Shown in pieces: positions 1-64,000 of a stretch of DNA of 64,000 nucleotides. A program made the position numbers and the translations under genes. The stretch's first letter is position 1. Every line of letters starts with the position of its first letter. This DNA comes from an uncultured Bacteroidia bacterium (GTDB taxonomy: Bacteria > Bacteroidota > Bacteroidia > Bacteroidales > UBA932): contig CACZXH010000009.1 in the NCBI GenBank assembly GCA_902785065.1, forward strand, positions 1 to 64,000, written 5' to 3'. Below the pieces are notes generated by a model that was not told the origin of the DNA, ran no database searches, and saw only the letters and a program-made list of their open reading frames with translations.

Positions 1-300
1 GTTCTTCTTGCAGGTAACATAGTTCAAAAACTTTAATCGTCCCGGTTTGGAGGCCCTCCAGCGGACCCTTATTCCCGGAGTTCCTTATCGGAACCGCATT
101 AGGGAATTGCAAACCCGGGACCAAGGCCGGAAAAGTGGACAAAACGGCACGGAAAGTGACAGAAAGGCCGATTTTGAGACAAAATGACTTCCTTTACAAC
201 CCTCATACGTCGCCCGGGAAAATTTATTGAAATTTTAATAAGAATTATTGTTTTTCAATAAATAATTACTATCTTTGTCACAACACCAAACAAGAAGTCC
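1..300. other. Intergenic region at window edge
   Basis: No convincing gene is visible on either strand. The stretch holds short hairpin-like inverted repeats (for example TGGAG/CTCCA near 47-59) and becomes AT-rich over the last 80 bases, where the promoter of the following hydrolase gene lies. The first bases could be the tail of whatever precedes the window, but no reading frame can be assigned. Confidence 0.6.
247..277 (+). promoter_or_regulatory. Bacteroidota-type promoter of the hydrolase gene at 301
   Basis: ATTG at 247-250 (TTG core 248-250) is followed after 19 bp by TATCTTTG at 270-277, an exact TAnnTTTG -7 element. Transcription would begin near 284, giving a leader of about 17 nt before the ATG at 301. 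Confidence 0.75.
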
Positions 301-1593
301 ATGAAAAAGATCCTTGCTGCCGTTCTGTTGCTGTTCCCCATTGCGTTCCTGGCGAACGCCCAGACGGGGAACTGGTCGGGGAAACTGGATGTCCGGGGCA
401 CCCCGCTCACCATCGTGTTCCATCTGGATGGAGACGAACCTACCTTGGATTCTCCGGACCAGGCGGCGCTGGGAATCCCTGTCCAAATTGAAAGGACAGC
501 CCTGGGAGGCATCACCATCAAGATTCCTTCCCTGGGCGCCTCCTATGAAGGTCTTTGGGCGGGCAAGCAGATCCTGGGCACGTTCAAGCAGGCCGGCCTG
601 TCCCTGCCCTTGGCCTTGACTCCGGAAAAGGAGCTGAACCGGCCGCAGACCCCGGTGGGTCCGTTCCCGTACAGCGAGGAGGAAATCACCTTCACCAACG
701 GCGAGGCCAAATTGGCCGGAACCCTCGTGCTGCCGGAAGGTTACACGCGCAAGACGCCCGTCCTCATCATGGTCACCGGCAGCGGGCAGGAGGACCGCAA
801 CGAGGAAATCTTTGAACACAAGCCCTTTGCGGTCATTGCCGATGCCCTCGCCCGGGCCGGCATCGCCACGCTCCGCTGCGACGACCGCGGCGTGGGAGGA
901 TCGACCGGAGAAGTGATTACCGCCACCACGGAAGACTTCAAGGACGACGCCCTCGCCGGCATCAAGCTGCTCCGGGAACGCTTCGACAAGGTGGGCGTCA
1001 TCGGCCACAGCGAAGGCGGCACCATCGCCCTGATGCTGGCCGCGGAAGGCCAGGCCGATTTCATTATCAGCTTGGCCGGCATGGCCGTCTCCGGCATCGA
1101 AACCATCGTCCGGCAAAGCCGGGTGTCGCTGGAAAGCGCGGGATACCCCGAAGAAACCCTCGATATCTTCTGCAAAGCCGTCCAGGAGGCCTGCGAAGTA
1201 CGGGTCCATGGCGGGCGGATGCCCTTCCCCGACGAATTGGACCTCCCGGACGAGCTGAAACAGAGCTATCAGCAAATCATCACACAGATCCAGATTCCGT
1301 GGATGAGACATTTCCTGACGCTGGATATGCGTCCACTGCTGGGCGGCATCCAATGCCCAGTCCTGGCCCTCAACGGCACGAAGGATATCCAGGTGGAGTA
1401 TGAAAGCAACCTCGGAGCCCTGCGAAGCGGACTACCCGCGAATCCCAAGAACAGGATCGAAGCCATCGACGGCCTCAACCACCTCTTCCAACATTGCACC
1501 ACCGGCGCTATCCAAGAGTACCGGAACATTGAAGAGACCTTCGCCCCCGAGGTCCTGGAAATGATGATCCAGTGGATGGTCCAGTTCAAATAG
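301..1593 (+). CDS. Secreted alpha/beta hydrolase (acyl-ester or peptidase S9-like)
   Basis: A 430-residue protein with an N-terminal signal peptide (residues 1-20, ending ...FLANA-Q). Residues 21-115 form a beta-rich N-terminal region of the type that precedes the hydrolase domain in many Bacteroidota secreted esterases. The catalytic domain (about 120-430) shows the oxyanion segment VTGSGQEDRNEE, the nucleophile elbow GHSEGG at 235-240 (Ser237), a probable acid in NGTKDIQV and a catalytic His in GLNHLFQ near the C terminus, so the triad is complete. The substrate is not evident. It stands alone, with its own promoter, and faces the pnt operon across a bidirectional terminator. Confidence 0.85.
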   Translation: MKKILAAVLLLFPIAFLANAQTGNWSGKLDVRGTPLTIVFHLDGDEPTLDSPDQAALGIPVQIERTALGGITIKIPSLGASYEGLWAGKQILGTFKQAGLSLPLALTPEKELNRPQTPVGPFPYSEEEITFTNGEAKLAGTLVLPEGYTRKTPVLIMVTGSGQEDRNEEIFEHKPFAVIADALARAGIATLRCDDRGVGGSTGEVITATTEDFKDDALAGIKLLRERFDKVGVIGHSEGGTIALMLAAEGQADFIISLAGMAVSGIETIVRQSRVSLESAGYPEETLDIFCKAVQEACEVRVHGGRMPFPDELDLPDELKQSYQQIITQIQIPWMRHFLTLDMRPLLGGIQCPVLALNGTKDIQVEYESNLGALRSGLPANPKNRIEAIDGLNHLFQHCTTGAIQEYRNIEETFAPEVLEMMIQWMVQFK

Positions 1594-1604
1594 ACGCCTA
1601 TAAG

Positions 1605-1640
1605 AAAGGAGCCGGCTCACGATGAGTCAGCTCCTTTTGT
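1605..1640. terminator. Bidirectional intrinsic terminator
   Basis: AAAGGAGC and GGCTCA are mirrored by TGAGTC and GCTCCTTTT around a short loop, with an A run on one side and a T run on the other. It lies between the convergent hydrolase gene (ends 1593) and pntB (ends 1660) and can serve both. Confidence 0.8.
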
Positions 1641-1659
1641 TTAGCGCTTCAAGGACGCT

Positions 1660-3168
1660 TTACGCAATCCCCGCCATCAGGCGCATCAGGGTTTCCTTGG
1701 CGTCGCCGAGTTCGAGGTAGACGCCCTTTTCGCGGGAGTAGATCGGGTTCTCGACGCCGGCGTAGCCGGGCTTGAGGTCGAAGTTGCAGACGATCACTTC
1801 CGGGGCCTGGTCCACGTTGAGGACGGGCATGCCGTAGATAGGGGTGCCCACGGCGTTGCGGGCGGCCGGGTTGAGGACGTCGTTCGCGCCGATGACCACG
1901 ACGGCGTCGGCGTTCTTGAAGTCGTCGTTGATGGCGTCCATCTCGTACAGCTTCTCGTAGTCGACATCGGCCTCGGCCAGCAGGACGTTCATGTGTCCCG
2001 GCATGCGGCCGGCGACGGGGTGGATGGCGAAGCGGACGCGGGCGCCGCGGCTTTCCAGCTTGTCCGCCAGCTGGCGGACCTGGTGCTGGGCCTGCGCCAG
2101 CGCCATGCCGTAGCCCGGGACGATGATGACGTCCTTGGCCTTGGACAGGACGGACGCCGCGGTGGGCGCTTCCTCCGCAGGGGCGGGAGCGGCAACAGGC
2201 GCGGGAGCCGGAGCGGCGTTCAGCTGGCCGTCCAGGGCCTTCACACGGGCTTCGAGGTCGGCGACCATCGCCTCCAGTTCCTTGATTTTCTTCTCTAAAT
2301 CCATAATGCGTCGAATCAGTTCTTCGTTTTCGTTTTCTTCAATGACCGGGGGTTGCGGCGCGGGCGGGGTCATCGTTCCGCCCGTCAGGATGCTCATCAG
2401 CTTGCGGTTCATCGCCCGGCACATGATCTGGGTGAGCAAGAGGCCGGAGGCACCGACGATGCCGCCGACGGCGACCAGGAACACGTCACCGATGGCCATG
2501 CCGGCGATGGAGCCGGCCACGCCCGACAGCGAGTTGAGCAGCGAGATGGTGATGGGCATGTCCGCTCCGCCGACGCGGAGGGAGAACCAGAGGCCGAAAA
2601 GGGAGGCGGACACAAATGCGCCTACCTGGCATACGGTCAGGCCGATTCCCTCGACAAAAGCGCCCGCCACCACAAAGGCCAGCGTGAGCGCCAGGAACAG
2701 CAGGGTGCACAGGGCGTGGGCCTTCCAGACGACCGGCTTCTGCGGGAGCACCCGGTGCAGCTTGCCGGCCGCAACGAGGCTTCCCACCAGCGTCACCATG
2801 CCCACGGCCACCGCCAGGAGTGCGGTGAACCGCACGAAGGCGGTTTCGCCATGGACGGACAGGAGACCGACCAGGGCCGATGCGCCGCCGCCGAGGCCGT
2901 TGAACAGGGCCACCGTCTGCGGCATCTGGATCATCTGCACCCGGGCGGCCAGGAGGCTGCCGATGAGCGCGCCGATTAGGATGGACACATAGATGGTCCA
3001 GACCGACACGACGCCCGCAAAGAAGAGCGTACCGACGATGCCGCAAAGCATCGCGAAAGCCGACAGCAGGTTCCCCGCGACGGCCGTCTTGACCTTGCTC
3101 ATCATCGAGATCCCGGCGAGCACGAGCACCGCCAGGACCGCACTGAGTATGATTTGCAATGCCGGCAT
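1660..3168 (-). CDS. pntB: Proton-translocating NAD(P)+ transhydrogenase, beta subunit
   Basis: Membrane domain II plus the NADP(H)-binding domain III of the transhydrogenase that couples hydride transfer between NADH and NADP+ to proton movement. Residues 1-262 carry multiple membrane helices with the family segment NGLGGGASALVG. Domain III (about 340-502) has PGYGMALAQAQ, the HPVAGRMPGHMNVLLAEA stretch, GANDVLNPAA and the C-terminal GDAKET. The protein is longer (502 residues) than the E. coli subunit (about 462), because the linker between domains II and III contains a predicted coiled coil (278-314, hydrophobic heptads I288, L291, I295, L298, L305, V309, L312) followed by a Pro/Ala spacer. 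It is the last gene of pntAa-pntAb-pntB, 3 nt after pntAb. Confidence 0.96.
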   Translation of the reverse strand: MPALQIILSAVLAVLVLAGISMMSKVKTAVAGNLLSAFAMLCGIVGTLFFAGVVSVWTIYVSILIGALIGSLLAARVQMIQMPQTVALFNGLGGGASALVGLLSVHGETAFVRFTALLAVAVGMVTLVGSLVAAGKLHRVLPQKPVVWKAHALCTLLFLALTLAFVVAGAFVEGIGLTVCQVGAFVSASLFGLWFSLRVGGADMPITISLLNSLSGVAGSIAGMAIGDVFLVAVGGIVGASGLLLTQIMCRAMNRKLMSILTGGTMTPPAPQPPVIEENENEELIRRIMDLEKKIKELEAMVADLEARVKALDGQLNAAPAPAPVAAPAPAEEAPTAASVLSKAKDVIIVPGYGMALAQAQHQVRQLADKLESRGARVRFAIHPVAGRMPGHMNVLLAEADVDYEKLYEMDAINDDFKNADAVVVIGANDVLNPAARNAVGTPIYGMPVLNVDQAPEVIVCNFDLKPGYAGVENPIYSREKGVYLELGDAKETLMRLMAGIA

Positions 3169-3171
3169 CCC

Positions 3172-3468
3172 CTACTTCTTTTTCTTGTCAAACATCTTCA
3201 GCATCCGGTGCGTGACGCCGAAACCGCCGAACACATTGACTGCTGCCAGCACGATGGCCAAGCCACCGGCGAACTGGGCCCAGAAGCCGTCCCCGGCGAG
3301 GAATGCGACACCCGTCGCCACGATGGCGCCGACAATCGTCACCCCGGACAGGGCGTTCATGCCGGACATCAGCGGCGTATGAAGCAGGCTGGGCACGGTC
3401 CTGATGATGAAGTATCCCAGGACCGCGCTCACGATAAAGACGGCGACCAGTATCAGCGGATGGATCAT
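3172..3468 (-). CDS. pntAb: NAD(P)+ transhydrogenase, alpha-2 (membrane) subunit
   Basis: A 98-residue membrane protein with three hydrophobic segments, equivalent to the C-terminal membrane part of E. coli PntA. The segment TPLMSGMNALSGVTIVGA and the C-terminal GGFGVTHRML(K)MF are typical of this subunit. Here PntA is split in two genes, as in Rhodospirillum-type three-subunit enzymes. Its ATG at 3468 overlaps the stop of pntAa (ATGA), indicating translational coupling. Confidence 0.95.
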   Translation of the reverse strand: MIHPLILVAVFIVSAVLGYFIIRTVPSLLHTPLMSGMNALSGVTIVGAIVATGVAFLAGDGFWAQFAGGLAIVLAAVNVFGGFGVTHRMLKMFDKKKK

Positions 3469-4622
3469 AAGCCCATGGCTTCGCGGGCGCCCTGATGGAC
3501 CAGTTCGCCGTCGATGCAGACCAGTGACTTCTGGACGATCTCGTCGCTGCGGTCCAGGACGAACTTGCCGTCCTTGACCAGGTAGCTCACGAGGTTGAAG
3601 AGGTTATTGGAGAACATCCAGGTGGAACTCGTCGGCAGGAGGCCGGGGATGTTCTTGACACCCATCAGCGTCACACCGTACTTGGTCTCGATGCCGCCCT
3701 TCGGGGTGAGTTCGCAGTTACCGCCCTGGTCGATCGAGATATCCACGATGACGGACCCCTTCTTCATGCCCTTCACCATCTCTTCCGTGATGATGATCGG
3801 GGCGATCTTGCCGGGAATGAGGGCGGAGCAGAAGACGATGTCCATCTCCTGGATGGTAGCCTTCAGGGCTTCCTGCTCTTTGATGAGGACGTCGGCGGGC
3901 AACCGGTTGGCATAGCCGCCTTCGGCAATGGCCAGCTCCGGCGGAACCGTGGTATCGACCACCTTCGCGCCCAGGGACATGGCGTTCTCGGAAGCCATGG
4001 GACGGATATCGGCGGCATAGGTGATGGCGCCGAGGCGCTTGGCGGTCGCCAGGGCCTGCAGACCGGCGACGCCGACGCCGATGACCATGACCTTGGCCGG
4101 CTTGATGGAACCGACGGCCGTAAACATGGGCGGGACGAAGGTCGTGAGCATGTTGGCGGCCATGAGGATCCCCTTGTAGCCGGCGCAGGTGCTCATGGAA
4201 GTAAGCGCGTCCATGCTCTGGGCGCGGGAAATGCGCGGGATGCCGTCCAGGGTGATGGCCGTCACACCCTTGGCGGAAAGCGCCTTCACCATTTCGTGGT
4301 TCACCGGGGAGGCCGGGTGGATGAAGGTGATAAGGACCTGGCCCTTGTGCATCATGTCCACCTCATGCTTGTGCAGGGCCTCGTTCATCAGGGGCTCCTT
4401 GACCTTGAGGATCATCTCCGCGCGGTCGTAGATCTCCTGCGGATTGTCGATGACCTTCGCGCCGGCCTGGACATAATCCTCGTCGTGATAGAGGGCGCCG
4501 TCGCCGGCGTGGCGCTCTACGAGCACCTCAAAACCATCCTTGACAAACTTACCCACCGTTTCGGGGGTGGCGGCTACACGAGCTTCGTCGTGCATGATTT
4601 CCTTGGGAATACCAATGATCAT
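3465..4622 (-). CDS. pntAa: NAD(P)+ transhydrogenase, alpha-1 subunit, NAD(H)-binding
   Basis: Cytoplasmic domain I of the transhydrogenase, 385 residues, homologous to alanine dehydrogenase/PntA N-terminal domains. It begins MIIGIPKE, carries the signature FIHPASPVNHEMV, RISRAQSMDALTSMS, and a Rossmann motif VIGVGVAGLQAL for NAD(H). The conserved VKNIPGLLPTSST near the C terminus precedes the split from the membrane part. It is the first gene of the pnt operon, 118 nt downstream of gltA on the same strand. An 11-bp perfect inverted repeat lies just upstream and may be an operator. Confidence 0.96.
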   Translation of the reverse strand: MIIGIPKEIMHDEARVAATPETVGKFVKDGFEVLVERHAGDGALYHDEDYVQAGAKVIDNPQEIYDRAEMILKVKEPLMNEALHKHEVDMMHKGQVLITFIHPASPVNHEMVKALSAKGVTAITLDGIPRISRAQSMDALTSMSTCAGYKGILMAANMLTTFVPPMFTAVGSIKPAKVMVIGVGVAGLQALATAKRLGAITYAADIRPMASENAMSLGAKVVDTTVPPELAIAEGGYANRLPADVLIKEQEALKATIQEMDIVFCSALIPGKIAPIIITEEMVKGMKKGSVIVDISIDQGGNCELTPKGGIETKYGVTLMGVKNIPGLLPTSSTWMFSNNLFNLVSYLVKDGKFVLDRSDEIVQKSLVCIDGELVHQGAREAMGL

Positions 4623-4652
4623 AGTTATAAGCGTTAGTAATAATGTAGTCTA

Positions 4653-4686
4653 ATTAAAATGTGCTGATAAAGTTACACATTTTAAT
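4653..4686 (-). promoter_or_regulatory. Palindromic operator-like site upstream of pntAa
   Basis: ATTAAAATGTG at 4653-4663 is perfectly mirrored by CACATTTTAAT at 4676-4686, separated by 12 nt. The spacer contains, on the minus strand, TAACTTTA (4668-4675), one base off the TAnnTTTG -7 element. A second inverted repeat (TTCGTTG 4689-4695 / CAACGAA 4704-4710) lies further upstream. A regulator covering the -7 element is the simplest reading; a weak gltA terminator is the alternative. Confidence 0.45.
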
Positions 4687-4740
4687 CATTCGTTGTACTA
4701 TTCCAACGAAATTATTATTACTGACGCTGAAAACCGGTGA

Positions 4741-6084
4741 CTATCGCCTGGACAGGGGTTCGTACTTCCGCTGACCGGCCACATTCATATAGGCCGGACG
4801 GATGATCCGTTTGTCATCGAAATTCAGTTCCTCGATCCGGTGGGCGCACCAGCCCACGATGCGGGACATCGCGAAAATAGGCGTATACAGTTCGCGGGGA
4901 ATGCCGATCATTTCATAGATGAAGCCGGAATAGAAGTCCAGGTTGGCGCAGATGGGGCGCGGCGTGTTCCGGCGGGCCCGGATGCACGCGAGGCCCCGCT
5001 CCTCGATCTTGCACAGGAACTCGTACTCCTTCATCCGTCCCTTTTCCTCGGCCAGCCGCCGCGCCTGTTCCTTCAGGTTCACGGCGCGGGGGTCACTGAT
5101 CGTATAGACGGCATGTCCGAGGCCATAGATGAGCCCCGTCTGGTCATACGCCTCCTTGTCCAGCATCCGGTTCAAGTAAGCGTCGATCTCCTCCGTATCG
5201 GTCCAGTCCCGGATGACTTCCCGCAGGTGCTGGAACATATCGGCCACCATGATATTGGCGCCGCCGTGGAGACGTCCCTTCAGGGAGCCGATGCCTGCGG
5301 CGATGGACGAGTACGTGTCCGTCCGCGAGGAACTCGTCACGCGGACCGTGAAGGTCGAATTGTTACCGCCGCCGTGCTCCGCCTGCGTGATCAGCAGCAG
5401 ATCCAGCATCTGGGCCTCCAGCGGCGTGAAATCGCCCTTCAGCAGGTAGAGGAAGTTCTCGGCCAGGGACAGGTTCTCCTGGGGATGGCGGATATGGAGC
5501 CCCCGCCCTTGCACGGAATGCCGGTAGCAGTTGTAGGCATAGGCGATGATGGTCGGGAACTTGGCGATCAGGTCGATGGACTGGCGCATCAGGTTGTCCC
5601 GGGACAGGTCCTCCGGATTGTCATCGAAGGTATACATTTCCAGGACGCAGCGCGCCAGGATGTTCATGATATTGGAGCCTTCCAGGTCGATGATATGGAC
5701 CATGGAACGGTGGTCCAGGGGCATCTTGGAATTCAGCAGCTCGCGGAAGGAGTCCAGTTCCTCCCGGTCGGGCAGGTCGCCCGAGAGCAGCAGGTACGCC
5801 ACTTCCTCGAACCCCAGCCGGTTCTCTTTCCGGAGCGGTGCGACCAGTTCGCTGAGCTCGTACCCGCGGTAAAACAGTTTGCCTTCCACAGGGGTCAGAC
5901 TGCCGTCCTCCTCCCGCTGGTAGCCGACAACATTGCCGACTTTCGTCAGCCCCACCAGGACGCCTGACCCGTCCTCATTCCGCAAGCCGCGCTTGACGCC
6001 GTACTTGGGAAACAGGGAGCTATCGATCCGGCTGACGCCCTTTACCCGGTCCGCCAGCTTGTATATCAGAAAACCCTTATTCAT
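4741..6084 (-). CDS. gltA: Citrate synthase
   Basis: Condenses acetyl-CoA and oxaloacetate to citrate. The 447-residue protein has the active-site residues in place: His237 in AEHGGGNNST, His273 in RLHGGANI, His324 in GLGHAVYT and Asp383 in NLDFYSG. It belongs to the longer type II-like branch common in Bacteroidota and Firmicutes rather than the 427-residue E. coli sequence. The start codon directly abuts the stop of icd (6085), so icd and gltA form one operon. Together with icd it supplies 2-oxoglutarate from acetyl-CoA; aconitase is not in the window. Confidence 0.96.
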   Translation of the reverse strand: MNKGFLIYKLADRVKGVSRIDSSLFPKYGVKRGLRNEDGSGVLVGLTKVGNVVGYQREEDGSLTPVEGKLFYRGYELSELVAPLRKENRLGFEEVAYLLLSGDLPDREELDSFRELLNSKMPLDHRSMVHIIDLEGSNIMNILARCVLEMYTFDDNPEDLSRDNLMRQSIDLIAKFPTIIAYAYNCYRHSVQGRGLHIRHPQENLSLAENFLYLLKGDFTPLEAQMLDLLLITQAEHGGGNNSTFTVRVTSSSRTDTYSSIAAGIGSLKGRLHGGANIMVADMFQHLREVIRDWTDTEEIDAYLNRMLDKEAYDQTGLIYGLGHAVYTISDPRAVNLKEQARRLAEEKGRMKEYEFLCKIEERGLACIRARRNTPRPICANLDFYSGFIYEMIGIPRELYTPIFAMSRIVGWCAHRIEELNFDDKRIIRPAYMNVAGQRKYEPLSRR

Positions 6085-7293
6085 CTAGCGCGTACCGAAA
6101 TGGGAAGATGGATTCATCATCGCGATGAGCGCGTCGCCGAACTCCTTGGTCCCGACGCACTTGCCGTGCTTGACGGATTCGGCGACATCCGACGTGGAAA
6201 TACCCTGGCGCAGTACGCGCTCCATCGCCGTGACGATGAGTCGGGCCGCATCGTTCCAACCGATGTGCTCCAGCATCATCGCCGCCGAAAGGATCAGCGA
6301 GCTGGGATTCGCCACATTCTTGCCCTCGATGTCGGAGGCGACACCGTGTGTCACCTCGAAGATGCCGTGGCCGGTCTCGTAATTGATATTGCCGCTCGGG
6401 GCCATCCCGACACCGCCGACCTGGGCGGCCAGCACGTCGGAAATGTAGTCGCCGTTCAGGTTCAGCGTGGCGATGACACTGTACTCATCGGGGTTGGAAA
6501 TGGCGTTCTGCAGGAAGGCGTCGCAGGTAATGCCCGTCACGACCAGCCGGCCCGAGGAGAGATACGGTCCGAACTCCCGTTCGGCCAGCTCATAGGCCCA
6601 GTTGCAGAAGGCGCCCTCGGTATACTTCATGATATTGCCGTTGTGCACGAGGGTCACGCTGCGGCGATGATGGTCCAGCGCATACTGGATGGCCCGCCGG
6701 ACCAGGCGCTCCGTCCCCTCCTTGGAGACGGGTTTCACACCGTAAGCCGCCGTTTCCGGGAAACGCACCTTGGTCTCCTTGAGCTCCTCGCAGAGGAACT
6801 TGCTGAACTTTTCGGCATTCTCGGAGCCGAACGGCCACTCAATGCCGGCGTACACATCTTCCGTGTTCTCGCGGAACACGGTGATGTCAATCCGCTCGGG
6901 ATACTTCACCGGGGAATAGACGCCGTAGAAATAGCGGAAAGGACGCACGCAGGCATAGAGGTCCAGCGCCTGGCGCAAGGCCACGTTCAAAGACCGGACC
7001 CCCCGGCCCGCCGGCGTATTCAGCGGTCCCTTGAGGCCGACCCGATACTCCTTGAAGGCCGCCACCGTTTCTTCCGGCAGGTAAGAACCGCGTTTCTTGA
7101 ACGCCTCCTGACCGGCTTCCACTTCCAACCACTCGATCGAGCGGTTGCCTTTGAACGCCTGCTTGACGGCCGCATCTACGACCGCGCGGCAGACCGGCGT
7201 GATTTCCTTGCCAATTCCGTCTCCCGTGATGAACGGAATGGTGACAGCATCGGGGACCCGCAGGCCCGTGGGGGTTTTCGTAATCTTGGACAT
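6085..7293 (-). CDS. icd: Isocitrate dehydrogenase, predicted NAD-dependent
   Basis: Oxidatively decarboxylates isocitrate to 2-oxoglutarate. The 402-residue protein aligns well with E. coli Icd: ITGDGIG, RSLNVALRQ (Ser101 equals the phosphorylatable Ser113), FRENTEDVYAG, LNLNGDY and EVTHGVA. The cofactor pocket differs: E. coli Lys344, Tyr345, Val351, Tyr391 and Arg395, which bind the NADP 2'-phosphate, correspond here to Asp321, Ile322, Ala328, Ser368 and Glu372. Asp/Ile/Ala at the first three positions are the substitutions known to invert the enzyme to NAD. It leads the icd-gltA operon from its own promoter. Confidence 0.93.
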   Translation of the reverse strand: MSKITKTPTGLRVPDAVTIPFITGDGIGKEITPVCRAVVDAAVKQAFKGNRSIEWLEVEAGQEAFKKRGSYLPEETVAAFKEYRVGLKGPLNTPAGRGVRSLNVALRQALDLYACVRPFRYFYGVYSPVKYPERIDITVFRENTEDVYAGIEWPFGSENAEKFSKFLCEELKETKVRFPETAAYGVKPVSKEGTERLVRRAIQYALDHHRRSVTLVHNGNIMKYTEGAFCNWAYELAEREFGPYLSSGRLVVTGITCDAFLQNAISNPDEYSVIATLNLNGDYISDVLAAQVGGVGMAPSGNINYETGHGIFEVTHGVASDIEGKNVANPSSLILSAAMMLEHIGWNDAARLIVTAMERVLRQGISTSDVAESVKHGKCVGTKEFGDALIAMMNPSSHFGTR

Positions 7294-7322
7294 AGCAACT
7301 ACTAACTAACAATGGACTTTGG

Positions 7323-7352
7323 CAAAAATACTAAAATTTTTAAAATACCAAA
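7323..7352 (-). promoter_or_regulatory. icd-gltA promoter
   Basis: On the minus strand TTTG (7349-7352) is followed after 18 bp by TATTTTTG (7323-7330), matching the Bacteroidota -33/-7 consensus. The leader to the icd ATG would be about 23 nt. Confidence 0.7.
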
Positions 7353-7479
7353 TTCTTACAATTTTCGCCATTCCAGGCCATTCCGCTTAGCTATTTCGAC
7401 CATAACGCCAAAAACCACTATCCATCTGGCGGCAAATAACGCCTTTCAGAAGAATACTGTCATGAAACAGCCCGTTCGC

Positions 7480-7513
7480 AAAAATGCAGATTTATCCATT
7501 CGGCTGCATTTTT
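7480..7513 (-). terminator. Hairpin terminator after the lipoprotein hydrolase gene
   Basis: AAAAATGCAG (7480-7489) and CTGCATTTTT (7504-7513) form a perfect 10-bp stem around a 14-nt loop, ending in a T run on either strand. It lies 45 nt beyond the stop codon at 7559. Confidence 0.55.
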
Positions 7514-7558
7514 ATTCTAAAACGGCCGTTTTGTATCCAGGAAACGGATTCCGATTCC

Positions 7559-8908
7559 CTATCGGAAGTGATTGTAAATGACCGTGGGACGGGATGAGCG
7601 GATGCTCATCGACGGAAACCAGATGTCGTCCGGGGTCAGGCCGCAGGCGTCGATGGCCTCCACGGCGTACTCCAGCCGGCCGAAGTCAGCGTCCACGTTG
7701 TTCGTGCCGAAGGTGAACTTGATGCCGCGCTCCTTCGCCCGGCGGATGATGTCGAAACTCGGGATCCCATAGCGCGGATTGATCTCCAGGGCGATCTTGT
7801 ACTCCACCAGGACGTCCAGGACGCGGTCCACCCGCTCCGGCGTCCAGTAGCGGTCGTAATCGGCCTGCATCTCGTCGGGGAGGTAGGTCGGATTTGCATA
7901 GATATCCGCGGGCTCGTTGGTGAGGATCAGCACCGTCTGGTCCACGAGATGGTCCATGTACCGCTGCTTGTCGATTCCGTCGAAAATGGCCTCCTCGGGG
8001 CGGTAGATGCGGGAAATCCGGCCCTTGTGGTCGATGATGGTCATCGCGTCGGTGAACAGGTATTCGAAAATGCCCAGCGCCTCAGGCGAGAAAGTCTGCG
8101 TCCATTTGCGGCCTTCGCCCTGCACGCCGAACAGGAAGGGCTCGCCGCTGATTTCCTTGTAATAGGCGTACACTTCCGCATCGTCCGCCAGCATGCGGCC
8201 TACGCCGCCCTCACCCGCATTGGGAGCCACGCCGTAGTTAATGCCGTAATTCATGCTCATCGCGTGCGCCATTTCCTTGGTCAGGCCGCCTTTGAGGTGG
8301 ACATGATAGTCAATGACCGGGAAATCCCGCTGTTGCAGCCGGATGATGCTGTCCTCCTGCTCGTCCACAGGCGGCAGCGTATCGGCGGGATTTTTCAGAC
8401 CGGCAGGGAGTTTGTCGATATCCAGGCCGCGCACCTCCACCTTCCCTTTCAGGCCTGCGAAGGAGATGCGCCCCGGGGCGATCCGCTGCCCGGCGTGCTC
8501 CCCGCTGCGCCAGGGCGCCGCCGGTTCCGTGTAGCAGACGACGTCGACGCCATTGACCTGGACCCCGATGTTCTTGCCCCGCACCGCGACGCTGAAATCA
8601 AACCATTCCCCGTCTTTTGCGAGGGAACGGTAGAGATTCCGCACATGAGTCAGGCTTCCGGTCCTGACGGTCCCGTCTATGGGGCCGTTCTGCAGCAGGA
8701 CCTCATAGCCGGTGCCGGGACCGCTTTCGCAGAAGCGGATGGCCGCGGCGGCCCCTTCTTCCGTCCGGGCCTGTCCCGTAATGACAAAATCCGCATAACT
8801 GCGACGGGAAGTCCATCCCGCGCCATCTTCCAGCGTCAGGTCTTTCGGGTGGGAACAAGCAACCGGCAGCAAAACCGCCGCCCAGAGTATCCATGCCAAT
8901 CTTTTCAT
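7559..8908 (-). CDS. Lipoprotein with DUF1080-like domain fused to an amidohydrolase/PHP-like domain
   Basis: A 449-residue lipoprotein (lipobox LPVAC, Cys18). Residues about 25-165 resemble the concanavalin-like DUF1080 (3-keto-disaccharide hydrolase) fold. Residues about 195-449 begin with VIDYHVHLKG (His202, His204), the metal-binding HxH opening of amidohydrolase or PHP-type phosphoesterase barrels; later KFTFGTNNVD resembles a PHP strand. The reaction cannot be named. A TATCTTTG element at 8914-8921 sits only 5 nt before the ATG, so the message may be leaderless; read-through from the acyltransferase gene 21 nt upstream is also possible. Confidence 0.75.
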   Translation of the reverse strand: MKRLAWILWAAVLLPVACSHPKDLTLEDGAGWTSRRSYADFVITGQARTEEGAAAAIRFCESGPGTGYEVLLQNGPIDGTVRTGSLTHVRNLYRSLAKDGEWFDFSVAVRGKNIGVQVNGVDVVCYTEPAAPWRSGEHAGQRIAPGRISFAGLKGKVEVRGLDIDKLPAGLKNPADTLPPVDEQEDSIIRLQQRDFPVIDYHVHLKGGLTKEMAHAMSMNYGINYGVAPNAGEGGVGRMLADDAEVYAYYKEISGEPFLFGVQGEGRKWTQTFSPEALGIFEYLFTDAMTIIDHKGRISRIYRPEEAIFDGIDKQRYMDHLVDQTVLILTNEPADIYANPTYLPDEMQADYDRYWTPERVDRVLDVLVEYKIALEINPRYGIPSFDIIRRAKERGIKFTFGTNNVDADFGRLEYAVEAIDACGLTPDDIWFPSMSIRSSRPTVIYNHFR

Positions 8909-8913
8909 ATTGA

Positions 8914-8921
8914 CAAAGATA
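8914..8921 (-). promoter_or_regulatory. -7 element directly before the ATG at 8908
   Basis: TATCTTTG on the minus strand, an exact TAnnTTTG match, 5 nt from the start codon. No TTG is present 19-20 bp upstream, where the end of the acyltransferase gene lies. Confidence 0.5.
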
Positions 8922-8929
8922 CGGAAAAA

Positions 8930-10189
8930 TCACGACTTCTTCTCGCCCAGCACGGCCCAGCGGACGAAAGGAATCCCGCGGAGGATTTCGTACAGCAGCG
9001 GCGACAGCGTAAAGACGGCCACCGCCAGGATCACGTACATGGACCACGGAGGCAGCTGGGTGTACGTTTTCATCATATAGCCCAGGCTCGCAATCACCAG
9101 GTAATGGACGATATACAGGCCATAGCTGCTCCGGGTCATATAGGCTGCGAAGGGGCTGGTACAATCGTACTTCGCCTGGAACCAGCCCATCATTGCGAGG
9201 CACATCAGCCAGCCGTAAATACAGTTCAGCGGGCTTCCGAGATACGCCGGCGACGTGTTGTCCTGGCCGAAGGTGGTACCGATGAGGATGCCGCCGGCGA
9301 CGACCGCGCAGGCCATCAGGGGAATCCAGGCCTTGCCCAGCTTTTCCTGCACCTCGTCGTGGGAGAACACGAAGTAACCCAGCAGGAAAGGAATGAGGTA
9401 AAAGACGGGCTTGTACAGGTTCAGGAGGCCGTCCAGCGTGGCCGGGCGTGGGTTCTTGACCAAGGTCTGCTCGCCGAGCCAGAACAGTACCCCGAGCAGG
9501 ATGATCCAGACGATATGGGCCTTGCCACACCAGGTCCAGAGCTTGTCCTTGCGGTCCAGCGCCCGCACCGCCAGGAGCACCAGACACAGCAGCCAGAGCA
9601 CCTGGATGAACCAAAGCGGGCCCGTGCCGGAGAACGCCATGATGAAATACTTGACCACGCCGGGAACTCCCTCGAACACGCCTTCCCGCTCGGCGACTAC
9701 CGTATTGAAATACCCTACCATCCAATGGAACACGAGCAGGCCGATGGTGCCGGGAACCAGCAGTTTCCGGGTGCGGGCCTTGAACCATTCCCTGGCCGAA
9801 TACTTCTGGAGCGCATACCGCGCGCTGATGCCCGCCAGAAGGAAAAGCAACGGCATGAAGAAAGGATACAGGATGTACATCACCACGTCCTGGTACTGGG
9901 GACACTGCGGATATTCGCCGAAACCGCCGATGCCGCCGAACACCCCCTTGTTGTTGTAGAAATAGATGACGTGGTAGAACAGCACCAGGAGCACCGTCAC
10001 CCAGCGCAGGTTGTCGATCCAATGCTTTCTCATTTGGTCAGGCCCCCCATCGCCTGGTCGACCGAGCATGATCAGGGCATCGCCCGGTTTGATGTCATAG
10101 ACTTGACGGGCGTCCTTGGGGATGACGATCTGCCCCTTGTCCCCCACCTTCACGACGCCGAAGATGTATTTGCCGTCTTTCTCTTGCAT
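8930..10189 (-). CDS. AbrB/MazE-type DNA-binding domain fused to an acyltransferase-3 membrane protein
   Basis: With the ATG at 10189 the product is 419 residues. Residues about 8-43 match the swapped-hinge AbrB/SpoVT fold (VVKVGDKGQIVIPKDAR...DIKPGDALIML). From MRKHWIDNLRW (ATG at 10033) onward it is a ten-helix acyltransferase-3 (OafA/COG3936-type) protein, which O-acylates surface or extracellular glycans; FYH in the first helix carries the conserved His. A GTG 27 nt further upstream is inside the -7 element and is rejected. The junction contains a run of six G; with five G the frame would stop as a short AbrB protein whose TGA overlaps ATG 10033, so this may be two overlapping genes joined by a one-base indel. 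Confidence 0.8.
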   Translation of the reverse strand: MQEKDGKYIFGVVKVGDKGQIVIPKDARQVYDIKPGDALIMLGRPGDGGPDQMRKHWIDNLRWVTVLLVLFYHVIYFYNNKGVFGGIGGFGEYPQCPQYQDVVMYILYPFFMPLLFLLAGISARYALQKYSAREWFKARTRKLLVPGTIGLLVFHWMVGYFNTVVAEREGVFEGVPGVVKYFIMAFSGTGPLWFIQVLWLLCLVLLAVRALDRKDKLWTWCGKAHIVWIILLGVLFWLGEQTLVKNPRPATLDGLLNLYKPVFYLIPFLLGYFVFSHDEVQEKLGKAWIPLMACAVVAGGILIGTTFGQDNTSPAYLGSPLNCIYGWLMCLAMMGWFQAKYDCTSPFAAYMTRSSYGLYIVHYLVIASLGYMMKTYTQLPPWSMYVILAVAVFTLSPLLYEILRGIPFVRWAVLGEKKS

Positions 10190-10215
10190 TTGTAGGAAAA
10201 GTTGGATTTTTCCCA

Positions 10216-10245
10216 CAAATATAACGATTTTCCGGAAATGCGCAA
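10216..10245 (-). promoter_or_regulatory. Promoter of the AbrB-acyltransferase gene
   Basis: TTG (10243-10245) followed after exactly 19 bp by TATATTTG (10216-10223) on the minus strand. The -33 element is adjacent to the stop codon of the transporter gene (10248). The position fixes translation start at the ATG 10189. Confidence 0.8.
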
Positions 10246-10247
10246 GA

Positions 10248-11579
10248 TTAGAATTCCGCCATCGACAGTAAAGCCGTCGGGAGCAGCAGCAAGAGGCCGA
10301 GAACCAGCAGCACTAGGACCCCTTTCCACACCCATTTCACCCATTTCGCATAGGGGATGCGGGCCATGGCGAGCGCGGCAACGAGAACACCGGAGGTGGG
10401 CGTTACCATGTTCGTGAAACCGTCGCCGAACTGGAAAGCAAGCACCATCGCCTGCCGGGATACGCCGACCATATCGGCAAAGGGAGCCATAATCGGAATG
10501 GTGATGGCGGCTTTGGCGGTGGCGGAGGGGATGATGAAGTTGATGAGGGCCTGGATACCGTACATGGCCGACAGAGAGGCCACCGGCGAGCTCCCATCCA
10601 GCCCTTCCTGCATCCCGTGCAGGATGCTGTCCACAACCTTCCCGTCCTGCAGGATGACGATGATGCCGGAAGCGAAACCCACGACGAGGGCCGCCGACAG
10701 GATGTCGCGTGCCCCGGCGATGAGCTCATCTGCAATCTTGTTGGCGGAAAAACCGGCGATGATACCGCATACGATGCCCATCCCGAGGAACAGGCCCGTA
10801 ATTTCGGGCATATACCACTCCCAACAGGTGACGCCGACAATGAGGGCGACGACCGTCAGGAGAAGGACGACGAGGATCCAGGCCTGGCGCTTCGTCAGGG
10901 GCCGGGCAGATTCTTCGCTGGCGCTCAGAATGACAGTCGGTTCTTTCCTCGTTCGCTTCGCATAGAGACACACGAAAACGACCATCAGGAGCGTCAGGAA
11001 GGCCCAGCAGAAGATGCGGTAGCTCATGCCGGAGAAGAGCGGGAGGTCTGCCATGCCTTGGGCGATGCCCACGGTGAAAGGGTTCAAGAATGCGCTGGAA
11101 AAACCCACGTTGGAGGCCACATACACCACCAGCATGCCCATGAAAGCGTCATAGCCCATGGACACGACCAGCGGGACGACGATGCCCACGAAAGGAATCG
11201 TCTCCTCGCTCATCCCGAACACCGCCCCGGCCAGCGAGAACAGCACCGTCAGCGCAACCAGGACGAGGATATCCCGTTTGCCGATCTGGACGATGAACCG
11301 CTGGATGCCCGCCTCCACCGCCCCGGTCGCGTTCAGCAGCCAGAAGGCCCCGCCCACGACCAGGATGAAGACGATGATGCCAGCCTGCTTCACGAACCCG
11401 TGATAGACGGCCGACAATACCTGCCACGTCTGCGGGACGGCATCGACCGCCTCGTAAGACAGCGTCCCATCCTCGGCCTTCACATACTGTCCGCCCGGCA
11501 CGAACCAGGTCAGGACCGCGCAGAGGGCGATGATGACCGCAATGATGACGTAGGTATTCGGGACCTTGAGTTTCCGCAT
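10248..11579 (-). CDS. YfcC/C4-dicarboxylate-type anaerobic carrier family transporter
   Basis: A 443-residue integral membrane protein with about 12 hydrophobic segments, of the YfcC (DcuC-like, ion transporter superfamily) family: it begins with RKLKVPNTYVII, has FVPGG after the first helix, GMSEETIPF, and the second-half motif INFIIPSATAKAAITIPIMAPFAD followed by QFGDGFTNMVTPTSG. Such proteins import peptides, amino acids or dicarboxylates; the substrate is not readable. A central cytoplasmic loop (residues 212-228) contains VILSASEESA, encoded by a REP-like repeat. It is the third gene of the 14412-10248 operon, 3 nt after the double esterase, so it may import a product released by that enzyme or by the GH20-like protein. 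Confidence 0.88.
   Translation of the reverse strand: MRKLKVPNTYVIIAVIIALCAVLTWFVPGGQYVKAEDGTLSYEAVDAVPQTWQVLSAVYHGFVKQAGIIVFILVVGGAFWLLNATGAVEAGIQRFIVQIGKRDILVLVALTVLFSLAGAVFGMSEETIPFVGIVVPLVVSMGYDAFMGMLVVYVASNVGFSSAFLNPFTVGIAQGMADLPLFSGMSYRIFCWAFLTLLMVVFVCLYAKRTRKEPTVILSASEESARPLTKRQAWILVVLLLTVVALIVGVTCWEWYMPEITGLFLGMGIVCGIIAGFSANKIADELIAGARDILSAALVVGFASGIIVILQDGKVVDSILHGMQEGLDGSSPVASLSAMYGIQALINFIIPSATAKAAITIPIMAPFADMVGVSRQAMVLAFQFGDGFTNMVTPTSGVLVAALAMARIPYAKWVKWVWKGVLVLLVLGLLLLLPTALLSMAEF
10907..10936. repeat. REP-like palindromic element inside the transporter gene
   Basis: CAGATTCTTCGC...GCTCAGAATGACAG: ATTCT/AGAAT arms around a GC-rich centre, followed by GAC. Read in the gene direction it gives TGTCATTCTGAGC...GAAGAATCT, a short palindrome I recognise from intergenic regions of many gut bacterial genomes. 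It is in frame and adds about ten residues to a cytoplasmic loop. Confidence 0.5.
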
Positions 11580-11582
11580 CGC

Positions 11583-13301
11583 CTACAGGAGCCCGCGGCC
11601 TTTGAGGAACTCCTGGATCCGGTCCAGCCAGGTGTAGCTGCCGGTGCCCGGGGAGGCCGTCCGCTGGAAGCAGTGCTCGCGGAGCGCGAGCGTGTGCAGT
11701 TCCGCGGAAAGGCCCATGGCGCGAAGCTTCTCCCACACCTTGACGGAACCCATCGACGCATAGCCGTCGGCGTCGCCGTGGATCATGAGCATCGGGGCGG
11801 TATCCAGGTCGAAGGAGAACTCGGGCACCAGGATGTCGGCATCCTCGTTGCCGCCGTGGGCGTTATGCCCGTCCACGCCGTCGGTAAGCGCATAGGCAGG
11901 ATAGATACCCACGCCCCACTGGACCTTGCAGGAGAGCCTGTCGATGGCATCGACCGGCAGATAAGATTTATGCCGGGCGGAAGTCACGCCCATCAGCGTC
12001 AGGTGACCGCCGGCGGACGAACCCATGATACCGATCCGGTCCGGGTCCAGGCCATATTGCGCAGCCTCGCTCCGGACCACCCGGATGGCCCGCTGCAGGT
12101 CCTGCCAGGCCGTCGTATGCTTGGAAAGGCCTTCCGGACGCGGCGAACGATAGCGCATCGTCACGACCGTCATCCCGAGGTCGTTGAGATACCGCCGCGC
12201 AGGCGTCACCTCGAAGCTTCCGGGATCGTTGCGTACGTAAGCGCCGCCGGAGTAGATAATCTGGATGGCCGTAGTCTTGAGCTCCTTCGGGAAATGCCAC
12301 TCGATATAGGGCGCGCCCAGCGCCTCCTGGGCATCGGGCATCCTGCCTTCCGGCCAGATGTCTTCCTTGATGTACTGCGCGCGACCTTCATCCGACGTGA
12401 AACGGTCCAACAGGGCCACTTCCGGTTGGACGGGGCCCAGGAAACCCATCTGCGTCATGAACTCGACGCCCCGCTCGAAGCCGAAGGCGCCATGTCCCTT
12501 GTCCGGATACAGGTGCAGTTCCGCCGGAACGTCCATCTTCCGGAGCTTCCGGTACACCAGCGTGGACCCCATCGGGGTATACGGGTCGACCTCACCGTGG
12601 TGCAGGCTCATCGGGCAGGTCTTCTCATCGAACTTGAACACGTCACTGATCGTGACATCCGTGCCATAGCCCTCCCGAAAGGCGGGCGTACCCGTCTCAC
12701 CGTCCGTGGTCACATAGGCCGGCGCGTTCACGATGGCCCAGTTGATGTGGCAGGGGGTATCGTCCACCTTGTCGATGGGCGCGTACGCCGGCGTCTGCGA
12801 GCTGGTGGCGAGCAGGAGCGCGAGGTGTGATCCGGCGGACATGGAAATCACCCCGATCTTCTCCGGGTCGAAGCCGCGCTTCGCGGCCTCGCGGCGGACC
12901 AGGCGGACCGCCCGCTGGCCGTCCTCCCAGGCCGACTGGTAGATAGGCAGGCCCACGGGACGTGGGGTGCGGTACACGAAGTTCACGCACTGGACGCCCA
13001 GTTCCGTGAGTTTCTCCCGCCAGCTCTTGATGAGCCCCACGTCGCAGCAGTTCATATAGCTGCCGCCCGAGATGAGGATCATACAGGTCCCGTTCGGGTT
13101 CGCCGGCTTCTCGAACCACTCCAGGTACGGAATCCGGTATTTGTCGGGATTGAAGCCTTCCCGGCCGGCCTCATCGGTCATCGCGGCGATCTGGTGTCCC
13201 TGCGGATCGGGCATCTTGCCCTTCGGCCAGACGGGCACACGCTCCTGCGCCCACAACGTAACGGACAGCAGGAAGAAAAGGAGGGTGGCGGCTTTTTTCA
13301 T
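11583..13301 (-). CDS. Secreted protein with two tandem alpha/beta-hydrolase (BD-FAE/acetyl esterase-like) domains
   Basis: A 572-residue protein with signal peptide (1-18). Two homologous esterase domains follow: residues 22-290 and 310-572. Both open with a ...WP(K/E)G(K/R)MPD motif, have ISGG/YSGG oxyanion segments, a YR(T/S)PRP strand and an AW(E/Q)D(G/L)QRA helix. Nucleophile elbows are SMSAGSH (Ser155) and GSSAGGH (Ser429); catalytic His candidates are DKGHGAF and REHCF. The repeat is an internal duplication. Carbohydrate de-acetylation or feruloyl removal is likely from the family, not shown. It lies 4 nt after the GH20-like gene. Confidence 0.87.
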   Translation of the reverse strand: MKKAATLLFFLLSVTLWAQERVPVWPKGKMPDPQGHQIAAMTDEAGREGFNPDKYRIPYLEWFEKPANPNGTCMILISGGSYMNCCDVGLIKSWREKLTELGVQCVNFVYRTPRPVGLPIYQSAWEDGQRAVRLVRREAAKRGFDPEKIGVISMSAGSHLALLLATSSQTPAYAPIDKVDDTPCHINWAIVNAPAYVTTDGETGTPAFREGYGTDVTISDVFKFDEKTCPMSLHHGEVDPYTPMGSTLVYRKLRKMDVPAELHLYPDKGHGAFGFERGVEFMTQMGFLGPVQPEVALLDRFTSDEGRAQYIKEDIWPEGRMPDAQEALGAPYIEWHFPKELKTTAIQIIYSGGAYVRNDPGSFEVTPARRYLNDLGMTVVTMRYRSPRPEGLSKHTTAWQDLQRAIRVVRSEAAQYGLDPDRIGIMGSSAGGHLTLMGVTSARHKSYLPVDAIDRLSCKVQWGVGIYPAYALTDGVDGHNAHGGNEDADILVPEFSFDLDTAPMLMIHGDADGYASMGSVKVWEKLRAMGLSAELHTLALREHCFQRTASPGTGSYTWLDRIQEFLKGRGLL

Positions 13302-13305
13302 CGTG

Positions 13306-14412
13306 TTATTGGGCTAAGTTGGTAAACGTGGCGATGACCGTCTGCAGGGCATGGGCGTCGTCGAAACGCGCGTCTTCCGGCTCGGCCTCCGCCTTCACGG
13401 CGTTGAAACGCCGCAAGAACTGGCCCGCGCCGGACCAGACGGTATGGATATATCCCCGGAGGCGCTCCGCCGTCTCGGGGGCGGACTGCTTGCGGAAGCG
13501 GACCATGTCGCGGATCTGCTGCTCGCAGACGGACGGGTTCCGGTAGCCGCAAGTGGCGACCGGAAGACCCTTCGTGGCGAAATAGGCGCCCGTCAGGTCC
13601 GCCCGCTCATAGTGCCAGTCGCAGATGAAGACGTCCTTGGGGATCATGTCGATGGCCCGCCAGGTGTAGTTGTAGCTGGCTTCCCACTCCCCCAGTCCGG
13701 TGGTGCGGCCATCCAGCAGACGGTCGCCCCAGATCATGAGCTGGCGGCCCTTGCCGGCCAGGTGGTTGCGGAGGAGAGTCACCTCCCCGGCGTACAGTTC
13801 CGCCTTGTCGCGGCCGTTGCAGCGGGGGCATTCGGGCATGCCGATGTAGAAAACCTCGTCCATCCCGGCATGGAACGCGTCCGTCTCGAAAACGTCGCAG
13901 AGCTCATCGACCACGTCAAAAACGACCTTGTGCACCTCCGGATGCAGGGGGCAGTAGCTCTTGCAGTACAGGCCGTCCGGATTGGGCCAGTCGGTATAGT
14001 TCTCCGTCTTGACGGAGGGGGTTTCGTCGAACTCGGGATACTCCCGGAGCAGGGCGTGCGTCTGCTTGGCCCAGGACTGATGACCCAGCAGGTTGATCTG
14101 CGGCACAAGCCGGATGCCGCGGTTCCGGCACACAGCGACAATCCGTTTGATATCTTCCTTCGTCAACGGGTGCTCGTCCCGCAGTTCGGGATGCGTCTCG
14201 TACGCATAGTTCCAGTCCACCCGCAGGATGAGCAGGTTGAAATGGGCCGGAACCAGGTCCCCTTCGATGAACTTCAGGAAATCGTTCAGCCCGCGGGAGG
14301 AGGGCGCCTCGATGGCCAGTCCCCGCACAGGCAGGAGTTCGTCGATGGGATCCGCCGCGGCGGAGAGGAGAGCGGCGAACGCCGCCACGAAGGTAATCAG
14401 CAGTCGTTTCAT
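13306..14412 (-). CDS. Secreted family 20-like glycosyl hydrolase
   Basis: With ATG 14412 the product is 368 residues with a signal peptide (MKRLLITFVAAFAALLSAAA). An upstream in-frame start at 14436 is within the -7 element and is rejected. The TIM-barrel shows ILRVDWNYAY, RIVAVCRNRGIRLVPQINLLGH and the GH20-type catalytic pair in FHAGMDEVFYIG (Asp-Glu). The N-terminal GH20b domain usual in hexosaminidases is absent, so the substrate may differ from N-acetylhexosaminides. It is the first gene of a three-gene operon with the double esterase and the YfcC-type transporter. Confidence 0.82.
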   Translation of the reverse strand: MKRLLITFVAAFAALLSAAADPIDELLPVRGLAIEAPSSRGLNDFLKFIEGDLVPAHFNLLILRVDWNYAYETHPELRDEHPLTKEDIKRIVAVCRNRGIRLVPQINLLGHQSWAKQTHALLREYPEFDETPSVKTENYTDWPNPDGLYCKSYCPLHPEVHKVVFDVVDELCDVFETDAFHAGMDEVFYIGMPECPRCNGRDKAELYAGEVTLLRNHLAGKGRQLMIWGDRLLDGRTTGLGEWEASYNYTWRAIDMIPKDVFICDWHYERADLTGAYFATKGLPVATCGYRNPSVCEQQIRDMVRFRKQSAPETAERLRGYIHTVWSGAGQFLRRFNAVKAEAEPEDARFDDAHALQTVIATFTNLAQ

Positions 14413-14433
14413 CGATTCTTGGTTCAATCCTCG

Positions 14434-14441
14434 CAAAATTA
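14434..14441 (-). promoter_or_regulatory. -7 element of the GH20-like operon
   Basis: TAATTTTG on the minus strand, a TAnnTTTG match, 21 nt before ATG 14412. There is no TTG at the -33 position; the phased TTAA array of 14456-14518 begins 15 bp upstream. Confidence 0.6.
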
Positions 14442-14455
14442 GTGAATAATCTTTA

Positions 14456-14518
14456 TTAATAAAACCTTAAATCGGCCGTTAAGGGCCCCGTTAACCCCAA
14501 AAGGAAGCGCGCCGTTAA
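14456..14518. promoter_or_regulatory. Phased TTAA repeat array in the divergent GH20-like/CotH region
   Basis: TTAA cores begin at 14456, 14467, 14479, 14491 and 14515, spaced 11, 12, 12 and 24 bp. Three are in the context CCGTTAA (14476-14482, 14488-14494, 14512-14518). Measured from the -7 element of the CotH gene the cores lie 12, 36, 48, 60 and 71 bp upstream. The layout suggests an activator operator serving one or both divergent promoters. Confidence 0.6.
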
Positions 14519-14529
14519 GTCCGAAAAAC

Positions 14530-14537
14530 TATCTTTG
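14530..14537 (+). promoter_or_regulatory. -7 element of the CotH gene (possibly leaderless)
   Basis: TATCTTTG, an exact match, ends 4 nt before the ATG at 14542, so the transcript would begin at or next to the start codon. No -33 TTG is present at the expected position. Confidence 0.65.
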
Positions 14538-14541
14538 CACC

Positions 14542-16227
14542 ATGAAGCTTCACCTGGGATATCGCCTCCTTCTCCTGACAGGAATCCTCCTCCTCCCGGT
14601 TTCCTGCCGGGAGGAACAGATTGTCCCGGAAAGCAAGCCATCCACGCCCCCTTCTTTCCTGGAAATGGTCCAGGCCTACCGGGACGGAAAGACCTACACG
14701 GAGACCCGCACCCTGACCACCTTTTCGAAAGTCTTCTTCCAGGACGGAAGCAGTGTCGTCGTTCCGACGGCGGAATGGGTCATCGAGGACGGGACGGACA
14801 CCCTTTCCTACGTGCCGAAAACAGTCATCCGGCAGGGAACGAACTGGTTTATCGACGGGGAAGACACCGGCATCGAGCGGACGAACGGCCCGCTGGAGGA
14901 AAGCGTCCCCCTCTATGCCTACCGTAACCTGAAATACCTGAGAATCTGGGCCTCCAACGGCGAGACGATGGAATTCGACAACGGCTGGGAGCCCGAAAAA
15001 CCCGAGGATCCCGTGGATCCGCCCAAACCACCGTACATCGACCCGCTGCACGACAAAGTCATCCCTTCGAACTTCCGGATTCCGACGGTCCATATCAGCA
15101 CGGAAGGCGGAAAGCCCATCGACAGCAAGGAGGATTATGTCAAAGCATCCTTCCGGTTCGAAGACCCGACCCGTTTCTATTCCGACGAGGAGACCGTGGA
15201 GGTGACCGGCAAGATCAGGGGTCGGGGAAACTCGACCTGGGGTATGCCCAAGAAGCCCTACCGCATCAAGCTGGACGAAAAGGTCGACCTCTTCGGCTCC
15301 CCGGGCAACAAGGACTGGATCCTGCTGGCCAACTACAGCGACAAGACCCTCCTGCGGAACATCGTCGCCATGGAAATCTCCCGCATTTGCGGGATGGCCT
15401 GGACCCCGCGGATGCTCAGCGTGGACGTATACCTCAACCAGGAGTACATCGGCGTTTATACCTTCTGCGACCACAAGGAAGTCGCCAAGGACCGGGTGAA
15501 TATCGAAGTGGCCACGGAAACCGACCTCGAGGGCGGCTATTACCTGGAGCTCGAAGAGGCGATGGACGAGCCCGTCTGCTTCAAGACCGTCTGGGACACA
15601 CCTGTCATGTTCCACGAGCCGGAGTACCCGACCGAAGCCCAGCAGAAGTATGTCAAGGAGTGGTTCAATGGCTTCGAACGCGCCCTGGAAAGAGTCCAGG
15701 GCGAGCACGACGATGCCTACCGGTCCTACATCGACGTCCCTTCCTTCATCAACTACTACATCATCCAGGAAATCACCAAGAACCCGGACGGAAACGTCCG
15801 CAAGAGCACTTACCTGACCAAGGAAAAAGGGAAACCGCTGGAGATGTATCACGTGTGGGACTTCGACATCACCCTCGGGAACTGCGACTACACGAACTTC
15901 GAGAAGCCCGAAGGCTGGCAGATGCGCTACGTGAAGTGGTACAACCAAATGTTCTTCGACCCGGCGTTCAAGAAAGCCGTCGTGGACCGCTGGAACGAGC
16001 TCTACCCCACCCTCCTGACCCAGGTCACCGCCTTCCTGGACCGGCAGCACGCCCTGATGGCCGGCGCCGAAACCCGGAACTTCGACCGCTGGCAGATCCT
16101 GGGCGTGAAGGTCTGGCCCAATTACTACTACTTCCCCACCTACGAGGAAGAATATGCGTTCTTGAAGGAATTCTATGAAGCCCGCCTCGCCTGGCTGAAC
16201 GAGCGGATCAACAGCAGTGACTATTAG
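14542..16227 (+). CDS. CotH-kinase family lipoprotein
   Basis: A 561-residue lipoprotein (lipobox LPVSC, Cys22). Residues about 40-150 form a DUF4988-like N-terminal region (VFFQDGSSVVVP, then IWASNGETMEF), and a Pro-rich linker follows (PEKPEDPVDPPKPP). The CotH domain (about 175-555) shows GRGNSTWGMPKKPYRIKL (227-244), NYSDKTLLRN, EYIGVYTFCDH and VWDFDITLGN. CotH-type proteins phosphorylate protein or are found on carbohydrate-binding surface proteins; a role on the cell surface fits the lipoprotein anchor. The last codon overlaps the convergent regulator gene at 16224-16227. Confidence 0.9.
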   Translation: MKLHLGYRLLLLTGILLLPVSCREEQIVPESKPSTPPSFLEMVQAYRDGKTYTETRTLTTFSKVFFQDGSSVVVPTAEWVIEDGTDTLSYVPKTVIRQGTNWFIDGEDTGIERTNGPLEESVPLYAYRNLKYLRIWASNGETMEFDNGWEPEKPEDPVDPPKPPYIDPLHDKVIPSNFRIPTVHISTEGGKPIDSKEDYVKASFRFEDPTRFYSDEETVEVTGKIRGRGNSTWGMPKKPYRIKLDEKVDLFGSPGNKDWILLANYSDKTLLRNIVAMEISRICGMAWTPRMLSVDVYLNQEYIGVYTFCDHKEVAKDRVNIEVATETDLEGGYYLELEEAMDEPVCFKTVWDTPVMFHEPEYPTEAQQKYVKEWFNGFERALERVQGEHDDAYRSYIDVPSFINYYIIQEITKNPDGNVRKSTYLTKEKGKPLEMYHVWDFDITLGNCDYTNFEKPEGWQMRYVKWYNQMFFDPAFKKAVVDRWNELYPTLLTQVTAFLDRQHALMAGAETRNFDRWQILGVKVWPNYYYFPTYEEEYAFLKEFYEARLAWLNERINSSDY

Positions 16228-18773
16228 ATTATGTCCTTGAAGGGTACCGTGTAGTCGACGCCGAGGGACTTCCGGTACTCTTTGCAGAAGTTGTCATAGA
16301 TGGTCTTGGCAAGACCGGGCTTGTTCTCCTTGCACAGGATCCGGATCTTAGCCTGCAGGGCGTCCTCGTTCAGGAAATCGTGCTGGAAAATCGTGTTGGC
16401 CGCCTGCAGGATGGCCTTGTCCGTCAGGTCCTCGCGCCGGAGCTGGCGGCACAGGAAGTCGATCGTGGCGTTGGAGAAAGCGCTCTTGTATTCGTCGATC
16501 CAGTCCAGCTCGGTGTTCGGCAGCATCTGCCCTTTGAGGAGCAGTTCCAGCAGCCGGTCCACATCCTCCTCGCCCGTCCCCTCCCGGAACAGGCGCAACG
16601 CTTCCAGATAGTCGCACTGGGTATCGCCCTCGAAGGCGATGCTCCAGAGTTTGTTCTGGTTCTGGATCCGGATGTCGCCCACGCCTTCCAGCAGGCCGCG
16701 CAGCTTGGACATATACACGTTACGGTTGTTGTTCGCCGTATCGTCGGGCTTGTAGGACCACAGGAGGTGGTTGATTTTCTGGGAGGCGATGCCGCCGGAC
16801 TTGGCCGTCGATACGATAAGGAGGATCAGGAGGGCCTTCACCGTGGGCGTGAACTGGGCCGACACGTCATTCCCTTCCTGGTCCGTCACGCGGAACCCGC
16901 CGAAGAAATTCACGGAGGAACGGGAGAAATCGTAATACAGGTGCTCGGGTTCGTATCGCTCTTCCCGTTCGCCGGCCAGCTCCTTCACGGCCGGCTTGCG
17001 GCGCGGCTTCCGGTTGCGGAGGAACCGGTACCAGACATAGTCACCGGCCAGCAGCACGCCGGCCACGATAAGCAGGACTTTCCACCATAGGCCGCTCTTT
17101 TCCGTTCCCGCCGGCTTGTCGTACCCTTCCTGCAGGATCATGCTCACCGGGATGGGCGGATAGTCGATCTCGTACACCTCCACGTCCGTATGGCCGTCCA
17201 CCTGCGCCTGCAGGATGGCGGCGTAGATCTTTTCCAGCTCGTAGCTGTGCCAGATGTTCACATACGTATACTGGGCGTTCCGTTTCGGAGGAATCGGCAG
17301 GGACATCCGTTCCACGCCGGGCGTTTCCGGGCGGAGCTTCAGCAGCGTGAAGCCGTCCAGGTTGGACAGGAGATAGAAATCCCCGTTGGCCCAGTTATAG
17401 ACGAAGTTCTCGCTGGAGATGAAATCCCCATACGGCGAAGCGCCCATGTCCCAGAGCTTGTTCACCTCCAGCGTATGGGTATTGATGGTATAGAGGTCGT
17501 AGTAATTTTTCGGGGAGAGTTCCTGCTTGCCCGAAGGGTTGCCGCGTCCGCCGAACACGTACAGCAGGCTGTCCACAATGTAGGAGGTAGCCGCATAGCG
17601 CGGTGTGATTTCCTCGACCGTCGTCTGGAAATTCTTCTCCGGACTTTCCAGGTACGTGACAATCAGCTCGTTCCGGAAATGGTAGTGTCCATAGCCGCCG
17701 AAGCTGTACAGGGCGTGCACCCGTGGCTCCCACGTATTCGTATTGTTCCAGAAATAGTGGTCCTGCTCGGGTTCCTTCTCGTTCTCCCAGCGGCCGGACT
17801 TGAAATCGAACTTCGAGAAGAGGCCTTCGTCCAGGTTGTAGGCGGTGAGCCAGTGGTGATGCCCGGCCACATAGAGCAGCTGGTTGGGGAAGTTCGCCGG
17901 ATTGTACCCGCCGCGGACCGGCACCTCCGTCAGGGTCCCGTCCGTGGTGGAGAACACGTGGATGGGCTCGTCGGGGCAGGTCAGGTAGAACTTGTCCTTG
18001 TCGTCGAAAGTGATGGACGGAATGCTCTCGAAGGAGTGGGCGAAGACCGGCTTGAAGGAGATGTAGCTGTCGATCATCCACTGCGGGTTCAAGGCCCGGG
18101 CGGGAACGCCGTCCCGCTCGTCATAGCACAGATCCCCGGCGTGCCGGGCGCACTCCCAGGCACGGAACGGCTTCCCGTTCAGGGACAGGTCGATGTCCCG
18201 GACATTGACCGAAGCCACGTCGCCGAGGGTGTAGCCCGCCAGCTGGCACAGGCCGAAGCTGATCCGGAAGGTCTCCGCGCCCTTGGTTCCGGCGTCGCGG
18301 ACCGAGAACTTGGCGCCGTTGTAGTCCAGGTCGATGGTGCCGTCCTTCGTATTCAGGCCGATCCGGACCGGGAACCACTGCTCCATCGGAATCTCCGTCG
18401 CGATGAAATGGACCTGGTCTCCGGTCACGAGAATGAGCTTCCGCGCGTCCTGCAGGTCCGCCGTGTACATCAGGTCCACGTTGTCCCCCTTATCGGTAAT
18501 GATGCGGAAAATGCAGCCGAACACGTTGTCGGGGCGGTTGAACAGGTTGAAGGACATCTTCAGCGTCTTCCCTTTGACGGGAATCGCCTTCCCGTCTTCC
18601 AGGGCCAGGCCGGTGAACTCGTCCGAATGCGCCGGATAGGAGACGATATGGAGGCCATAGTCCAGTCCGGCCTCCTGAATGCTCCCGCTGTCCGACGCCG
18701 GCTGCGCCGACGCCGCGAAAAGCGACGCGCCGGCCAGAAGCAGCGTGCAGACTATGTGGAACATCCGTCTCAT
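16224..18773 (-). CDS. Transmembrane SARP-like transcriptional regulator with periplasmic kelch-type sensor
   Basis: An 849-residue protein from ATG 18773 (an upstream TTG at 18788 is less likely). Order: signal peptide (1-23); a LamG/concanavalin-like region (about 40-210); a kelch-like beta-propeller region (about 245-540, with LYSFGGYGHYHF and LLYVFGGRGNP); one transmembrane helix (about 563-585, LWWKVLLIVAGVLLAGDYVWY) followed by a basic RNRKPRRK stop-transfer; a winged-helix domain (about 620-720; FFGGFRVTDQEGNDV, KINHLLWSYKPDD, NNRNVYMSKLRGLLE) and a helical BTAD-like domain (about 720-845). This is the output layout of SARP activators, here membrane-anchored. It directly follows the PUL genes but has its own -7 element. 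Confidence 0.85.
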   Translation of the reverse strand: MRRMFHIVCTLLLAGASLFAASAQPASDSGSIQEAGLDYGLHIVSYPAHSDEFTGLALEDGKAIPVKGKTLKMSFNLFNRPDNVFGCIFRIITDKGDNVDLMYTADLQDARKLILVTGDQVHFIATEIPMEQWFPVRIGLNTKDGTIDLDYNGAKFSVRDAGTKGAETFRISFGLCQLAGYTLGDVASVNVRDIDLSLNGKPFRAWECARHAGDLCYDERDGVPARALNPQWMIDSYISFKPVFAHSFESIPSITFDDKDKFYLTCPDEPIHVFSTTDGTLTEVPVRGGYNPANFPNQLLYVAGHHHWLTAYNLDEGLFSKFDFKSGRWENEKEPEQDHYFWNNTNTWEPRVHALYSFGGYGHYHFRNELIVTYLESPEKNFQTTVEEITPRYAATSYIVDSLLYVFGGRGNPSGKQELSPKNYYDLYTINTHTLEVNKLWDMGASPYGDFISSENFVYNWANGDFYLLSNLDGFTLLKLRPETPGVERMSLPIPPKRNAQYTYVNIWHSYELEKIYAAILQAQVDGHTDVEVYEIDYPPIPVSMILQEGYDKPAGTEKSGLWWKVLLIVAGVLLAGDYVWYRFLRNRKPRRKPAVKELAGEREERYEPEHLYYDFSRSSVNFFGGFRVTDQEGNDVSAQFTPTVKALLILLIVSTAKSGGIASQKINHLLWSYKPDDTANNNRNVYMSKLRGLLEGVGDIRIQNQNKLWSIAFEGDTQCDYLEALRLFREGTGEEDVDRLLELLLKGQMLPNTELDWIDEYKSAFSNATIDFLCRQLRREDLTDKAILQAANTIFQHDFLNEDALQAKIRILCKENKPGLAKTIYDNFCKEYRKSLGVDYTVPFKDII

Positions 18774-18802
18774 CCTGGTATCAGTCAAGTGCTACCAAAT
18801 GA

Positions 18803-18810
18803 CAAATATA
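18803..18810 (-). promoter_or_regulatory. -7 element of the SARP-like regulator gene
   Basis: TATATTTG on the minus strand, exact TAnnTTTG, 30 nt before ATG 18773. No clear -33 TTG and no TTAA array are seen upstream. Confidence 0.6.
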
Positions 18811-18829
18811 CAATAATAAACGGATATTC

Positions 18830-20059
18830 TTACCGTTTCGCCGCCGGCTTCCCTTTCAACCGCGCCGCGGCCTCGCCGGCGAGCGTCAGGTAGCGGTCCG
18901 ACGGGATGCCGTCCTCCAGGGGCACGAAGGTGCTCCCAGGAGCTGCCACGGGCACTTTCCGGGCGATCTTGAAGATGGCCGTGCCCTCGTCGATTTCGTC
19001 GAACATGGCGATGTAGAGCATCTTGGCGCCGCTGTCCAGGCAGTAGTCGAGTTGTTTCTTGAAGAAACTGCCCCCGTTCCGGGGGATCTGGACGCCGGGA
19101 TGACCGAGGCGCTGCATATTAGCCCAGGAGAAACCCGGGAAGCAGAGGGGCGCATAGGCGATTCCCTCCTTCTCGGCCCAGGCCATGTCTTTCCGGATCA
19201 GCGACTTATAGCTGCCGTAGGTCCGTTCGTTGTACCGGCCCACGAACCACGGCATCACGATGTCGCACTTGCGGATGAGCGCGTGAAGCCGTTCGTCGGG
19301 CAGCGTGTCCTTCGTCCGCGTCCGCCAATGGGTAGGGACGCCGATCATCACGCTGAAGCCCTTGGCCTTCAGGCCGTCAATGATTTTCTCGCACTCGTCG
19401 AAGCCATACTTCCGGTTGTCGTTGAAGCCCACGCCCCACACCGTCACGAGCGGTTTCCCGTTCTGGTACAGGTAGGACGGATTGGCCTGGTGGTCAAAGA
19501 GATGATAGGCCTCTGCGAGCGCGTCAATATCCTTCAGGAGGATCTCCGGGCCATGGGCGGGCATGCCGCTGAGGTCGTACATGATGGCGACGGCGCGGTC
19601 GTACTTGTTCGCGCATTCCATCGCCGAGTCCATCACCTTGTTGAAATGCTTCTTCCCCGAGGGATTGGCGATCTCCGCGATGAACCGCTGGAGGAACACG
19701 CCGTCCAGGCCGTACTCCTTCATCCAGCGGAAGTGGACATCGACCGTACTCTTGTCATACGGAGACGGGACATACGCGGGCGTCCCATCCTCAAAGCGGA
19801 AGGCCGTCTCGTACAGCTGCGGATACTCGTCCACCTCCGGCCACAGGTCGATGGTGCACCAGCCCGGCTCGAAGCGCCGGCCTTTCTCGTAGTGGTGCCA
19901 GTTCCGGCCGGCCCCGTCGCCGGGGGTGTTGAACCACCCCTGATACCCCGCCATCACGAGCCCTTCATAGGACTCGTAGGTGATAGAAGACCGATACGGC
20001 CCCTGCGCGAAGGCAGAGACCGTAAGGGTCAAGGTCAGAAGCGCGGCGAGCCGTCTCAT
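18830..20059 (-). CDS. GH71/GH99-like secreted glycoside hydrolase
   Basis: A 409-residue protein with signal peptide (MRRLAALLTLTLTVSAFAQ). ATG 20059 overlaps the stop of the GH43-like gene (ATGA), which fixes the start against a much longer open frame. Motifs shared with its paralogue at 21064 include LVMAGYQGWFNTPGDG, HFRWMKEYGLDGVFLQRF, AIMYDLSGM, VMPWFVGRYN and YIAMFDEIDEGTAIFK, typical of the GH71/99-like proteins of Bacteroidota PULs. GH99 enzymes are endo-alpha-mannanases; the exact activity here is inferred only at family level. It is the last gene of the susCD operon. Confidence 0.83.
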   Translation of the reverse strand: MRRLAALLTLTLTVSAFAQGPYRSSITYESYEGLVMAGYQGWFNTPGDGAGRNWHHYEKGRRFEPGWCTIDLWPEVDEYPQLYETAFRFEDGTPAYVPSPYDKSTVDVHFRWMKEYGLDGVFLQRFIAEIANPSGKKHFNKVMDSAMECANKYDRAVAIMYDLSGMPAHGPEILLKDIDALAEAYHLFDHQANPSYLYQNGKPLVTVWGVGFNDNRKYGFDECEKIIDGLKAKGFSVMIGVPTHWRTRTKDTLPDERLHALIRKCDIVMPWFVGRYNERTYGSYKSLIRKDMAWAEKEGIAYAPLCFPGFSWANMQRLGHPGVQIPRNGGSFFKKQLDYCLDSGAKMLYIAMFDEIDEGTAIFKIARKVPVAAPGSTFVPLEDGIPSDRYLTLAGEAAARLKGKPAAKR

Positions 20060-21051
20060 TTCGCGAAGGTCTGGACGACCTCGCGGATGGTGCCGTCTTC
20101 GTTGAAATAGAGCTTGTCCACGCAGATGGAACGGAGGTTCCCCATGTGGGAGATGTTGCAGTTGTGATAGAACAGGTACCACTGGCCCTTGTACTTCACG
20201 ATGCTGCCGTGGGAGGTGTCGCAATCGGTGGGCTTCAGGATGATGCCTTTGTACTCCCAGGGGCCCAGCGGAGAGTCGCTCCAGCAGTAGCGGAGCTGGT
20301 TCCGTCCCCCGAGGCCGGGTTCCTGGTGGTTGTCGGCATACATCAGGTAGTACTTGCCGTTGTTCTTGAACACCCAGGGACCCTCGTGGTAGTCCTTCAT
20401 GCCCTGCATGGGCACGGGCTCGCCGTCAATCTCGGTCATGTTGTCCTTGAGCTTCACGCCGATCATCCGGCCGCCGCCTCCGTAGTAGAAGTAGGCCTGT
20501 CCGTCATCGTCGGTGAACACGCACGGATCGATCATGGAGAACGCATCGCCGAGGCCCTCGATATAGCCGAGGAGCTTCAGGTTCTCCATCGTGGGCTTGT
20601 CAGAAACGCCGACACCCACCTTCCAGGTGTTGTTCCAGTCCGTGCCGCTCGGGTGCGGGAAATAGTAGTAATACTTCCCGTTCCGGTACGCCGCGTCCGG
20701 GGCCCACATGAAACCTCCTTCGGGCCGCCCCCATTCCACGTCGCGGGAATGCAGGAACTCGCCGTGGTCGGTCCAGTTGACCATGTCGGTGGTGGAGAAC
20801 ACATGGTAGCCGTCCATCAGGTCGCAGCCACGGGGCGGCGCCACGTCATGGGAAGGATAGACATACAGGCGGCCGTCGCTCCACACATGGGCGGAAGGGT
20901 CGGCCAGGTAGAGCTCGGTGATGAAAGGGTTGCCGGGCATCTGGAGCTCGACGACCTCCTCGGCGGCGGGTGTTTTGTCGCACCCGCAGGAGAGCGCCAT
21001 CAAGCAGGCGGCCAAGGCGGCCGGTATGGTCAGGAGTCGTATGGTTTTCAT
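20056..21051 (-). CDS. GH43-like lipoprotein glycosidase
   Basis: A 331-residue lipoprotein (ALSCGC lipobox). The five-bladed propeller signature is visible: NPFITELYLADPSAHVWSDGRLYVYPSHD with the catalytic-base Asp region, GGFMWAPDAAYRNGKYYYYFPHPSG, MIDPCVFTDDDGQAYFYYG and YHEGPWVFKNNGKYYLMYA with the acid Glu. It is closely similar to the C-terminal half of the SGNH-GH43 protein at 34963, suggesting duplication within the locus. GH43 enzymes remove arabinose, xylose or galactose. It lies 12 nt after the GH71/99-like gene and overlaps the next. Confidence 0.88.
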   Translation of the reverse strand: MKTIRLLTIPAALAACLMALSCGCDKTPAAEEVVELQMPGNPFITELYLADPSAHVWSDGRLYVYPSHDVAPPRGCDLMDGYHVFSTTDMVNWTDHGEFLHSRDVEWGRPEGGFMWAPDAAYRNGKYYYYFPHPSGTDWNNTWKVGVGVSDKPTMENLKLLGYIEGLGDAFSMIDPCVFTDDDGQAYFYYGGGGRMIGVKLKDNMTEIDGEPVPMQGMKDYHEGPWVFKNNGKYYLMYADNHQEPGLGGRNQLRYCWSDSPLGPWEYKGIILKPTDCDTSHGSIVKYKGQWYLFYHNCNISHMGNLRSICVDKLYFNEDGTIREVVQTFAK

Positions 21052-21063
21052 CTTGGTTCTAGC

Positions 21064-22650
21064 TTATTTGGTCGGCATGTCCGGGGTCATCTTCACTTCG
21101 CCGCGGAGCATCTTCGCCGCCTCGCCCGTCAGGAACAGATACCAGTCGGTGGGGAGGTTGTCGTCGATGCCCTGGAAGCGGATGTCCAGGTCGGACGTCT
21201 TCTTGCTCCAGCGGATGCCGTCCCCGGTCTGCTCCGAGGAGTTCATCCGGTAGTTTCCGTTCGTGTAGCTGGTCACCCAGTAGTCATCGTCGGAAGTGTA
21301 ACCGTAACCGGTCGGGACATTGGCCTTCTTGTACGGGACGTTGGACGGGACCTCGGACACGTGCATCTGCTTGAAGATGGCGGTGCCTTCGTCGATTTCG
21401 TCGAACATGCCCACATAGATCGCTTGCGCGCCCGCCTTGATGTCACGGTAGAACTGCTTCCAGTAGAACCTGCCGCCGAAGCGGAAGCCCGTGTTGGTGG
21501 CGTCGCCTTCGGGATAGCCGTTGTTCGGGTGCATGTTGCGGTCGCTGCCGCCCGGAAACACGTGCGGGGCGTATACTACGACGTGGCCGTCGGTGGAGTA
21601 CTTCTTCGCCTCGGCGATGTCGTCCTTGATGCGGGCCTGCCAGTCGCTGCTCTCGAAGTTGTCGTTGCCGTATCGACCCACGTACCAGGGGATGAAGGCG
21701 TCGCACTTCTTGATGATCTCGATCATCTTGCGGTGCTCAGTCCCGCTCAGGGCGTCGTTGCCGCCGGCCCGCCAGTAACCCGGGCAGCCCAGCATGATGG
21801 CCCAGCCCTGGGCCTGGAGCTGCTCGATGTACGGCTCGATGAACGAGGGCTTGGGCAGGTTGCTGTCGTTGAAACCGAATCCCCAGAGGGCCAGGAGCGG
21901 CTTCCCGTTCTCATACAGGTAGTACTTCTGGGTGCTGCGGTCCTTGAGGTGGTACTGGTCCATCAGCTTCTGGGCGTCGGCGACCATGCTCTTGGCCATG
22001 TTCTCGTTGGTCGTACCGCCCATGTCGTACATCACGGCGATGGCGCGGCCGTACTCGTTGGAGCCCTTCATCGCATGCTTGAGCACGGTGTCGAAATGGT
22101 CCTTGTGCTTCGCATCCTGGATTTCACCCACGAACCGCTGCATGAACACGCCGTCCAGTCCGTACTGCTTCATCCACTTGAAGTGCGTGAGCACCGTGGA
22201 CTCGTCATAGGAACTGAACACCGTGGCGTGCGAGCCATCCGGGAGGATGAAAGGCGAGCTGTAGCCGGTCGCGTCGCCGTCGCCCACCACATACTTCTTC
22301 GTGTACTCGGACATGTCCGGCCAGAAGTCGATGGAGTTGCGGAGGACGCCGGGGCGGAACTGCTCGCTTTCGCGGTAGTGGTACCAGCCCTGGTTCGGGA
22401 CCGCCGTCATCGGCGACCCGTCGCCCGGCGTGCCGAACCAGCCCTGGTAACCCGCCATGATGAGGCCGCGGTACGTATCGTACGGCTGCCCGTCCTTGTG
22501 GGGCTCCACGCCCGGATCGGCATACTCCGACTCTCCGGGTTTCGGATCCGGCTTGTCGGGTTCCACCCGCCCCGGGATCACCTCCTCCGGCTTTTGGCAG
22601 GAGAAGGCGACCACGAGTGTCAAGGCGGTATAAAGGAGCTTTCTCATCAT
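21064..22650 (-). CDS. GH71/GH99-like lipoprotein
   Basis: A 528-residue lipoprotein (VVAFSC lipobox) with a Pro/Asp/Lys-rich linker (about 20-50) and a catalytic domain homologous to the protein at 18830 (GLIMAGYQGWFGTPGDG, HFKWMKQYGLDGVFMQRF, AVMYDMGG, FIPWYVGRYG, YVGMFDEIDEGTAIFK). It has an extra C-terminal segment (about 455-505) absent from the paralogue. Surface-anchored by its linker, it is a candidate endo-acting enzyme that cuts glycan before uptake, with the 18830 paralogue probably periplasmic. Its ATG overlaps the DUF3823 stop (ATGA). Confidence 0.83.
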   Translation of the reverse strand: MMRKLLYTALTLVVAFSCQKPEEVIPGRVEPDKPDPKPGESEYADPGVEPHKDGQPYDTYRGLIMAGYQGWFGTPGDGSPMTAVPNQGWYHYRESEQFRPGVLRNSIDFWPDMSEYTKKYVVGDGDATGYSSPFILPDGSHATVFSSYDESTVLTHFKWMKQYGLDGVFMQRFVGEIQDAKHKDHFDTVLKHAMKGSNEYGRAIAVMYDMGGTTNENMAKSMVADAQKLMDQYHLKDRSTQKYYLYENGKPLLALWGFGFNDSNLPKPSFIEPYIEQLQAQGWAIMLGCPGYWRAGGNDALSGTEHRKMIEIIKKCDAFIPWYVGRYGNDNFESSDWQARIKDDIAEAKKYSTDGHVVVYAPHVFPGGSDRNMHPNNGYPEGDATNTGFRFGGRFYWKQFYRDIKAGAQAIYVGMFDEIDEGTAIFKQMHVSEVPSNVPYKKANVPTGYGYTSDDDYWVTSYTNGNYRMNSSEQTGDGIRWSKKTSDLDIRFQGIDDNLPTDWYLFLTGEAAKMLRGEVKMTPDMPTK

Positions 22651-23381
22651 TCGGGAACGACGATTTTCTTGACTTCGGAGAGGTTCCAGCTGGTGTAGGT
22701 GTCATTCACCTGCACGCCCATCCGCACCCAGTAGGTGTAGCCGGCCTTCAGCTGGATCTTGAGGCTGTACGGCGCCACAGTCTGATTGCCGTCGGCATCG
22801 CCGATCGCCGGCCACATCTTGCGGAGGTTGATCCGGTTCGCATCGTTGTAGTAGTAGTCGATGTGGTTGCCGGGGCCGCAGTGGATGTTGTTGTTGATGA
22901 ACGGGCGGATTTCGCGGATCTGCGGGAGGCCGTCCGTCACCGGGGCCTGCAGGCGGCAGGTCAGGGTGAGTTCGGTGCCCTCGAGCGTCGCGTCGAAATC
23001 GACCACATGCAGGTACGGGATCACCTCGAAGTCCTGGACGGTGCCGGCCTTGCCGATCGCCACGTTGTACGTGGTGTCGCACGGCCACCAGGCGCCGTCG
23101 CGCGGCAACATGTCATAGGTGCCGGAGAACAGCTTGTCGTTGTAGTAGGTGCCGTCTTCCTTGATAGCCAGGTCCTGCGGGTTGGGATGCTCCGAATAGC
23201 TCATCTCCCAGATGCGGATATGGCTCACGCCCTGGTCCAGGAGCATCGGCTGGCCGGTGGTCTTGTCGATGATCTTGCCCTGGATTTTCGCGGACGGCGC
23301 CTCGAAGTTGTCGATCTTCATGCAGGAGACCGGTCCCAGCAGCACCACGCAGGCGAGCAATATAGGATATAAATGCTTCAT
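22647..23381 (-). CDS. DUF3823 lipoprotein of the SusCD locus
   Basis: A 244-residue lipoprotein (LLGPVSC lipobox). The N-terminal part is a carboxypeptidase-regulatory-like beta sandwich (IQGKIIDKTTGQPML...DNGTY-like IKEDGTYYNDKLFSGTYDM), and the C-terminal part a second beta domain, as in DUF3823 proteins encoded right after susD. These act as surface glycan-binding or scaffold proteins, the functional equivalents of SusE/F. It lies 18 nt after susD. Confidence 0.88.
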   Translation of the reverse strand: MKHLYPILLACVVLLGPVSCMKIDNFEAPSAKIQGKIIDKTTGQPMLLDQGVSHIRIWEMSYSEHPNPQDLAIKEDGTYYNDKLFSGTYDMLPRDGAWWPCDTTYNVAIGKAGTVQDFEVIPYLHVVDFDATLEGTELTLTCRLQAPVTDGLPQIREIRPFINNNIHCGPGNHIDYYYNDANRINLRKMWPAIGDADGNQTVAPYSLKIQLKAGYTYWVRMGVQVNDTYTSWNLSEVKKIVVPE

Positions 23382-23399
23382 ACTCTTTCAGATGTTAAA

Positions 23400-25385
23400 T
23401 CAATAACCGTCGTTGCGCACGAGCTTGGGATTCTTGTTGATCTCGCCGCCGGGGATGGCCTCGTAGTAGTTGCGCTTGTCGAAAGACAGGCGGCGGCCAT
23501 ACACCTCCACTTCGTTGAGGAAGATGTACTTGTCCTCGTTCAGAACCTTGTACGGCATCAGGGTGCGCGGCCAGTAGTTGGACGCGAGGATGCTGTGGGC
23601 GGTGCGCCAGCGGCGCTGGTCCCACTCGCCCTGGTTCTCGATGCAGAGCTCGCGGCGACGCTCGTCCCGGATGTACTGGAGGTTCTCGTCCAGCGGGAAG
23701 CCGTAGAGTTCCTCGCCGATGTCGGCCGGGCTGGCCACCATTTCGTGCGGGTGGGCGCCGGCGCGGGCGCGGATTTCGTTCACATGTTCGAAGGCCTCGG
23801 CCTTGAGGGCGTTGTTCCCGGTCTCCAGGCCCAGCTCATACGCGGCCTCGGCCCAGTCCATGAGGATCTCGCCATAGCGGAAGACCTTCCAGCTCTGGGT
23901 GCTCTGGTGGAGCTGCCGCGTGGCGGGATCGGCCTTGTAGTTCATGTACTTGCGGACGAAGATGCCCGTGGTGGAGAAGCCTTCGTCGCCGTTGCGCTTG
24001 ATGCCGTTGACACCCGTGATCTTCACGTTGCCGAATCCGCCCACATCCTGGGTCTTGCCCGGGTCCTGGAGCTTGATGCAGTTCGGCGCCACGAAGTTGT
24101 TGTCCTCCGGGGTCAGGTCGGCCGCCTTGGCGGCGAGGGTGGTGAACACGCCCTGCTGGATGTCCAGCTTGGTACCGGAGACGGGCTCCACCATGCCGGA
24201 GAAGAAGAAGTTCGCGCGGCAGCGAGGCTCCATCTCGTCGGTGTTCCAGAAGTCGTCGTAGGAGTCGAAGCGGACGGGATAGCCGTCGGCGTCAACGACA
24301 GCCGGGGTCTCGTACAGGCTCACGAGGTCCCAGGTCGCATGGATGGCGGCACCCACGCTCTGGGCCATGCCGGTTCCCTTCGGGAGCACCATGTCGTCAT
24401 AGGAGCTGTACAGGGAGGAGTTCCACGGAACCACGGTGTTCGGAGTGCCGAAGGTCTTGACGAAGATGTCCTCTTCGCCGGCGAGGTCCTCAATGAAGAT
24501 CTCGGTGTAGGCCTTCTCCTTGTCGGCACCGGTGTGGAGCCTGAAGCCCGCATCGTGCAGGAACTTGCAGGCGTCGTAGGCATACTGGAAGAACTCCTTC
24601 GCATCGGCCGGGTCCATGCCCATCAGGCCCGCGTCGGTCGCGGGACCGGTGATGCCGGTGTACTGGTTGTACTTCGCCACGCAGCCCGCCCAGAGCATCG
24701 CCTTGGCCATCAGGGCTGCGGCGGCATAGCGGTTGCCCCGGTACACCTCGGACTTGTCGGCGGCGCCGTTGTCCATGGCGAACTTCAGGTCATCATAGAT
24801 GAACTTCCAGGTCTCGTACTCGGTGGCGCGGACCACCTGGAGTTCCTCCATCGGTGCGGTCGGATCCTGGACCTTGTCCACGATCGGCACGCCGCCGTAG
24901 CGCTTGGCCATCGCGAAATAGTAGTACGCGCGGATGAACCGGGCCTCGGCCATGAGTTCCTCATAGCGGTCGGCCGTCCAGGCCTCCTGGTAATCGGGAA
25001 GCTTGTCGATCATCACGTTGATCTCCCGGACGCGGTCATAGGGCCAGTAGCCCCACTGGCCGGCGGTGTCGCCGTTGCCGCGGCCCGTAGTCTCGTAGCA
25101 GATGGTGGATCCGTAACCCTTCAGGGCCTCCCAGACGTTGCCCCGGTGGTAGCCGCCGGCGTTCATCGTGGAGTAACCCTTGTCGTTATCGGCATATTTG
25201 TAGCAGAAATCTTCGATGGGCAGGTCGTTGTACACGCCTGCGAGGTACTTGCGGACACCGAACTCGGAACTGAACAGCGTTCCGTCATCCAGCATGCCCT
25301 TGGGCTCGAGGTCGAGCCGGTTGCAGGAGACCGCACCCAGGAGGAGGGCCGCCGCAAAAAGAATGGTTTTAAAGGTTGCTTTCAT
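23400..25385 (-). CDS. SusD/RagB-like nutrient-binding lipoprotein
   Basis: A 661-residue lipoprotein (GAVSC lipobox, followed by NRLDLEPKG). It has the SusD-like TPR scaffold with FIRAYYYFAMAKRYGGVPIVDK and the C-terminal RYGEILMDWAEAAYELG, VNEIRARAGAH and RDERRRELCIENQ motifs. It forms the lid over the SusC transporter and captures oligosaccharides at the surface. It is 12 nt downstream of susC in the same operon. Confidence 0.97.
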   Translation of the reverse strand: MKATFKTILFAAALLLGAVSCNRLDLEPKGMLDDGTLFSSEFGVRKYLAGVYNDLPIEDFCYKYADNDKGYSTMNAGGYHRGNVWEALKGYGSTICYETTGRGNGDTAGQWGYWPYDRVREINVMIDKLPDYQEAWTADRYEELMAEARFIRAYYYFAMAKRYGGVPIVDKVQDPTAPMEELQVVRATEYETWKFIYDDLKFAMDNGAADKSEVYRGNRYAAAALMAKAMLWAGCVAKYNQYTGITGPATDAGLMGMDPADAKEFFQYAYDACKFLHDAGFRLHTGADKEKAYTEIFIEDLAGEEDIFVKTFGTPNTVVPWNSSLYSSYDDMVLPKGTGMAQSVGAAIHATWDLVSLYETPAVVDADGYPVRFDSYDDFWNTDEMEPRCRANFFFSGMVEPVSGTKLDIQQGVFTTLAAKAADLTPEDNNFVAPNCIKLQDPGKTQDVGGFGNVKITGVNGIKRNGDEGFSTTGIFVRKYMNYKADPATRQLHQSTQSWKVFRYGEILMDWAEAAYELGLETGNNALKAEAFEHVNEIRARAGAHPHEMVASPADIGEELYGFPLDENLQYIRDERRRELCIENQGEWDQRRWRTAHSILASNYWPRTLMPYKVLNEDKYIFLNEVEVYGRRLSFDKRNYYEAIPGGEINKNPKLVRNDGY

Positions 25386-25397
25386 CTTACGCTGTCT

Positions 25398-28300
25398 TTA
25401 GAATTTGAGGGAGGCGCCCACGTTGACGGTCCGGTTCACGGGGTAGTTGTAGTTCAGCACCACATTGCCGTTGGCCGCGCCGCCGTTGGTACCCGGACGC
25501 TCCGGGTCCATGTACTTGTCCTTGCAGAAGGTGAGGAGGTTATAGCCGCTCACATAGATGCGGAGGCTCTTGACATTCACCACGCGGGTCCACTTGTACG
25601 GAAGCGTGTAGCCCAGCTCCAGCGACTTCAGGCGGAGGTAGGACATGTCCTTGATGCCCGTCGTGCCGGTGGTGAAGCTGTGGCTGGTGGCGGGATAGTA
25701 GCCCGCGACCCACTGGGTGTGGGGGTTCCACGGGTCATCCCACTGGTTCACGGTGTGCCAGCGGTCCAGGTACATGTCCAGGACGGCGCCGCCGTTGAAC
25801 GGGCCCACTTCCCCGAACACTTCGCCGTATTCGCTGTACACGCCGGCGGAACCGGCCCAGTTCATGGAAAGGTCGAAGCCCTTCCAGTCCGCGCCGAGGG
25901 TGATACCGTAGTTGAACACCGGGAGGTTGTAGGTGGCCACCGGATGGGAGTCGTTGCCGTCCACCACGCCGTCGCCGTTCCAGTCCTCATAGTAGTAGTC
26001 GCCCGGGAGGGTGCCGGTGCCGTAGTTGGTGCCGGTGGTCGGGTGGTTCTGGATCTCGTCATAGGTGGTGAAGCGTCCGGCCTCCGGGATGGAGAACCAG
26101 ATGTCCTTGTTACGGCCGGAGACCGCGCCGCGGCGCCAGTTCTCCATGGAGTTGCCCGCCTGGGAATCCAGGTGGTAGTTCCAGCGGTTCTTGGCGGCGG
26201 ACATGAAGCCCGTGATGTAGTAGCCGACTTCGCCCACGCGGTTGCGGTGGCTCAGCTGGAACTCGTAGCCGAAGGTGATGTCGCTTTCGATGTTCTCCTG
26301 CGGCATGGAGGCGCCCACGGTGCCCGGAAGCACGACGGAGGACGTCGCGAGCAGGCCGTCGCGGTTGCGCTGGAACACCTCGAAGGTTCCGCCTAGCTTC
26401 TGGTTCCAGAAGTTGAAGTCCAGACCCAGGTTCTTGGTGGTGGCAGTGTACCAGGTGAGGTTCGGGTTCGGGATGGCGGCGGCGTCGACACCGGTCACGA
26501 CCGTGCCGTTGTAGACCCACGCCTTGTTGCCCTGCAGGTTGTAGCCCGTGTAGATGGACGGGTACGTACCGGCGGAGCCATCGTCTCCCAACTTACCCCA
26601 GGATGCACGGAACTTGAGGTTGGTGACCCACGGGAGGTTGTTCTTGATGAAGCCTTCCTCGCTGATGCGCCAGCCCACGGAAACCGACGGGAACCAGCCC
26701 CAGCGGCTTGCGGCCGGGAAGCGGGAGGAAGCGTCATGACGGATGGCGGCGTCCAGCAGATACTTACCCTTGTAGTCATAATTCAAATGGCCGATCCACG
26801 CCCGGCGGGACATATCGCCGAGGCCGTTGGACTTGCCCACCTGGTTCTCCTCCTCACCGGAGAACAGGTACGGCTTGTCCAGCATCATCGTGCGGCGGGC
26901 GTAGAAGTTGTCCCACTCGTTGTAGGACTGCTCGTACATGCCCATCAGCGCGATGTGGTGCGCCTTCGCGAAGGTGTGGTCGTAGTTGATGGACAGCTGC
27001 ATCACCTGGCCGCTGTTCGGGTCGGTGGAGCGCTGCACGTAGGAATCGTCACCGCCGTTGCGGATGAACTTGTTCAGGGAGCCGTCCGCGTTCTTGGAGA
27101 ACAGGTAGTAGGTCCGCTGGTACTCCGTGTTGTTGGTGGTGTAGTAGTCGTAGCTGTAGAAGGCGCGGAGGTTCAGGCCCTCGACGTACGGGATGTCATA
27201 GGTGAGGGTCATCGCGGCGTTCAGGTTGTTCCGCTTCTCCTGGCGGAAGCCGGAGAAACGGCTGTCGGTCGCGGCGACCGGGTTCTCGGACTCGAGCATC
27301 TGGTCGTCGAAGCTCGGGAGCTCGTGGTCCCCGTCGATCCAGGCCTCGGAGGTAGGACGGTAGGTCCACGCCTTCTTGTACACGGCCCAAATGGTCGTGA
27401 ACGGCTGGTTCTTCTCGTCCATGTAGCCGGACAGGGCGACGTTGGCACGCAGGCGGTCGGTGATCTTCGCATCCACGTTGGAACGGAAGTTCCAGCGGTG
27501 GTAGTTCAGGGAGCCGCTGCGGTAGGAGCCCATCATATCCATGTAACCGAGGTTGAAGAAATACTTGATCTTCTCCGAACCGCCGTTGACGGACAGGTTG
27601 TACTGGCTCTGCGGGACGTTGTTCTTGAACAGTTCGTCACTCCAGATGGTGCTCTTGCGGGTGCCGTCGCTGTAGGACATGATGGTGTCCCAGGCATAAA
27701 TGCCGAGGCCCCGGTTCGGGTAGTTGCCGTTGAACCCGTTGTAGTTCTTCTCGTTGATGAGCATCATGTGGGAAGCGGCGTCCACCGTGTTCGGGACATA
27801 CAGGAAGGTCTGCCAGCCGTAGTTCATGGACAGGTCGATGTCGAACTTGCCGTCGTCGCCGGAGCCCTTTCGGGTGGTCACGAGGATGACGCCGTTCGCG
27901 GCCCGCACACCGTAGATGGCGGCGGAGGCATCCTTCAGTACGGACACGGATTCGATTTCGTTGGCGTCCATGCGGGAGAAGTAGGCCTGGTCGCGCGGAA
28001 TGCCATCCACCACGAACAGCGGGGTGCCCATGCCGCGGATGTCGATCGCGTTGTCGAATTCGCCCGGCTGCGCGGAGCGCTGGGAGATGCGGACGCCGGC
28101 GACCTTACCGGACAACATGTTCACGACGTTCTCGTTCTTGGTGATGACCATCTCCTTGTTGGTGACGGCCGAAACCGCACCGGTGAGGGTGGCCTTCTTC
28201 TGGACACCGTAACCGACGACGACCGTCTCTTCCAGGAAATTGGCATCGTCACGGAGGACGACGTCGATGGGAGTCTGCGCGGCGGACACCACCTCATCGG

Positions 28301-28538
28301 TGTAGCCGATGAAGGAGACGACGAGATTGTCGCGCGTGGAGGCGGCGATCTCGAAGCGTCCGGCCGCGTCGGTCATCGTGCCGCGGGTGGTACCCTGCAC
28401 GATGACGCTGGCGCCGACGAGCGGTTCACCGCCCCCGTCCCGGACCGTACCCCTCACGGTACGGTCCTGGGCGGACAGGGACAGCGTCAGCAGCGCCGTC
28501 AGCACGGTCAGGATAATATGTGAAAGTTTCAATTTCAT
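25398..28538 (-). CDS. SusC/RagA-like TonB-dependent transporter
   Basis: A 1046-residue outer-membrane transporter. A signal peptide (ending SLSA-Q) is followed by a carboxypeptidase-D-like regulatory domain (VRGTVRDGGGEPLVGASV), a TonB box region (EETVVVGYGVQKKATLTGAV), a plug domain (GKVAGVRI, IDIRGMGTPLFVVDGIP, VSVLKDASAAIYGVRAANGVILVTTRKG, the SusC signature) and a long beta-barrel ending in aromatic-rich GASLKF. It imports oligosaccharides with SusD using TonB energy. It lies 52 nt after the leading lipoprotein gene; that gap contains a hairpin. Confidence 0.97.
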   Translation of the reverse strand: MKLKLSHIILTVLTALLTLSLSAQDRTVRGTVRDGGGEPLVGASVIVQGTTRGTMTDAAGRFEIAASTRDNLVVSFIGYTDEVVSAAQTPIDVVLRDDANFLEETVVVGYGVQKKATLTGAVSAVTNKEMVITKNENVVNMLSGKVAGVRISQRSAQPGEFDNAIDIRGMGTPLFVVDGIPRDQAYFSRMDANEIESVSVLKDASAAIYGVRAANGVILVTTRKGSGDDGKFDIDLSMNYGWQTFLYVPNTVDAASHMMLINEKNYNGFNGNYPNRGLGIYAWDTIMSYSDGTRKSTIWSDELFKNNVPQSQYNLSVNGGSEKIKYFFNLGYMDMMGSYRSGSLNYHRWNFRSNVDAKITDRLRANVALSGYMDEKNQPFTTIWAVYKKAWTYRPTSEAWIDGDHELPSFDDQMLESENPVAATDSRFSGFRQEKRNNLNAAMTLTYDIPYVEGLNLRAFYSYDYYTTNNTEYQRTYYLFSKNADGSLNKFIRNGGDDSYVQRSTDPNSGQVMQLSINYDHTFAKAHHIALMGMYEQSYNEWDNFYARRTMMLDKPYLFSGEEENQVGKSNGLGDMSRRAWIGHLNYDYKGKYLLDAAIRHDASSRFPAASRWGWFPSVSVGWRISEEGFIKNNLPWVTNLKFRASWGKLGDDGSAGTYPSIYTGYNLQGNKAWVYNGTVVTGVDAAAIPNPNLTWYTATTKNLGLDFNFWNQKLGGTFEVFQRNRDGLLATSSVVLPGTVGASMPQENIESDITFGYEFQLSHRNRVGEVGYYITGFMSAAKNRWNYHLDSQAGNSMENWRRGAVSGRNKDIWFSIPEAGRFTTYDEIQNHPTTGTNYGTGTLPGDYYYEDWNGDGVVDGNDSHPVATYNLPVFNYGITLGADWKGFDLSMNWAGSAGVYSEYGEVFGEVGPFNGGAVLDMYLDRWHTVNQWDDPWNPHTQWVAGYYPATSHSFTTGTTGIKDMSYLRLKSLELGYTLPYKWTRVVNVKSLRIYVSGYNLLTFCKDKYMDPERPGTNGGAANGNVVLNYNYPVNRTVNVGASLKF

Positions 28539-28556
28539 AAGATCGGTTTAAAGTGA

Positions 28557-28587
28557 CTGAATGGATAAGGTTTTGACAATCATTCAG
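28557..28587 (-). promoter_or_regulatory. Intercistronic hairpin before susC
   Basis: CTGAATG (28557-28563) and CATTCAG (28581-28587) form a perfect 7-bp stem with a 17-nt loop, directly after the stop of the lipoprotein gene. It could stabilise the 5' end of a processed susC message or attenuate read-through; no T run follows, so it is not a terminator. Confidence 0.35.
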
Positions 28588-28590
28588 ATA

Positions 28591-30327
28591 CTACCGAGGG
28601 GACGGGTCGACGGCGCCGTCCGGAGCGAGGCGGCGGTTGAAGAAGACGTACGCGGTGTGCCAGCCGCCGATACGGATCTGGCCGTAGTCGTACTCGTAGC
28701 GGAGGCCGACGCCGAAGCGGAAGCCGGTACCGGTGTAGTTGGCGCCGGTGGTGAAGCAGCAGGCGGGCTCGTCGAAGCCGAAGTCGAGGGTGCCGGCCGC
28801 GTCGAAGGCATTGCCATCCCATCCACCGATGATTTCACCGTTGCATTCCACGCCGTAGGCGGCCTTCACGGCATCCTTCTGCTCCTGAGTGAGGTTGTCA
28901 CGCTGGGAGGAGACGATGGAAGGCTGCGTACTCTGGAGCCAGATGCCGCGGCTGTGGCGGGCAAGCTTCTGGCCGAGTTCGCCGAGTTCGAGCTTGGAAC
29001 CGTCGGAGTAGACGATATCGCCGGGCTCGTTGACGGTGATGGACATCTCCTGGATCCACTTGATCGCCTTCGGGGCGTCGCCGTGCTGGAACCAGAGGTA
29101 GTCGTTCTCCTCGCCCGGGGTGGCCTTCATCCACAGGTCGATGAAGGAGATGCGGTTGGCGCCCGCGGGCACCATCGTGCGGTACTCCATGTGCTGGGCC
29201 TCCGGGAAGTCGGGGCTGTAGTGGATGTCGCCGTAGGTGGCGTCATCGTCGCGGCCGAAGGAGGCGAAAGCGGTGCGGATCGGGTCGTTGATGGTCCAGA
29301 AGACCTTGTTCTTGATCTGGTCATTGACCTTGCAGTAGACATAGATGCCATCCTTTTCAGGATCGTAGCAGCTGGTGCCCGGACGGGTGTTCATCGTCCA
29401 GGTGCCGTCGGCGGCGAGGCAGTTCCGGAACATATCGTAGCGGGAGGCCACCTGGCCGTTCTGGAGCTCGGCCGGAGCGAGTTCGAAGGTCACGGTGCCG
29501 GCGGGGAGGTCCTTGTAGAGGTCCTTGAAGTTGAAAGTGCCCAGGAAGTCGGCCTTGGCGTCCGGGAGCTGGGCGCGATAGCTGTCACCCACCTCGGCGG
29601 CGGTCACCTCGTCGATGAAGTGCGGGGTCTCGAGGGCCTCGGGCTCGAAGGTGTTCTCACCCACGTGGACGATGAAATAGTTGGAGCTGATCGCGGTGCC
29701 CTTGAGTTCCACTTTCAGGGCGACGGTGTAATCCTTGTTGGACTCGGCGGCGAGGGCCTTCAGGTTCACCTTGATGAGGTCGCCGTCGTTCGTGGCGGAC
29801 TCCACCTTGAAGAGGCCGGAGCCGGCGCGCGTCTTCGCTTCACGCGCGTCCGCGATGTCGAAGGTTGCCTCGGAGGCGTTGAAGGAAGGCGTGGCGAGGA
29901 AATTGACCACGGCGCCCTCTTCCCCGAGGAAGACGATCTGGTCGGTGTACTCCGGAACATAGACGATGGAGTTGATGGCCGCGGAGGAAACCTTCGGGAT
30001 GGTGTAGGAGGTGCTGTTCACGGTGATGATGAACGCATCGGCCGTCTCCTCGACGGAAACGGCGGCGCCGCCACCGCCCTTGGTGTCGATGACGATGGAC
30101 TTGCCGTCGCTCAGGACGATGGTCCACACACCGTCGGCCTGGTTGGCGCTGGTGATGGTGAGGCCCGTCACGACCGCATTCTGGAGGTCCTTCTGGGTCT
30201 GGTGCCAGGCACCTTCCAAGACTTCTACCCGACGGGTAAGGTCGTCAAGTCCCTGGTTGTCGCAGGCGACGAAGGCGGGAACGGCCATGGCTCCGATGAG
30301 GAGCACGCTGATGAAGTGTTTTTTCAT
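28591..30327 (-). CDS. DUF4988-type lipoprotein leading the susCD operon
   Basis: A 578-residue lipoprotein (PAFVAC lipobox). The N terminus has a short coiled coil (DDLTRRVEVLEGAWHQTQKDL) followed by a beta region with VWTIVLSDGKSIVID, the DUF4988 signature also found in the proteins at 41917 and 43208. The remainder is beta-rich, with no catalytic motif recognised. A surface glycan-binding role is inferred from location as first gene before susC. It is read from a -7 element at 30386 behind a phased TTAA array. Confidence 0.78.
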   Translation of the reverse strand: MKKHFISVLLIGAMAVPAFVACDNQGLDDLTRRVEVLEGAWHQTQKDLQNAVVTGLTITSANQADGVWTIVLSDGKSIVIDTKGGGGAAVSVEETADAFIITVNSTSYTIPKVSSAAINSIVYVPEYTDQIVFLGEEGAVVNFLATPSFNASEATFDIADAREAKTRAGSGLFKVESATNDGDLIKVNLKALAAESNKDYTVALKVELKGTAISSNYFIVHVGENTFEPEALETPHFIDEVTAAEVGDSYRAQLPDAKADFLGTFNFKDLYKDLPAGTVTFELAPAELQNGQVASRYDMFRNCLAADGTWTMNTRPGTSCYDPEKDGIYVYCKVNDQIKNKVFWTINDPIRTAFASFGRDDDATYGDIHYSPDFPEAQHMEYRTMVPAGANRISFIDLWMKATPGEENDYLWFQHGDAPKAIKWIQEMSITVNEPGDIVYSDGSKLELGELGQKLARHSRGIWLQSTQPSIVSSQRDNLTQEQKDAVKAAYGVECNGEIIGGWDGNAFDAAGTLDFGFDEPACCFTTGANYTGTGFRFGVGLRYEYDYGQIRIGGWHTAYVFFNRRLAPDGAVDPSPR

Positions 30328-30385
30328 GTCGAAAAAGGATTATGTGATTGGTTTGTTGTTGTTTTGCTGGCTCAATGTCCGGTCA

Positions 30386-30393
30386 CAAATATG
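30386..30393 (-). promoter_or_regulatory. -7 element of the susCD operon
   Basis: CATATTTG on the minus strand, one mismatch to TAnnTTTG; the leader would be about 52 nt. No TTG at -33; the first TTAA core begins 12 bp upstream. Confidence 0.5.
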
Positions 30394-30404
30394 CGCGCGT
30401 ACCC

Positions 30405-30467
30405 TTAAAAACGGGCGGAACCCGTGCTTAATCCGGCCCTTAACATGACGTTTTAATGTTTTTTTAA
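30405..30467 (-). promoter_or_regulatory. Phased TTAA repeat array upstream of the susCD operon
   Basis: TTAA cores begin at 30405, 30428, 30440, 30453 and 30464 (spacings 23, 12, 13, 11). They lie 12, 35, 47, 60 and 71 bp upstream of the -7 element, almost the register found before the CotH gene (12, 36, 48, 60, 71). On the transcribed-sense strand several read TTAAGG(G) or TTAAGC. Confidence 0.6.
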
Positions 30468-30472
30468 GACCG

Positions 30473-32764
30473 TCAGTTCATGTCGACGGAAACTTTTTCC
30501 CCGACATACCGGACTTCCCGGTCGCAGGAGGTGTTGTCCAGACCGGTGCCGGCGCCCGGGCGGACGACGACGATCCGGAACGTGCGCTCGGCAACCATCC
30601 CGGGATACGATCCCCGGCGCGGGCCGATGGTCAGGACACCGTCCGCATCGTTCCAGTCGAAATCGATGGTGGAGCAGGCGCCTTTCTCGTACCCGTAGCC
30701 GTCGCCCTCGTCCTCATAGAGGGTGAAGGAACCGTCCGCGCCCGTATAGACGCGAATCTGGAGATCGTCCCAGGGCTTTTCGGCCGCGTACTGCACTTCC
30801 GGGCCCATGGGCAGGATCGTTCCGGCCTTCACATACAAGGGCAGTTCGTCCCGGGCGAAGGTCCGGTTGAAACTCACGCCGCCGTTCAGGCGCGCGCCGT
30901 CCCAGAAGCCGATCCACTCCCCTTCCGGGAGGTAGACGCTCCGGGTGTCGTCCTCCGAGGACACCGGCGCGACCAGGATGGACTTCCCGTACAGGAACTC
31001 CGTATCCTCGTCCCAGGTCCGCTTGTCCTCCGGATAGTCCATGAACAGGGCCCGCATCAGGGAGGCATCCTCCCGGGTGACGGCCGCGACGGCGCTGTAG
31101 GTATAGGGCAGCAGCCGGTAGCGCAGCCGGATATATTTCTCCTGCAGGTCGAAATCCGGGTCTCCGGGACCGCCGAACCGGAAGATTTCCCGCGGGGTAT
31201 TCGTCCCGTGCGAACGCATCATACCCGTGAAAGCCGCGAACTGCATCCAGCGTCCGTACAGCTGCCGGAATCCCGGGTTTTCGTACCCGCCCGGCCAGGA
31301 CCCGGCGAAGAAACCACCGATGTCCGCATTCCAGAAGGGAATCCCGCACAAGGAAAAGTTCAAAGCCTCCTGGACCTGCTCTTTCAGGGAAGTCCAGGTG
31401 GACTCCAGGTCGCCGGACCAGACGTGCGCGCCGTAGCGCTGCAGTCCCGCCGTGGCGGAACGGGTAAGGATGGAGACGCGGCGGTCGGACGTCAGCGCCC
31501 GCTGATGGTCATAGACGCCCCCCACGCTGTACAGCGGGAAGGAATTCCGCATTTCACGGTAGGTTCCTTCGGGGGAACGGTAGTCGTAATCCTCCGGACG
31601 CACCGGCTGGTGTTCCGGTTCCGTGGCGTCCAGCCACCAGCCGTCGACACCCGCCGCCCAGAGGTTCTTTTCCATATAATTCCAGAAGATATCCCGGGCG
31701 CGCGGGTTCCAGGGGTCGTAAACCCGGACCCCGTTCCCCTGCGGAAACGTGCTCTGGCCCAGGAGCAGGTTCTCCGCCTGCAGCTCCTTGAAAATGTTCG
31801 ATTCCGGGCCGAAGGACGGCCACACGGAGATGAGGGCGTGGGCGTGGAGCCCATGGATCTCGTCCATCATCCCCTTCGGGTCCGGATAGGCCGGATTCAG
31901 GAACTCCACGGCGTTCCAGTGGGCATTGTCACCCCAGTACTGCCAATCCTGGACGATGCCGTCCAGGGGCACCTGGAGCTCACGGTACTTCCTGACAATG
32001 GAGACCAGTTCCTCCGCCGATCCATAGCGCTCCCTGGACTGCAGGAAGCCGTACTGCCAGAGCGGGTTCATCGGCACCCGGCCGGTGAGGGCGCGGATAT
32101 TCCGCACCACCGCGTCGCCGCTGCCGCCGCCCAGGAAGAAATACGAGCAGTTCTTCCCGGCCTCCGACGAGAAGGAAACCCCGTCTTCACTGCTCTGGAA
32201 CGCTGTCGGGGAGTAATTGTCCCAATAGACGGCGTATCCCTTCACGGAATGGAAGAGCGGGATGGCAATCTCCATGTTGACATTCTCCAGATGGTAGTTC
32301 TTCCGTCGCTGGTCGAGACCGCCGCCCCGGTGCTGTCCCAGGCCGTAGACGGCCTCGCCCGGCTCCAGCAGGAAGCCCTGGTAAAGCTCCTCATGGGAGA
32401 CCGCCTCCGGCCGCTCCTGGAGGAACAGCGTCCCGTCCGGACGGTAGAAAGAATAGACGGCCTTCGCCGGATCCAATTCCACCCGGAGCGCTTCGGTCGT
32501 CAGGCGGATGATACCGCTCTCCAGGGTTTCCAGGTCGAAACGGACCTTCCCGGGCTTCATGGAAACAGAGGCCGTCGGCGCGGTGTCCACCTCGCTGTAC
32601 AGGGGCGCTTTCACCACCTGGACGATGTCCGGGGCATAGCATACGACTTCAAAACGGGCGGCGGGCCCGTCGGTCCGGAATCCCTGGGCCGTCTTACGGA
32701 CCGGCCCGGCGCAGCCGGTCAGCAGCCAGACCGCCGCGGCAAGGCCTATCAGATAGTTTTTCAT
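30473..32764 (-). CDS. GH31 lipoprotein (alpha-xylosidase/alpha-glucosidase family)
   Basis: A 763-residue lipoprotein (LLTGC lipobox). GH31 features: N-terminal beta sandwich with YGLGQHRGG, TIM barrel with PLDGIVQDWQYWG, the nucleophile motif DGWWLDATEPEH and acid/base motif HVWSGDLESTW, then WNADIGGFF. The WWLDATEPE form is the one seen in Bacteroides alpha-xylosidases rather than alpha-glucosidases (WxDMNE), so alpha-xylosidase is the favoured reading. It overlaps the GH92 stop (ATGA) and ends the GH2 operon. Confidence 0.92.
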   Translation of the reverse strand: MKNYLIGLAAAVWLLTGCAGPVRKTAQGFRTDGPAARFEVVCYAPDIVQVVKAPLYSEVDTAPTASVSMKPGKVRFDLETLESGIIRLTTEALRVELDPAKAVYSFYRPDGTLFLQERPEAVSHEELYQGFLLEPGEAVYGLGQHRGGGLDQRRKNYHLENVNMEIAIPLFHSVKGYAVYWDNYSPTAFQSSEDGVSFSSEAGKNCSYFFLGGGSGDAVVRNIRALTGRVPMNPLWQYGFLQSRERYGSAEELVSIVRKYRELQVPLDGIVQDWQYWGDNAHWNAVEFLNPAYPDPKGMMDEIHGLHAHALISVWPSFGPESNIFKELQAENLLLGQSTFPQGNGVRVYDPWNPRARDIFWNYMEKNLWAAGVDGWWLDATEPEHQPVRPEDYDYRSPEGTYREMRNSFPLYSVGGVYDHQRALTSDRRVSILTRSATAGLQRYGAHVWSGDLESTWTSLKEQVQEALNFSLCGIPFWNADIGGFFAGSWPGGYENPGFRQLYGRWMQFAAFTGMMRSHGTNTPREIFRFGGPGDPDFDLQEKYIRLRYRLLPYTYSAVAAVTREDASLMRALFMDYPEDKRTWDEDTEFLYGKSILVAPVSSEDDTRSVYLPEGEWIGFWDGARLNGGVSFNRTFARDELPLYVKAGTILPMGPEVQYAAEKPWDDLQIRVYTGADGSFTLYEDEGDGYGYEKGACSTIDFDWNDADGVLTIGPRRGSYPGMVAERTFRIVVVRPGAGTGLDNTSCDREVRYVGEKVSVDMN

Positions 32765-34953
32765 ATTCCCCAGTTTTTATTGGGCTGATCGCCCATTACG
32801 AAAACCAGTTTCCCTCCCTGGACGAGCTGCTCGTGGCGCAGGAACGGCCGCGTGAGCGGTTCGCCGTTCAAGGTGGCGGACTGGATGTATTTATTGTCCT
32901 CGGATGCGCCCTTAGCGACAATCTCAAAGGTTTTCCCGCCGGGCAGGTGCACTACGGCCTCCGGGAAGACCGGACTGCCGATGGCGTATTCCGCCGAGCC
33001 GGGCGTGACCGGGTACAGGCCCAGGCTGGACCAGACCACGAAGGAGGTCATGCCACCGCCGTCCTCGTCGCCGGGAACACCCATCAAGTCGTCCCGGAAC
33101 CAGGTGCGGAGGAGCTGGCGGATCCGCTTCTGCGTCTTCCACGGCGCTCCTGCATAGTCATACAGGTAAGGAATGTGGAGCGAAGGCTCGTTGGCCATTG
33201 AGAACTGGCCCACGTTACCGGTATGGTCCGGCAGCATGGCGTAGAATTCATACTTGGACCGCCCCAGTGGCGTGGAAAAGGTCTCGTCCAGTTTCTTGAT
33301 AAAGGCATCGGGGCCGCCCATCAGGGTGATCAGACCGGGAATGTCCTGCTGGACGTCCCAGCGGTACACCCACGCGTTGTTTTCGCCATAATACTCGCGG
33401 GCGCCCATCCCGCCGGAGAAGCTGTAGTCCAGCGGCTCGATGAAGTTTCCGTCCTTGTCCTTGGGGTGGAAGAAACCCGTCGTCCCGTTGTACAGGTTGC
33501 GGTAGAACTGCGATGCGTTGCGGAAAGCGATTCCCTCCGGGTACTGCTTCACCGCATCGGCGATCACGCTCATGCACCAGGAATCATAGGCGGTACCCAA
33601 GGTCACGGCGACCGGCTGGCGTTTCTCGAAGGAATGGACATTGGGGTCCGTCTCCGGTTCGCCGGGTCGGAGCGCCGGGATGTAGCCGTTGTGCCAGAAG
33701 AACCGGTCGATCCAGCCGGCGGGGTTCCCGCACCAAGGCGCCAAAGTCTTCTCCAGCAGGGCCTTCCGGCAGATTTCGAAGGCCCGCTGCCTGTCCACGT
33801 CCAGACCCTTGACGATAGCGTCCGCAAACGTCGCTACCGTATGGTTCGAATTCATCCGGCGGGAATCGCCCGTCACCTCCGGGAAGGTCGGCGCCCAGTC
33901 GTTTCCGGTTTGCTCCGCCATCCGGACGAAGGAAGCAAGGATATCTTCCTCCAGTGATGGGTCCATCACCACGCGCAGCGGGTGTGCGGCGCGGTAGGTG
34001 TCCCAGATCCAGTCGTCCGTGTAGAACGGCGTGCCGCCGTCTTCATGGACCTGATTGTCAAAGGCGCTCCAGTAACGGCCGTCCTCACTCAGGCACACCG
34101 GACGCTCAAAGGTCCGGTAGTAGGAGGTATAGAATACGGTCTTTTCCGTCTCGTTCCCACCTCTGATTTCCAGGCGGCCCAGGGTCTCGTTCCAGACCTT
34201 GCGGCCTTCGGCGGCCACTTTCTCCACGTCATACGTGCCGATTTCCCGATGCAGGTTTGCCGCCGCCTGCTCCTGGCTGATGAAGGAGACGCCGTACCGG
34301 AGGTGGACCTCCGGTGTGTCGAAGACCATCGCCACGCAGGCGTTCCGGCCACTGTCGGACTTGCCGTCCAGGAGCTGGCCGTGGCTGAGATATCCCTCCT
34401 TCACGGGTTTCTCCTGCACTTCCATGTACACGTACACCTTCGTTTCCCCGTCCACGACCTGATAGCCGGCGAAAACCCCGTCCGCCAGGCTCACGGCCCC
34501 GTTCCCGCTGGTCAGCAGGAGCGTCCCGTGTCCATCGCGAAACCGGATCCGGTACACGGCGCTCTGGTGCGAGACGGCATAATCGGCATGGATCGCCCCG
34601 TCCTCCAGGTCGATGCCGAACCCGTAAGGAGTGAGGTGCTCATTGTCGTAGGTGACCGGGATGACCGGACGGAGCGTCTCCCCCGTCGTCACGGACAACT
34701 TGAAGGCCGACCGCTCCCGGTGGTTCGTCACGATGACCGGCAGGCCGTTGACATATTCGGACGTGTAGTCCGCGCGCTCGGGATACACCCGCAGCATCGA
34801 GTTCGGAAGCTGCACGGTCGGGAAGGTCGGGACCAGCAGGTGGCTGATGTTGCCGATGTACGGGTTCACATAGTCCACGGGGTCCTTGGGACCCTTCTGG
34901 GAACAACCTGCGAGCAGGGCGGCGCAAAGCAGCAGGGCCGATATCTTTTTCAT
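32761..34953 (-). CDS. GH92 alpha-mannosidase-family lipoprotein
   Basis: From ATG 34953 (an upstream GTG at 34959 is also in frame), 730 residues, lipobox LLAGC. GH92 signatures: VDYVNPYIG at the mature N terminus, YTDDWIWDTYRAAHPL, HTGNVGQFSMANEPSLHIPYLYDYAG and the catalytic GVPGDEDGGGMTSFVVWSSLGLYPVTPG. GH92 enzymes are calcium-dependent exo-alpha-mannosidases of N-glycans and yeast mannan, which supports a mannose-containing substrate for the locus. It lies 9 nt after the SGNH-GH43 gene. Confidence 0.93.
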   Translation of the reverse strand: MKKISALLLCAALLAGCSQKGPKDPVDYVNPYIGNISHLLVPTFPTVQLPNSMLRVYPERADYTSEYVNGLPVIVTNHRERSAFKLSVTTGETLRPVIPVTYDNEHLTPYGFGIDLEDGAIHADYAVSHQSAVYRIRFRDGHGTLLLTSGNGAVSLADGVFAGYQVVDGETKVYVYMEVQEKPVKEGYLSHGQLLDGKSDSGRNACVAMVFDTPEVHLRYGVSFISQEQAAANLHREIGTYDVEKVAAEGRKVWNETLGRLEIRGGNETEKTVFYTSYYRTFERPVCLSEDGRYWSAFDNQVHEDGGTPFYTDDWIWDTYRAAHPLRVVMDPSLEEDILASFVRMAEQTGNDWAPTFPEVTGDSRRMNSNHTVATFADAIVKGLDVDRQRAFEICRKALLEKTLAPWCGNPAGWIDRFFWHNGYIPALRPGEPETDPNVHSFEKRQPVAVTLGTAYDSWCMSVIADAVKQYPEGIAFRNASQFYRNLYNGTTGFFHPKDKDGNFIEPLDYSFSGGMGAREYYGENNAWVYRWDVQQDIPGLITLMGGPDAFIKKLDETFSTPLGRSKYEFYAMLPDHTGNVGQFSMANEPSLHIPYLYDYAGAPWKTQKRIRQLLRTWFRDDLMGVPGDEDGGGMTSFVVWSSLGLYPVTPGSAEYAIGSPVFPEAVVHLPGGKTFEIVAKGASEDNKYIQSATLNGEPLTRPFLRHEQLVQGGKLVFVMGDQPNKNWGI

Positions 34954-34962
34954 AGGCACGGT

Positions 34963-36522
34963 TTATTTGCGGGGAAGATAGCTGTGGTGACGCTGGTGGA
35001 CCTTCCGGATGGTTCCGTCCTCATTGTAATAGAGCCGGTCCACGCAGATGGAACGGAGATTTCCCATTTGGGAGAGCTGGCAGCCATGGTAGAACAGGTA
35101 CCATTGGCCCTTGAACTCCACGATGCTGCCGTGGGAGGTGTCGCAGTCAGTCGCGTCCAGGAAGATACCCTTGTACTCCCAGGGGCCCAGCGGGCTGTCG
35201 CTCATCGCATAGTGCATCCGGTTGTACTGCTTCCCATCCGCATCGATATGATTGTCCGGATAGGACAGATAGTACCAGCCGTTGTACTTGTGGACCCAGG
35301 GGCCCTCGTGGAAATCCACCAATCCCTCCATCGGGACCATCCGGCCGGCGAGCTGGGTCATGTTCTTTTTCAGACGCGCACCATAACAGGCGCCGCCCCC
35401 GCCGTTGTAGATATACGCCGTCCCGTCATCGTCGACGAACACGCACGGATCGTAATAGGAGGTCATACCCTTGATGTAGCCGCCCACCTTGAAGTCTGAG
35501 GCGGGCTTGTCGGAAGTGGCGACCCCGATCTTCCAAGTGGAGCCGGTGTGCGTCCCGGACGGGTGCGGAAAGTAGAAAAAGTACTTGCCATTGCGGTACG
35601 CGGCGTCCGGCGCCCACATGAAGCCGCCTTCCTTGCGGCCCCAGGGCACGTCAGAGGCCCGCACGATCTCACCGTGGTCGGTCCAATGGACCATGTCGTC
35701 CGTAGAGAACACGTGGTACTGGTCCATCAGGTCGCAGCCCCGCGGCGGGTCGATATCGTGCGAGGCATACACGTACAGGCGGCCATCGGCCCAGACATGG
35801 GCGGAAGGGTCGGCCGTGTACAGGTGGGTGATGAAGGGATTGTCCGCCATGCCGTCGATGGTCATGAACTCCGCCGGCTTCTGCGGATAGGCCTTCAGGT
35901 ACCAGGCCACCTTCTCCGCGAGGAGGCGGGCGCCGGCCGTGTCAGGATGGATGCCGTCGCCGGCAAGCGTCTGCGGGGTGTCCTGCAGCACAGGATACAG
36001 GTCCAGGACCTCCGCGCCGGTACGCTTCGCTGCCTCGTACAAAGCCGGGCAAACCTGCTCCTGCGACACTTTGTCGGAGATGCCGTAGGAGCCGCGGGAG
36101 AACCAGGTGGGCGTCACCAGGATCACGCGGGGATGCGTCGGCAGGGACTGGAAAATGCGGATCAGGCTTTCAGCGTCATCTGCGAACTCCTGGCCGATGA
36201 ACACCGCATTCTGCGGCTTGCTGTCATTGCCCCCGAGGTCGATGAAGACGATGTCCGGGCGGCTGGCGAGGGCTTCGCCCAGCCGGCCTTTCGTCCAGTA
36301 GGGGAAGTCGCCATGGCGGAGCATCGTGCAGGCGCTCACGCCGTAATTCTCGATGTGCCAGGCATCTCCGAGCAAGGCCTGCGCCTGGGCGGGATAGGAT
36401 TCCGTGGCCGGGCGGGCCGTGCCGGCGCCCTCGGTGATGCTGGCGCCCACGAAGGTCACCCGCACCTGGGCCGGGAGGGCCAGAGAGGCGAAAACAAGGG
36501 CAAAGGTTATCAGTTTTTTCAT
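34963..36522 (-). CDS. Secreted bifunctional SGNH esterase - GH43 glycosidase
   Basis: A 519-residue protein with signal peptide (ending LALPA-Q). Residues 20-215 are an SGNH esterase (block I GASITEG, block III LGGNDS, block V DGIHPD). Residues about 225-519 are a GH43-like propeller very similar to the protein at 20056 (NPFITHLYTADPSAHVWADGRLYVYASHD, YDPCVFVDDDGTAYIYNG, FHEGPWVHKYNG). Coupling de-acylation with removal of a side sugar suits a decorated polysaccharide. It lies 7 nt after the GH2 gene. Confidence 0.9.
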   Translation of the reverse strand: MKKLITFALVFASLALPAQVRVTFVGASITEGAGTARPATESYPAQAQALLGDAWHIENYGVSACTMLRHGDFPYWTKGRLGEALASRPDIVFIDLGGNDSKPQNAVFIGQEFADDAESLIRIFQSLPTHPRVILVTPTWFSRGSYGISDKVSQEQVCPALYEAAKRTGAEVLDLYPVLQDTPQTLAGDGIHPDTAGARLLAEKVAWYLKAYPQKPAEFMTIDGMADNPFITHLYTADPSAHVWADGRLYVYASHDIDPPRGCDLMDQYHVFSTDDMVHWTDHGEIVRASDVPWGRKEGGFMWAPDAAYRNGKYFFYFPHPSGTHTGSTWKIGVATSDKPASDFKVGGYIKGMTSYYDPCVFVDDDGTAYIYNGGGGACYGARLKKNMTQLAGRMVPMEGLVDFHEGPWVHKYNGWYYLSYPDNHIDADGKQYNRMHYAMSDSPLGPWEYKGIFLDATDCDTSHGSIVEFKGQWYLFYHGCQLSQMGNLRSICVDRLYYNEDGTIRKVHQRHHSYLPRK

Positions 36523-36529
36523 GGACAGG

Positions 36530-39268
36530 TTAATTGACGGGTCGGGTCAGGATGCCGGGCTGGTAGATACCGTCGTCGAACCGGCTGAAGGACAACGGGG
36601 TGACGTCGGTGCAGGGAACGCCGGCGTTCAGCAGCAGCTTGTGCAGGGTATTCCATCCCTTCTCGGAGGAAAGGAAGTCGTCCAGGGTGCTTACATAGCG
36701 GTTTCCGTTCTTCACGAACACCGGCAGCGGCGCAGTACATTCATATTCGCTGCGCAGCAGGGAGGCGGTCTTCATCTCCTCCGCCCGCTTGTTCCAGCGG
36801 CGCCAGTCAGTCCGGCAGGCCTCCACGAGCACTTCCCCCTCCTCCACGAATGGACCGGAGAGCGTATATTTCGCGGCATCCTGCCGCTGCACTTCACAGA
36901 AATAGAAATCAGCGTTGGTCATTCCCCGCGTCCAGGAACGCTGTGCGGGCAGGAAAGAAGAACGGCGAAGCGGGGTCAGGACAATGTCCAGTCCATACGC
37001 GACGGCGGTTTCCGGGGTTACACCCCAGTACCAGACATCGGAGCCGTCAGCGGGCGGGAGTGCGCCGGAAGCGGCGTCCACGATGTACAGCGTCCGTCCT
37101 TTCGGCTTGTCCGACAGAACGACGCCCTGCGAGAGCAGGATCCTCCGCACGCGCGCGTCCGGAGCCCCCCAACATACCACACTCTGATAGGGCTCCGGAG
37201 CCGCTTTATCAACCAACTTAACCTTATGAGTTTCTTGTTCTTCCCAGCGGCACCAGGCGCTGCCTTCGGGGGCGTTCGCCGCCCGCATCGCGTCGTACAG
37301 CGGCCACGGGTCCCACAGCGGAAGGGCCGGGTCGTAGCCGGGGTTGAAGGTGGTCCCGTAGGGGCCCAGCCGCTCCGGCTGGACGCCCGGGACCCCTTCC
37401 TCGTACGGGCCGAAGAAGATGCCGTCCTCCAGCGTAGGGGCCGTGGTGAGGTCCTTCTTCCCCAGCGGAAGGGGTTTCAGGGCGTACCACGCCATGTTGA
37501 AGACCGTGCTGTAGGAAGCACCCGCTTCCCGCATGGACTTGATCAGGTGACAGGCTTCGTAGGCCAGGCCTTCCATCCGCCCCTCGGCGGACTCGTAGGC
37601 CCGGTCGCCGTTGTACTTCGAGACTTCCTCCGGCGTGCCGTAGTAGGCCATGCTGTGCTCGCCGACGCCCCAGGGCTTGCCGATGGCTTTCCATTCACGC
37701 ATGGACCCGGCGTCGCCGTAATGGCCTACGGTCACCGGCAGGATGCCGGAGCCGTCCTCCTCCCCGTCTGAGGAGATCCAGGGCCGGGACGGGTCGTTCT
37801 CCCGGACGATGGCCGTCCAGTCGCGCCAGGCCTGCTCCTGGAGCGGCATCAGGTCCGGCCGGTGATGGACATGCAGGATGACGGGCTTGTTCTCGTTGGA
37901 CACGCTCCAGCCGAAGACGGAGGCGTGGTTCCGGTCCCGGAGCACCATCCGCCGGAGGTGGTCCTTGGAGTGCTCCCAGAACAGCGGGTTTTCCAGGGCG
38001 GGACCGCCGTCGCTGGCCCAGTTCGCCGTCTCCGCCAGGACGCAGATGCCCATCTCATCAGCCAGGTCCAGATAGAAGCGGGGATAAACCTGCGCATGGG
38101 GCCGGACGGCGTTGCCGTTCATGCCTTTGATAGCCAGGTACCAGGCCCACGCATAGCGGCGGGTGAGCTGCGGGATGCCCATGAAATGCCAGGAATCGCC
38201 CCGGAGCGGATACGGCTCCCCGTTCAGGCACAGCATGCCGTCGCGGAGGGTCCACTCCCGCCAGCCGAAGCGTTCGTATTTGTTGTCGATGGTCTTCTTC
38301 CCCTGCGTCAGCGACAGCTGAAGGGCGTACAGGTCGGGATGCTCCGGGGTCCAGGTCTTGAGGTCCGCCGGGATGCGGAGGGTTTGCGTCAGGGTGTCGC
38401 CGGCAGGGACCGAGAGCTTCACCGCCGGAATGTCCAGCGCCTTCTCGCCCAGTTCCCACGCTGGTATGGGGGCCTCCTGCACCGTCTTACCTGAACGGTT
38501 CAACCAACCATGAACCCGGCCCGCGAGCTGGACGGATGCTTTCCGGACACCGTCATTCCGTAATCGGACCTTTATTTCCAGGAGACCCTCCGCTACCAGG
38601 GGGTGGATATACACGTCGTCGATGCGCACTGCCGGGCGGCGCAGCAGGTACACGTCCTGCCAGATGCCGTCGATGTAGGAGCCCCACATCGACCCGGCCG
38701 GCACAATCCGGCGGCCGACGCCGGAGTGGTCTTCGAACTGCTTCTGGGATTGGACGAACACGCGGACATCGGCCTCCTCCCCGGGACGGACGACGTCGGT
38801 GACATCGGCCTCGAACGGGAGGAAAAGGTCGAAGTTCTCCGCCACTTTCTCCCCGTTCACGAAGACCTGCGTCTTCCCGGCGACGGCCTCGAAATGCAGG
38901 AAGATCCGGTCTCCCGCCCAATCGGCCGGGACCCGGACCGTCCGTTGCATCCAAGCCTCGCGGACGCTGTTCCAAGCGGCCGGATAGGATGGGTAATCGC
39001 GGTGGTCGGGCCCTTCCAGGCCGTTCCAGGCGAAGCCGTTCACGTTCCACGGAGAAGGAATCCTGATGCGGACCGCATCCCAATTCCCCCGGTCCTCCGC
39101 CCCGGCCCGGAACTGCCAGTAGCCATTGAGGCAGATCTCGTCCCGGTACGGCTTTTCCAGGCGGTTCGTCAGCCCCTCGGAAGGGGCGAAGCGGCCCGGG
39201 AACCGGACGCCGGCCCCGAGGAGGGCGGCGTGGAGTCCGACGAGGAAAAGCAAGAGGGTCCGTTTCAT
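36530..39268 (-). CDS. GH2-family glycoside hydrolase
   Basis: A 912-residue secreted protein (signal peptide ending LLGAG). It shows the GH2 N-terminal jelly roll (LNGYWQFRAG, WMQRTVRVPADW, HFEAVAGKTQVFVNGEKV), an immunoglobulin-like middle domain and a TIM barrel with YPLRGDSWHF, MNGNAVRPHAQVYPRFYLDLADEMGI and the acid/base motif FGWSVSNEN. The nucleophile is expected in the WGVGEHSMAYY region (Glu). The substrate could be a beta-galactoside, beta-mannoside or glucuronide; unresolved. It is the first gene of the GH2/GH43/GH92/GH31 operon. Confidence 0.87.
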   Translation of the reverse strand: MKRTLLLFLVGLHAALLGAGVRFPGRFAPSEGLTNRLEKPYRDEICLNGYWQFRAGAEDRGNWDAVRIRIPSPWNVNGFAWNGLEGPDHRDYPSYPAAWNSVREAWMQRTVRVPADWAGDRIFLHFEAVAGKTQVFVNGEKVAENFDLFLPFEADVTDVVRPGEEADVRVFVQSQKQFEDHSGVGRRIVPAGSMWGSYIDGIWQDVYLLRRPAVRIDDVYIHPLVAEGLLEIKVRLRNDGVRKASVQLAGRVHGWLNRSGKTVQEAPIPAWELGEKALDIPAVKLSVPAGDTLTQTLRIPADLKTWTPEHPDLYALQLSLTQGKKTIDNKYERFGWREWTLRDGMLCLNGEPYPLRGDSWHFMGIPQLTRRYAWAWYLAIKGMNGNAVRPHAQVYPRFYLDLADEMGICVLAETANWASDGGPALENPLFWEHSKDHLRRMVLRDRNHASVFGWSVSNENKPVILHVHHRPDLMPLQEQAWRDWTAIVRENDPSRPWISSDGEEDGSGILPVTVGHYGDAGSMREWKAIGKPWGVGEHSMAYYGTPEEVSKYNGDRAYESAEGRMEGLAYEACHLIKSMREAGASYSTVFNMAWYALKPLPLGKKDLTTAPTLEDGIFFGPYEEGVPGVQPERLGPYGTTFNPGYDPALPLWDPWPLYDAMRAANAPEGSAWCRWEEQETHKVKLVDKAAPEPYQSVVCWGAPDARVRRILLSQGVVLSDKPKGRTLYIVDAASGALPPADGSDVWYWGVTPETAVAYGLDIVLTPLRRSSFLPAQRSWTRGMTNADFYFCEVQRQDAAKYTLSGPFVEEGEVLVEACRTDWRRWNKRAEEMKTASLLRSEYECTAPLPVFVKNGNRYVSTLDDFLSSEKGWNTLHKLLLNAGVPCTDVTPLSFSRFDDGIYQPGILTRPVN

Positions 39269-39287
39269 TTTGCGCGCATCTTTAACG

Positions 39288-39295
39288 CAAAATTA
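39288..39295 (-). promoter_or_regulatory. -7 element of the GH2 operon
   Basis: TAATTTTG on the minus strand, a TAnnTTTG match, 19 nt before the ATG at 39268. No TTG at -33. Confidence 0.6.
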
Positions 39296-39318
39296 CGGGC
39301 CCTCCCTTTATTCCTTCT

Positions 39319-39354
39319 TTAATGGATGATTAACCGACCTTAAAAAAGACTTAA
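39319..39354 (-). promoter_or_regulatory. Phased TTAA repeat array upstream of the GH2 operon
   Basis: TTAA cores begin at 39319, 39330, 39340 and 39351 (spacings 11, 10, 11), that is 24, 35, 45 and 56 bp upstream of the -7 element. On the sense strand the two distal copies read TTTTTAAGTC and TTTTAAGGTC. The array lies between the stop of the OmpA-like gene and the GH2 promoter. Confidence 0.6.
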
Positions 39355-39360
39355 AAACCG

Positions 39361-41337
39361 CTATAAGTCCGGCGGAACGGCCTCGCCGGCGTCTCCGTTC
39401 AGGCGATAGGCCTTGATAAGCCGGGAGATTTCCGGATCCAGATTGCCCCGGTGCACATAGGACGGTTCCTGGCGGCAGGCGGTGAGATAACGCCGGACGG
39501 CCTCCTGCTCGTCGCCCTGGCGGGCGTAGAGGATGGCCAGCAGGTAATTCACCGACGCCGTCGGCTTCAGGCGGGACAGGATCGCCATGGCGCTCTGGTT
39601 GCGGTCCAGACCCATATAGGCGATGGCCGTATTGTAGTCGTCGTACGGCCGGAGGAGGGCCAGGGCGCCGTCGTAGTCCATGTTCGTCAATGCCCGGACG
39701 CCCCGCATGTAGGTGGAATCCAGCACCGTCGTATGGATCGTGTCCTTGACCATATCCTTGCGGTGCAGATGGAAATCGAACGCAACGGTGCGGAGCCTCG
39801 GATACAGGCGGTCGCGCAGGTACTGATAGAATCGCTCGCGGCCCAGCAGGGCTTCCCGGTCATCCAGGCCAGGCACGCGTCCCAGCAGTTCATAGCGGGA
39901 CTTGTCACCTTCGGTCAGGTAGTCATCCTCGTCCACCAGGACGTCCAGGCGGTCCCAGTTCTCACCCTTGTAGCGGCTGATGAACGGGATGCGGGGCGGA
40001 ACGGCCTTGATCCGGTGCCCGGCCGCGTTGAAGCGGAGGCCGTTGCGGCGGTCCAGGGAGTCCCACAGGGCCTTGATCTGGTCGTCCAGGTACCGGGAGA
40101 TGGACTCGCTGCGGGAGCGGGAAAGCCGCCAGTTGAGGCTTTCGCTGCCCTCGGGCGACGCCGAGGCGGTCACGATGATGGAGTCCAGCAGGAACTCCTC
40201 GTTCTCCAGCAGGGCGGTCAGCGTCCGGCGGATCCGGCCCAGTTCCCGGCGGTTGTCCCCCAGGTTCAGGTCGATGTTGCTCTTCCCCACCTGGAAGTCG
40301 ATGCGGCTGGTCATGTTTGCGTCGGCGTGGCGCTCAATGATCTTGGTCATATAGTGCTCCGTGCGGTCTGCGAGGCCGGAGACGGAACTGATATAGAAGG
40401 TCAACGGCGAACTTTCAGGGATGGCGTAGAGTTTCCGGTCGGACTCGTAAATGTCGCCGGAGAGGACGATGTCCACCTTCCGCAGGCGCGGACGCGTCGC
40501 GATGGTCTGGACGTAGTTGTAAATGAAATCGCCGTTCTCCCCGACCATCACCGTGTCCAGGCGGATGCCTTCCGTGACGATCGGAACCTTCACATACTTA
40601 CGGTACACTTCGTCCAGCCGGTTCTTCCGCCGCTCGTTCATCCGGCGGGCGATCTTGTTCGTGTAATGTTCCACGGCCTCCTGCTCGGAGACGCCGTAGA
40701 TCGTGTAGAAGTGCTCGTCCGACACGTACGTGCTGTCCGTCTTGAAGGCGTACAGCTGCGGAATGTTGCGTCGCAGGAAGATCTCCAGCGCCTTGACGTT
40801 CACGAAACGGGTGGTGTCCGAGATGATGCGCGACAGGAAACGGTTGTACTGCTGGTATCCCCGCAGCTGGGCCTTCCGGTAGGCGTTGCCGGTAATGATG
40901 ACCGGCTCCAGCCGCTCGACGTCACCCAGCATGTACATGTCGGGATAGAAGCGGAGCTGCCACTTGCTGTCCTGCATGGCGCCGGGGACGATGATCGCGA
41001 ATGAAAGGTCCACCTGGCCGTGCCGCTCCGCAATGTTGCGGAACCGGGCCGTGATCTTGGCCGCGTCCAGGGTCTCGGTTGCCACCATGTCACCGGTTTC
41101 CTCATCCCGGATGGCCTTCATCAGCAGGAGTTCCCGGCCGTCGTCATCCTTGATCCGGAGTGTGTCACGCAGGACCTTTGCCTCCTTGACCTCCGGAACG
41201 TACACGTCCTTGCCCAAGACCAGGGAAGCGGCGGGATTGCCCCGCTTAATGGCGGCCAGCTTCCGTTGCGAGCTGCAGGAACCGGCCAGCGCCAGGGCCG
41301 CCAAGGCCCCGATGAGAAGATAATGCTTCGGCTTCAT
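39361..41337 (-). CDS. OmpA-like lipoprotein of a fimbria-type surface operon
   Basis: A 658-residue lipoprotein (ALAGSC lipobox). The middle part (about 345-475) carries an OmpA/MotB-like region: IDFQVGKSNIDLNLGDNRRELGRI, DSIIVTASASPEGSESLNWRLSRSRSESI, the segment that contacts peptidoglycan. The C terminus has TPR-like helices (MRGVRALTNMDYDGALALLRPYDDYNTAIAYMGL). Proteins of this layout accompany DUF3575 proteins in Bacteroidales surface-structure operons. Start directly abuts the stop of the DUF3575 gene. It is the last gene of its operon. Confidence 0.8.
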   Translation of the reverse strand: MKPKHYLLIGALAALALAGSCSSQRKLAAIKRGNPAASLVLGKDVYVPEVKEAKVLRDTLRIKDDDGRELLLMKAIRDEETGDMVATETLDAAKITARFRNIAERHGQVDLSFAIIVPGAMQDSKWQLRFYPDMYMLGDVERLEPVIITGNAYRKAQLRGYQQYNRFLSRIISDTTRFVNVKALEIFLRRNIPQLYAFKTDSTYVSDEHFYTIYGVSEQEAVEHYTNKIARRMNERRKNRLDEVYRKYVKVPIVTEGIRLDTVMVGENGDFIYNYVQTIATRPRLRKVDIVLSGDIYESDRKLYAIPESSPLTFYISSVSGLADRTEHYMTKIIERHADANMTSRIDFQVGKSNIDLNLGDNRRELGRIRRTLTALLENEEFLLDSIIVTASASPEGSESLNWRLSRSRSESISRYLDDQIKALWDSLDRRNGLRFNAAGHRIKAVPPRIPFISRYKGENWDRLDVLVDEDDYLTEGDKSRYELLGRVPGLDDREALLGRERFYQYLRDRLYPRLRTVAFDFHLHRKDMVKDTIHTTVLDSTYMRGVRALTNMDYDGALALLRPYDDYNTAIAYMGLDRNQSAMAILSRLKPTASVNYLLAILYARQGDEQEAVRRYLTACRQEPSYVHRGNLDPEISRLIKAYRLNGDAGEAVPPDL

Positions 41338-41904
41338 CTAGAATACGTATACAAGGCTGAGGGACAATTGATCGGGATAGACGAAGGTCTTCCGGCCTTC
41401 TTCCCGGACGAACCGTTTTTCCGGGCTGCTATAGAACCCGTAATGCTGGAATACACCCGCCCAGCCTCCGGCACCGACTTCCAGGTTCAAGTGCTTGGAA
41501 AGCATGAAGGTGTAACCGAGGGACAGGGCGCCGCCGAAGCCATTCTTGCCCTCCTTGAGGGCGGCCCGCCAGAGTCCGGTATTGGAGAAGGAGTGCATGT
41601 ATTGCGCCTTGGCAGCCACCCAGAAACCGGAATTGACATACCAGGTCCAGTAGCGGACGCCCAGGTAGGCGGCTTCCTGCCGGTTCTGGACGAGGGCTTC
41701 GGGATTGTGGGTGCGGAAATCCCACGGGTTGTAGCGCCCGCCCACCATCAGGGAGAAATGCTGGGAGACGGACATGCCCACCTCCGCATTGACGGTGCCG
41801 AGCGCGGCCCAGTCCAGGAAGTTGGTCTGGACCGTCCATTTCTGGGCGGCGCAGGTCAGCGGCAGGACCAGGCCCAGGAGTCCGATGAGAATCAGTCTTT
41901 TCAT
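41338..41904 (-). CDS. DUF3575 outer-membrane-like protein
   Basis: A 188-residue protein with signal peptide (ending LTCAA-Q) and an OmpA-like eight-strand barrel pattern: KWTVQTNFLDWAALGTVNAEVGMSVSQHFSLMVGGRYNPW, repeated aromatic-rich strands and terminal LSLVYVF. This matches DUF3575, which is regularly encoded with fimbrillin or minor-fimbrial genes in Bacteroidales. Together with the OmpA-like lipoprotein downstream it may anchor or support a surface structure. It lies 12 nt after the DUF4988 gene. Confidence 0.87.
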   Translation of the reverse strand: MKRLILIGLLGLVLPLTCAAQKWTVQTNFLDWAALGTVNAEVGMSVSQHFSLMVGGRYNPWDFRTHNPEALVQNRQEAAYLGVRYWTWYVNSGFWVAAKAQYMHSFSNTGLWRAALKEGKNGFGGALSLGYTFMLSKHLNLEVGAGGWAGVFQHYGFYSSPEKRFVREEGRKTFVYPDQLSLSLVYVF

Positions 41905-41916
41905 CGCGGTTCCTCC

Positions 41917-43194
41917 TTAATTGCCGGGCGCCGGTTCGGCCGCGGCCTGATTCACCGTGACCCGGAACATCTCGAAGCCGGGATGGTCTTTCGGGCCTAC
42001 CGCAATGACGCCCGTCCGGGCTTCCGCGGCGGCATTGGCGGCCACGTCATAGGTCAGCACGCGGACGCCTTCCACGATTTCCGTCTTCACGGTCAGCCAG
42101 GGTTCCACGCCTTCGGGGAAGACGCCGGCCGCATCCAGGTCGAAATTGGCTTCGAACGTGAGCGTGACGCCGGTCTCGCCGGCGGCAGGGGCGGCATGGA
42201 CCGCCTCGCCGTACAGGACTTTGAGCGTCCGGCTGGCGAATCGGATAATCCGGACGTCGGAGCGGCCGTTCCCGTCATGGACGGTGAGGTAAACATAGCC
42301 TCCTTCGGGGAAAACTGCCGGGCAAGTCACATCCACCGTGCCTTCGGTCGCCGATTCTTCCCGGAGGGCGGTCTTCATCCGGCCGTCCGTTCCGGCGAAC
42401 AGGAGCGCGTTCTCCACGCCCGTCCCGGACAGGACATAGTGGATGGAAACCGTCTCGCCCGGGGCAATCAGCACCTCGTCTCCAAGAGGCTCACCCCCGA
42501 CGGTCAGTTCCACGTCCACCGGCAGGAAGCGGGGCAGCACGAGAACCGAACCATCGGCCGCGAGCGTCAGTTCCACCCGGTCGTCGAAGACCTCGGCCTT
42601 CGTGAACAATTCGTAGGCGTCCTCACCCTTGGCCTTCCAGCCGGTTTCCTCCCAGGTCTGGCCGCCGTCCCAGGAAACGAACCAGAAGCCCTCTTCGACT
42701 TTCAGCTGCGGAGTCTTTCCGTCCACGGAGAAACGGTTTCCCTGATCGTCCTTGAGCCAGTCTTCGTCCTGGGTGGAATACCAGTACCAGCGGCCGTCTT
42801 CCTCATCCTGCCTGGCGCTGACGACATACGGAACGGCATCCTCGCCATTCTTACCGTCCACGCCCGTGTACAACGTGACTGAGTACGCATCGTCGGTCAC
42901 TTCGTACCCACGCCCGTCGGCGTCCGGCGTGATTGTACGGAACTTGAGCTTGTAAAAAGAGCGCCCGTCTTCATCCGTACCTTCTTCCACGCCCACGATG
43001 TAACCGTTGGCCCCCATCGCATAGACAATGCTCCGGAGCGCTGCCAGATCCTTGTTCATTCCGTCGACCTGCGTGTACAGGCGGTCGATCTCATTCTGCA
43101 TGGTGATCAGTTCGTCCCGGACGAACTTGCCGCATCCACCGGCCAGGAAAGCGGCCGCCAGGATGCCTGCTACGATGTATCTTTTCATTTTCAT
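41917..43194 (-). CDS. DUF4988-containing lipoprotein
   Basis: A 425-residue lipoprotein (LAGGC lipobox). A short coiled coil (ELITMQNEIDRLYTQVDGMNKDLAALRSIV) is followed by DUF4988: a YKLKF-type strand, VTLYTGVDGKNGEDAVPYVVSARQDEEDGRWYWY, then TPQLKVEEGFWFVSWDGGQTWEE. The C-terminal region (about 215-420) has immunoglobulin-like/BACON-type beta domains. It is a paralogue of the upstream protein at 43208. A structural or adhesive surface role is inferred; it takes the place a fimbrillin would hold in related operons. Confidence 0.8.
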   Translation of the reverse strand: MKMKRYIVAGILAAAFLAGGCGKFVRDELITMQNEIDRLYTQVDGMNKDLAALRSIVYAMGANGYIVGVEEGTDEDGRSFYKLKFRTITPDADGRGYEVTDDAYSVTLYTGVDGKNGEDAVPYVVSARQDEEDGRWYWYSTQDEDWLKDDQGNRFSVDGKTPQLKVEEGFWFVSWDGGQTWEETGWKAKGEDAYELFTKAEVFDDRVELTLAADGSVLVLPRFLPVDVELTVGGEPLGDEVLIAPGETVSIHYVLSGTGVENALLFAGTDGRMKTALREESATEGTVDVTCPAVFPEGGYVYLTVHDGNGRSDVRIIRFASRTLKVLYGEAVHAAPAAGETGVTLTFEANFDLDAAGVFPEGVEPWLTVKTEIVEGVRVLTYDVAANAAAEARTGVIAVGPKDHPGFEMFRVTVNQAAAEPAPGN

Positions 43195-43207
43195 GGTCTT
43201 TTTTCGC

Positions 43208-44704
43208 TTAATTGCCGGACGATGCGCCGGCCTGTACTACCTTGATTTCTCCAATGGGAACCGCTCCCGCCTGGAGGCGGAGGATGAGGGAGCATTCACG
43301 GCCGGCGTCGCTGTCGACAGGATCCAGATGGACCTGCAGCCGGCGGAAACCGTCTACATCGGTCAGGGCGGTCTGGATCCAGTCCGCCGTTTCAGGGACC
43401 GTGACGGTCAGGGCCGACGGGAAGGTGATCCACAGGTCGCCATCGCCGCCTTCCGCGGGTGCCGAGAGCGTCTTCGTCTCGGGATCGAACGTGAAGGGGC
43501 TGTCTTCCTGCAGCTGGATGGTGAAGGAATCGGTCGCCTGGATAACCTGGAAGGTCGTGCAGACATAGTCCGGATTGTCCTGGGGCGAGACCGTCACCTC
43601 GCAGATGCGAACCTCGTCGCCGGTATTCGGCTGAGGTTTGAAGGTCAACCCGCCCGTTTCCGGGTCGGAGACGACTTCCAGCCAGGAACCGTCCTGGGAT
43701 GTCTTGACGACATATTCGAAATTGGCTTTGTACGGAAGGACCTTCGGCTCTTCGCCACTGCCGAGCCGGACCGGGACGAAGGAGGCCGCCGGGGTGATTT
43801 CCCGCGGGCGGAACGTAATCATTTTCAAGGCGGAATAGCCGCCGCAATTGGCAGAAAGAAGGATGTATCCGTCGGCATACGCGGCGGGCGCCTGGACCTT
43901 GACCACGCCGGTGGTGTCATTTTCAGCCTCGACGCAGGAAAGGTAAATGCCATCCGTGCCGGAGGTAACAAGGACCGGCTGGTCCGTCTCGCCTTCCAGG
44001 TTGACCTTATACGGTATCGGGAGCATTTCTCCCGCGGCAATCAGCATCGTGTCCCGGACTGCGCCTTCGAAGGACATCCGGAACGGGAACCGGCTCGAGA
44101 GTTCGATGGTCTCTCCGTCCCAGAGCGTCAGGATGACCTTTCCGAAAGGGGTTTGCTCGACTTGGCGGAAAACGCCCATGCCGTCCATTTCCTCGCAGCT
44201 GGCCAGTTCACTGTACGTGACGCCGCCGTCAACGGAAATCTTCCAGAAGCCGTCCTCGACCTTGAACTGGGGAACGAAACCGTCCTGGGCGCCGGCGCGG
44301 ATGCGGTTGCCGTCGGCATCCAGCAGCCATTCGCCGTCCACTTTCCAGTAATACAAGCCGTCTTCGTCGTCCTGGACGCCGACAGGGATGAACTGGCGGC
44401 CGTCCACACCGTCCTTTCCGAAGGGGATGACGATGGTTTTGCCGTCGCGGAACGAGACTTCGTAACCGTCTTCTGTGAGCCGGTAGGTTTCCGGCAGGAT
44501 CGTGTGGCCATCATCCAGTTCCTTCACAATGAGGTCCAGGATGTGCAGGTCCCAGTTCACGGCGCCGGCCAGTTCCTGGAGCGCCTGCAACTTAGCATGG
44601 GTCTCGTCCAATTCCGGCCGGACCTGTTCCGTGCAGCCGGAGAAAACGGACAGGAAAACCGGCAGGACCAGCGCCAGTAACCCGCTTCTGAATCTTTTTC
44701 GCAT
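43208..44704 (-). CDS. DUF4988-containing lipoprotein, operon leader
   Basis: A 498-residue lipoprotein (FSGC lipobox). Coiled-coil start (ELDETHAKLQALQELAGAVNWDLHIL), then DUF4988 (YEVSFRDGKTIVIPFGKDGVDGRQFIPVGVQDDEDGLYYW, VPQFKVEDGFWKISVDGGVTYSEL), then two or three BACON-like beta domains (SFTIQLQEDSPFTFDPETKTLSAPAEGGDGDLWI). It is the first gene of 44704-39361, read from a -7 element at 44728-44735. Confidence 0.8.
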   Translation of the reverse strand: MRKRFRSGLLALVLPVFLSVFSGCTEQVRPELDETHAKLQALQELAGAVNWDLHILDLIVKELDDGHTILPETYRLTEDGYEVSFRDGKTIVIPFGKDGVDGRQFIPVGVQDDEDGLYYWKVDGEWLLDADGNRIRAGAQDGFVPQFKVEDGFWKISVDGGVTYSELASCEEMDGMGVFRQVEQTPFGKVILTLWDGETIELSSRFPFRMSFEGAVRDTMLIAAGEMLPIPYKVNLEGETDQPVLVTSGTDGIYLSCVEAENDTTGVVKVQAPAAYADGYILLSANCGGYSALKMITFRPREITPAASFVPVRLGSGEEPKVLPYKANFEYVVKTSQDGSWLEVVSDPETGGLTFKPQPNTGDEVRICEVTVSPQDNPDYVCTTFQVIQATDSFTIQLQEDSPFTFDPETKTLSAPAEGGDGDLWITFPSALTVTVPETADWIQTALTDVDGFRRLQVHLDPVDSDAGRECSLILRLQAGAVPIGEIKVVQAGASSGN

Positions 44705-44727
44705 ACGCTACTTATAAACTATTTGAA

Positions 44728-44735
44728 CAAAGATA
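44728..44735 (-). promoter_or_regulatory. -7 element of the DUF4988/OmpA-like operon
   Basis: TATCTTTG on the minus strand, exact, 23 nt before the ATG at 44704. No TTG at the -33 position and no TTAA array. Confidence 0.6.
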
Positions 44736-44780
44736 ATAAAAAGCGGAATATTTTTTGCAGGAAAAGCGGCTTAGAACAAC

Positions 44781-44788
44781 CATTTTTG
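44781..44788 (+). promoter_or_regulatory. -7 element of the small lipoprotein gene
   Basis: CATTTTTG, one mismatch to TAnnTTTG, 8 nt before ATG 44797; another short-leader arrangement. Confidence 0.4.
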
Positions 44789-44796
44789 CATTTATC

Positions 44797-45168
44797 ATGA
44801 AGAAAATCGTCTTCCTGGCCCTCGCCGCCCTCCTGATGACGGCCTGCGCCTTTTCCCTCCCCGGAAAGTTCACCCAGCTCGCTGACAAGGTTGCTGCCAA
44901 GGGCGCAGACTTCACCCCCGCCCAGTGGGAAAAAGCCAATGCCCAGTTCGAGAAACTGGTCAACCAGTATGTGGACAAGTATGACAAACTCTCGGGCGAA
45001 GACAAGAAAGAAATCAACGCCGCCATCGGCAAGTACACAGCTACCGCCCTCAAGTGCGGCGTCGCCGACGGCCTGAAGCAGATCAACGCCCTCCTGAAGA
45101 AGGTCCCCAGCGCCATCGACACAGCCGCTGAAGGAGCAAAAGGCTTCTTCGAAGAGCTGGGACTCTAG
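44797..45168 (+). CDS. Small DUF6565-like lipoprotein
   Basis: A 123-residue lipoprotein (LLMTAC lipobox) that is otherwise all helical, with amphipathic segments ADFTPAQWEKANAQFEKLVNQYVDKYDKLSGEDKKEINAAIGKYT. The pattern resembles DUF6565 proteins of Bacteroides and Prevotella. An in-frame TTG upstream (44755) is ignored because the signal peptide begins at ATG 44797. Function unknown; a periplasmic lipid- or envelope-associated helical protein is plausible. It is followed by a clear terminator. Confidence 0.8.
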   Translation: MKKIVFLALAALLMTACAFSLPGKFTQLADKVAAKGADFTPAQWEKANAQFEKLVNQYVDKYDKLSGEDKKEINAAIGKYTATALKCGVADGLKQINALLKKVPSAIDTAAEGAKGFFEELGL

Positions 45169-45189
45169 TTCCCGGTCATTTCACGAAGA

Positions 45190-45216
45190 ACCGCCCCTCT
45201 GCCGGGCGGTTTTTTG
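45190..45216 (+). terminator. Intrinsic terminator
   Basis: ACCGCCC (45190-45196) and GGGCGGT (45204-45210) form a 7-bp GC-rich stem with a 7-nt loop, followed by TTTTT. Confidence 0.85.
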
Positions 45217-45247
45217 TTGTCCCAGCGGGAAATTATCCTTATCTTTG
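45217..45247 (+). promoter_or_regulatory. Promoter of the gene at 45273
   Basis: TTG at 45217-45219 and TATCTTTG at 45240-45247, 20 bp apart. The leader would be about 20 nt. Confidence 0.65.
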
Positions 45248-45272
45248 ACGGACCATCACTTCCCCGACCACC

Positions 45273-46019
45273 ATGGTTATTGCCATCATACTGATCCTCT
45301 TCGCCGTGGCCCTCTTCCTGATCTTCCACGACGACCACGACCGTTCCTACACCCGGAACGAGCCCAAGTCCGGACGCGAGAACGGACGGAAATCCGTTTA
45401 CCAGAAATCGACAGCGCCCCGGCGGAACGCCCCCGCACCTCAAAGAACCGCCCAGACGAATGCCCCGAAGCCGGCTCCCAACCCGGTCATGGGCTCCCGG
45501 ACCATCGTCCCGGAAGAGAAGCAATACCCGCCCCGGAAGCTGGACGAACGGTTCAAGCCCGGCGAGCCACAGCCGAAATACGCATCGGCTCCATCCCGCA
45601 TGACGAAGAACGACGTCCACCCCTCCGCATTCGCCTATGGAACGGAAAAGGCCCTGGATTTCAGTTATTTGGAGGAATTCGACTTTGACCCGAACCTGCC
45701 GGAAAAGACGATGAGCTCCTTCATCGCGGGCCTGCAGGGCTACTGCACGCGGGAGAACCTGGGCGGCGTGATCGGCTATATCATGGTGGATCCGGTAACC
45801 GGCGCGATGGAAGTCCACGACACCGGCGACGGCCTGATGGGCTACTTGCCCATGAAGGACCGGGCGGCTTACAACACCTTCAACCCGGACCATGTCCTCT
45901 GTCCCTTCGCCGGCCACATCGGCCTCAGCACCACCGGCCGCTACTACGCCGACATTCGTATCGTCCTCCCCTCTTCCCGCACCTTCGTCGAAGACTCCCT
46001 CCGCGGCTTCCTGGGATAA
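45273..46019 (+). CDS. Membrane-anchored hypothetical protein with HIRAN-like C-terminal domain
   Basis: A 248-residue protein: one N-terminal membrane helix (VIAIILILFAVALFLIF), a long basic Pro/Ala/Gln-rich disordered linker (about 25-110), then a compact domain (about 150-245) with YIMVDPVTGAMEVHDTGDGLMGYLP. That last stretch recalls the HIRAN fold (a beta-strand, then G-Y-(L/I)-P), but the match is weak. Function unknown. Its stop codon abuts that of the convergent oxidoreductase gene with no space for a terminator. Confidence 0.7.
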   Translation: MVIAIILILFAVALFLIFHDDHDRSYTRNEPKSGRENGRKSVYQKSTAPRRNAPAPQRTAQTNAPKPAPNPVMGSRTIVPEEKQYPPRKLDERFKPGEPQPKYASAPSRMTKNDVHPSAFAYGTEKALDFSYLEEFDFDPNLPEKTMSSFIAGLQGYCTRENLGGVIGYIMVDPVTGAMEVHDTGDGLMGYLPMKDRAAYNTFNPDHVLCPFAGHIGLSTTGRYYADIRIVLPSSRTFVEDSLRGFLG

Positions 46020-47303
46020 TTACCAGACAATCTCCCCGGGGATGTCCACGCGGGAGGCGAGGTGGGTGGCGCGGTCGCCCAGGAGGGCGAGGAGGGTGGA
46101 CCAGTAGGCTTCTTCCACGATGCCGGCAGGCTGCACGCCCGATATGACGGCGAGGCAGAAGGCGTGGATCAGTTCCACGGAGCCGTCGCCGGCCGCACCC
46201 ACGGAACTGGCGCCGTCATTGACCGTCACATTTTCCGCGAAGCGTACGCCCGCATCCTTGGAAGCCTCTTCCGTAGCCCAGGAAGTGCCGGCGAAAGCGG
46301 CATTGGAGAGGACGCCCTGCTCGATCTGGTCCAGGAGCTGGCGGATGCCGGAGCGACGCCGGGGCGTTTCGCTATACATCACGCCGCGCACGAGGTCAAT
46401 GGTCCCTTCGCTGCCCAGGATCTGTTCGCCCATGCCGAAGTGCTTGTTGGAAATGATGGACTCGAAGGTCATGTGCACCCCGTTCGGATACTGGTAGATG
46501 GCGGCGACGTTGTCGAAGACTTCGCGTCCGTCCTTCCAGAACTGGATGCTGCCGGTGCCCGTGACGAAAGCGGGCTGGACGCCGCCCATGGCCCAGGAAC
46601 CGTTCTGGAGCTGGTGGCAGGCCAGTTCGGTCATCAGGCCGCGGGAGTATTCGTCGTACAGGCGCCAGTTGATGCGGCGCTCGAATTCCGGCGCGGGCAC
46701 TTCCCGCCGCCAGTCGTTGTTGCGGTACCAGTAGTTGCGGATGCCCACGACCTGGCCGATCGCCCCGTTGTGCACGAGTTCCATCGCCTGCACGTACTTG
46801 GGGTCGTACAGCCGCTGCTGCCCGACCATGAGGACGCGGTTCCCTTCCTTCCAGGCGCGGTACATCGCGCTGAGCTGCTCGGGGGTATGGGCCATCGCCT
46901 TCTCGCAGAAGGTGTGCTTCCCGGCGGCCAGGGCGTCGATGGTCATCTGCGCGTGCATGGACAACGGCGTGCAGATGATGACCCCGTCCACCTCCTTGTC
47001 TTCCAAGAGTTTCCGGTAATCCGTATACCGCTTGGCCGACGGACACAGGGCCGATGCGGCGTCCAGGTGCGGCGGGAAATCGTCGCACAGGGCGACGATC
47101 TGCGCCGCCGGGTCCTGCAGCAGGTTCACCAGGTGGAACTGGCCCCGGGAACCGGTGCCGATGATGCCCAGGCGGGCCTTCTCCCCCGCCGTTTCCCGCT
47201 GCCGCTCGCCCGAGCAGGCGGACAGCCAGGGGAACAGGGCCAGCGTGGCCCCGCCGAAGGCGAGGCTGGACAGGAAGTCCTTGCGTGTCATTTTCTCACT
47301 CAT
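46020..47303 (-). CDS. Gfo/Idh/MocA-family oxidoreductase, secreted lipoprotein-like
   Basis: A 427-residue protein with an exported N terminus (TRKDFLSSLAFGGATLALFPWLSAC; Tat-like but RK rather than RR, ending in a possible lipobox). The Rossmann part has LGIIGTGSRGQFH; the usual EKP motif reads EKAMAHT; the substrate-domain His is in TELACHQLQN. Such enzymes oxidise sugars with a tightly held NAD(P); in 3-ketoglycoside pathways they make 3-keto sugars outside the cytoplasm. Its ATG overlaps the ApbE stop (ATGA) and it ends the operon. Confidence 0.9.
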   Translation of the reverse strand: MSEKMTRKDFLSSLAFGGATLALFPWLSACSGERQRETAGEKARLGIIGTGSRGQFHLVNLLQDPAAQIVALCDDFPPHLDAASALCPSAKRYTDYRKLLEDKEVDGVIICTPLSMHAQMTIDALAAGKHTFCEKAMAHTPEQLSAMYRAWKEGNRVLMVGQQRLYDPKYVQAMELVHNGAIGQVVGIRNYWYRNNDWRREVPAPEFERRINWRLYDEYSRGLMTELACHQLQNGSWAMGGVQPAFVTGTGSIQFWKDGREVFDNVAAIYQYPNGVHMTFESIISNKHFGMGEQILGSEGTIDLVRGVMYSETPRRRSGIRQLLDQIEQGVLSNAAFAGTSWATEEASKDAGVRFAENVTVNDGASSVGAAGDGSVELIHAFCLAVISGVQPAGIVEEAYWSTLLALLGDRATHLASRVDIPGEIVW

Positions 47304-48034
47304 ATCGTCACTTCCGTCACCATCGCGGAAGGTCCCGTCACGGCGACCAGGCCTCCCTTCTCCAGCGTGTTGCCCGTTGCCGGGTCGATGATATGTCCCC
47401 GTCCGTGGGGATCCTTGCCGGACACGGACAAAGCCTCGCCTTCCAGCTGGAAGGTATGGGCTGTCCGGTTCGGATAATAGCTATGGACCACCGACACCGG
47501 CCAGGGCGCGTCCAGCGGATGCCGGCCGATGGCCGCGACGGAACTGCCCCCGAAGGAAAGCAGCGCGCTCTCCGCCCGTTCGGAAACCATCCGCATGGCC
47601 TGTTCCAGCACGAAACCCTTCACGAACCCGCCCAGGTCCAGCCCCATCCCCGGCCGGGAAAACCGGACGGTATGGGCCGACGCGTCCAGCAGCACGGCGC
47701 GGTCCGGGACCCGCGACCCCGCCGTCACGTCGAAATACCCGGAAGTCGCCTTCCGGAACGTCTCGCACAGCTGCAGGATCATGAACAGTTCTTCGTCCAC
47801 CGGAACGGCCTCCCCGGCCGCCTTCCGGTTTACCTCCGCCAACGCGCTGCCGGGGAGGAACCGGTTATACCGCCGGTCTGCCGCCCGCACGCGCTCCCAT
47901 ACGGAATCCACCAGCGCCCGCGCCTCGTCCTCCGGCAGGAACGGCAACAGGATCTCGCAGGAGGTATGCATCGCATCCAGCCGCGAATAGGCCGTCGGAA
48001 CGGACGGATTCCGGGTGCTATAGATGAATTCCAC
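47300..48034 (-). CDS. ApbE-like FAD:protein FMN transferase, C-terminally short
   Basis: A 244-residue cytoplasmic-looking ApbE homologue starting at GTG 48034 directly after the stop of the small membrane protein gene. Recognisable parts are DAMHTSCEIL (AMGT equivalent), SGYFDVTAGS, GLDLGGFVKGFVLE, LLSFGGSSVAAIG and ISGKDPHGRGHIIDPATG. Family members continue through an A-DALSTA Mg-binding segment and about 30 more residues; here the chain stops at GPSAMVTEVTI. Either this subfamily is reduced or the enzyme is inactive. It lacks a signal peptide although the partners are exported. Coupling to a flavin carrier in the operon is speculative. Confidence 0.8.
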   Translation of the reverse strand: MEFIYSTRNPSVPTAYSRLDAMHTSCEILLPFLPEDEARALVDSVWERVRAADRRYNRFLPGSALAEVNRKAAGEAVPVDEELFMILQLCETFRKATSGYFDVTAGSRVPDRAVLLDASAHTVRFSRPGMGLDLGGFVKGFVLEQAMRMVSERAESALLSFGGSSVAAIGRHPLDAPWPVSVVHSYYPNRTAHTFQLEGEALSVSGKDPHGRGHIIDPATGNTLEKGGLVAVTGPSAMVTEVTI

Positions 48035-48262
48035 CTATTTCTTCCTTCGAAACAACCAAAGGATCAGGCGGATGGCCGTCCAGATGATGTAGAACCCCAG
48101 CGCAATCACCACGGTATAGCCGATCTGCGTGAAAACCTCGTAGAAAGGCGTATGGTAATAGATGATGCAGCCGATATTCACCAGGACGGCCAGCAACAGG
48201 CACACGCCCGCCGTCTTGAGCTCGACCAGCTTGCGGTGCGCCGTGATCAGGGTGTCTTTCAT
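48035..48262 (-). CDS. Small two-helix membrane protein
   Basis: A 75-residue protein from ATG 48262, which overlaps the stop of the DUF1080 gene (ATGA). It has two hydrophobic helices ([18 protein letters not shown] and [25 protein letters not shown]) and a basic tail RRKK. No family recognised with confidence. Its fixed place between the DUF1080 and ApbE genes suggests an inner-membrane partner of the oxidoreductase system. Confidence 0.72.
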
Positions 48263-49599
48263 AACTCCTTGATCTTGATGTTCCGGTACCACACGAGGTG
48301 GCCGTGGTCCTGCAGGAGGATGTAGCCTTCCTCGGCGTTGCCGAAGTCGGGCCAGTTCTTGTATTTGCTATACGCAACAAGAGCGTTCCACATTTGGTTG
48401 TTGCGCTCGTACTCCAGGAGCTTGTGCCCATTGAGCCAGTGCTCCACGTGGTTGCCGTCCACGACGATCATGGCGCGCTGCCAGCCGTCGATGGTGTAGG
48501 TCTCCCACTCGCCCTTCGGGGCAGGAATCAGGTCGTACAGCGAGCCCATCGTGCGGTTCCCCTTCACGCCCAGCTTGGCATCCGGGTGCCGCTGGTCGTC
48601 CAGGACCTGGAACTCGCAGCCGATGGCCGAGCCGCCGCCCTGGTTCATGAACGGGTCCACGAAGTACTTGATGCCGCTGTTCGCGCCTTCCGTGATCTTG
48701 AAATCGACCTTCAGGATGAAGTTGCGGTACTTGCGGGTGGTAATGATATCGCCGCCGTTCACGCTCTCGCCACCATCGCCGGCATGGACATACAGCGTGC
48801 CGTTCTCGACACTCCATCCCTCATACGGGAAGGCGCCGTTCATCCGGGGACGGGCGCTCTGCCAGCCATTGGCAGTCTTGCCATCGAACAGAAGTTTCCA
48901 GCCGTCGGCGACCTCTTCCGGGGTGAGCGTGTTCGCGATGCAGTTCACACATGGGGCGGTCGTAGGCGTCGCATACTTCTCCACGTCCTTGGTGATGATG
49001 CGGAGGTCCTTCCAGCAGATCTTGTTGCCCAGCTGGTCAGGGCCCACCACATGGACCTGCAGGGCGATGAAACCCGTGGGATCCACATCGTCAATAAGGT
49101 TCGTGCAGGGGATACCGTTCACCCAGGTGCGGATGTGCGGGCCGATGCATTCCACGCGGGCGTGGTTCCAGCCGTCCTTGTAGGCTTTCCGCGCCGGCTC
49201 GTTCTCCGTCATCCGGTACAGCCACAGGCGGCGGGCCTCGTCATAGATGCCGCCGCTCCAGGCGCGCGGAGCCGGATCGATCTCGAACTGGTAGCCGTAC
49301 ACCAGGCCGCGGGCATTGTCCTTGTGGCTCCGGAGCTGCACGCCGGAGTTGATCCCTTCGGTCATGAAGTCGAACTCCAGGATGAAATCGCCGTACTCCT
49401 TCGTGGTGGCGAGGAAAGAATTGACCTTGCTGTCGGTGGCCGTGCCCACGATCATGCCATCCTTTGCGGCATACTTCGCCGTACCGGTCACCTGCTTCCA
49501 GCCCTTGAGGTTCTTTCCGTTGAACAACGGCTCCCACTCCTGCGCGGAAGCCAGGGTCGCCAGGCAGGCGAACCCGAGTATCAGTGCAAACTTTTTCAT
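48259..49599 (-). CDS. Secreted protein with two DUF1080 (3-keto-disaccharide hydrolase) domains
   Basis: A 446-residue protein with signal peptide (ending TLASA-Q). Two concanavalin-like DUF1080 domains: residues about 21-205 ([34 protein letters not shown]) and about 230-446 ([42 protein letters not shown]). DUF1080 proteins cleave 3-keto-glycosides by elimination/hydration or hydrolysis, downstream of a Gfo/Idh/MocA oxidation. It lies 3 nt after the Tat-exported oxidoreductase gene. Confidence 0.92.
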
Positions 49600-49602
49600 A
49601 TC

Positions 49603-51039
49603 CTACATGGTGTAATACTCTTCCCAACCCTTGCGCGGCGGCATGCCCACGAGGAGGGCGTTCGCGAAGGGATCGTTCACGATGGTCTTGCTGGCCGCGT
49701 CGAAGGTGAGCTTGCGGCCCGTGCGGATGGCGACGACGCCGAGGGCGAAGGTCTGGCACATCGGGCCGAACAGCTCGAACGGGGAACGCGTCTTCTCCAG
49801 GCCCTGGCAGGCGAGGAGGAAGTTCGCGAAGTGGTTGGACGGGCTCTTGGGCACTTCCGGCAGGCGGGAGGCCATCTCGGCCGCCTTCTCCTTCGGGATA
49901 ATCTCCAGGGTCGCGCCGTGGCTGCCGCCCTTGAAGGTCAGCTCCTTGGAATAGATGATCTTGCCCGGGCTCAGGGCCGACGGGGTGAAGGTGCCGTCCA
50001 TATTCGTCGCGGGGACGTCGGCGGCGTTGTTGGTGGTCGGTCCATACCCGGCCGGGAGCGGCGGGAAGTTCTTCTGGCCGTCGTACCACATCATCTCCAC
50101 CGGCGGCATGTCACCGCGCGGGCCGAACTTGAAGCGGAGGGTTGTCTCCTGCGGGAAGAAGAAGTCGTTCGCGCCTGTGAGCTTCAGCGGGTCGATCTCA
50201 TACGGCAGACCCAGCTCCAGGAACTGGTGGCATGTGTCGATCAGGTGCGCCGCCCAGTCGCCGATGGCGCCCATGCCGAAGTCGAACCAGCCGCGCCAGT
50301 TGCCGGGATGGTATTTGCCGTTGTAGTCATGCCACTGGGCCGTGGTGAGCCAGGTGTCCCAGTCCATGCCCGGAGGGAGGGGCTCCGCCTCCGGGAACTT
50401 CTTGATATTCACGTCGTACGGATGCCAGCGGCGCCAGTCGTTATGATGCGCGACGATCTTGTAGACATCCTTGATGATGCCGGCGTCCTTCCAGGCCTTG
50501 AACTGGAAGTAGTTCGCCTCGGAATGGCCCTGGTTGCCCACCTGCGTGGCGAGTTCGGGGTGCTTTCGCGCAGCCGCCATCAGCAGCTCGCACTCGTGGA
50601 AGGTCCGCGCCATGGGTTTTTCCACATACACATGTTTGCCGCAGTGGAGGGCGAGCATCGCGACGGGGAAATGGGCGAAATCCGGGATGGCAATGCACAC
50701 GGCGTCGAAATGGTCCGCGTACTCGTCGAAGAGTTTCCGGAAATCCTTGAACAGTTTCGCCTTGGGGAACTTGGCGATGGTCTTGCGGCTTTCAGCGCTC
50801 TCCGGATCCACGTCGCACAGGGCGACGATGTCGCAGAGTCCGGTCCGGGTGAAATCGCCGATAATCTGGGCGCCGCGGTTCGCGATGCCGATGGCCGCGA
50901 GGCGCACCTTGGCCCCCTGGGCGGGTGCCGGGGAGGAGCCGTCAAGGCTCTTGGCGGAAAGGTGCTGGACACCGAGGATGGCGCCGGCCGTTCCGAGTCC
51001 GGCCGTCTTCAGGAAGTTGCGTCGGGATAGAGGTTCCAT
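49603..51039 (-). CDS. Tat-exported Gfo/Idh/MocA-family oxidoreductase
   Basis: From ATG 51039 the product is 478 residues. The N terminus MEPLSRRNFLKTAGLGTAGAIL is a twin-arginine signal, implying export of a folded, NAD(P)-loaded enzyme. Rossmann part: RLAAIGIANRGAQI, VALCDVD, AIPDFAHF and VEKPMART. The substrate domain has NDWRRWHPYD and GDWAAHLIDTCHQFL with the catalytic His. It is the first gene of the five-gene 51039-46020 operon, with -7 element TATTTTTG at 51063. A different length and signal from the 46020 enzyme suggest two separate oxidation/reduction steps. Confidence 0.93.
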   Translation of the reverse strand: MEPLSRRNFLKTAGLGTAGAILGVQHLSAKSLDGSSPAPAQGAKVRLAAIGIANRGAQIIGDFTRTGLCDIVALCDVDPESAESRKTIAKFPKAKLFKDFRKLFDEYADHFDAVCIAIPDFAHFPVAMLALHCGKHVYVEKPMARTFHECELLMAAARKHPELATQVGNQGHSEANYFQFKAWKDAGIIKDVYKIVAHHNDWRRWHPYDVNIKKFPEAEPLPPGMDWDTWLTTAQWHDYNGKYHPGNWRGWFDFGMGAIGDWAAHLIDTCHQFLELGLPYEIDPLKLTGANDFFFPQETTLRFKFGPRGDMPPVEMMWYDGQKNFPPLPAGYGPTTNNAADVPATNMDGTFTPSALSPGKIIYSKELTFKGGSHGATLEIIPKEKAAEMASRLPEVPKSPSNHFANFLLACQGLEKTRSPFELFGPMCQTFALGVVAIRTGRKLTFDAASKTIVNDPFANALLVGMPPRKGWEEYYTM

Positions 51040-51062
51040 AAGTTTCAGTGTTATGTATTGCA

Positions 51063-51070
51063 CAAAAATA
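51063..51070 (-). promoter_or_regulatory. -7 element of the Gfo/DUF1080 operon
   Basis: TATTTTTG on the minus strand, exact TAnnTTTG, 23 nt before ATG 51039. No clear TTG at -33. Confidence 0.55.
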
Positions 51071-51093
51071 AACAAAACTTGCGGATTTCTTCA

Positions 51094-51101
51094 TACATTT
51101 G
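51094..51101 (+). promoter_or_regulatory. -7 element of the divergent esterase gene
   Basis: TACATTTG, exact TAnnTTTG, 42 nt before ATG 51144. It faces the minus-strand element at 51063, making a compact divergent promoter region. Confidence 0.5.
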
Positions 51102-51143
51102 TGTATCCAATCTTGTCATTATTTGTATCATCCGGGTTTGATT

Positions 51144-52574
51144 ATGAAGAAAATCATCCTCTCCGTCTTGATGGCCGCAGCCTGCCTGGCCGCCGGCGCC
51201 CAGACCGCCCGTCAGTTCACCCTTCCCCTGAGTGATGACGGCGTGGCGCAGCTCGTTGTCTATCTGCCCGAACAGCCCACCGGGCGGGCCGTCGTCTGCT
51301 GTCCGGGCGGCGGCTATGCCGTCCTGTCCAATACGCACGAAGGGGCCGCCTGGTCCGAATTCTTCAACGCAAAGGGCATCGCCTTCGCGCTCGTGAACTA
51401 CCGAATCCCCCACGGGGACCGCACTTTGCCCATCGGCGATGCCGAACAGGCCATGCGGACGATGCGCGACAGCGCTGCCGTCTGGCACCTCAACCCGCGC
51501 GACATCGGTATCATGGGCTCCTCGGCCGGCGGACACCTGGCATCGACCATCGCCACCCACACCCCGTACGAACTCCGGCCGGACTTCCAGATCCTGGTCT
51601 ATCCGGTCATCACCATGGGCCCGGGCACGCACCAGGGTTCCCTGGACGGCCTCCTGGGCGACGAGCAGAAGAATTCCGACCTGGTCCGCCTGTACAGCAA
51701 CCAGTTCCAGGTGAAGACGCACCAGACCCCGCCCGCCATCATCATCCTGTCGGATGACGACGGCCTCGTCCCGCCCGTCCCCAATGCCATCGCCTACTAC
51801 TCCGCCATGCACAACGAGGGCATCAGCTGCTCGCTGCACGTGTATCCTTCCGGCGGCCACGGCTACGGCTACATGCCCTTCTTCGCCTACCGGGAGCAGA
51901 TGCTCTCCGACCTCTCCGCCTGGCTGGACAAGCTGCCCGCCCCGGCCCCGGACGCCATCAAGGTGGCCTGTATCGGCGACAGCATCACCGACGGTCACGG
52001 AATCGACCTCCGCGACGTGAACGGCTATCCCGCCCAGATGCAGAAGATGCTCGGCGATCGCTACAACGTCCGGAACTTCGGCATCAGCGCCCGCACGCTG
52101 ATGAATTCCGGAGACCTCCCGTACATGAACGAAGGCATCTGGCAGGACGCCCTCGCCTTCCAGCCGGACATCGTCGTCATCATGCTGGGCACGAACGATT
52201 CCAAGGAGTACAACTGGGTCCACAAGAAAGACTTCGCCGGAGACCTCAAGACCATGCTGGACGCCCTGCAGGCGCTCCCCTCCAAGCCCAGGATCTACCT
52301 CTGCAAGCCCATTCCCGCCCTCAAGGACAGCTGGACCATCTCTGAATCCGTCATCACCGGGGAGATCGTCCCCCTGCTGGAGAAGGCCGTGAAGAAAGAG
52401 AAACTGGAAGGGATCATCGACCTCCACGCCGCCCTCGAGGGGCATCCGGAAATGATGCAGGACGACGGGATCCATCCCAACGCCGCCGGGGTCCGGAAAA
52501 TGGCCGAGACCGTGGCGAAGGTCATCGACCCGGAAGTCAAGATCGAACAGCGGCCTTTCTGGATGACGCGGTAG
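51144..52574 (+). CDS. Secreted double esterase: BD-FAE-type alpha/beta hydrolase fused to SGNH hydrolase
   Basis: A 476-residue protein with signal peptide (ending AAGA-Q). Residues 22-262: alpha/beta hydrolase with CPGGGYAVL oxyanion loop, GSSAGGH elbow (Ser127), acid in ILSDDDGLVP and His in PSGGHGYG. Residues about 270-470: SGNH hydrolase with GDSITDG (Ser280), MLGTNDS and DGIHPNAAG. Two unrelated esterase folds on one chain suggest removal of different acyl groups from the same glycan. It diverges from the oxidoreductase operon and ends before a strong terminator. Confidence 0.9.
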   Translation: MKKIILSVLMAAACLAAGAQTARQFTLPLSDDGVAQLVVYLPEQPTGRAVVCCPGGGYAVLSNTHEGAAWSEFFNAKGIAFALVNYRIPHGDRTLPIGDAEQAMRTMRDSAAVWHLNPRDIGIMGSSAGGHLASTIATHTPYELRPDFQILVYPVITMGPGTHQGSLDGLLGDEQKNSDLVRLYSNQFQVKTHQTPPAIIILSDDDGLVPPVPNAIAYYSAMHNEGISCSLHVYPSGGHGYGYMPFFAYREQMLSDLSAWLDKLPAPAPDAIKVACIGDSITDGHGIDLRDVNGYPAQMQKMLGDRYNVRNFGISARTLMNSGDLPYMNEGIWQDALAFQPDIVVIMLGTNDSKEYNWVHKKDFAGDLKTMLDALQALPSKPRIYLCKPIPALKDSWTISESVITGEIVPLLEKAVKKEKLEGIIDLHAALEGHPEMMQDDGIHPNAAGVRKMAETVAKVIDPEVKIEQRPFWMTR

Positions 52575-52585
52575 CAGGTTTTCAG

Positions 52586-52615
52586 CCCGGAACAGAAACT
52601 TTGTTCCGGGTTTTT
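52586..52615 (+). terminator. Intrinsic terminator
   Basis: CCCGGAACA (52586-52594) and TGTTCCGGG (52602-52610), perfect 9-bp stem, 7-nt loop, then TTTTT. Confidence 0.92.
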
Positions 52616-52617
52616 AT

Positions 52618-52625
52618 TATATTTG
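52618..52625 (+). promoter_or_regulatory. -7 element of the phosphodiesterase gene
   Basis: TATATTTG, exact, 19 nt before ATG 52645; it begins only 3 nt after the preceding terminator U tract. No TTG at the standard distance. Confidence 0.6.
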
Positions 52626-52644
52626 TCATTCAATCCTATTTGGA

Positions 52645-53853
52645 ATGAGAAGAGTACTGCCCATCCTTGTTTCCATTCTCTTGCTCGCTTCGGCCTGCCA
52701 GCGCGTCCACTATACGGTGATCGTCTCGCTGGACGGCAACCGCTGGGACTACCCTGCGTTGTATGAGATGCCGTTCTTCGACAGTCTCGCCACCGTCGGT
52801 GTGGCCGCGGCGATGGAGCCCTCCTTCCCCGCCTCCACCTTCCCGAACCATTACACGATGGCGACGGGCTGCGTCCCGGACCACAACGGTATTGTGAACA
52901 ACAGTTTCCGGGACCCGGACGACGGCTCGCACTATGCGATGAACGACTCTTCCAAGCGGTTCAACCCCAAGTACTACCTGAAGGAGCCCATCTGGATCAC
53001 GGCCCAGAAGCAGGGTCTGAAGACCGGCAACATCTACTGGCTGGGCGGCGACGTCGCCATCCAGGGTCAGTTCCCGACCTACTGGCGCAACTGGAACGAA
53101 CAGCCCCACTGGACGTTCGAAGAGCGGGTGGACGAGGCCGTCAGGCTGATGAGCCTCCCGAAGAAGGAGCGTCCGCGCATGCTGATGGTCTATTTCGACG
53201 AACCGGACCATACCGGCCACGTCTCCGGTCCCGTTTCCGCCGAAACGGCGGAGATGACCCACCGGATGGACAGCCTGATGCACGCCTTCTACCTCCGGCT
53301 GCAGCGGCTTCCCTATGCGAAGAAGATCAACTTCATCCTGGCCGGGGACCACGGCATGACGGAGATCAGCCCGGACCGTTTCGTCTCCTGGGCAGAAGCC
53401 CTGGACGACAGCTGGATCGAGGATATCGCCGGTTCCATCCCCACCAACATCCACTGCAAGGAGGGTTGCATCGACACGGTGTACAAGGCCCTTTCGCAGA
53501 TTCCGCACCTGAACGTGTACCGCCACGGCGAGTTGCCGGACTCCCTGAACTACGGAACGTCCGACCGCACCGGTGACATCATCGTCAGCCCGGACCTGGG
53601 CTGGCAGTTCAACTTCGCCCCGTCCCGCAACCAGGGCGCCCACGGCTTCGCGCCGCAGGAGACCGACATGCTCGTAGCCTTCCGCGCCGTCGGACCGGAT
53701 TTCAAGAAAGGGTATGCGGCCGCCCCCTACGAGGAAGGGCGCATCGCCGCCTTCAAGAACATCGACCTGTATCCGATGCTCTGCAAACTGCTGGGCATCA
53801 AACCCGCCCCGGTGGACGGGGAACTCGAACGCATCGAACAAATCTTAAAATAA
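52645..53853 (+). CDS. Nucleotide pyrophosphatase/phosphodiesterase-like lipoprotein (alkaline phosphatase superfamily)
   Basis: A 402-residue lipoprotein (LLASAC lipobox). NPP-family residues are in place: first metal Asp in VIVSLDGNRWD, the Thr nucleophile in EPSFPASTFPNHYTMATG, metal ligands in FDEPDHTGHVSGP and AGDHGM, and the last His in GAHGFAPQ. NPPs hydrolyse nucleotide diester or phospholipid headgroup bonds. It sits at the start of a plus-strand run that continues with ypfJ and the NagB-type genes. Confidence 0.93.
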   Translation: MRRVLPILVSILLLASACQRVHYTVIVSLDGNRWDYPALYEMPFFDSLATVGVAAAMEPSFPASTFPNHYTMATGCVPDHNGIVNNSFRDPDDGSHYAMNDSSKRFNPKYYLKEPIWITAQKQGLKTGNIYWLGGDVAIQGQFPTYWRNWNEQPHWTFEERVDEAVRLMSLPKKERPRMLMVYFDEPDHTGHVSGPVSAETAEMTHRMDSLMHAFYLRLQRLPYAKKINFILAGDHGMTEISPDRFVSWAEALDDSWIEDIAGSIPTNIHCKEGCIDTVYKALSQIPHLNVYRHGELPDSLNYGTSDRTGDIIVSPDLGWQFNFAPSRNQGAHGFAPQETDMLVAFRAVGPDFKKGYAAAPYEEGRIAAFKNIDLYPMLCKLLGIKPAPVDGELERIEQILK

Positions 53854-53872
53854 TCACATTCAAATAATCACA
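53848..53872 (+). repeat. Short tandem direct repeat before ypfJ
   Basis: AAATAATCACA occurs at 53848-53858 and 53862-53872 (period 14). The first copy contains the stop codon of the upstream gene and the second ends 2 nt before ATG 53875, in the ribosome-binding position. Confidence 0.5.
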
Positions 53873-53874
53873 CT

Positions 53875-54741
53875 ATGAGACTTGATGGAAGACGGGAAAG
53901 TTCCAATGTGGAAGACCGCAGAGGAATGAGCGGCGGCACCGCCGCCGGACTGGGCCTGGGCGGCGTCGCCCTGATCGCCCTGATCGTGCTGCTGCAGGGC
54001 GGCTCCCTCGGAGACGTGGTCAAGAGCGTCATCAACTCCGGCGGAATGCAGACCACCCAGCAGACCAACTACGAACCCACGCCCGAGAACGAGGCCCTCG
54101 CCAAGTTCTCCCGCCAGATCCTCGCCTCCACCGAGGACGTGTGGAGCGCCTATTTCCGGCAGAACGGCATCGGCACGTACCGCGCGCCGACCCTGGTCCT
54201 GTATTCCGGCGCCACCGCCACCGCCTGCGGCACGGGACAGGCCGCGATGGGTCCGTTCTACTGCTCCGGCGACGAGAAACTGTACATCGACCTGAGCTTC
54301 TTCGCGACCATGCGGCAGCAGCTCGGGGCCGACGGCGACTTCGCCTACGCGTATGTCATCGCCCATGAGGTGGGCCACCACGTGCAGAACCTGCTCGGCA
54401 CCCTGGGCCAGGCCCATCAGCAGATGGCGCGGATGAACAAGGCCGACGCGAACCGCGTGAGCGTGCGCATCGAACTCCAGGCGGACTTCTACGCCGGCGT
54501 CTGGGGCCACTATGAGAGCCAGATGTTCGGCTCCCTGGAGGACGGCGACCTGATGGAAGCCATCAACTGCGCCTCCAAGATCGGCGACGACTACCTCCAG
54601 AAGAAATCCCAGGGCTACGCCGTCGAGGAATCCTTTACCCACGGCACCGCCGCCCAGCGCATGAAATGGCTCAAGAAGGGCCTGCAGACGGGCGACATCC
54701 GCCAGGGAAACACCTTCGAACTCAGTGACAGCCAATTATGA
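53875..54741 (+). CDS. ypfJ: YpfJ-like neutral zinc metallopeptidase
   Basis: A 288-residue membrane-anchored protein: basic N-terminal segment (MRLDGRRESSNVEDRRG), a Gly-rich transmembrane helix (about 22-45), then a zincin domain with AYVIAHEVGHHVQNLLGT (HEVGH zinc motif) and the third-ligand region RIELQADFYAGVWGH. The conserved GGGMQ/NSGGMQ and ACGTGQAAMGPFYC segments identify the YpfJ family. The substrate is unknown. Its stop overlaps the start of the next gene (ATGA). Confidence 0.94.
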   Translation: MRLDGRRESSNVEDRRGMSGGTAAGLGLGGVALIALIVLLQGGSLGDVVKSVINSGGMQTTQQTNYEPTPENEALAKFSRQILASTEDVWSAYFRQNGIGTYRAPTLVLYSGATATACGTGQAAMGPFYCSGDEKLYIDLSFFATMRQQLGADGDFAYAYVIAHEVGHHVQNLLGTLGQAHQQMARMNKADANRVSVRIELQADFYAGVWGHYESQMFGSLEDGDLMEAINCASKIGDDYLQKKSQGYAVEESFTHGTAAQRMKWLKKGLQTGDIRQGNTFELSDSQL

Positions 54742-56675
54742 GCAAAAAACACTTCACCCTACCTTACGAAGGAGGCCTGATCGAGAAGAATCTTCCGAAG
54801 GGCATCCTGCACAACTATGAAAAAATCTGGACCGAGATCTATGCCGAATCCCGGCCCGCTTCCTACGCAGTGGCCGACCTTGTGGTCGATGCCATCAAGG
54901 CCACGCCGGAAGGGCGGCTGTTCCGCCTGGGCCTGACCACCGGCACCACCCCCACCTCCCTGTACAACGAACTCGCCCGCCGCTACCAGGCCGGGCTGGT
55001 TTCCTTCCGGAACGTGGAGGTCGTCTCCATCGACGAATACTATCCGTCCTCCAAGGATGCGATCCAGAGCCGCAATCACCGCCTCCACGAAATGCTGCTG
55101 GACAAGGTGGACATCCGCAAGGAGAACGTCTACATCCCCGACGGCACCGTCCCCCAGGAGTTCGTGTCCCAGTACTGTGCCGAATTCGACAAGAAGGCCC
55201 GGAACCTGGACCTGCTGGTCATCGGCATCGGCGAGGACGGCCAGGTGGGCTTCAACGAAGCCGGCAGCAACGAAAAGACGCGCACCCGCACCGTGCGCCT
55301 TTCCTACAAGTCCCGCAAGCGCCAGGCCAAGAACTTCAACCACGACATCACCGCCACCCCGCAGAGCGCCATTACGATGGGCATCGGCACGATGCTCACC
55401 GCCGGCCGCATCGTCCTGATGGCCTGGGGTGAGGACAAGGCCCGGGCGGTCAAGGCCGTCGCCGAAGGCGAAATGACCTCCTCCTGCCCGGCCTCCCTGC
55501 TGCAGCGCCACGACCACATCCACTTCTTCGTGGACGAGACCGCCGCGAGCCTCCTGACCCGCGTGGTCGCCCCCTGGCTCGTGGGCCCTTGCGACTGGAC
55601 GCCCAAGTTCGTCCGCAAGGCGGTCGTATGGCTGTGCCAGACCGTCGGCAAGCCCATCCTGAAGCTCACGGAAAAGGACTACCTGGAGAACAACCTCGGC
55701 GAGCTGCTCGAGCAGTTCGGCCCTTATGACAAGATCAACATCGACGTCTTCAACGACCTCCAGCACACCATCACGGGCTGGCCGGGCGGCAAGCCGGGCG
55801 CCGAGACCGAGGATGCCACGCGTCCCGTGTCGGCCAAGCCGTTCCCGAAGACCGTCCTGATCTTCTCCCCGCATCCGGACGACGACGTGATCTCGATGGG
55901 CGGCACGTTCATCCGCCTGGCTTCCCAGGGCCACGACGTGCACGTCGCCTACGAGACCTCCGGCAACGTGGCGGTACACGACGACGTCGTGCTCCAGCAC
56001 ATGGACGCCGCCTTCCAGCTGGGCTTCGCCGACAAGTTCGACGAGGCCAAGGCCCTGGTCGAGAGCAAGCGTCCCGGCGAGCCCGAACCCCGGGCCCTGC
56101 TGGAGATGAAAGGCGCCATCCGCCGTAGCGAAGCCCGCGGTGCGGTCCGCTCGTTCGGCCTCAACGACAATACCAACGCGCACTTCCTGAACCTCCCGTT
56201 CTACGAGTCCGGCGGCATCAAGAAGAACCCGCGCACGCAGGCCGACGTGGACATCATCAAGGACCTCATCGCCCGGCTGAAGCCCCACATGATCTTCATG
56301 GCGGGCGACCTGGCAGATCCGCACGGCACGCACCGCGTGTGTACCGAGGCCGCCCTTGACGCCGTGGAACAGCTCAAGGCCGAAGGCAACGACTGGCTCG
56401 CCGACACCCACATCTGGCTCTATCGCGGCGCCTGGATGGAGTGGGAGCTCGGCCGCGTGGACATGGCCGTCCCGCTGAGCCCGGATGAGGTCGTCAAGAA
56501 GCGCCATGCCATTTTCCGCCACCTTTCGCAGAAGGACATCGTCCCGTTCCCGGGCGAGGACCCGCGCGAGTTCTGGCAGCGCGCCGAAGAGCGCACCCAG
56601 AACACCGCCCGGCTCTACGACCAGCTGGGCATGGCGGAATACCAGGCCATCGAAGTATTCTTGAAACTCTGTTAG
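54738..56675 (+). CDS. Glucosamine-6-phosphate deaminase-like domain fused to PIG-L (LmbE) deacetylase domain
   Basis: A 645-residue two-domain cytoplasmic protein. Residues about 25-290 are NagB/isomerase-like (LGLTTGTTPTSLYNEL, VVSIDEYYP with Asp99-Glu100, GIGEDGQVGFNEAGS). The E. coli NagB catalytic His143 corresponds to Gln169 here, and the usual NEP reads NEA, so deaminase activity is doubtful. Residues about 370-640 are a PIG-L/LmbE zinc deacetylase with SPHPDDDVISMGG (379-383) and MAGDLADPHGTHRVC. Such fusions are common in Bacteroidota. A role in N-acetylglucosamine derivative turnover is likely, with the real nagB next door. Confidence 0.9.
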   Translation: MSKKHFTLPYEGGLIEKNLPKGILHNYEKIWTEIYAESRPASYAVADLVVDAIKATPEGRLFRLGLTTGTTPTSLYNELARRYQAGLVSFRNVEVVSIDEYYPSSKDAIQSRNHRLHEMLLDKVDIRKENVYIPDGTVPQEFVSQYCAEFDKKARNLDLLVIGIGEDGQVGFNEAGSNEKTRTRTVRLSYKSRKRQAKNFNHDITATPQSAITMGIGTMLTAGRIVLMAWGEDKARAVKAVAEGEMTSSCPASLLQRHDHIHFFVDETAASLLTRVVAPWLVGPCDWTPKFVRKAVVWLCQTVGKPILKLTEKDYLENNLGELLEQFGPYDKINIDVFNDLQHTITGWPGGKPGAETEDATRPVSAKPFPKTVLIFSPHPDDDVISMGGTFIRLASQGHDVHVAYETSGNVAVHDDVVLQHMDAAFQLGFADKFDEAKALVESKRPGEPEPRALLEMKGAIRRSEARGAVRSFGLNDNTNAHFLNLPFYESGGIKKNPRTQADVDIIKDLIARLKPHMIFMAGDLADPHGTHRVCTEAALDAVEQLKAEGNDWLADTHIWLYRGAWMEWELGRVDMAVPLSPDEVVKKRHAIFRHLSQKDIVPFPGEDPREFWQRAEERTQNTARLYDQLGMAEYQAIEVFLKLC

Positions 56676-56692
56676 TTTTTAGTGTATATTTA
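56661..56692 (+). promoter_or_regulatory. Probable nagB promoter
   Basis: TTG at 56661-56663 and TATATTTA at 56685-56692, 21 bp apart; the -7 element differs from consensus only in the last base. ATG follows at 56707. Confidence 0.45.
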
Positions 56693-56706
56693 ACTTACTT
56701 GACATC

Positions 56707-57501
56707 ATGAAAGTCATTATCCGTGACAATGCGAAGCAGGGCTCCCTCTGGGCAGCGCACTACATCGCCGCCAAGATCAACGAGAAGGCCAAAGTCTCCG
56801 ACAAGCCTTTCGTCCTGGGCCTCTGCACCGGCTCCACCCCGATTGACACTTACGCGGAACTTATCCGCATGGTCAAGGCCGGCGAAGTTTCCTTCAAGAA
56901 CGTGATCTCGTTCAACATGGACGAGTACGTGGGGCTGCCCGTGGAGCATCCCGAGAGCTACCATTCGTTCATGCATCACTACCTGTTCGACCACATTGAC
57001 GAGCCGGCGGAGAATATCCATATCCTGGACGGCAATGCGGCCGATACGGAGGCCGAGTGCTCCGCCTATGAGCAGGCCATCGTCGAAGCCGGCGGTTTCG
57101 ACTTGTTCCTCGGCGGCGTGGGTGAAGACGGACACATCGCCTTCAACGAACCCTTCTCCTCGCTCAGTTCCCGCACCCGCGTCGTGACGCTCACCCAGGA
57201 CACCCGCGAGGTCAACGCCCGCTTCTTCGGCGGCGACCCCGAGGCGGTTCCCGCCCAGGCGCTCACCGTGGGCGTCGCCACGGTCCTTTCCTCCAAGGAG
57301 GTCGTCATCCTCGCCTTCGGCTCCAAGAAAGCCCGCGCCCTGAAGGATGCCATCGAGGGGCCGATGTCCCACTATTGCACCCTCAGCGGCCTGCAGAACC
57401 ACCCCGCCGGCACCATTGTCTGCGACGAGGCGTCCATCGGCGAAGTAAAGGTGAACAGCTACCGCTACTTCAAGGCCGTCGAGGCCGCGGAGAACCGGTA
57501 A
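56707..57501 (+). CDS. nagB: Glucosamine-6-phosphate deaminase
   Basis: Converts glucosamine-6-phosphate to fructose-6-phosphate and ammonia. The 264-residue protein is the usual length and has the complete active site: LCTGSTPIDTYAEL phosphate loop, SFNMDEYVGL (Asp-Glu pair), GVGEDGHIAFNEP with the catalytic His, and SKKARALKDAIEGP. It stands 31 nt after the NagB-PIG-L fusion gene, giving an intact and an altered copy side by side. Confidence 0.96.
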   Translation: MKVIIRDNAKQGSLWAAHYIAAKINEKAKVSDKPFVLGLCTGSTPIDTYAELIRMVKAGEVSFKNVISFNMDEYVGLPVEHPESYHSFMHHYLFDHIDEPAENIHILDGNAADTEAECSAYEQAIVEAGGFDLFLGGVGEDGHIAFNEPFSSLSSRTRVVTLTQDTREVNARFFGGDPEAVPAQALTVGVATVLSSKEVVILAFGSKKARALKDAIEGPMSHYCTLSGLQNHPAGTIVCDEASIGEVKVNSYRYFKAVEAAENR

Positions 57502-57532
57502 AGGACCAACCTGAAACAACTGTTCGGAGATT

Positions 57533-58828
57533 ATGAAGAAGAAAACGATCCTGCGCATCGTTCTGGCGGTGCTCGCGGCCGCTGTCCTCGGCGGCTGCCT
57601 CTACCTGAATTCCCTGCTGCCCATCATCACGGGCTATGCGGCCAAGAACCTTGCGTCGGACGTTTTCGTCTCCGGGCGGGAACCCTTCTCCTTCATCAAG
57701 TTCACCAGCAACAAGGTGGACTTCGGGAACAAAACGGTGACGAGCCGCTTCCTCTGGGGCAAGTCCGTCGCCGCCTATCGGGACGGTTACGGCGTCACGC
57801 TGCTCCGCGGCAAGAAGGCCGCGGAATTCCAGGCGGAGAAGTATCCCCTCGCCCCTGAGGCCGAAGGACCGGACTTCCTGGAACCCGGAGACTCCGCCCT
57901 CACGGAGCGGCTGGCGCCCATCGCCAAGGCCCTGGTCGATGACCACGCCTACAACGGAACGCCCTTCGCCTTCGTCGTCCTGCATGAAGGCAAAATAGTG
58001 GCTGAGCGGTATCGCGAAGGCCTGTCGGCCCGTACACGGCTCCTCAGCTGGAGCATGGCCAAGAGCTTCACGAACGCCCTCGCGGGCATCATGTACGGTG
58101 ACGGCCTGGTGGATGTCTTCGCCCCCACAGGCATACCCGAGTGGCAGGGGGATGAACGCGCGACCATCACGCTCAATGACCTGATGCAGATGCAGAGCGG
58201 CCTCGAATGGAACGAGGACTACGGCAACCGGTCCGATGTGAACCTGATGCTGCACCGGGAAAAAGACATGGGCCTGTTCGCCCTGAAGAAACCCCTGGAG
58301 CACAAGCCCGGCACCTTCTGGTACTACTCCAGCGGCAGTACAAACATCGTCATGCGCTACCTGCGCGGCAAGTTCGCTTCCGACAAGGAGTTCCTGACCT
58401 ATTACCGCGAGCGGCTCTTCGCCCCGCTGGGCATCCGCAATGCGGTTTTCGAGCCGGATATTAGCGGCACCCCGGTAGGATCGTCCTACCTGTACATCAC
58501 CGCCCGTGAATACGCCAGCCTCGGGCAGCTATACCTGGATGACGGCGTCTTCCAGGGCCGGCGGATCCTCCCCGAAGGCTGGGTGGACTACTGTGTCACC
58601 CCCGCCGCCGACAGCAAGGACGGCTACGGCTCTTTCTTCTGGCTGAACAAGGACAAGTTCTGGCCGGACATTCCCGAGGACATGTTCAACTGCCAGGGTC
58701 ACGACGGCCAGGAAGTCTTCATTATCCCCTCCAAGGACCTGGTCGTAGTTGTCCTGGGCTATTCCCCGAAACCCGACCGGGTTATCGACTGGAACGCCCT
58801 TGTCCGGGATATCATCGCCCAACTATAA
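57533..58828 (+). CDS. Membrane-anchored serine hydrolase (beta-lactamase class C family)
   Basis: A 431-residue protein with an N-terminal membrane anchor or lipoprotein signal (VLGGC). The penicillin-binding fold (about 115-430) shows SWSMAKSF (S-x-x-K nucleophile), the YYSSGS motif at the YxN position and CQGHDGQEVFI near the place of the KTG box. These proteins are esterases, amidases or peptidases rather than true beta-lactamases. The gene is 31 nt after nagB and its last six bases overlap the convergent hydrolase gene. Confidence 0.88.
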   Translation: MKKKTILRIVLAVLAAAVLGGCLYLNSLLPIITGYAAKNLASDVFVSGREPFSFIKFTSNKVDFGNKTVTSRFLWGKSVAAYRDGYGVTLLRGKKAAEFQAEKYPLAPEAEGPDFLEPGDSALTERLAPIAKALVDDHAYNGTPFAFVVLHEGKIVAERYREGLSARTRLLSWSMAKSFTNALAGIMYGDGLVDVFAPTGIPEWQGDERATITLNDLMQMQSGLEWNEDYGNRSDVNLMLHREKDMGLFALKKPLEHKPGTFWYYSSGSTNIVMRYLRGKFASDKEFLTYYRERLFAPLGIRNAVFEPDISGTPVGSSYLYITAREYASLGQLYLDDGVFQGRRILPEGWVDYCVTPAADSKDGYGSFFWLNKDKFWPDIPEDMFNCQGHDGQEVFIIPSKDLVVVVLGYSPKPDRVIDWNALVRDIIAQL

Positions 58829-59572
58829 CCGCTCCGGCCTGGCCAGGAAGCGCACGATGGTGTCGCACGGGCTGAGCGAATGCGGATGGTGTCCGATACC
58901 GGTCTTGCCGATGATGGACAGGTCCCGGCAGCCGGACAGGTCGAACGTCCCGAACTGCTGTTCGAAAGGGACGGTCGGATCGGCGGCGCCGTATACGACG
59001 ATGATGGGCACGCCCTTGACCCGGGCGAAATGGTCCTTGGCATAGGTCCGGAACTTCTCTTCCGGGATACCTGCCGCTTCCCACTGCTCAGCGGCTTTCC
59101 GGATATGCTCATTGCGGATATTCGTCAGGACGCAAAGGGGCGCGTCCAAATAGAGCTTATCCACGCGGTCCGGATGGTTCTCCGCATAGACGAGGGAGAA
59201 CCAGCCACCCCGGCTCAGGCCTTCCAGGACCACTTTCCTAGACAAACCATACCGCTTTCGCCCATAATCGCAAAACGCCGTAAAGGCCTCCTGTGCGTCG
59301 GGCGCAGCATACTCGTCCATCAGGTCCAACAGGCCGAACGACCAGCCCAATTCCAGCAGCGCATCGTCCACCTGCGCGAACGCGCCGATGAACGCCGGTC
59401 GGGCGATCCAGCGCCCGTTCGCCTCCTTCGGCACGACGAACACGGCCCTGCGGCCGCAGATCACGGTATCCTGGACGGTGAAGCCCCGGTCGGCATACGG
59501 CTGCTCCCAGGACTGGGCGGAGACGGTGCTGCTCACCAGCAGCAACGAAAAAAGGAGGCGGAACGCTTTCAT
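58823..59572 (-). CDS. Secreted alpha/beta hydrolase
   Basis: From ATG 59572, 249 residues with signal peptide (ending STVSA-Q); an in-frame GTG at 59590 lies in the -7 element and is rejected. Nucleophile elbow LEGLSRGGWFS, acid candidate VVYGAADPTVPF and His in GIGHHPHS complete a triad. The fold resembles prolyl-oligopeptidase-like or acyl esterases. It is read from TATCTTTG at 59590 behind a TTAA array, the same promoter design as the GH2 operon, hinting at co-regulation with glycan use. Confidence 0.82.
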   Translation of the reverse strand: MKAFRLLFSLLLVSSTVSAQSWEQPYADRGFTVQDTVICGRRAVFVVPKEANGRWIARPAFIGAFAQVDDALLELGWSFGLLDLMDEYAAPDAQEAFTAFCDYGRKRYGLSRKVVLEGLSRGGWFSLVYAENHPDRVDKLYLDAPLCVLTNIRNEHIRKAAEQWEAAGIPEEKFRTYAKDHFARVKGVPIIVVYGAADPTVPFEQQFGTFDLSGCRDLSIIGKTGIGHHPHSLSPCDTIVRFLARPERL

Positions 59573-59589
59573 GGTGAACTTGTTTCCCA

Positions 59590-59597
59590 CAAAGATA
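59590..59597 (-). promoter_or_regulatory. -7 element of the alpha/beta hydrolase gene
   Basis: TATCTTTG on the minus strand, exact, 17 nt before ATG 59572; no TTG at -33. Confidence 0.6.
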
Positions 59598-59620
59598 CGC
59601 CGCCTCCGTTTCCGGGACGC

Positions 59621-59656
59621 TTAATTCCCGCTATCGCGGGATTAAAAAAGCCTTAA
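59621..59656 (-). promoter_or_regulatory. TTAA repeat array upstream of the alpha/beta hydrolase gene
   Basis: TTAA cores begin at 59621, 59642 and 59653, that is 24, 45 and 56 bp upstream of the -7 element, identical to three of the four positions before the GH2 operon. A 6-bp hairpin (TCCCGC 59626-59631 / GCGGGA 59636-59641) lies between the first two, so part of the pattern may be structural. Confidence 0.45.
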
Positions 59657-59660
59657 AAAG

Positions 59661-59900
59661 CTACTTGAGGAGCTTCTTGATCAGGCGCCAGACCAGGATG
59701 AGGACCACGGCGCCGATGACGGCGCTGACGATCTGGCCATACCACTGGGCCCAGAAGGAACCGGTCGCGCCGAGCTTGCCCAGCAGCCAGCCGCCGACGA
59801 CACCGCCGAGCAGACCGATGATGATGTTCCAGATGAGTCCGCCTTTCTCCTTGATCACGAAGAACCCGGCCAGCCAGCCGGTTATTAGTTCGTTCCGCAA
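59661..59900 (-). CDS. GlsB/YeaQ/YmgE-family small membrane protein, start uncertain
   Basis: A 79-residue protein with three hydrophobic segments and the family pattern GWLAGFFVIKEKGGLIWNIIIGLLGGVVGGWLLGKLG. Members of this stress-associated family usually have about eight more residues before the first GWLAG. Here the only upstream start is TTG 59900, just 30 nt from the end of the glycosyltransferase gene, so the 5' end may have been trimmed when that gene arrived. Function unknown. Confidence 0.75.
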   Translation of the reverse strand: MRNELITGWLAGFFVIKEKGGLIWNIIIGLLGGVVGGWLLGKLGATGSFWAQWYGQIVSAVIGAVVLILVWRLIKKLLK

Positions 59901-59930
59901 GATAAGAAACTTTTTCCCAAAAACAAACGG

Positions 59931-60869
59931 TCACCCCGGAAAACTGGATGATGCAAACAATTCCCGGAATGGTTTCTTGATGATCTTTTTCTTCAGGCAT
60001 TCGAGCTGACACTCCAGCCGGACAGGTAAGGGAACGTATTTCAGATAGTCCAGGTCCTTCAGAATCCGGCGCAGTTTCCGGTATGGATAGTATTCATGGA
60101 TGCCCTTCTTGACCGCATGGATCAGCTTCGTGTTCAAAGGGTTCTCCTGGCCCAGATACGGTTTGGCAATGCCGAAGCAAAAGACATCCGTCATGAAAAT
60201 GTCGGTCAGCATCTTCTCGTTGAATTCCCGGTGAGAAACAGAAACGGAATACACGAAATAGTCTTGCACCACCTCCGGAATCAGGACCGCGACGGAAGCC
60301 CTTTCTGCAAATTGGTAGAAGAGACAGGCATCCTCCCCATTGGACTGTCCTTTGATGATCTGCAACTCTTCGGAAAGAAGGGCCCTCCTGAACAGCGTTC
60401 CTGCCAGATTATGGGAGAGCGCCCCCTCCCACATGGCCCGGATGGTTCCTTTCCGGTCATGGCCATAGGGCATCTCATGGGCAAAAAACAAACCGGTCTC
60501 AGAGCCGTCTTCACGCAGCATCCGCACTTTCCCTTTCACGATATCCGCATGTTGCGTCTCCGCCGCCGAATACAGATTCAACAACGCGTCCGGCCGCATC
60601 CGGTCATCGGCATCACAGAAAATGAAATAATCGCCGGATACATGCTCAAGCCCCGTCATTCTCGCGGCCAGGGTCCCTCCGTTTTCCTGAGAAACGATTC
60701 TGATACGAGGGTCCTGATATCCTTCGACCATCTCCTGTGTATTGTCGGTAGAACCATCATTGACGACGATGACCTCGATGTCGGACAGGCTCTGCCCAAG
60801 GATGGCATCCAAGGCCTTGTTTATGTGCTTGCCGGCGTTATAGGCCGGGATGATAACTGAGATCTTCAT
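59931..60869 (-). CDS. Family 2 glycosyltransferase
   Basis: A 312-residue GT-A enzyme: KISVIIPAYNAGKHINKALDAI, VIVVNDGSTDNTQ, the ARMTGLEHVSGDYFIFCDADD acceptor/DxD region, and a helical C terminus with basic residues (KKKIIKKPF) that may touch the membrane. It transfers a sugar in surface polysaccharide or lipopolysaccharide assembly. Its ATG overlaps the stop of the flippase gene (ATGA), so the two form one unit. Base composition is visibly less GC-rich than the surrounding genes, which suggests lateral acquisition. Confidence 0.92.
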   Translation of the reverse strand: MKISVIIPAYNAGKHINKALDAILGQSLSDIEVIVVNDGSTDNTQEMVEGYQDPRIRIVSQENGGTLAARMTGLEHVSGDYFIFCDADDRMRPDALLNLYSAAETQHADIVKGKVRMLREDGSETGLFFAHEMPYGHDRKGTIRAMWEGALSHNLAGTLFRRALLSEELQIIKGQSNGEDACLFYQFAERASVAVLIPEVVQDYFVYSVSVSHREFNEKMLTDIFMTDVFCFGIAKPYLGQENPLNTKLIHAVKKGIHEYYPYRKLRRILKDLDYLKYVPLPVRLECQLECLKKKIIKKPFRELFASSSFPG

Positions 60870-62392
60870 TTCAACAGGCTTAAGACTTCCTGTTTCTGGG
60901 TTTTATTGAAACAGACCTGATAGGCCAGGGCGGCGACCGCCATCCCGACCACCGCACCATACGCCAGCAGTTTCCCGAGAGAATCGACTTCGACCAGCGA
61001 ACAGAATGCCAGGCAGACCATCTCGACCACGGCCATGGTGGCGAAGATCTTCACAAAGGACAGGGCCAGAGACTTGGCCGCCTCCGGATAAATCTTGGAG
61101 ACACAATAGGAGCCGAGGAAATAGCTCTGAACAATCCCCAGGGCCACCGAGACCACCAGCAGGAGCCAGATGGGGGCCGCGGCCAGCCTGACCAGCAAGG
61201 TCAGGGCGATGATATTCATGACACCGATAACCAATGTCGCCAACGCAGGGAAACGGACCCTGTTCCATGCCCGATAGGTAAACGACAGCACCCCTCCTGC
61301 GGCATAGAAAGGCGTTAGGGAGAGCTTGATGACCATCCATAACCGGTATTGGTCTTCTATCGGATACTTGGGACCCAGCCAATACTCCAGCACAGGCGCG
61401 GAGAAACCGGCGAGAAATCCGGCCAGGACGGCCGTGATGATCCCGACAATGTAGGATTGGGAGGTCGACAAATGGACCACGTCATCATGTCGGTTCTTCG
61501 AATAGGCTATGATGATCAGCGGCCCGAACAGACTGCCGATCACCCCGGTCACCTGATTGATGAAATTACCCATCTCGGTAATGGCACCCAGGGCTCCCGA
61601 ATCGACAATCCCCCAGTTCCTGTTGACGACGATGTTGTCTATCCTGTATAGGGCCGTATCGCCGACATACTGGACGAGATTCCATACGGCCATGGCGAAA
61701 AGTGCCGCGAAAACGGTCCTGGACGCTCTCGAAAGTTTGATCGTCACGCCCTCAGGCCGGTGGCTTCTGAAAAGATGGATGCTGTAGAAAAGGATGAATG
61801 CCTCGATGATGAAGCTCGTGACGCCGATGTACTTCACATTCACTTCTACCAGCACAAAGAACAGGATGATGAGCGGAAGTTTGAAGAACCGCCTGACGAT
61901 CTTGATCACATTCATGAGATCGAGCCTGTTCGTGGCATAGAGCGTGACATTGATCAGGCTCGTGACCATCGAGAGAAAGAAGGATAGGACCGTATACAGG
62001 AACAGCAGTTTTGCATCGGACACATGCGCCGCCGGTATGCTGAAGACCTTGTCCACCCGCAGGACAATGAAGGCAAGGACCGGGAGCAGGGAGGCGATCA
62101 AAACCAGGATGACAACCATCGATGTGGAGATGGTCTTCGTTGCCTCCTCGACATCTCCTTTCTGGATAGCCACCGAATAGAACCGGGTAAAAGAACTCGT
62201 CAATGCACTCGCGACGACCGAAATATACTGGTTGATAATCAGGGCAAGCGGAACGATACCATAGGCCGAAGGGCCCAAGGTGCGGGTCAGATAGGGCGTG
62301 TAGAAAAAGCCTACGACGATGTTAACGACCAGTGTCAGGATATTCGTATAGAAATTCCTGCGCGTCTGAACTGTCTGAACCTGGTCTGCCAT
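60866..62392 (-). CDS. Polysaccharide flippase (Wzx/MOP superfamily)
   Basis: A 508-residue membrane protein with about 14 hydrophobic helices and the family N terminus RRNFYTNILTLVVNIVVGFFYTPYLTRTLGPSAYGIVPLALIINQYISV. It is expected to flip lipid-linked oligosaccharide units across the inner membrane. Its promoter lies so close that the message may be leaderless. Codon and base use are more AT-rich than in neighbouring genes. With the GT2 gene it forms a minimal surface-glycan module. Confidence 0.93.
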   Translation of the reverse strand: MADQVQTVQTRRNFYTNILTLVVNIVVGFFYTPYLTRTLGPSAYGIVPLALIINQYISVVASALTSSFTRFYSVAIQKGDVEEATKTISTSMVVILVLIASLLPVLAFIVLRVDKVFSIPAAHVSDAKLLFLYTVLSFFLSMVTSLINVTLYATNRLDLMNVIKIVRRFFKLPLIILFFVLVEVNVKYIGVTSFIIEAFILFYSIHLFRSHRPEGVTIKLSRASRTVFAALFAMAVWNLVQYVGDTALYRIDNIVVNRNWGIVDSGALGAITEMGNFINQVTGVIGSLFGPLIIIAYSKNRHDDVVHLSTSQSYIVGIITAVLAGFLAGFSAPVLEYWLGPKYPIEDQYRLWMVIKLSLTPFYAAGGVLSFTYRAWNRVRFPALATLVIGVMNIIALTLLVRLAAAPIWLLLVVSVALGIVQSYFLGSYCVSKIYPEAAKSLALSFVKIFATMAVVEMVCLAFCSLVEVDSLGKLLAYGAVVGMAVAALAYQVCFNKTQKQEVLSLLK

Positions 62393-62398
62393 CTTTTA

Positions 62399-62428
62399 CA
62401 AATATAACAAAAAAACCGCCGCTTGCAA
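62399..62428 (-). promoter_or_regulatory. Flippase-GT2 promoter, possibly leaderless
   Basis: TTG (62426-62428) followed after 19 bp by TATATTTG (62399-62406) on the minus strand. The -7 element ends 6 nt before the ATG at 62392, leaving little or no leader. Confidence 0.75.
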
Positions 62429-62449
62429 GGCGCCGGAGGGATATCTGGG

Positions 62450-62470
62450 ATTCCGGGTCGAGCCCGGAAT
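62450..62470. repeat. REP-like palindrome
   Basis: ATTCCGGG (62450-62457) and CCCGGAAT (62463-62470) around TCGAG, followed by GAC. The unit resembles short dispersed palindromes of many bacterial genomes and shares the ...GGAATGAC/AGAATGAC ending with the element at 10907. Confidence 0.55.
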
Positions 62471-62485
62471 GACGGGTGGGTTGCA

Positions 62486-62506
62486 GTGGACTTCGTACTC
62501 GTCCAC
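62486..62506. terminator. Hairpin downstream of the tRNA-Met gene
   Basis: GTGGAC (62486-62491) and GTCCAC (62501-62506), 6-bp stem with a 9-nt loop, 22 nt beyond the tRNA 3' end on the minus strand. There is no T run, so it may end the tRNA transcript only with help or may be part of the REP-like repeat. Confidence 0.3.
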
Positions 62507-62527
62507 TTGCTTATGTATTTGTCTTCG

Positions 62528-62601
62528 TAGCGGGAGTGGGTCACGATCCCACGACCTCCGGATTATGAATCCGACGCTCTAACCAGCTGAGCTACCCCGC
62601 C
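62528..62601 (-). tRNA. tRNA with CAT anticodon (elongator Met likely)
   Basis: A 74-nt cloverleaf without encoded CCA. Acceptor GGCGGGG pairs with TCCCGCT (G-U at both ends), D arm GCTC/GAGC, anticodon loop TTCATAA (CAT at 62565-62567), T stem GTGGG/CCCAC. The T loop reads ATCGTGA rather than the usual TTCRANN. The acceptor base pair 1-72 is present, arguing against initiator tRNA; tRNA-Ile2 with a lysidine-modified anticodon is an alternative. Confidence 0.9.
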
Positions 62602-62648
62602 GTCGTTGTTTCAAAATAAAAATCAGCTTGACGAAGGCTGATTTTCAG

Positions 62649-62719
62649 TTGAGATAGAAGGACTCGAACCCTCACTGACAGAGCCAGAATCTGTAGTGCT
62701 ACCATTACTCAATATCCCG
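62649..62719 (-). tRNA. tRNA-Gln (CTG)
   Basis: A 71-nt cloverleaf without encoded CCA. Anticodon stem ACAGA/TCTGT with loop TTCTGGC (CTG at 62685-62687), T arm GAGGG-TTCGAGT-CCTTC. The acceptor stem CGGGATA/TATCTCA leaves a C1-A72 mismatch, consistent with the weak first pair favoured by glutaminyl-tRNA synthetase. It is the first tRNA of the pair transcribed from the 62732 promoter. Confidence 0.92.
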
Positions 62720-62731
62720 AATTCGGGACTG

Positions 62732-62761
62732 CAAAGGTACTACTTTTTTCCGAATGTGCAA
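62732..62761 (-). promoter_or_regulatory. Promoter of the tRNA-Gln/tRNA-Met unit
   Basis: TTG (62759-62761) followed after exactly 19 bp by TACCTTTG (62732-62739) on the minus strand; transcription would start about 6 nt before the mature tRNA 5' end. A 14-bp palindrome TCCCGAATTCGGGA (62715-62728) overlaps the start region. Confidence 0.8.
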
Positions 62762-62804
62762 GCCTATTTCGAAAAAAAAGCGGATAGAAACAGAAAAAGG
62801 CGTG

Positions 62805-62921
62805 TCAGTCGAACTCGGGGTCGAAGGGCTCGATGGGAATCGGTTCGGTGGAGCCGGTCAACAGCGCCGCCTCCAGGGCCAGGTCGCGGACCCGGCACGC
62901 GGGGGCTTCGTAAGACTTCAT
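62805..62921 (-). CDS. 38-residue acidic peptide
   Basis: ATG 62921 lies 2 nt after the guaA-like stop, and the frame ends with TGA at 62805. The product starts MKSYEAPACRVRDLALEAALLTGS and ends in an acidic, Pro-rich tail (PIPIEPFDPEFD). Bacteroidota genomes carry many peptides of this form: a short M-K-x-Y-x-A-P start, an amphipathic middle, LLTGS and an acidic tail. Function unknown. The family-like pattern and tight spacing are better evidence than length. Confidence 0.6.
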   Translation of the reverse strand: MKSYEAPACRVRDLALEAALLTGSTEPIPIEPFDPEFD

Positions 62922-62923
62922 GA

Positions 62924-63907
62924 TTATTCCCATTCAATGGTGCCCGTAGGCTTCGGGGTAAGGTCATAGAGGACGCGGTTCACGCCCGGGACCTCCGTGA
63001 CGATACGCTTCGTAATGTGATGCAGCAACTCGTAGGGGATTTCCTCGATGGTGGCGGTCATCGCATCGCGGGTGTTGACGGCCCTGATGATCACCGGCCA
63101 GTCCCAGCTGCGCTTGTTGTCCTTGACGCCCGTGGACTTGTAGTCGGGGACGATGGTGAAATACTGCCAGACCTTGCCTTCCAGGCCGTTCTTTGCGAAT
63201 TCCTCGCGCAAGATGGCGTCGCTCTCGCGCAGGGCCTCCAGGCGGTCGCGCGTGATGGCGCCGGTGCAGCGGACGCCCAGGCCGGGACCAGGGAACGGCT
63301 GACGGAAGACCATGTTGTCCGGGAGACCCAGCTCCTTGCCGACAACACGGACCTCGTCCTTGAAGAGCAGCTTGATGGGCTCCACAAGTTCGAACTGGAG
63401 GTCTTCGGGCAGGCCGCCCACATTGTGGTGGGACTTGACGGGGCCGGATTCCACGATGTCCGGGTAGATGGTACCCTGGGCCAGGAAGCTGATGCCGTCC
63501 AGCTTGCGGGCCTCCTCCTCGAACACGCGGATGAATTCCGCACCGATGATCTTGCGCTTCTGCTCGGGATCGGCCACACCGGCGAGCTTGTCGAGGAAGC
63601 GGTCGACGGCATCGACATACACGAGGTTGGCGTCCAGCTCATCGCGGAAGACGCGAACCACCTGCTCGGGCTCGCCCTTGCGGAGGAGTCCATGGTTCAC
63701 GTGGACGGAAACCAGCTGCTTGCCCACAGCCTTGATCAGGAGCGCCGCGACGACGGAGGAGTCCACACCGCCGGAGAGGGCGAGCAGGACCTTCTTGTCG
63801 CCGATCTGCGCACGCAGTTCCTTGACTTGTTCATCGATGAATTTCTGGGCCAGTGCAGGGGTTGTGATCCGCTCCATGTCGGCGGGACGAACGTTTCCGG
63901 TAGTCAT
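62924..63907 (-). CDS. guaA: GMP synthase ATP-pyrophosphatase subunit, lacking the glutaminase domain
   Basis: A 327-residue protein covering only the synthetase half of Gua[16 protein letters not shown] (P-loop 45-51), [61 protein letters not shown] and the C-terminal [21 protein letters not shown]. The N-terminal class I amidotransferase domain of bacterial GuaA is missing, as in archaeal GuaAb. It would need ammonia or a separate glutaminase. A second guaA-type gene ends 31 nt upstream on the same strand, so this is a tandem paralogue. Confidence 0.93.
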
Positions 63908-63938
63908 GTCTTAAAAAGCTAAATTGTTAATATTCGTT

Positions 63939-64000
63939 TTATTCCCATTCAATGGTTGCCGGCGGCTTGGAACTCACGTCGTACACGACGCGGTTCACGC
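63939..64000 (-). CDS. guaA: GMP synthase-like gene, 3' end only (cut by the window edge)
   Basis: The last 20 codons are visible and read VNRVVYDVSSKPPATIEWE before TAA, the standard C terminus of GuaA. The rest lies outside the window, so whether it carries the glutaminase domain cannot be seen. It is upstream of, and on the same strand as, the short guaA-like gene. Confidence 0.85.
   Translation of the reverse strand, partial: VNRVVYDVSSKPPATIEWE

Follow-up and report, generated by a model that had tools for sequence, protein, structure and literature searches.

TTAA ladders phased on the -7 box at three promoters of a Bacteroidales PUL: a probable activator operator

The PUL and its three ladders

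The window analysed here comprises the first 64,000 nucleotides of contig CACZXH010000009.1 (assembly GCA_902785065.1), from an uncultured Bacteroidales bacterium. Between about 13.3 and 39.3 kb, a Pfam scan returned PUL-like gene content, namely GH20, CotH, GH43, DUF3823, SusD, SusC, a 578-aa gene, GH31, GH92, another GH43 and GH2, along with weak GH99-like matches below the cut-off. On the minus strand, the 578-aa gene (28591 to 30327), whose sole Pfam match was a weak DUF4988 below the cut-off, comes first in an operon with the genes for a SusC-like TonB-dependent receptor (25398 to 28538) and a SusD-like protein (23400 to 25385). A CotH kinase-like protein is encoded on the plus strand (14542 to 16227), and the GH2 gene (36530 to 39268, minus strand) heads a same-strand run of GH2, GH43, GH92 and GH31.

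Ahead of the 578-aa gene lies a ladder of five TTAA words (30405 to 30467, minus strand; words at 30405-30408, 30428-30431, 30440-30443, 30453-30456 and 30464-30467). Its -7 box, CATATTTG (30386 to 30393, minus strand), differs from TAnnTTTG at one position, and the TTTG is invariant in five lineages. If the gap is counted as the number of bases between a word and the -7 box, the five words lie at gaps of 11, 34, 46, 59 and 70. The CotH promoter carries a second ladder (14456 to 14518, plus strand), with words starting at 14456, 14467, 14479, 14491 and 14515 and gaps of 70, 59, 47, 35 and 11 to the box TATCTTTG (14530 to 14537, plus strand). At both promoters the outermost words start 59 bp apart. 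The positions given for these two arrays in an earlier note on this DNA were correct, its figures each being larger by 1 through a counting convention. That note had placed the first array at the promoter of the susCD operon, where it is indeed found, with the amendment that the 578-aa gene precedes susC and susD.

A third ladder, which the earlier note did not contain, stands ahead of the GH2 operon (39319 to 39354, minus strand; words starting at 39319, 39330, 39340 and 39351). Its gaps to the box TAATTTTG (39288 to 39295, minus strand) are 23, 34, 44 and 55, and the slot at gap 11 has no TTAA. The three ladders thus head three transcription units of one PUL, and the susCD and CotH promoters, which had been called unrelated, are not.

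Two other arrangements in the window deserve description. Facing the CotH ladder, the divergent GH20-like gene has a possible -7 box of its own, TAATTTTG (14434 to 14441, minus strand), from which the same words lie at gaps of 14, 25, 37, 49 and 73. This gene may therefore use the CotH ladder with its box at gap 14 instead of 11, and the same layout is seen in the relatives G575 and G338. At 59621 to 59656, three TTAA words surround a GC hairpin at gaps of 23, 44 and 55 to a TATCTTTG box. This box overlaps the first codon of the ORF at 58823 to 59590 (minus strand), the start of which may be wrong. These words are probably a terminator hairpin plus chance.

Chance, conservation and phase

The register shared by the susCD and CotH promoters is not reproduced by shuffled DNA. 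When the two 80-bp regions were shuffled jointly with their dinucleotide composition kept, 0 of 40,000 trials matched at four or five positions and 2 matched at three. When five words per region were placed at random, all five agreed to within 1 bp in 11 of 200,000 placements. A period scan over the three window ladders gave a best period of 11.8 bp (R 0.846), a value reached in 0 of 20,000 random placements. Searching the whole 2.74-Mb genome for TTAAN{7,9}TTAAN{7,9}TTAA returned the susCD and CotH promoters only, against 4 matches for the backwards control (AATT); with N{5,8} spacers, the triple turned up at CotH, in the GH2 ladder and at a single further locus (C10:9122), the control giving 8. 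A looser pattern (N{6,9}, N{6,34}) matched 10 places on other contigs, and here the control matches (34 and 26) exceeded the real ones (13 and 15). Counts over 837,693 bases sampled from this genome are 410 for TTAA and three times as many, 1262, for AATT.

TTAA is also depleted between genes, with 202 occurrences against 322 +/- 15 in dinucleotide shuffles of 313 intergenic regions, as delimited by our own rough gene calls. Only 10 intergenic TTAA pairs lie 11-13 bp apart, and 8 of these come from the three arrays. Clusters of at least three words within 90 bp number 20 in the sample and are irregular outside the PUL.

Orthologs of the PUL were defined through the 578-aa gene, which was matched at E 1e-20 or better in 12 of the 399 other genomes of the genus. 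Six named records of uncultured Bacteroidales match it as well, among them RGIG6537 (sheep reticulum), UBA3289, RUG12703, RUG193 and RUG253; several of these records appear to be contigs already counted in the 12 genomes. The window, the 12 genomes and RGIG6537 together supply 14 susCD-side promoters, and the TTAA array is kept in all 14. The box could be scored in 13 of them, always at gap 11; in the remaining one, that of G301, TAATTTCA is visible by eye at gap 11.

Within these arrays it is the words that are preserved. When the susCD promoter of the window was aligned with those of four diverged relatives, whose 578-aa proteins are 39-65% identical to that of the window, 20 of the 20 TTAA columns were invariant, as were 4 of the 8 box columns and 6 of the 58 remaining ones. 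A second susCD grouping gave 16/20 against 10/60 elsewhere, the aligner having shifted the two outer words by one base. For the CotH promoter, four close orthologs showed 20/20 invariant TTAA columns and 26/60 others. The seven GH2 orthologs gave 11/16 against 6/57, and G513 and G315 by themselves 12/12 against 36/68. With the words fixed in diverged orthologs while their flanks changed, the ladder is almost certainly a real operator, as the earlier note had suggested.

The other two promoters are kept less evenly. GH2 was found in 12 genomes, and in 11 of these, all but G301, a ladder precedes it; the GH2 ladders of the close group have no TTAA at gap 11. Among the 11 genomes with a CotH match, six have the ladder ahead of the gene (the window, G406, G420, G575, G338 and, on its CotH side, G563, in which the gene start was unmatched), and it is absent in G301, G354, G513 and G315. 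G548 has a short TTAA run between GH2 and CotH. In G406, the CotH ladder is kept despite a different divergent neighbour. On contig C65 of G563 (about L127:15347-15408), a single ladder is flanked by two boxes, each at gap 11, one towards a GH43 gene and one towards CotH. CotH homologs from the wider family proved too distant; the three in the right orientation have no TTAA run near the gene.

To describe the phase, 33 promoters were hand-picked from 35 TTAA runs. Three runs were dropped (window 59621, G513 26133 and G301 33808), and one G563 run was used in both directions. A box could be scored at 31 of the 33, and at these 31 every TTAA within 80 bp falls into bands at 11, 22-23, 33-35, 44-47, 55-59 and 68-70 bp, in a selection that favours close spacing, not phase to the box, and that represents about three independent promoter classes. 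At the other two, the susCD side of G301 and the GH31 promoter of G315 (TAAATTTA), the box was assigned by eye, also at gap 11. The GH20 boxes that face the CotH ladder stand apart in this respect, at gap 14. Slots are filled in different combinations: 1, 3, 4, 5 and 6 at susCD and CotH, 2, 3, 4 and 5 at GH2, and 1, 2, 3, 4 and 6 on the susCD side of G315. Spacing between words ranges from 10 to 13 bp, and exact 11-bp steps, seen on the susCD side of G315 and G513, cover only part of the ladder there. The proposal of sites at repeated helical turns can be kept as far as the fixed phase to the -7 box is concerned; since the pitch is about 11.8 bp and not 10.5, the sites lie only roughly on one face of the helix.

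The phase was also tested independently across the genus. A ladder pattern with the proximal word at gap 11 gave 33 matches in 31 of 400 genomes (backwards control, 8), whereas the same pattern at gap 16, the one other gap tried, matched in 0 of 400 (control, 3). By our reading, the 33 matches comprise 13 at this PUL, 8 at promoters of phosphate transporters and 12 at other genes. A word in that place is rare at the ordinary promoters of the window's genome: around 173 TAnnTTTG boxes, PUL ladders excluded, 5 of the 58 TTAA within 80 bp are at gap 10-12. At five further loci, a recurring TTAA-rich promoter with irregular spacing was seen ahead of a secreted protein, which at one of them has carboxypeptidase-regulatory-like domains.

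The housekeeping promoter motif of the Bacteroidetes consists of a TTG at -33 and TAnnTTTG at -7. No TTG is present at gap 17-23 in any of the 31 scored ladder promoters, susCD and CotH included, in agreement with what had been noted for those two. The accompanying statement that most of the other promoters it had checked do have one fared less evenly. Nine TAnnTTTG boxes were found upstream of the 12 window genes queried, and a TTG at gap 18-19 accompanies five of them (icd, the acyltransferase, the flippase, tRNA-Gln and the gene at 301) and none of the other four, which include the box upstream of tRNA-Met. In this genome, TTG is commonest at gap 19-20 (49 occurrences over the 173 sampled boxes). 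A missing TTG at about three independent promoters is poor evidence by itself, because only 54 of these boxes have one at gap 18-21 and about 119 do not.

What may read the ladder

In a set of 74 units, drawn from 17 of the 31 scored promoters, the positions next to TTAA reach at most 0.11 bit, and a flank-based motif search around the words returned nothing. Since the flanks are uninformative, the putative reader protein must see the palindromic four-base word only and would take its specificity from the number and spacing of words. Such a word, so spaced, would suit a chain of identical binding units.

The Pfam scan, which left out small ORFs, found no transcription regulator among 45 window genes; in relatives, it also covered 30 extra genes from the contigs that carry the PUL. 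Several candidates from those contigs were considered and rejected. An AraC-type gene lies beside CotH in G301, and its best match in the searched DNA of our genome is 27% over 262 aa. LacI-type, histidine kinase and HTCS (AraC-type hybrid two-component) genes occur on the PUL contigs of G354, G563 and G513, respectively, and the scan of the window saw none of these kinds.

Elsewhere, this genome has 18 AraC-type domains, and several large regulator genes adjoin other susC genes. Among the less susC-linked ones is an HTCS at C1:78326, with full-length matches of 39-93% in 6 of the 12 PUL relatives (G575, G338, G539, G406, G521 and G301); in 13 genomes that lack the PUL, the best full-length match among those listed is 33% (G171). 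It did not fit well as the reader: in G420, which is 98% complete and keeps both PUL and ladder, it has no full-length match, the best being 38% over part of the protein. More generally, in a comparison of about 580 C-terminal residues, no HTCS of this genome reaches 50% at the 22 AraC-type places of G420 (best 47%). AraC-type genes with matches in G406 and G420 include C17:88837 (83 and 81%), C5:94045 (62 and 65%), C2:221500 (81 and 80%), C3:59462 (45 and 45%) and a 60-aa fragment at C35:14813 (80 and 79%). C44:10285 is matched at 76% in G420, and C37:23558 had no match in either comparison. Nothing links any of the genes matched in both relatives to the ladder. It is possible that the regulator gene is missing from the assembly, because the genome is 95% complete.

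The ladder is very probably a regulatory switch of this sugar-degradation cluster. From its sequence and arrangement we infer binding by a protein, activation, a single shared regulator and a tandem oligomer. The three ladders would form the common operator of one PUL regulon and would act as a ruler with as many as six slots, spaced by about 11-12 bp, each filled slot a bare TTAA word and the whole phased on the housekeeping -7 box. If the -7 box is taken to be centred at -7, slots about 11, 22-23, 33-35, 44-47, 55-59 and 68-70 bp upstream of it would have their centres near -23, -35, -46, -58, -70 and -81. With that centring, the -33 element falls under slot 2, and slot 1 is just inside that element. 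Several copies of one activator could sit side by side on the ladder, the promoter-proximal copies where region 4 of sigma would touch -33, so that this contact would be replaced, as by PhoB at Pho boxes. With the glycan signal present, the susCD, CotH and GH2 units would then be turned on together. We put the probability that the ladder is an activator site taking the place of the -33 contact at roughly two in three. Of the earlier proposal to this effect, the operator, the fixed phase and the missing -33 TTG have held up; activator binding is the part that we deduce, and the search described above yielded no regulator.

The same ladder could instead be a repressor operator, at which copies of a repressor block the polymerase until a glycan inducer arrives. 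The innermost TTAA does lie between -33 and -7, within the polymerase footprint, and conservation cannot tell an activator site from a repressor site. There is a precedent in the HTCS BT2391, described as repressing its PUL (PMC11253607). However, a -33 TTG is missing from all 31 scored promoters, which makes the core promoter appear weak and dependent on assistance, and SusR is described as an activator (PMC3878776). We regard repression as unlikely.

Another alternative arises from the phosphate-transporter promoters. In eight genomes of the genus, these have TTAA words at even 11-bp steps, phased like those of the PUL, and are divergent from a PhoB-type response regulator gene; the gap of 11 was imposed by the search pattern, and the word at 22 bp was not. 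Pfam gave PF00072 and PF00486 for one of the regulators, and PF02690 and PF01384 for two of the transporters. This phosphate ladder is likely a Pho box of the genus. In addition, two proteins of about 650 aa encoded in our genome, on contigs C8 and C13 (L208:12037-13995, minus strand; L209:5623-7578, plus strand), are single-chain fusions of a Na/Pi-cotransporter, a PhoU domain and a DNA-binding domain of the OmpR type. A protein of this kind seems, from its domains, to be a transporter carrying its own transcription factor.

The PUL ladder could thus be a direct-repeat site of the PhoB/OmpR type, which would place the PUL in a phosphate-linked regulon, perhaps read by these fusions of a Na/Pi-cotransporter, PhoU and a winged helix. 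Both the phosphate ladders beside PhoB-type regulator genes in eight relatives and the presence of the two fused transporters speak for it. Against it, the words at the phosphate promoters are mostly TTAAC in even 11-bp steps, whereas those of the PUL are followed by C in 10 of 74 units; the 200 bp upstream of both fusion genes contain no TTAA; and the PUL genes are without evident phosphate function. The phosphate-side PhoB-type regulator has no close match in our genome (best 32-35%). A phosphate-linked reading is improbable.

Less probable still is that no specific regulator is involved and that the ladder is a UP element, an array on which the alpha subunit of RNA polymerase docks. AT-rich words at about every helical turn upstream of a promoter do resemble UP elements. 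However, UP elements tolerate many A/T words, whereas here the word is always TTAA, in flanks that are uninformative and often GC-rich. Moreover, outside this PUL close triples occur at just one place in the genome, and the innermost word is downstream of -33. Last, duplication of a promoter within the PUL could have left ladders of similar register that serve no common function. This is hardly credible: the susCD and CotH registers are nearly identical and the word TTAAGGGCC is common to both in this genome, yet TTAA is fixed across lineages while the flanks diverged, the GH2 ladder has another register and the relatives fill the slots differently.

The activator reading could be extended into a more speculative form, which we consider doubtful. 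The reader may be an undescribed kind of regulator that recognizes bare palindromic TTAA and, as a chain whose pitch is flexible, lines up along a ruler anchored at the -7 box. This ruler might be general for activator-dependent promoters of this Bacteroidales genus, PULs and phosphate genes alike, possibly acting through transporters with their own DNA-binding domain. To our knowledge, little is known of how Bacteroidota promoters take activators in place of the -33 contact. The ladder offers a ruler from sequence alone, telling which slots count, what their phase is and which can stay vacant, and a dozen relatives supply natural variants. With it, the geometry of activation can be put to direct test at PUL promoters, and its signature could also help to find the regulator of the glycan cluster.

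Comparison with known systems

A search of titles and the beginnings of abstracts found no description of a TTAA-ladder operator. UP elements are A/T-rich tracts of variable sequence upstream of about -38; the ladder has a fixed word, uninformative flanks and one rung downstream of -33. The ladder promoters share the -7 box of the Bacteroidetes housekeeping promoter and differ from it in the missing -33 TTG (0/31 scored).

For the HTCS operators of Bacteroides PULs, PMC3878776 describes direct repeats spaced 21 bp on average. They too are sites at PUL promoters, and 21 bp corresponds to about two rungs of the ladder, in which pairs of rungs 21-25 bp apart can be found. However, there are four or five single rungs at each promoter, the rungs look equivalent and the slots interchangeable, and no HTCS is encoded among the window genes scanned. 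SusR sites are described in the same paper (PMC3878776) as repeats separated by 67 or 77 bp, the long spacer between them not being conserved. An organization across several helical turns, as at sus promoters, is common to both, but two sites at that distance are different from four or five TTAA words at about 11-12 bp or double that step. The outermost words of the ladder start 59 bp apart, not 67 or 77.

In geometry the ladder resembles the Pho box, the site of OmpR-family response regulators (PhoB/PhoP). In E. coli, the innermost unit of the Pho box is close upstream of the -10 element, and the activator replaces the -35 contact. The units are tandem repeats of 11 nt (PMC4415409). The ladder likewise has tandem units, the innermost close to the -7 box where the -33 contact would be: a TTAA is found at gap 11 at susCD and CotH, and no perfect one is there at the GH2 promoter of the window. 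Its steps vary from 10 to 13 bp, with a best period of 11.8 bp in the window, and slots may be empty. It stands ahead of PUL genes, and the scan of linked genes found no response regulator. Finally, the Pho box unit is asymmetric and conserved over about 7 bp, whereas in the ladder the unit is just the palindrome TTAA, with flanks that share no consensus (0.11 bit or less). Because the asymmetric conserved unit, a defining feature of the Pho box, is absent, we do not file the ladder as one, although by analogy it would work like one.
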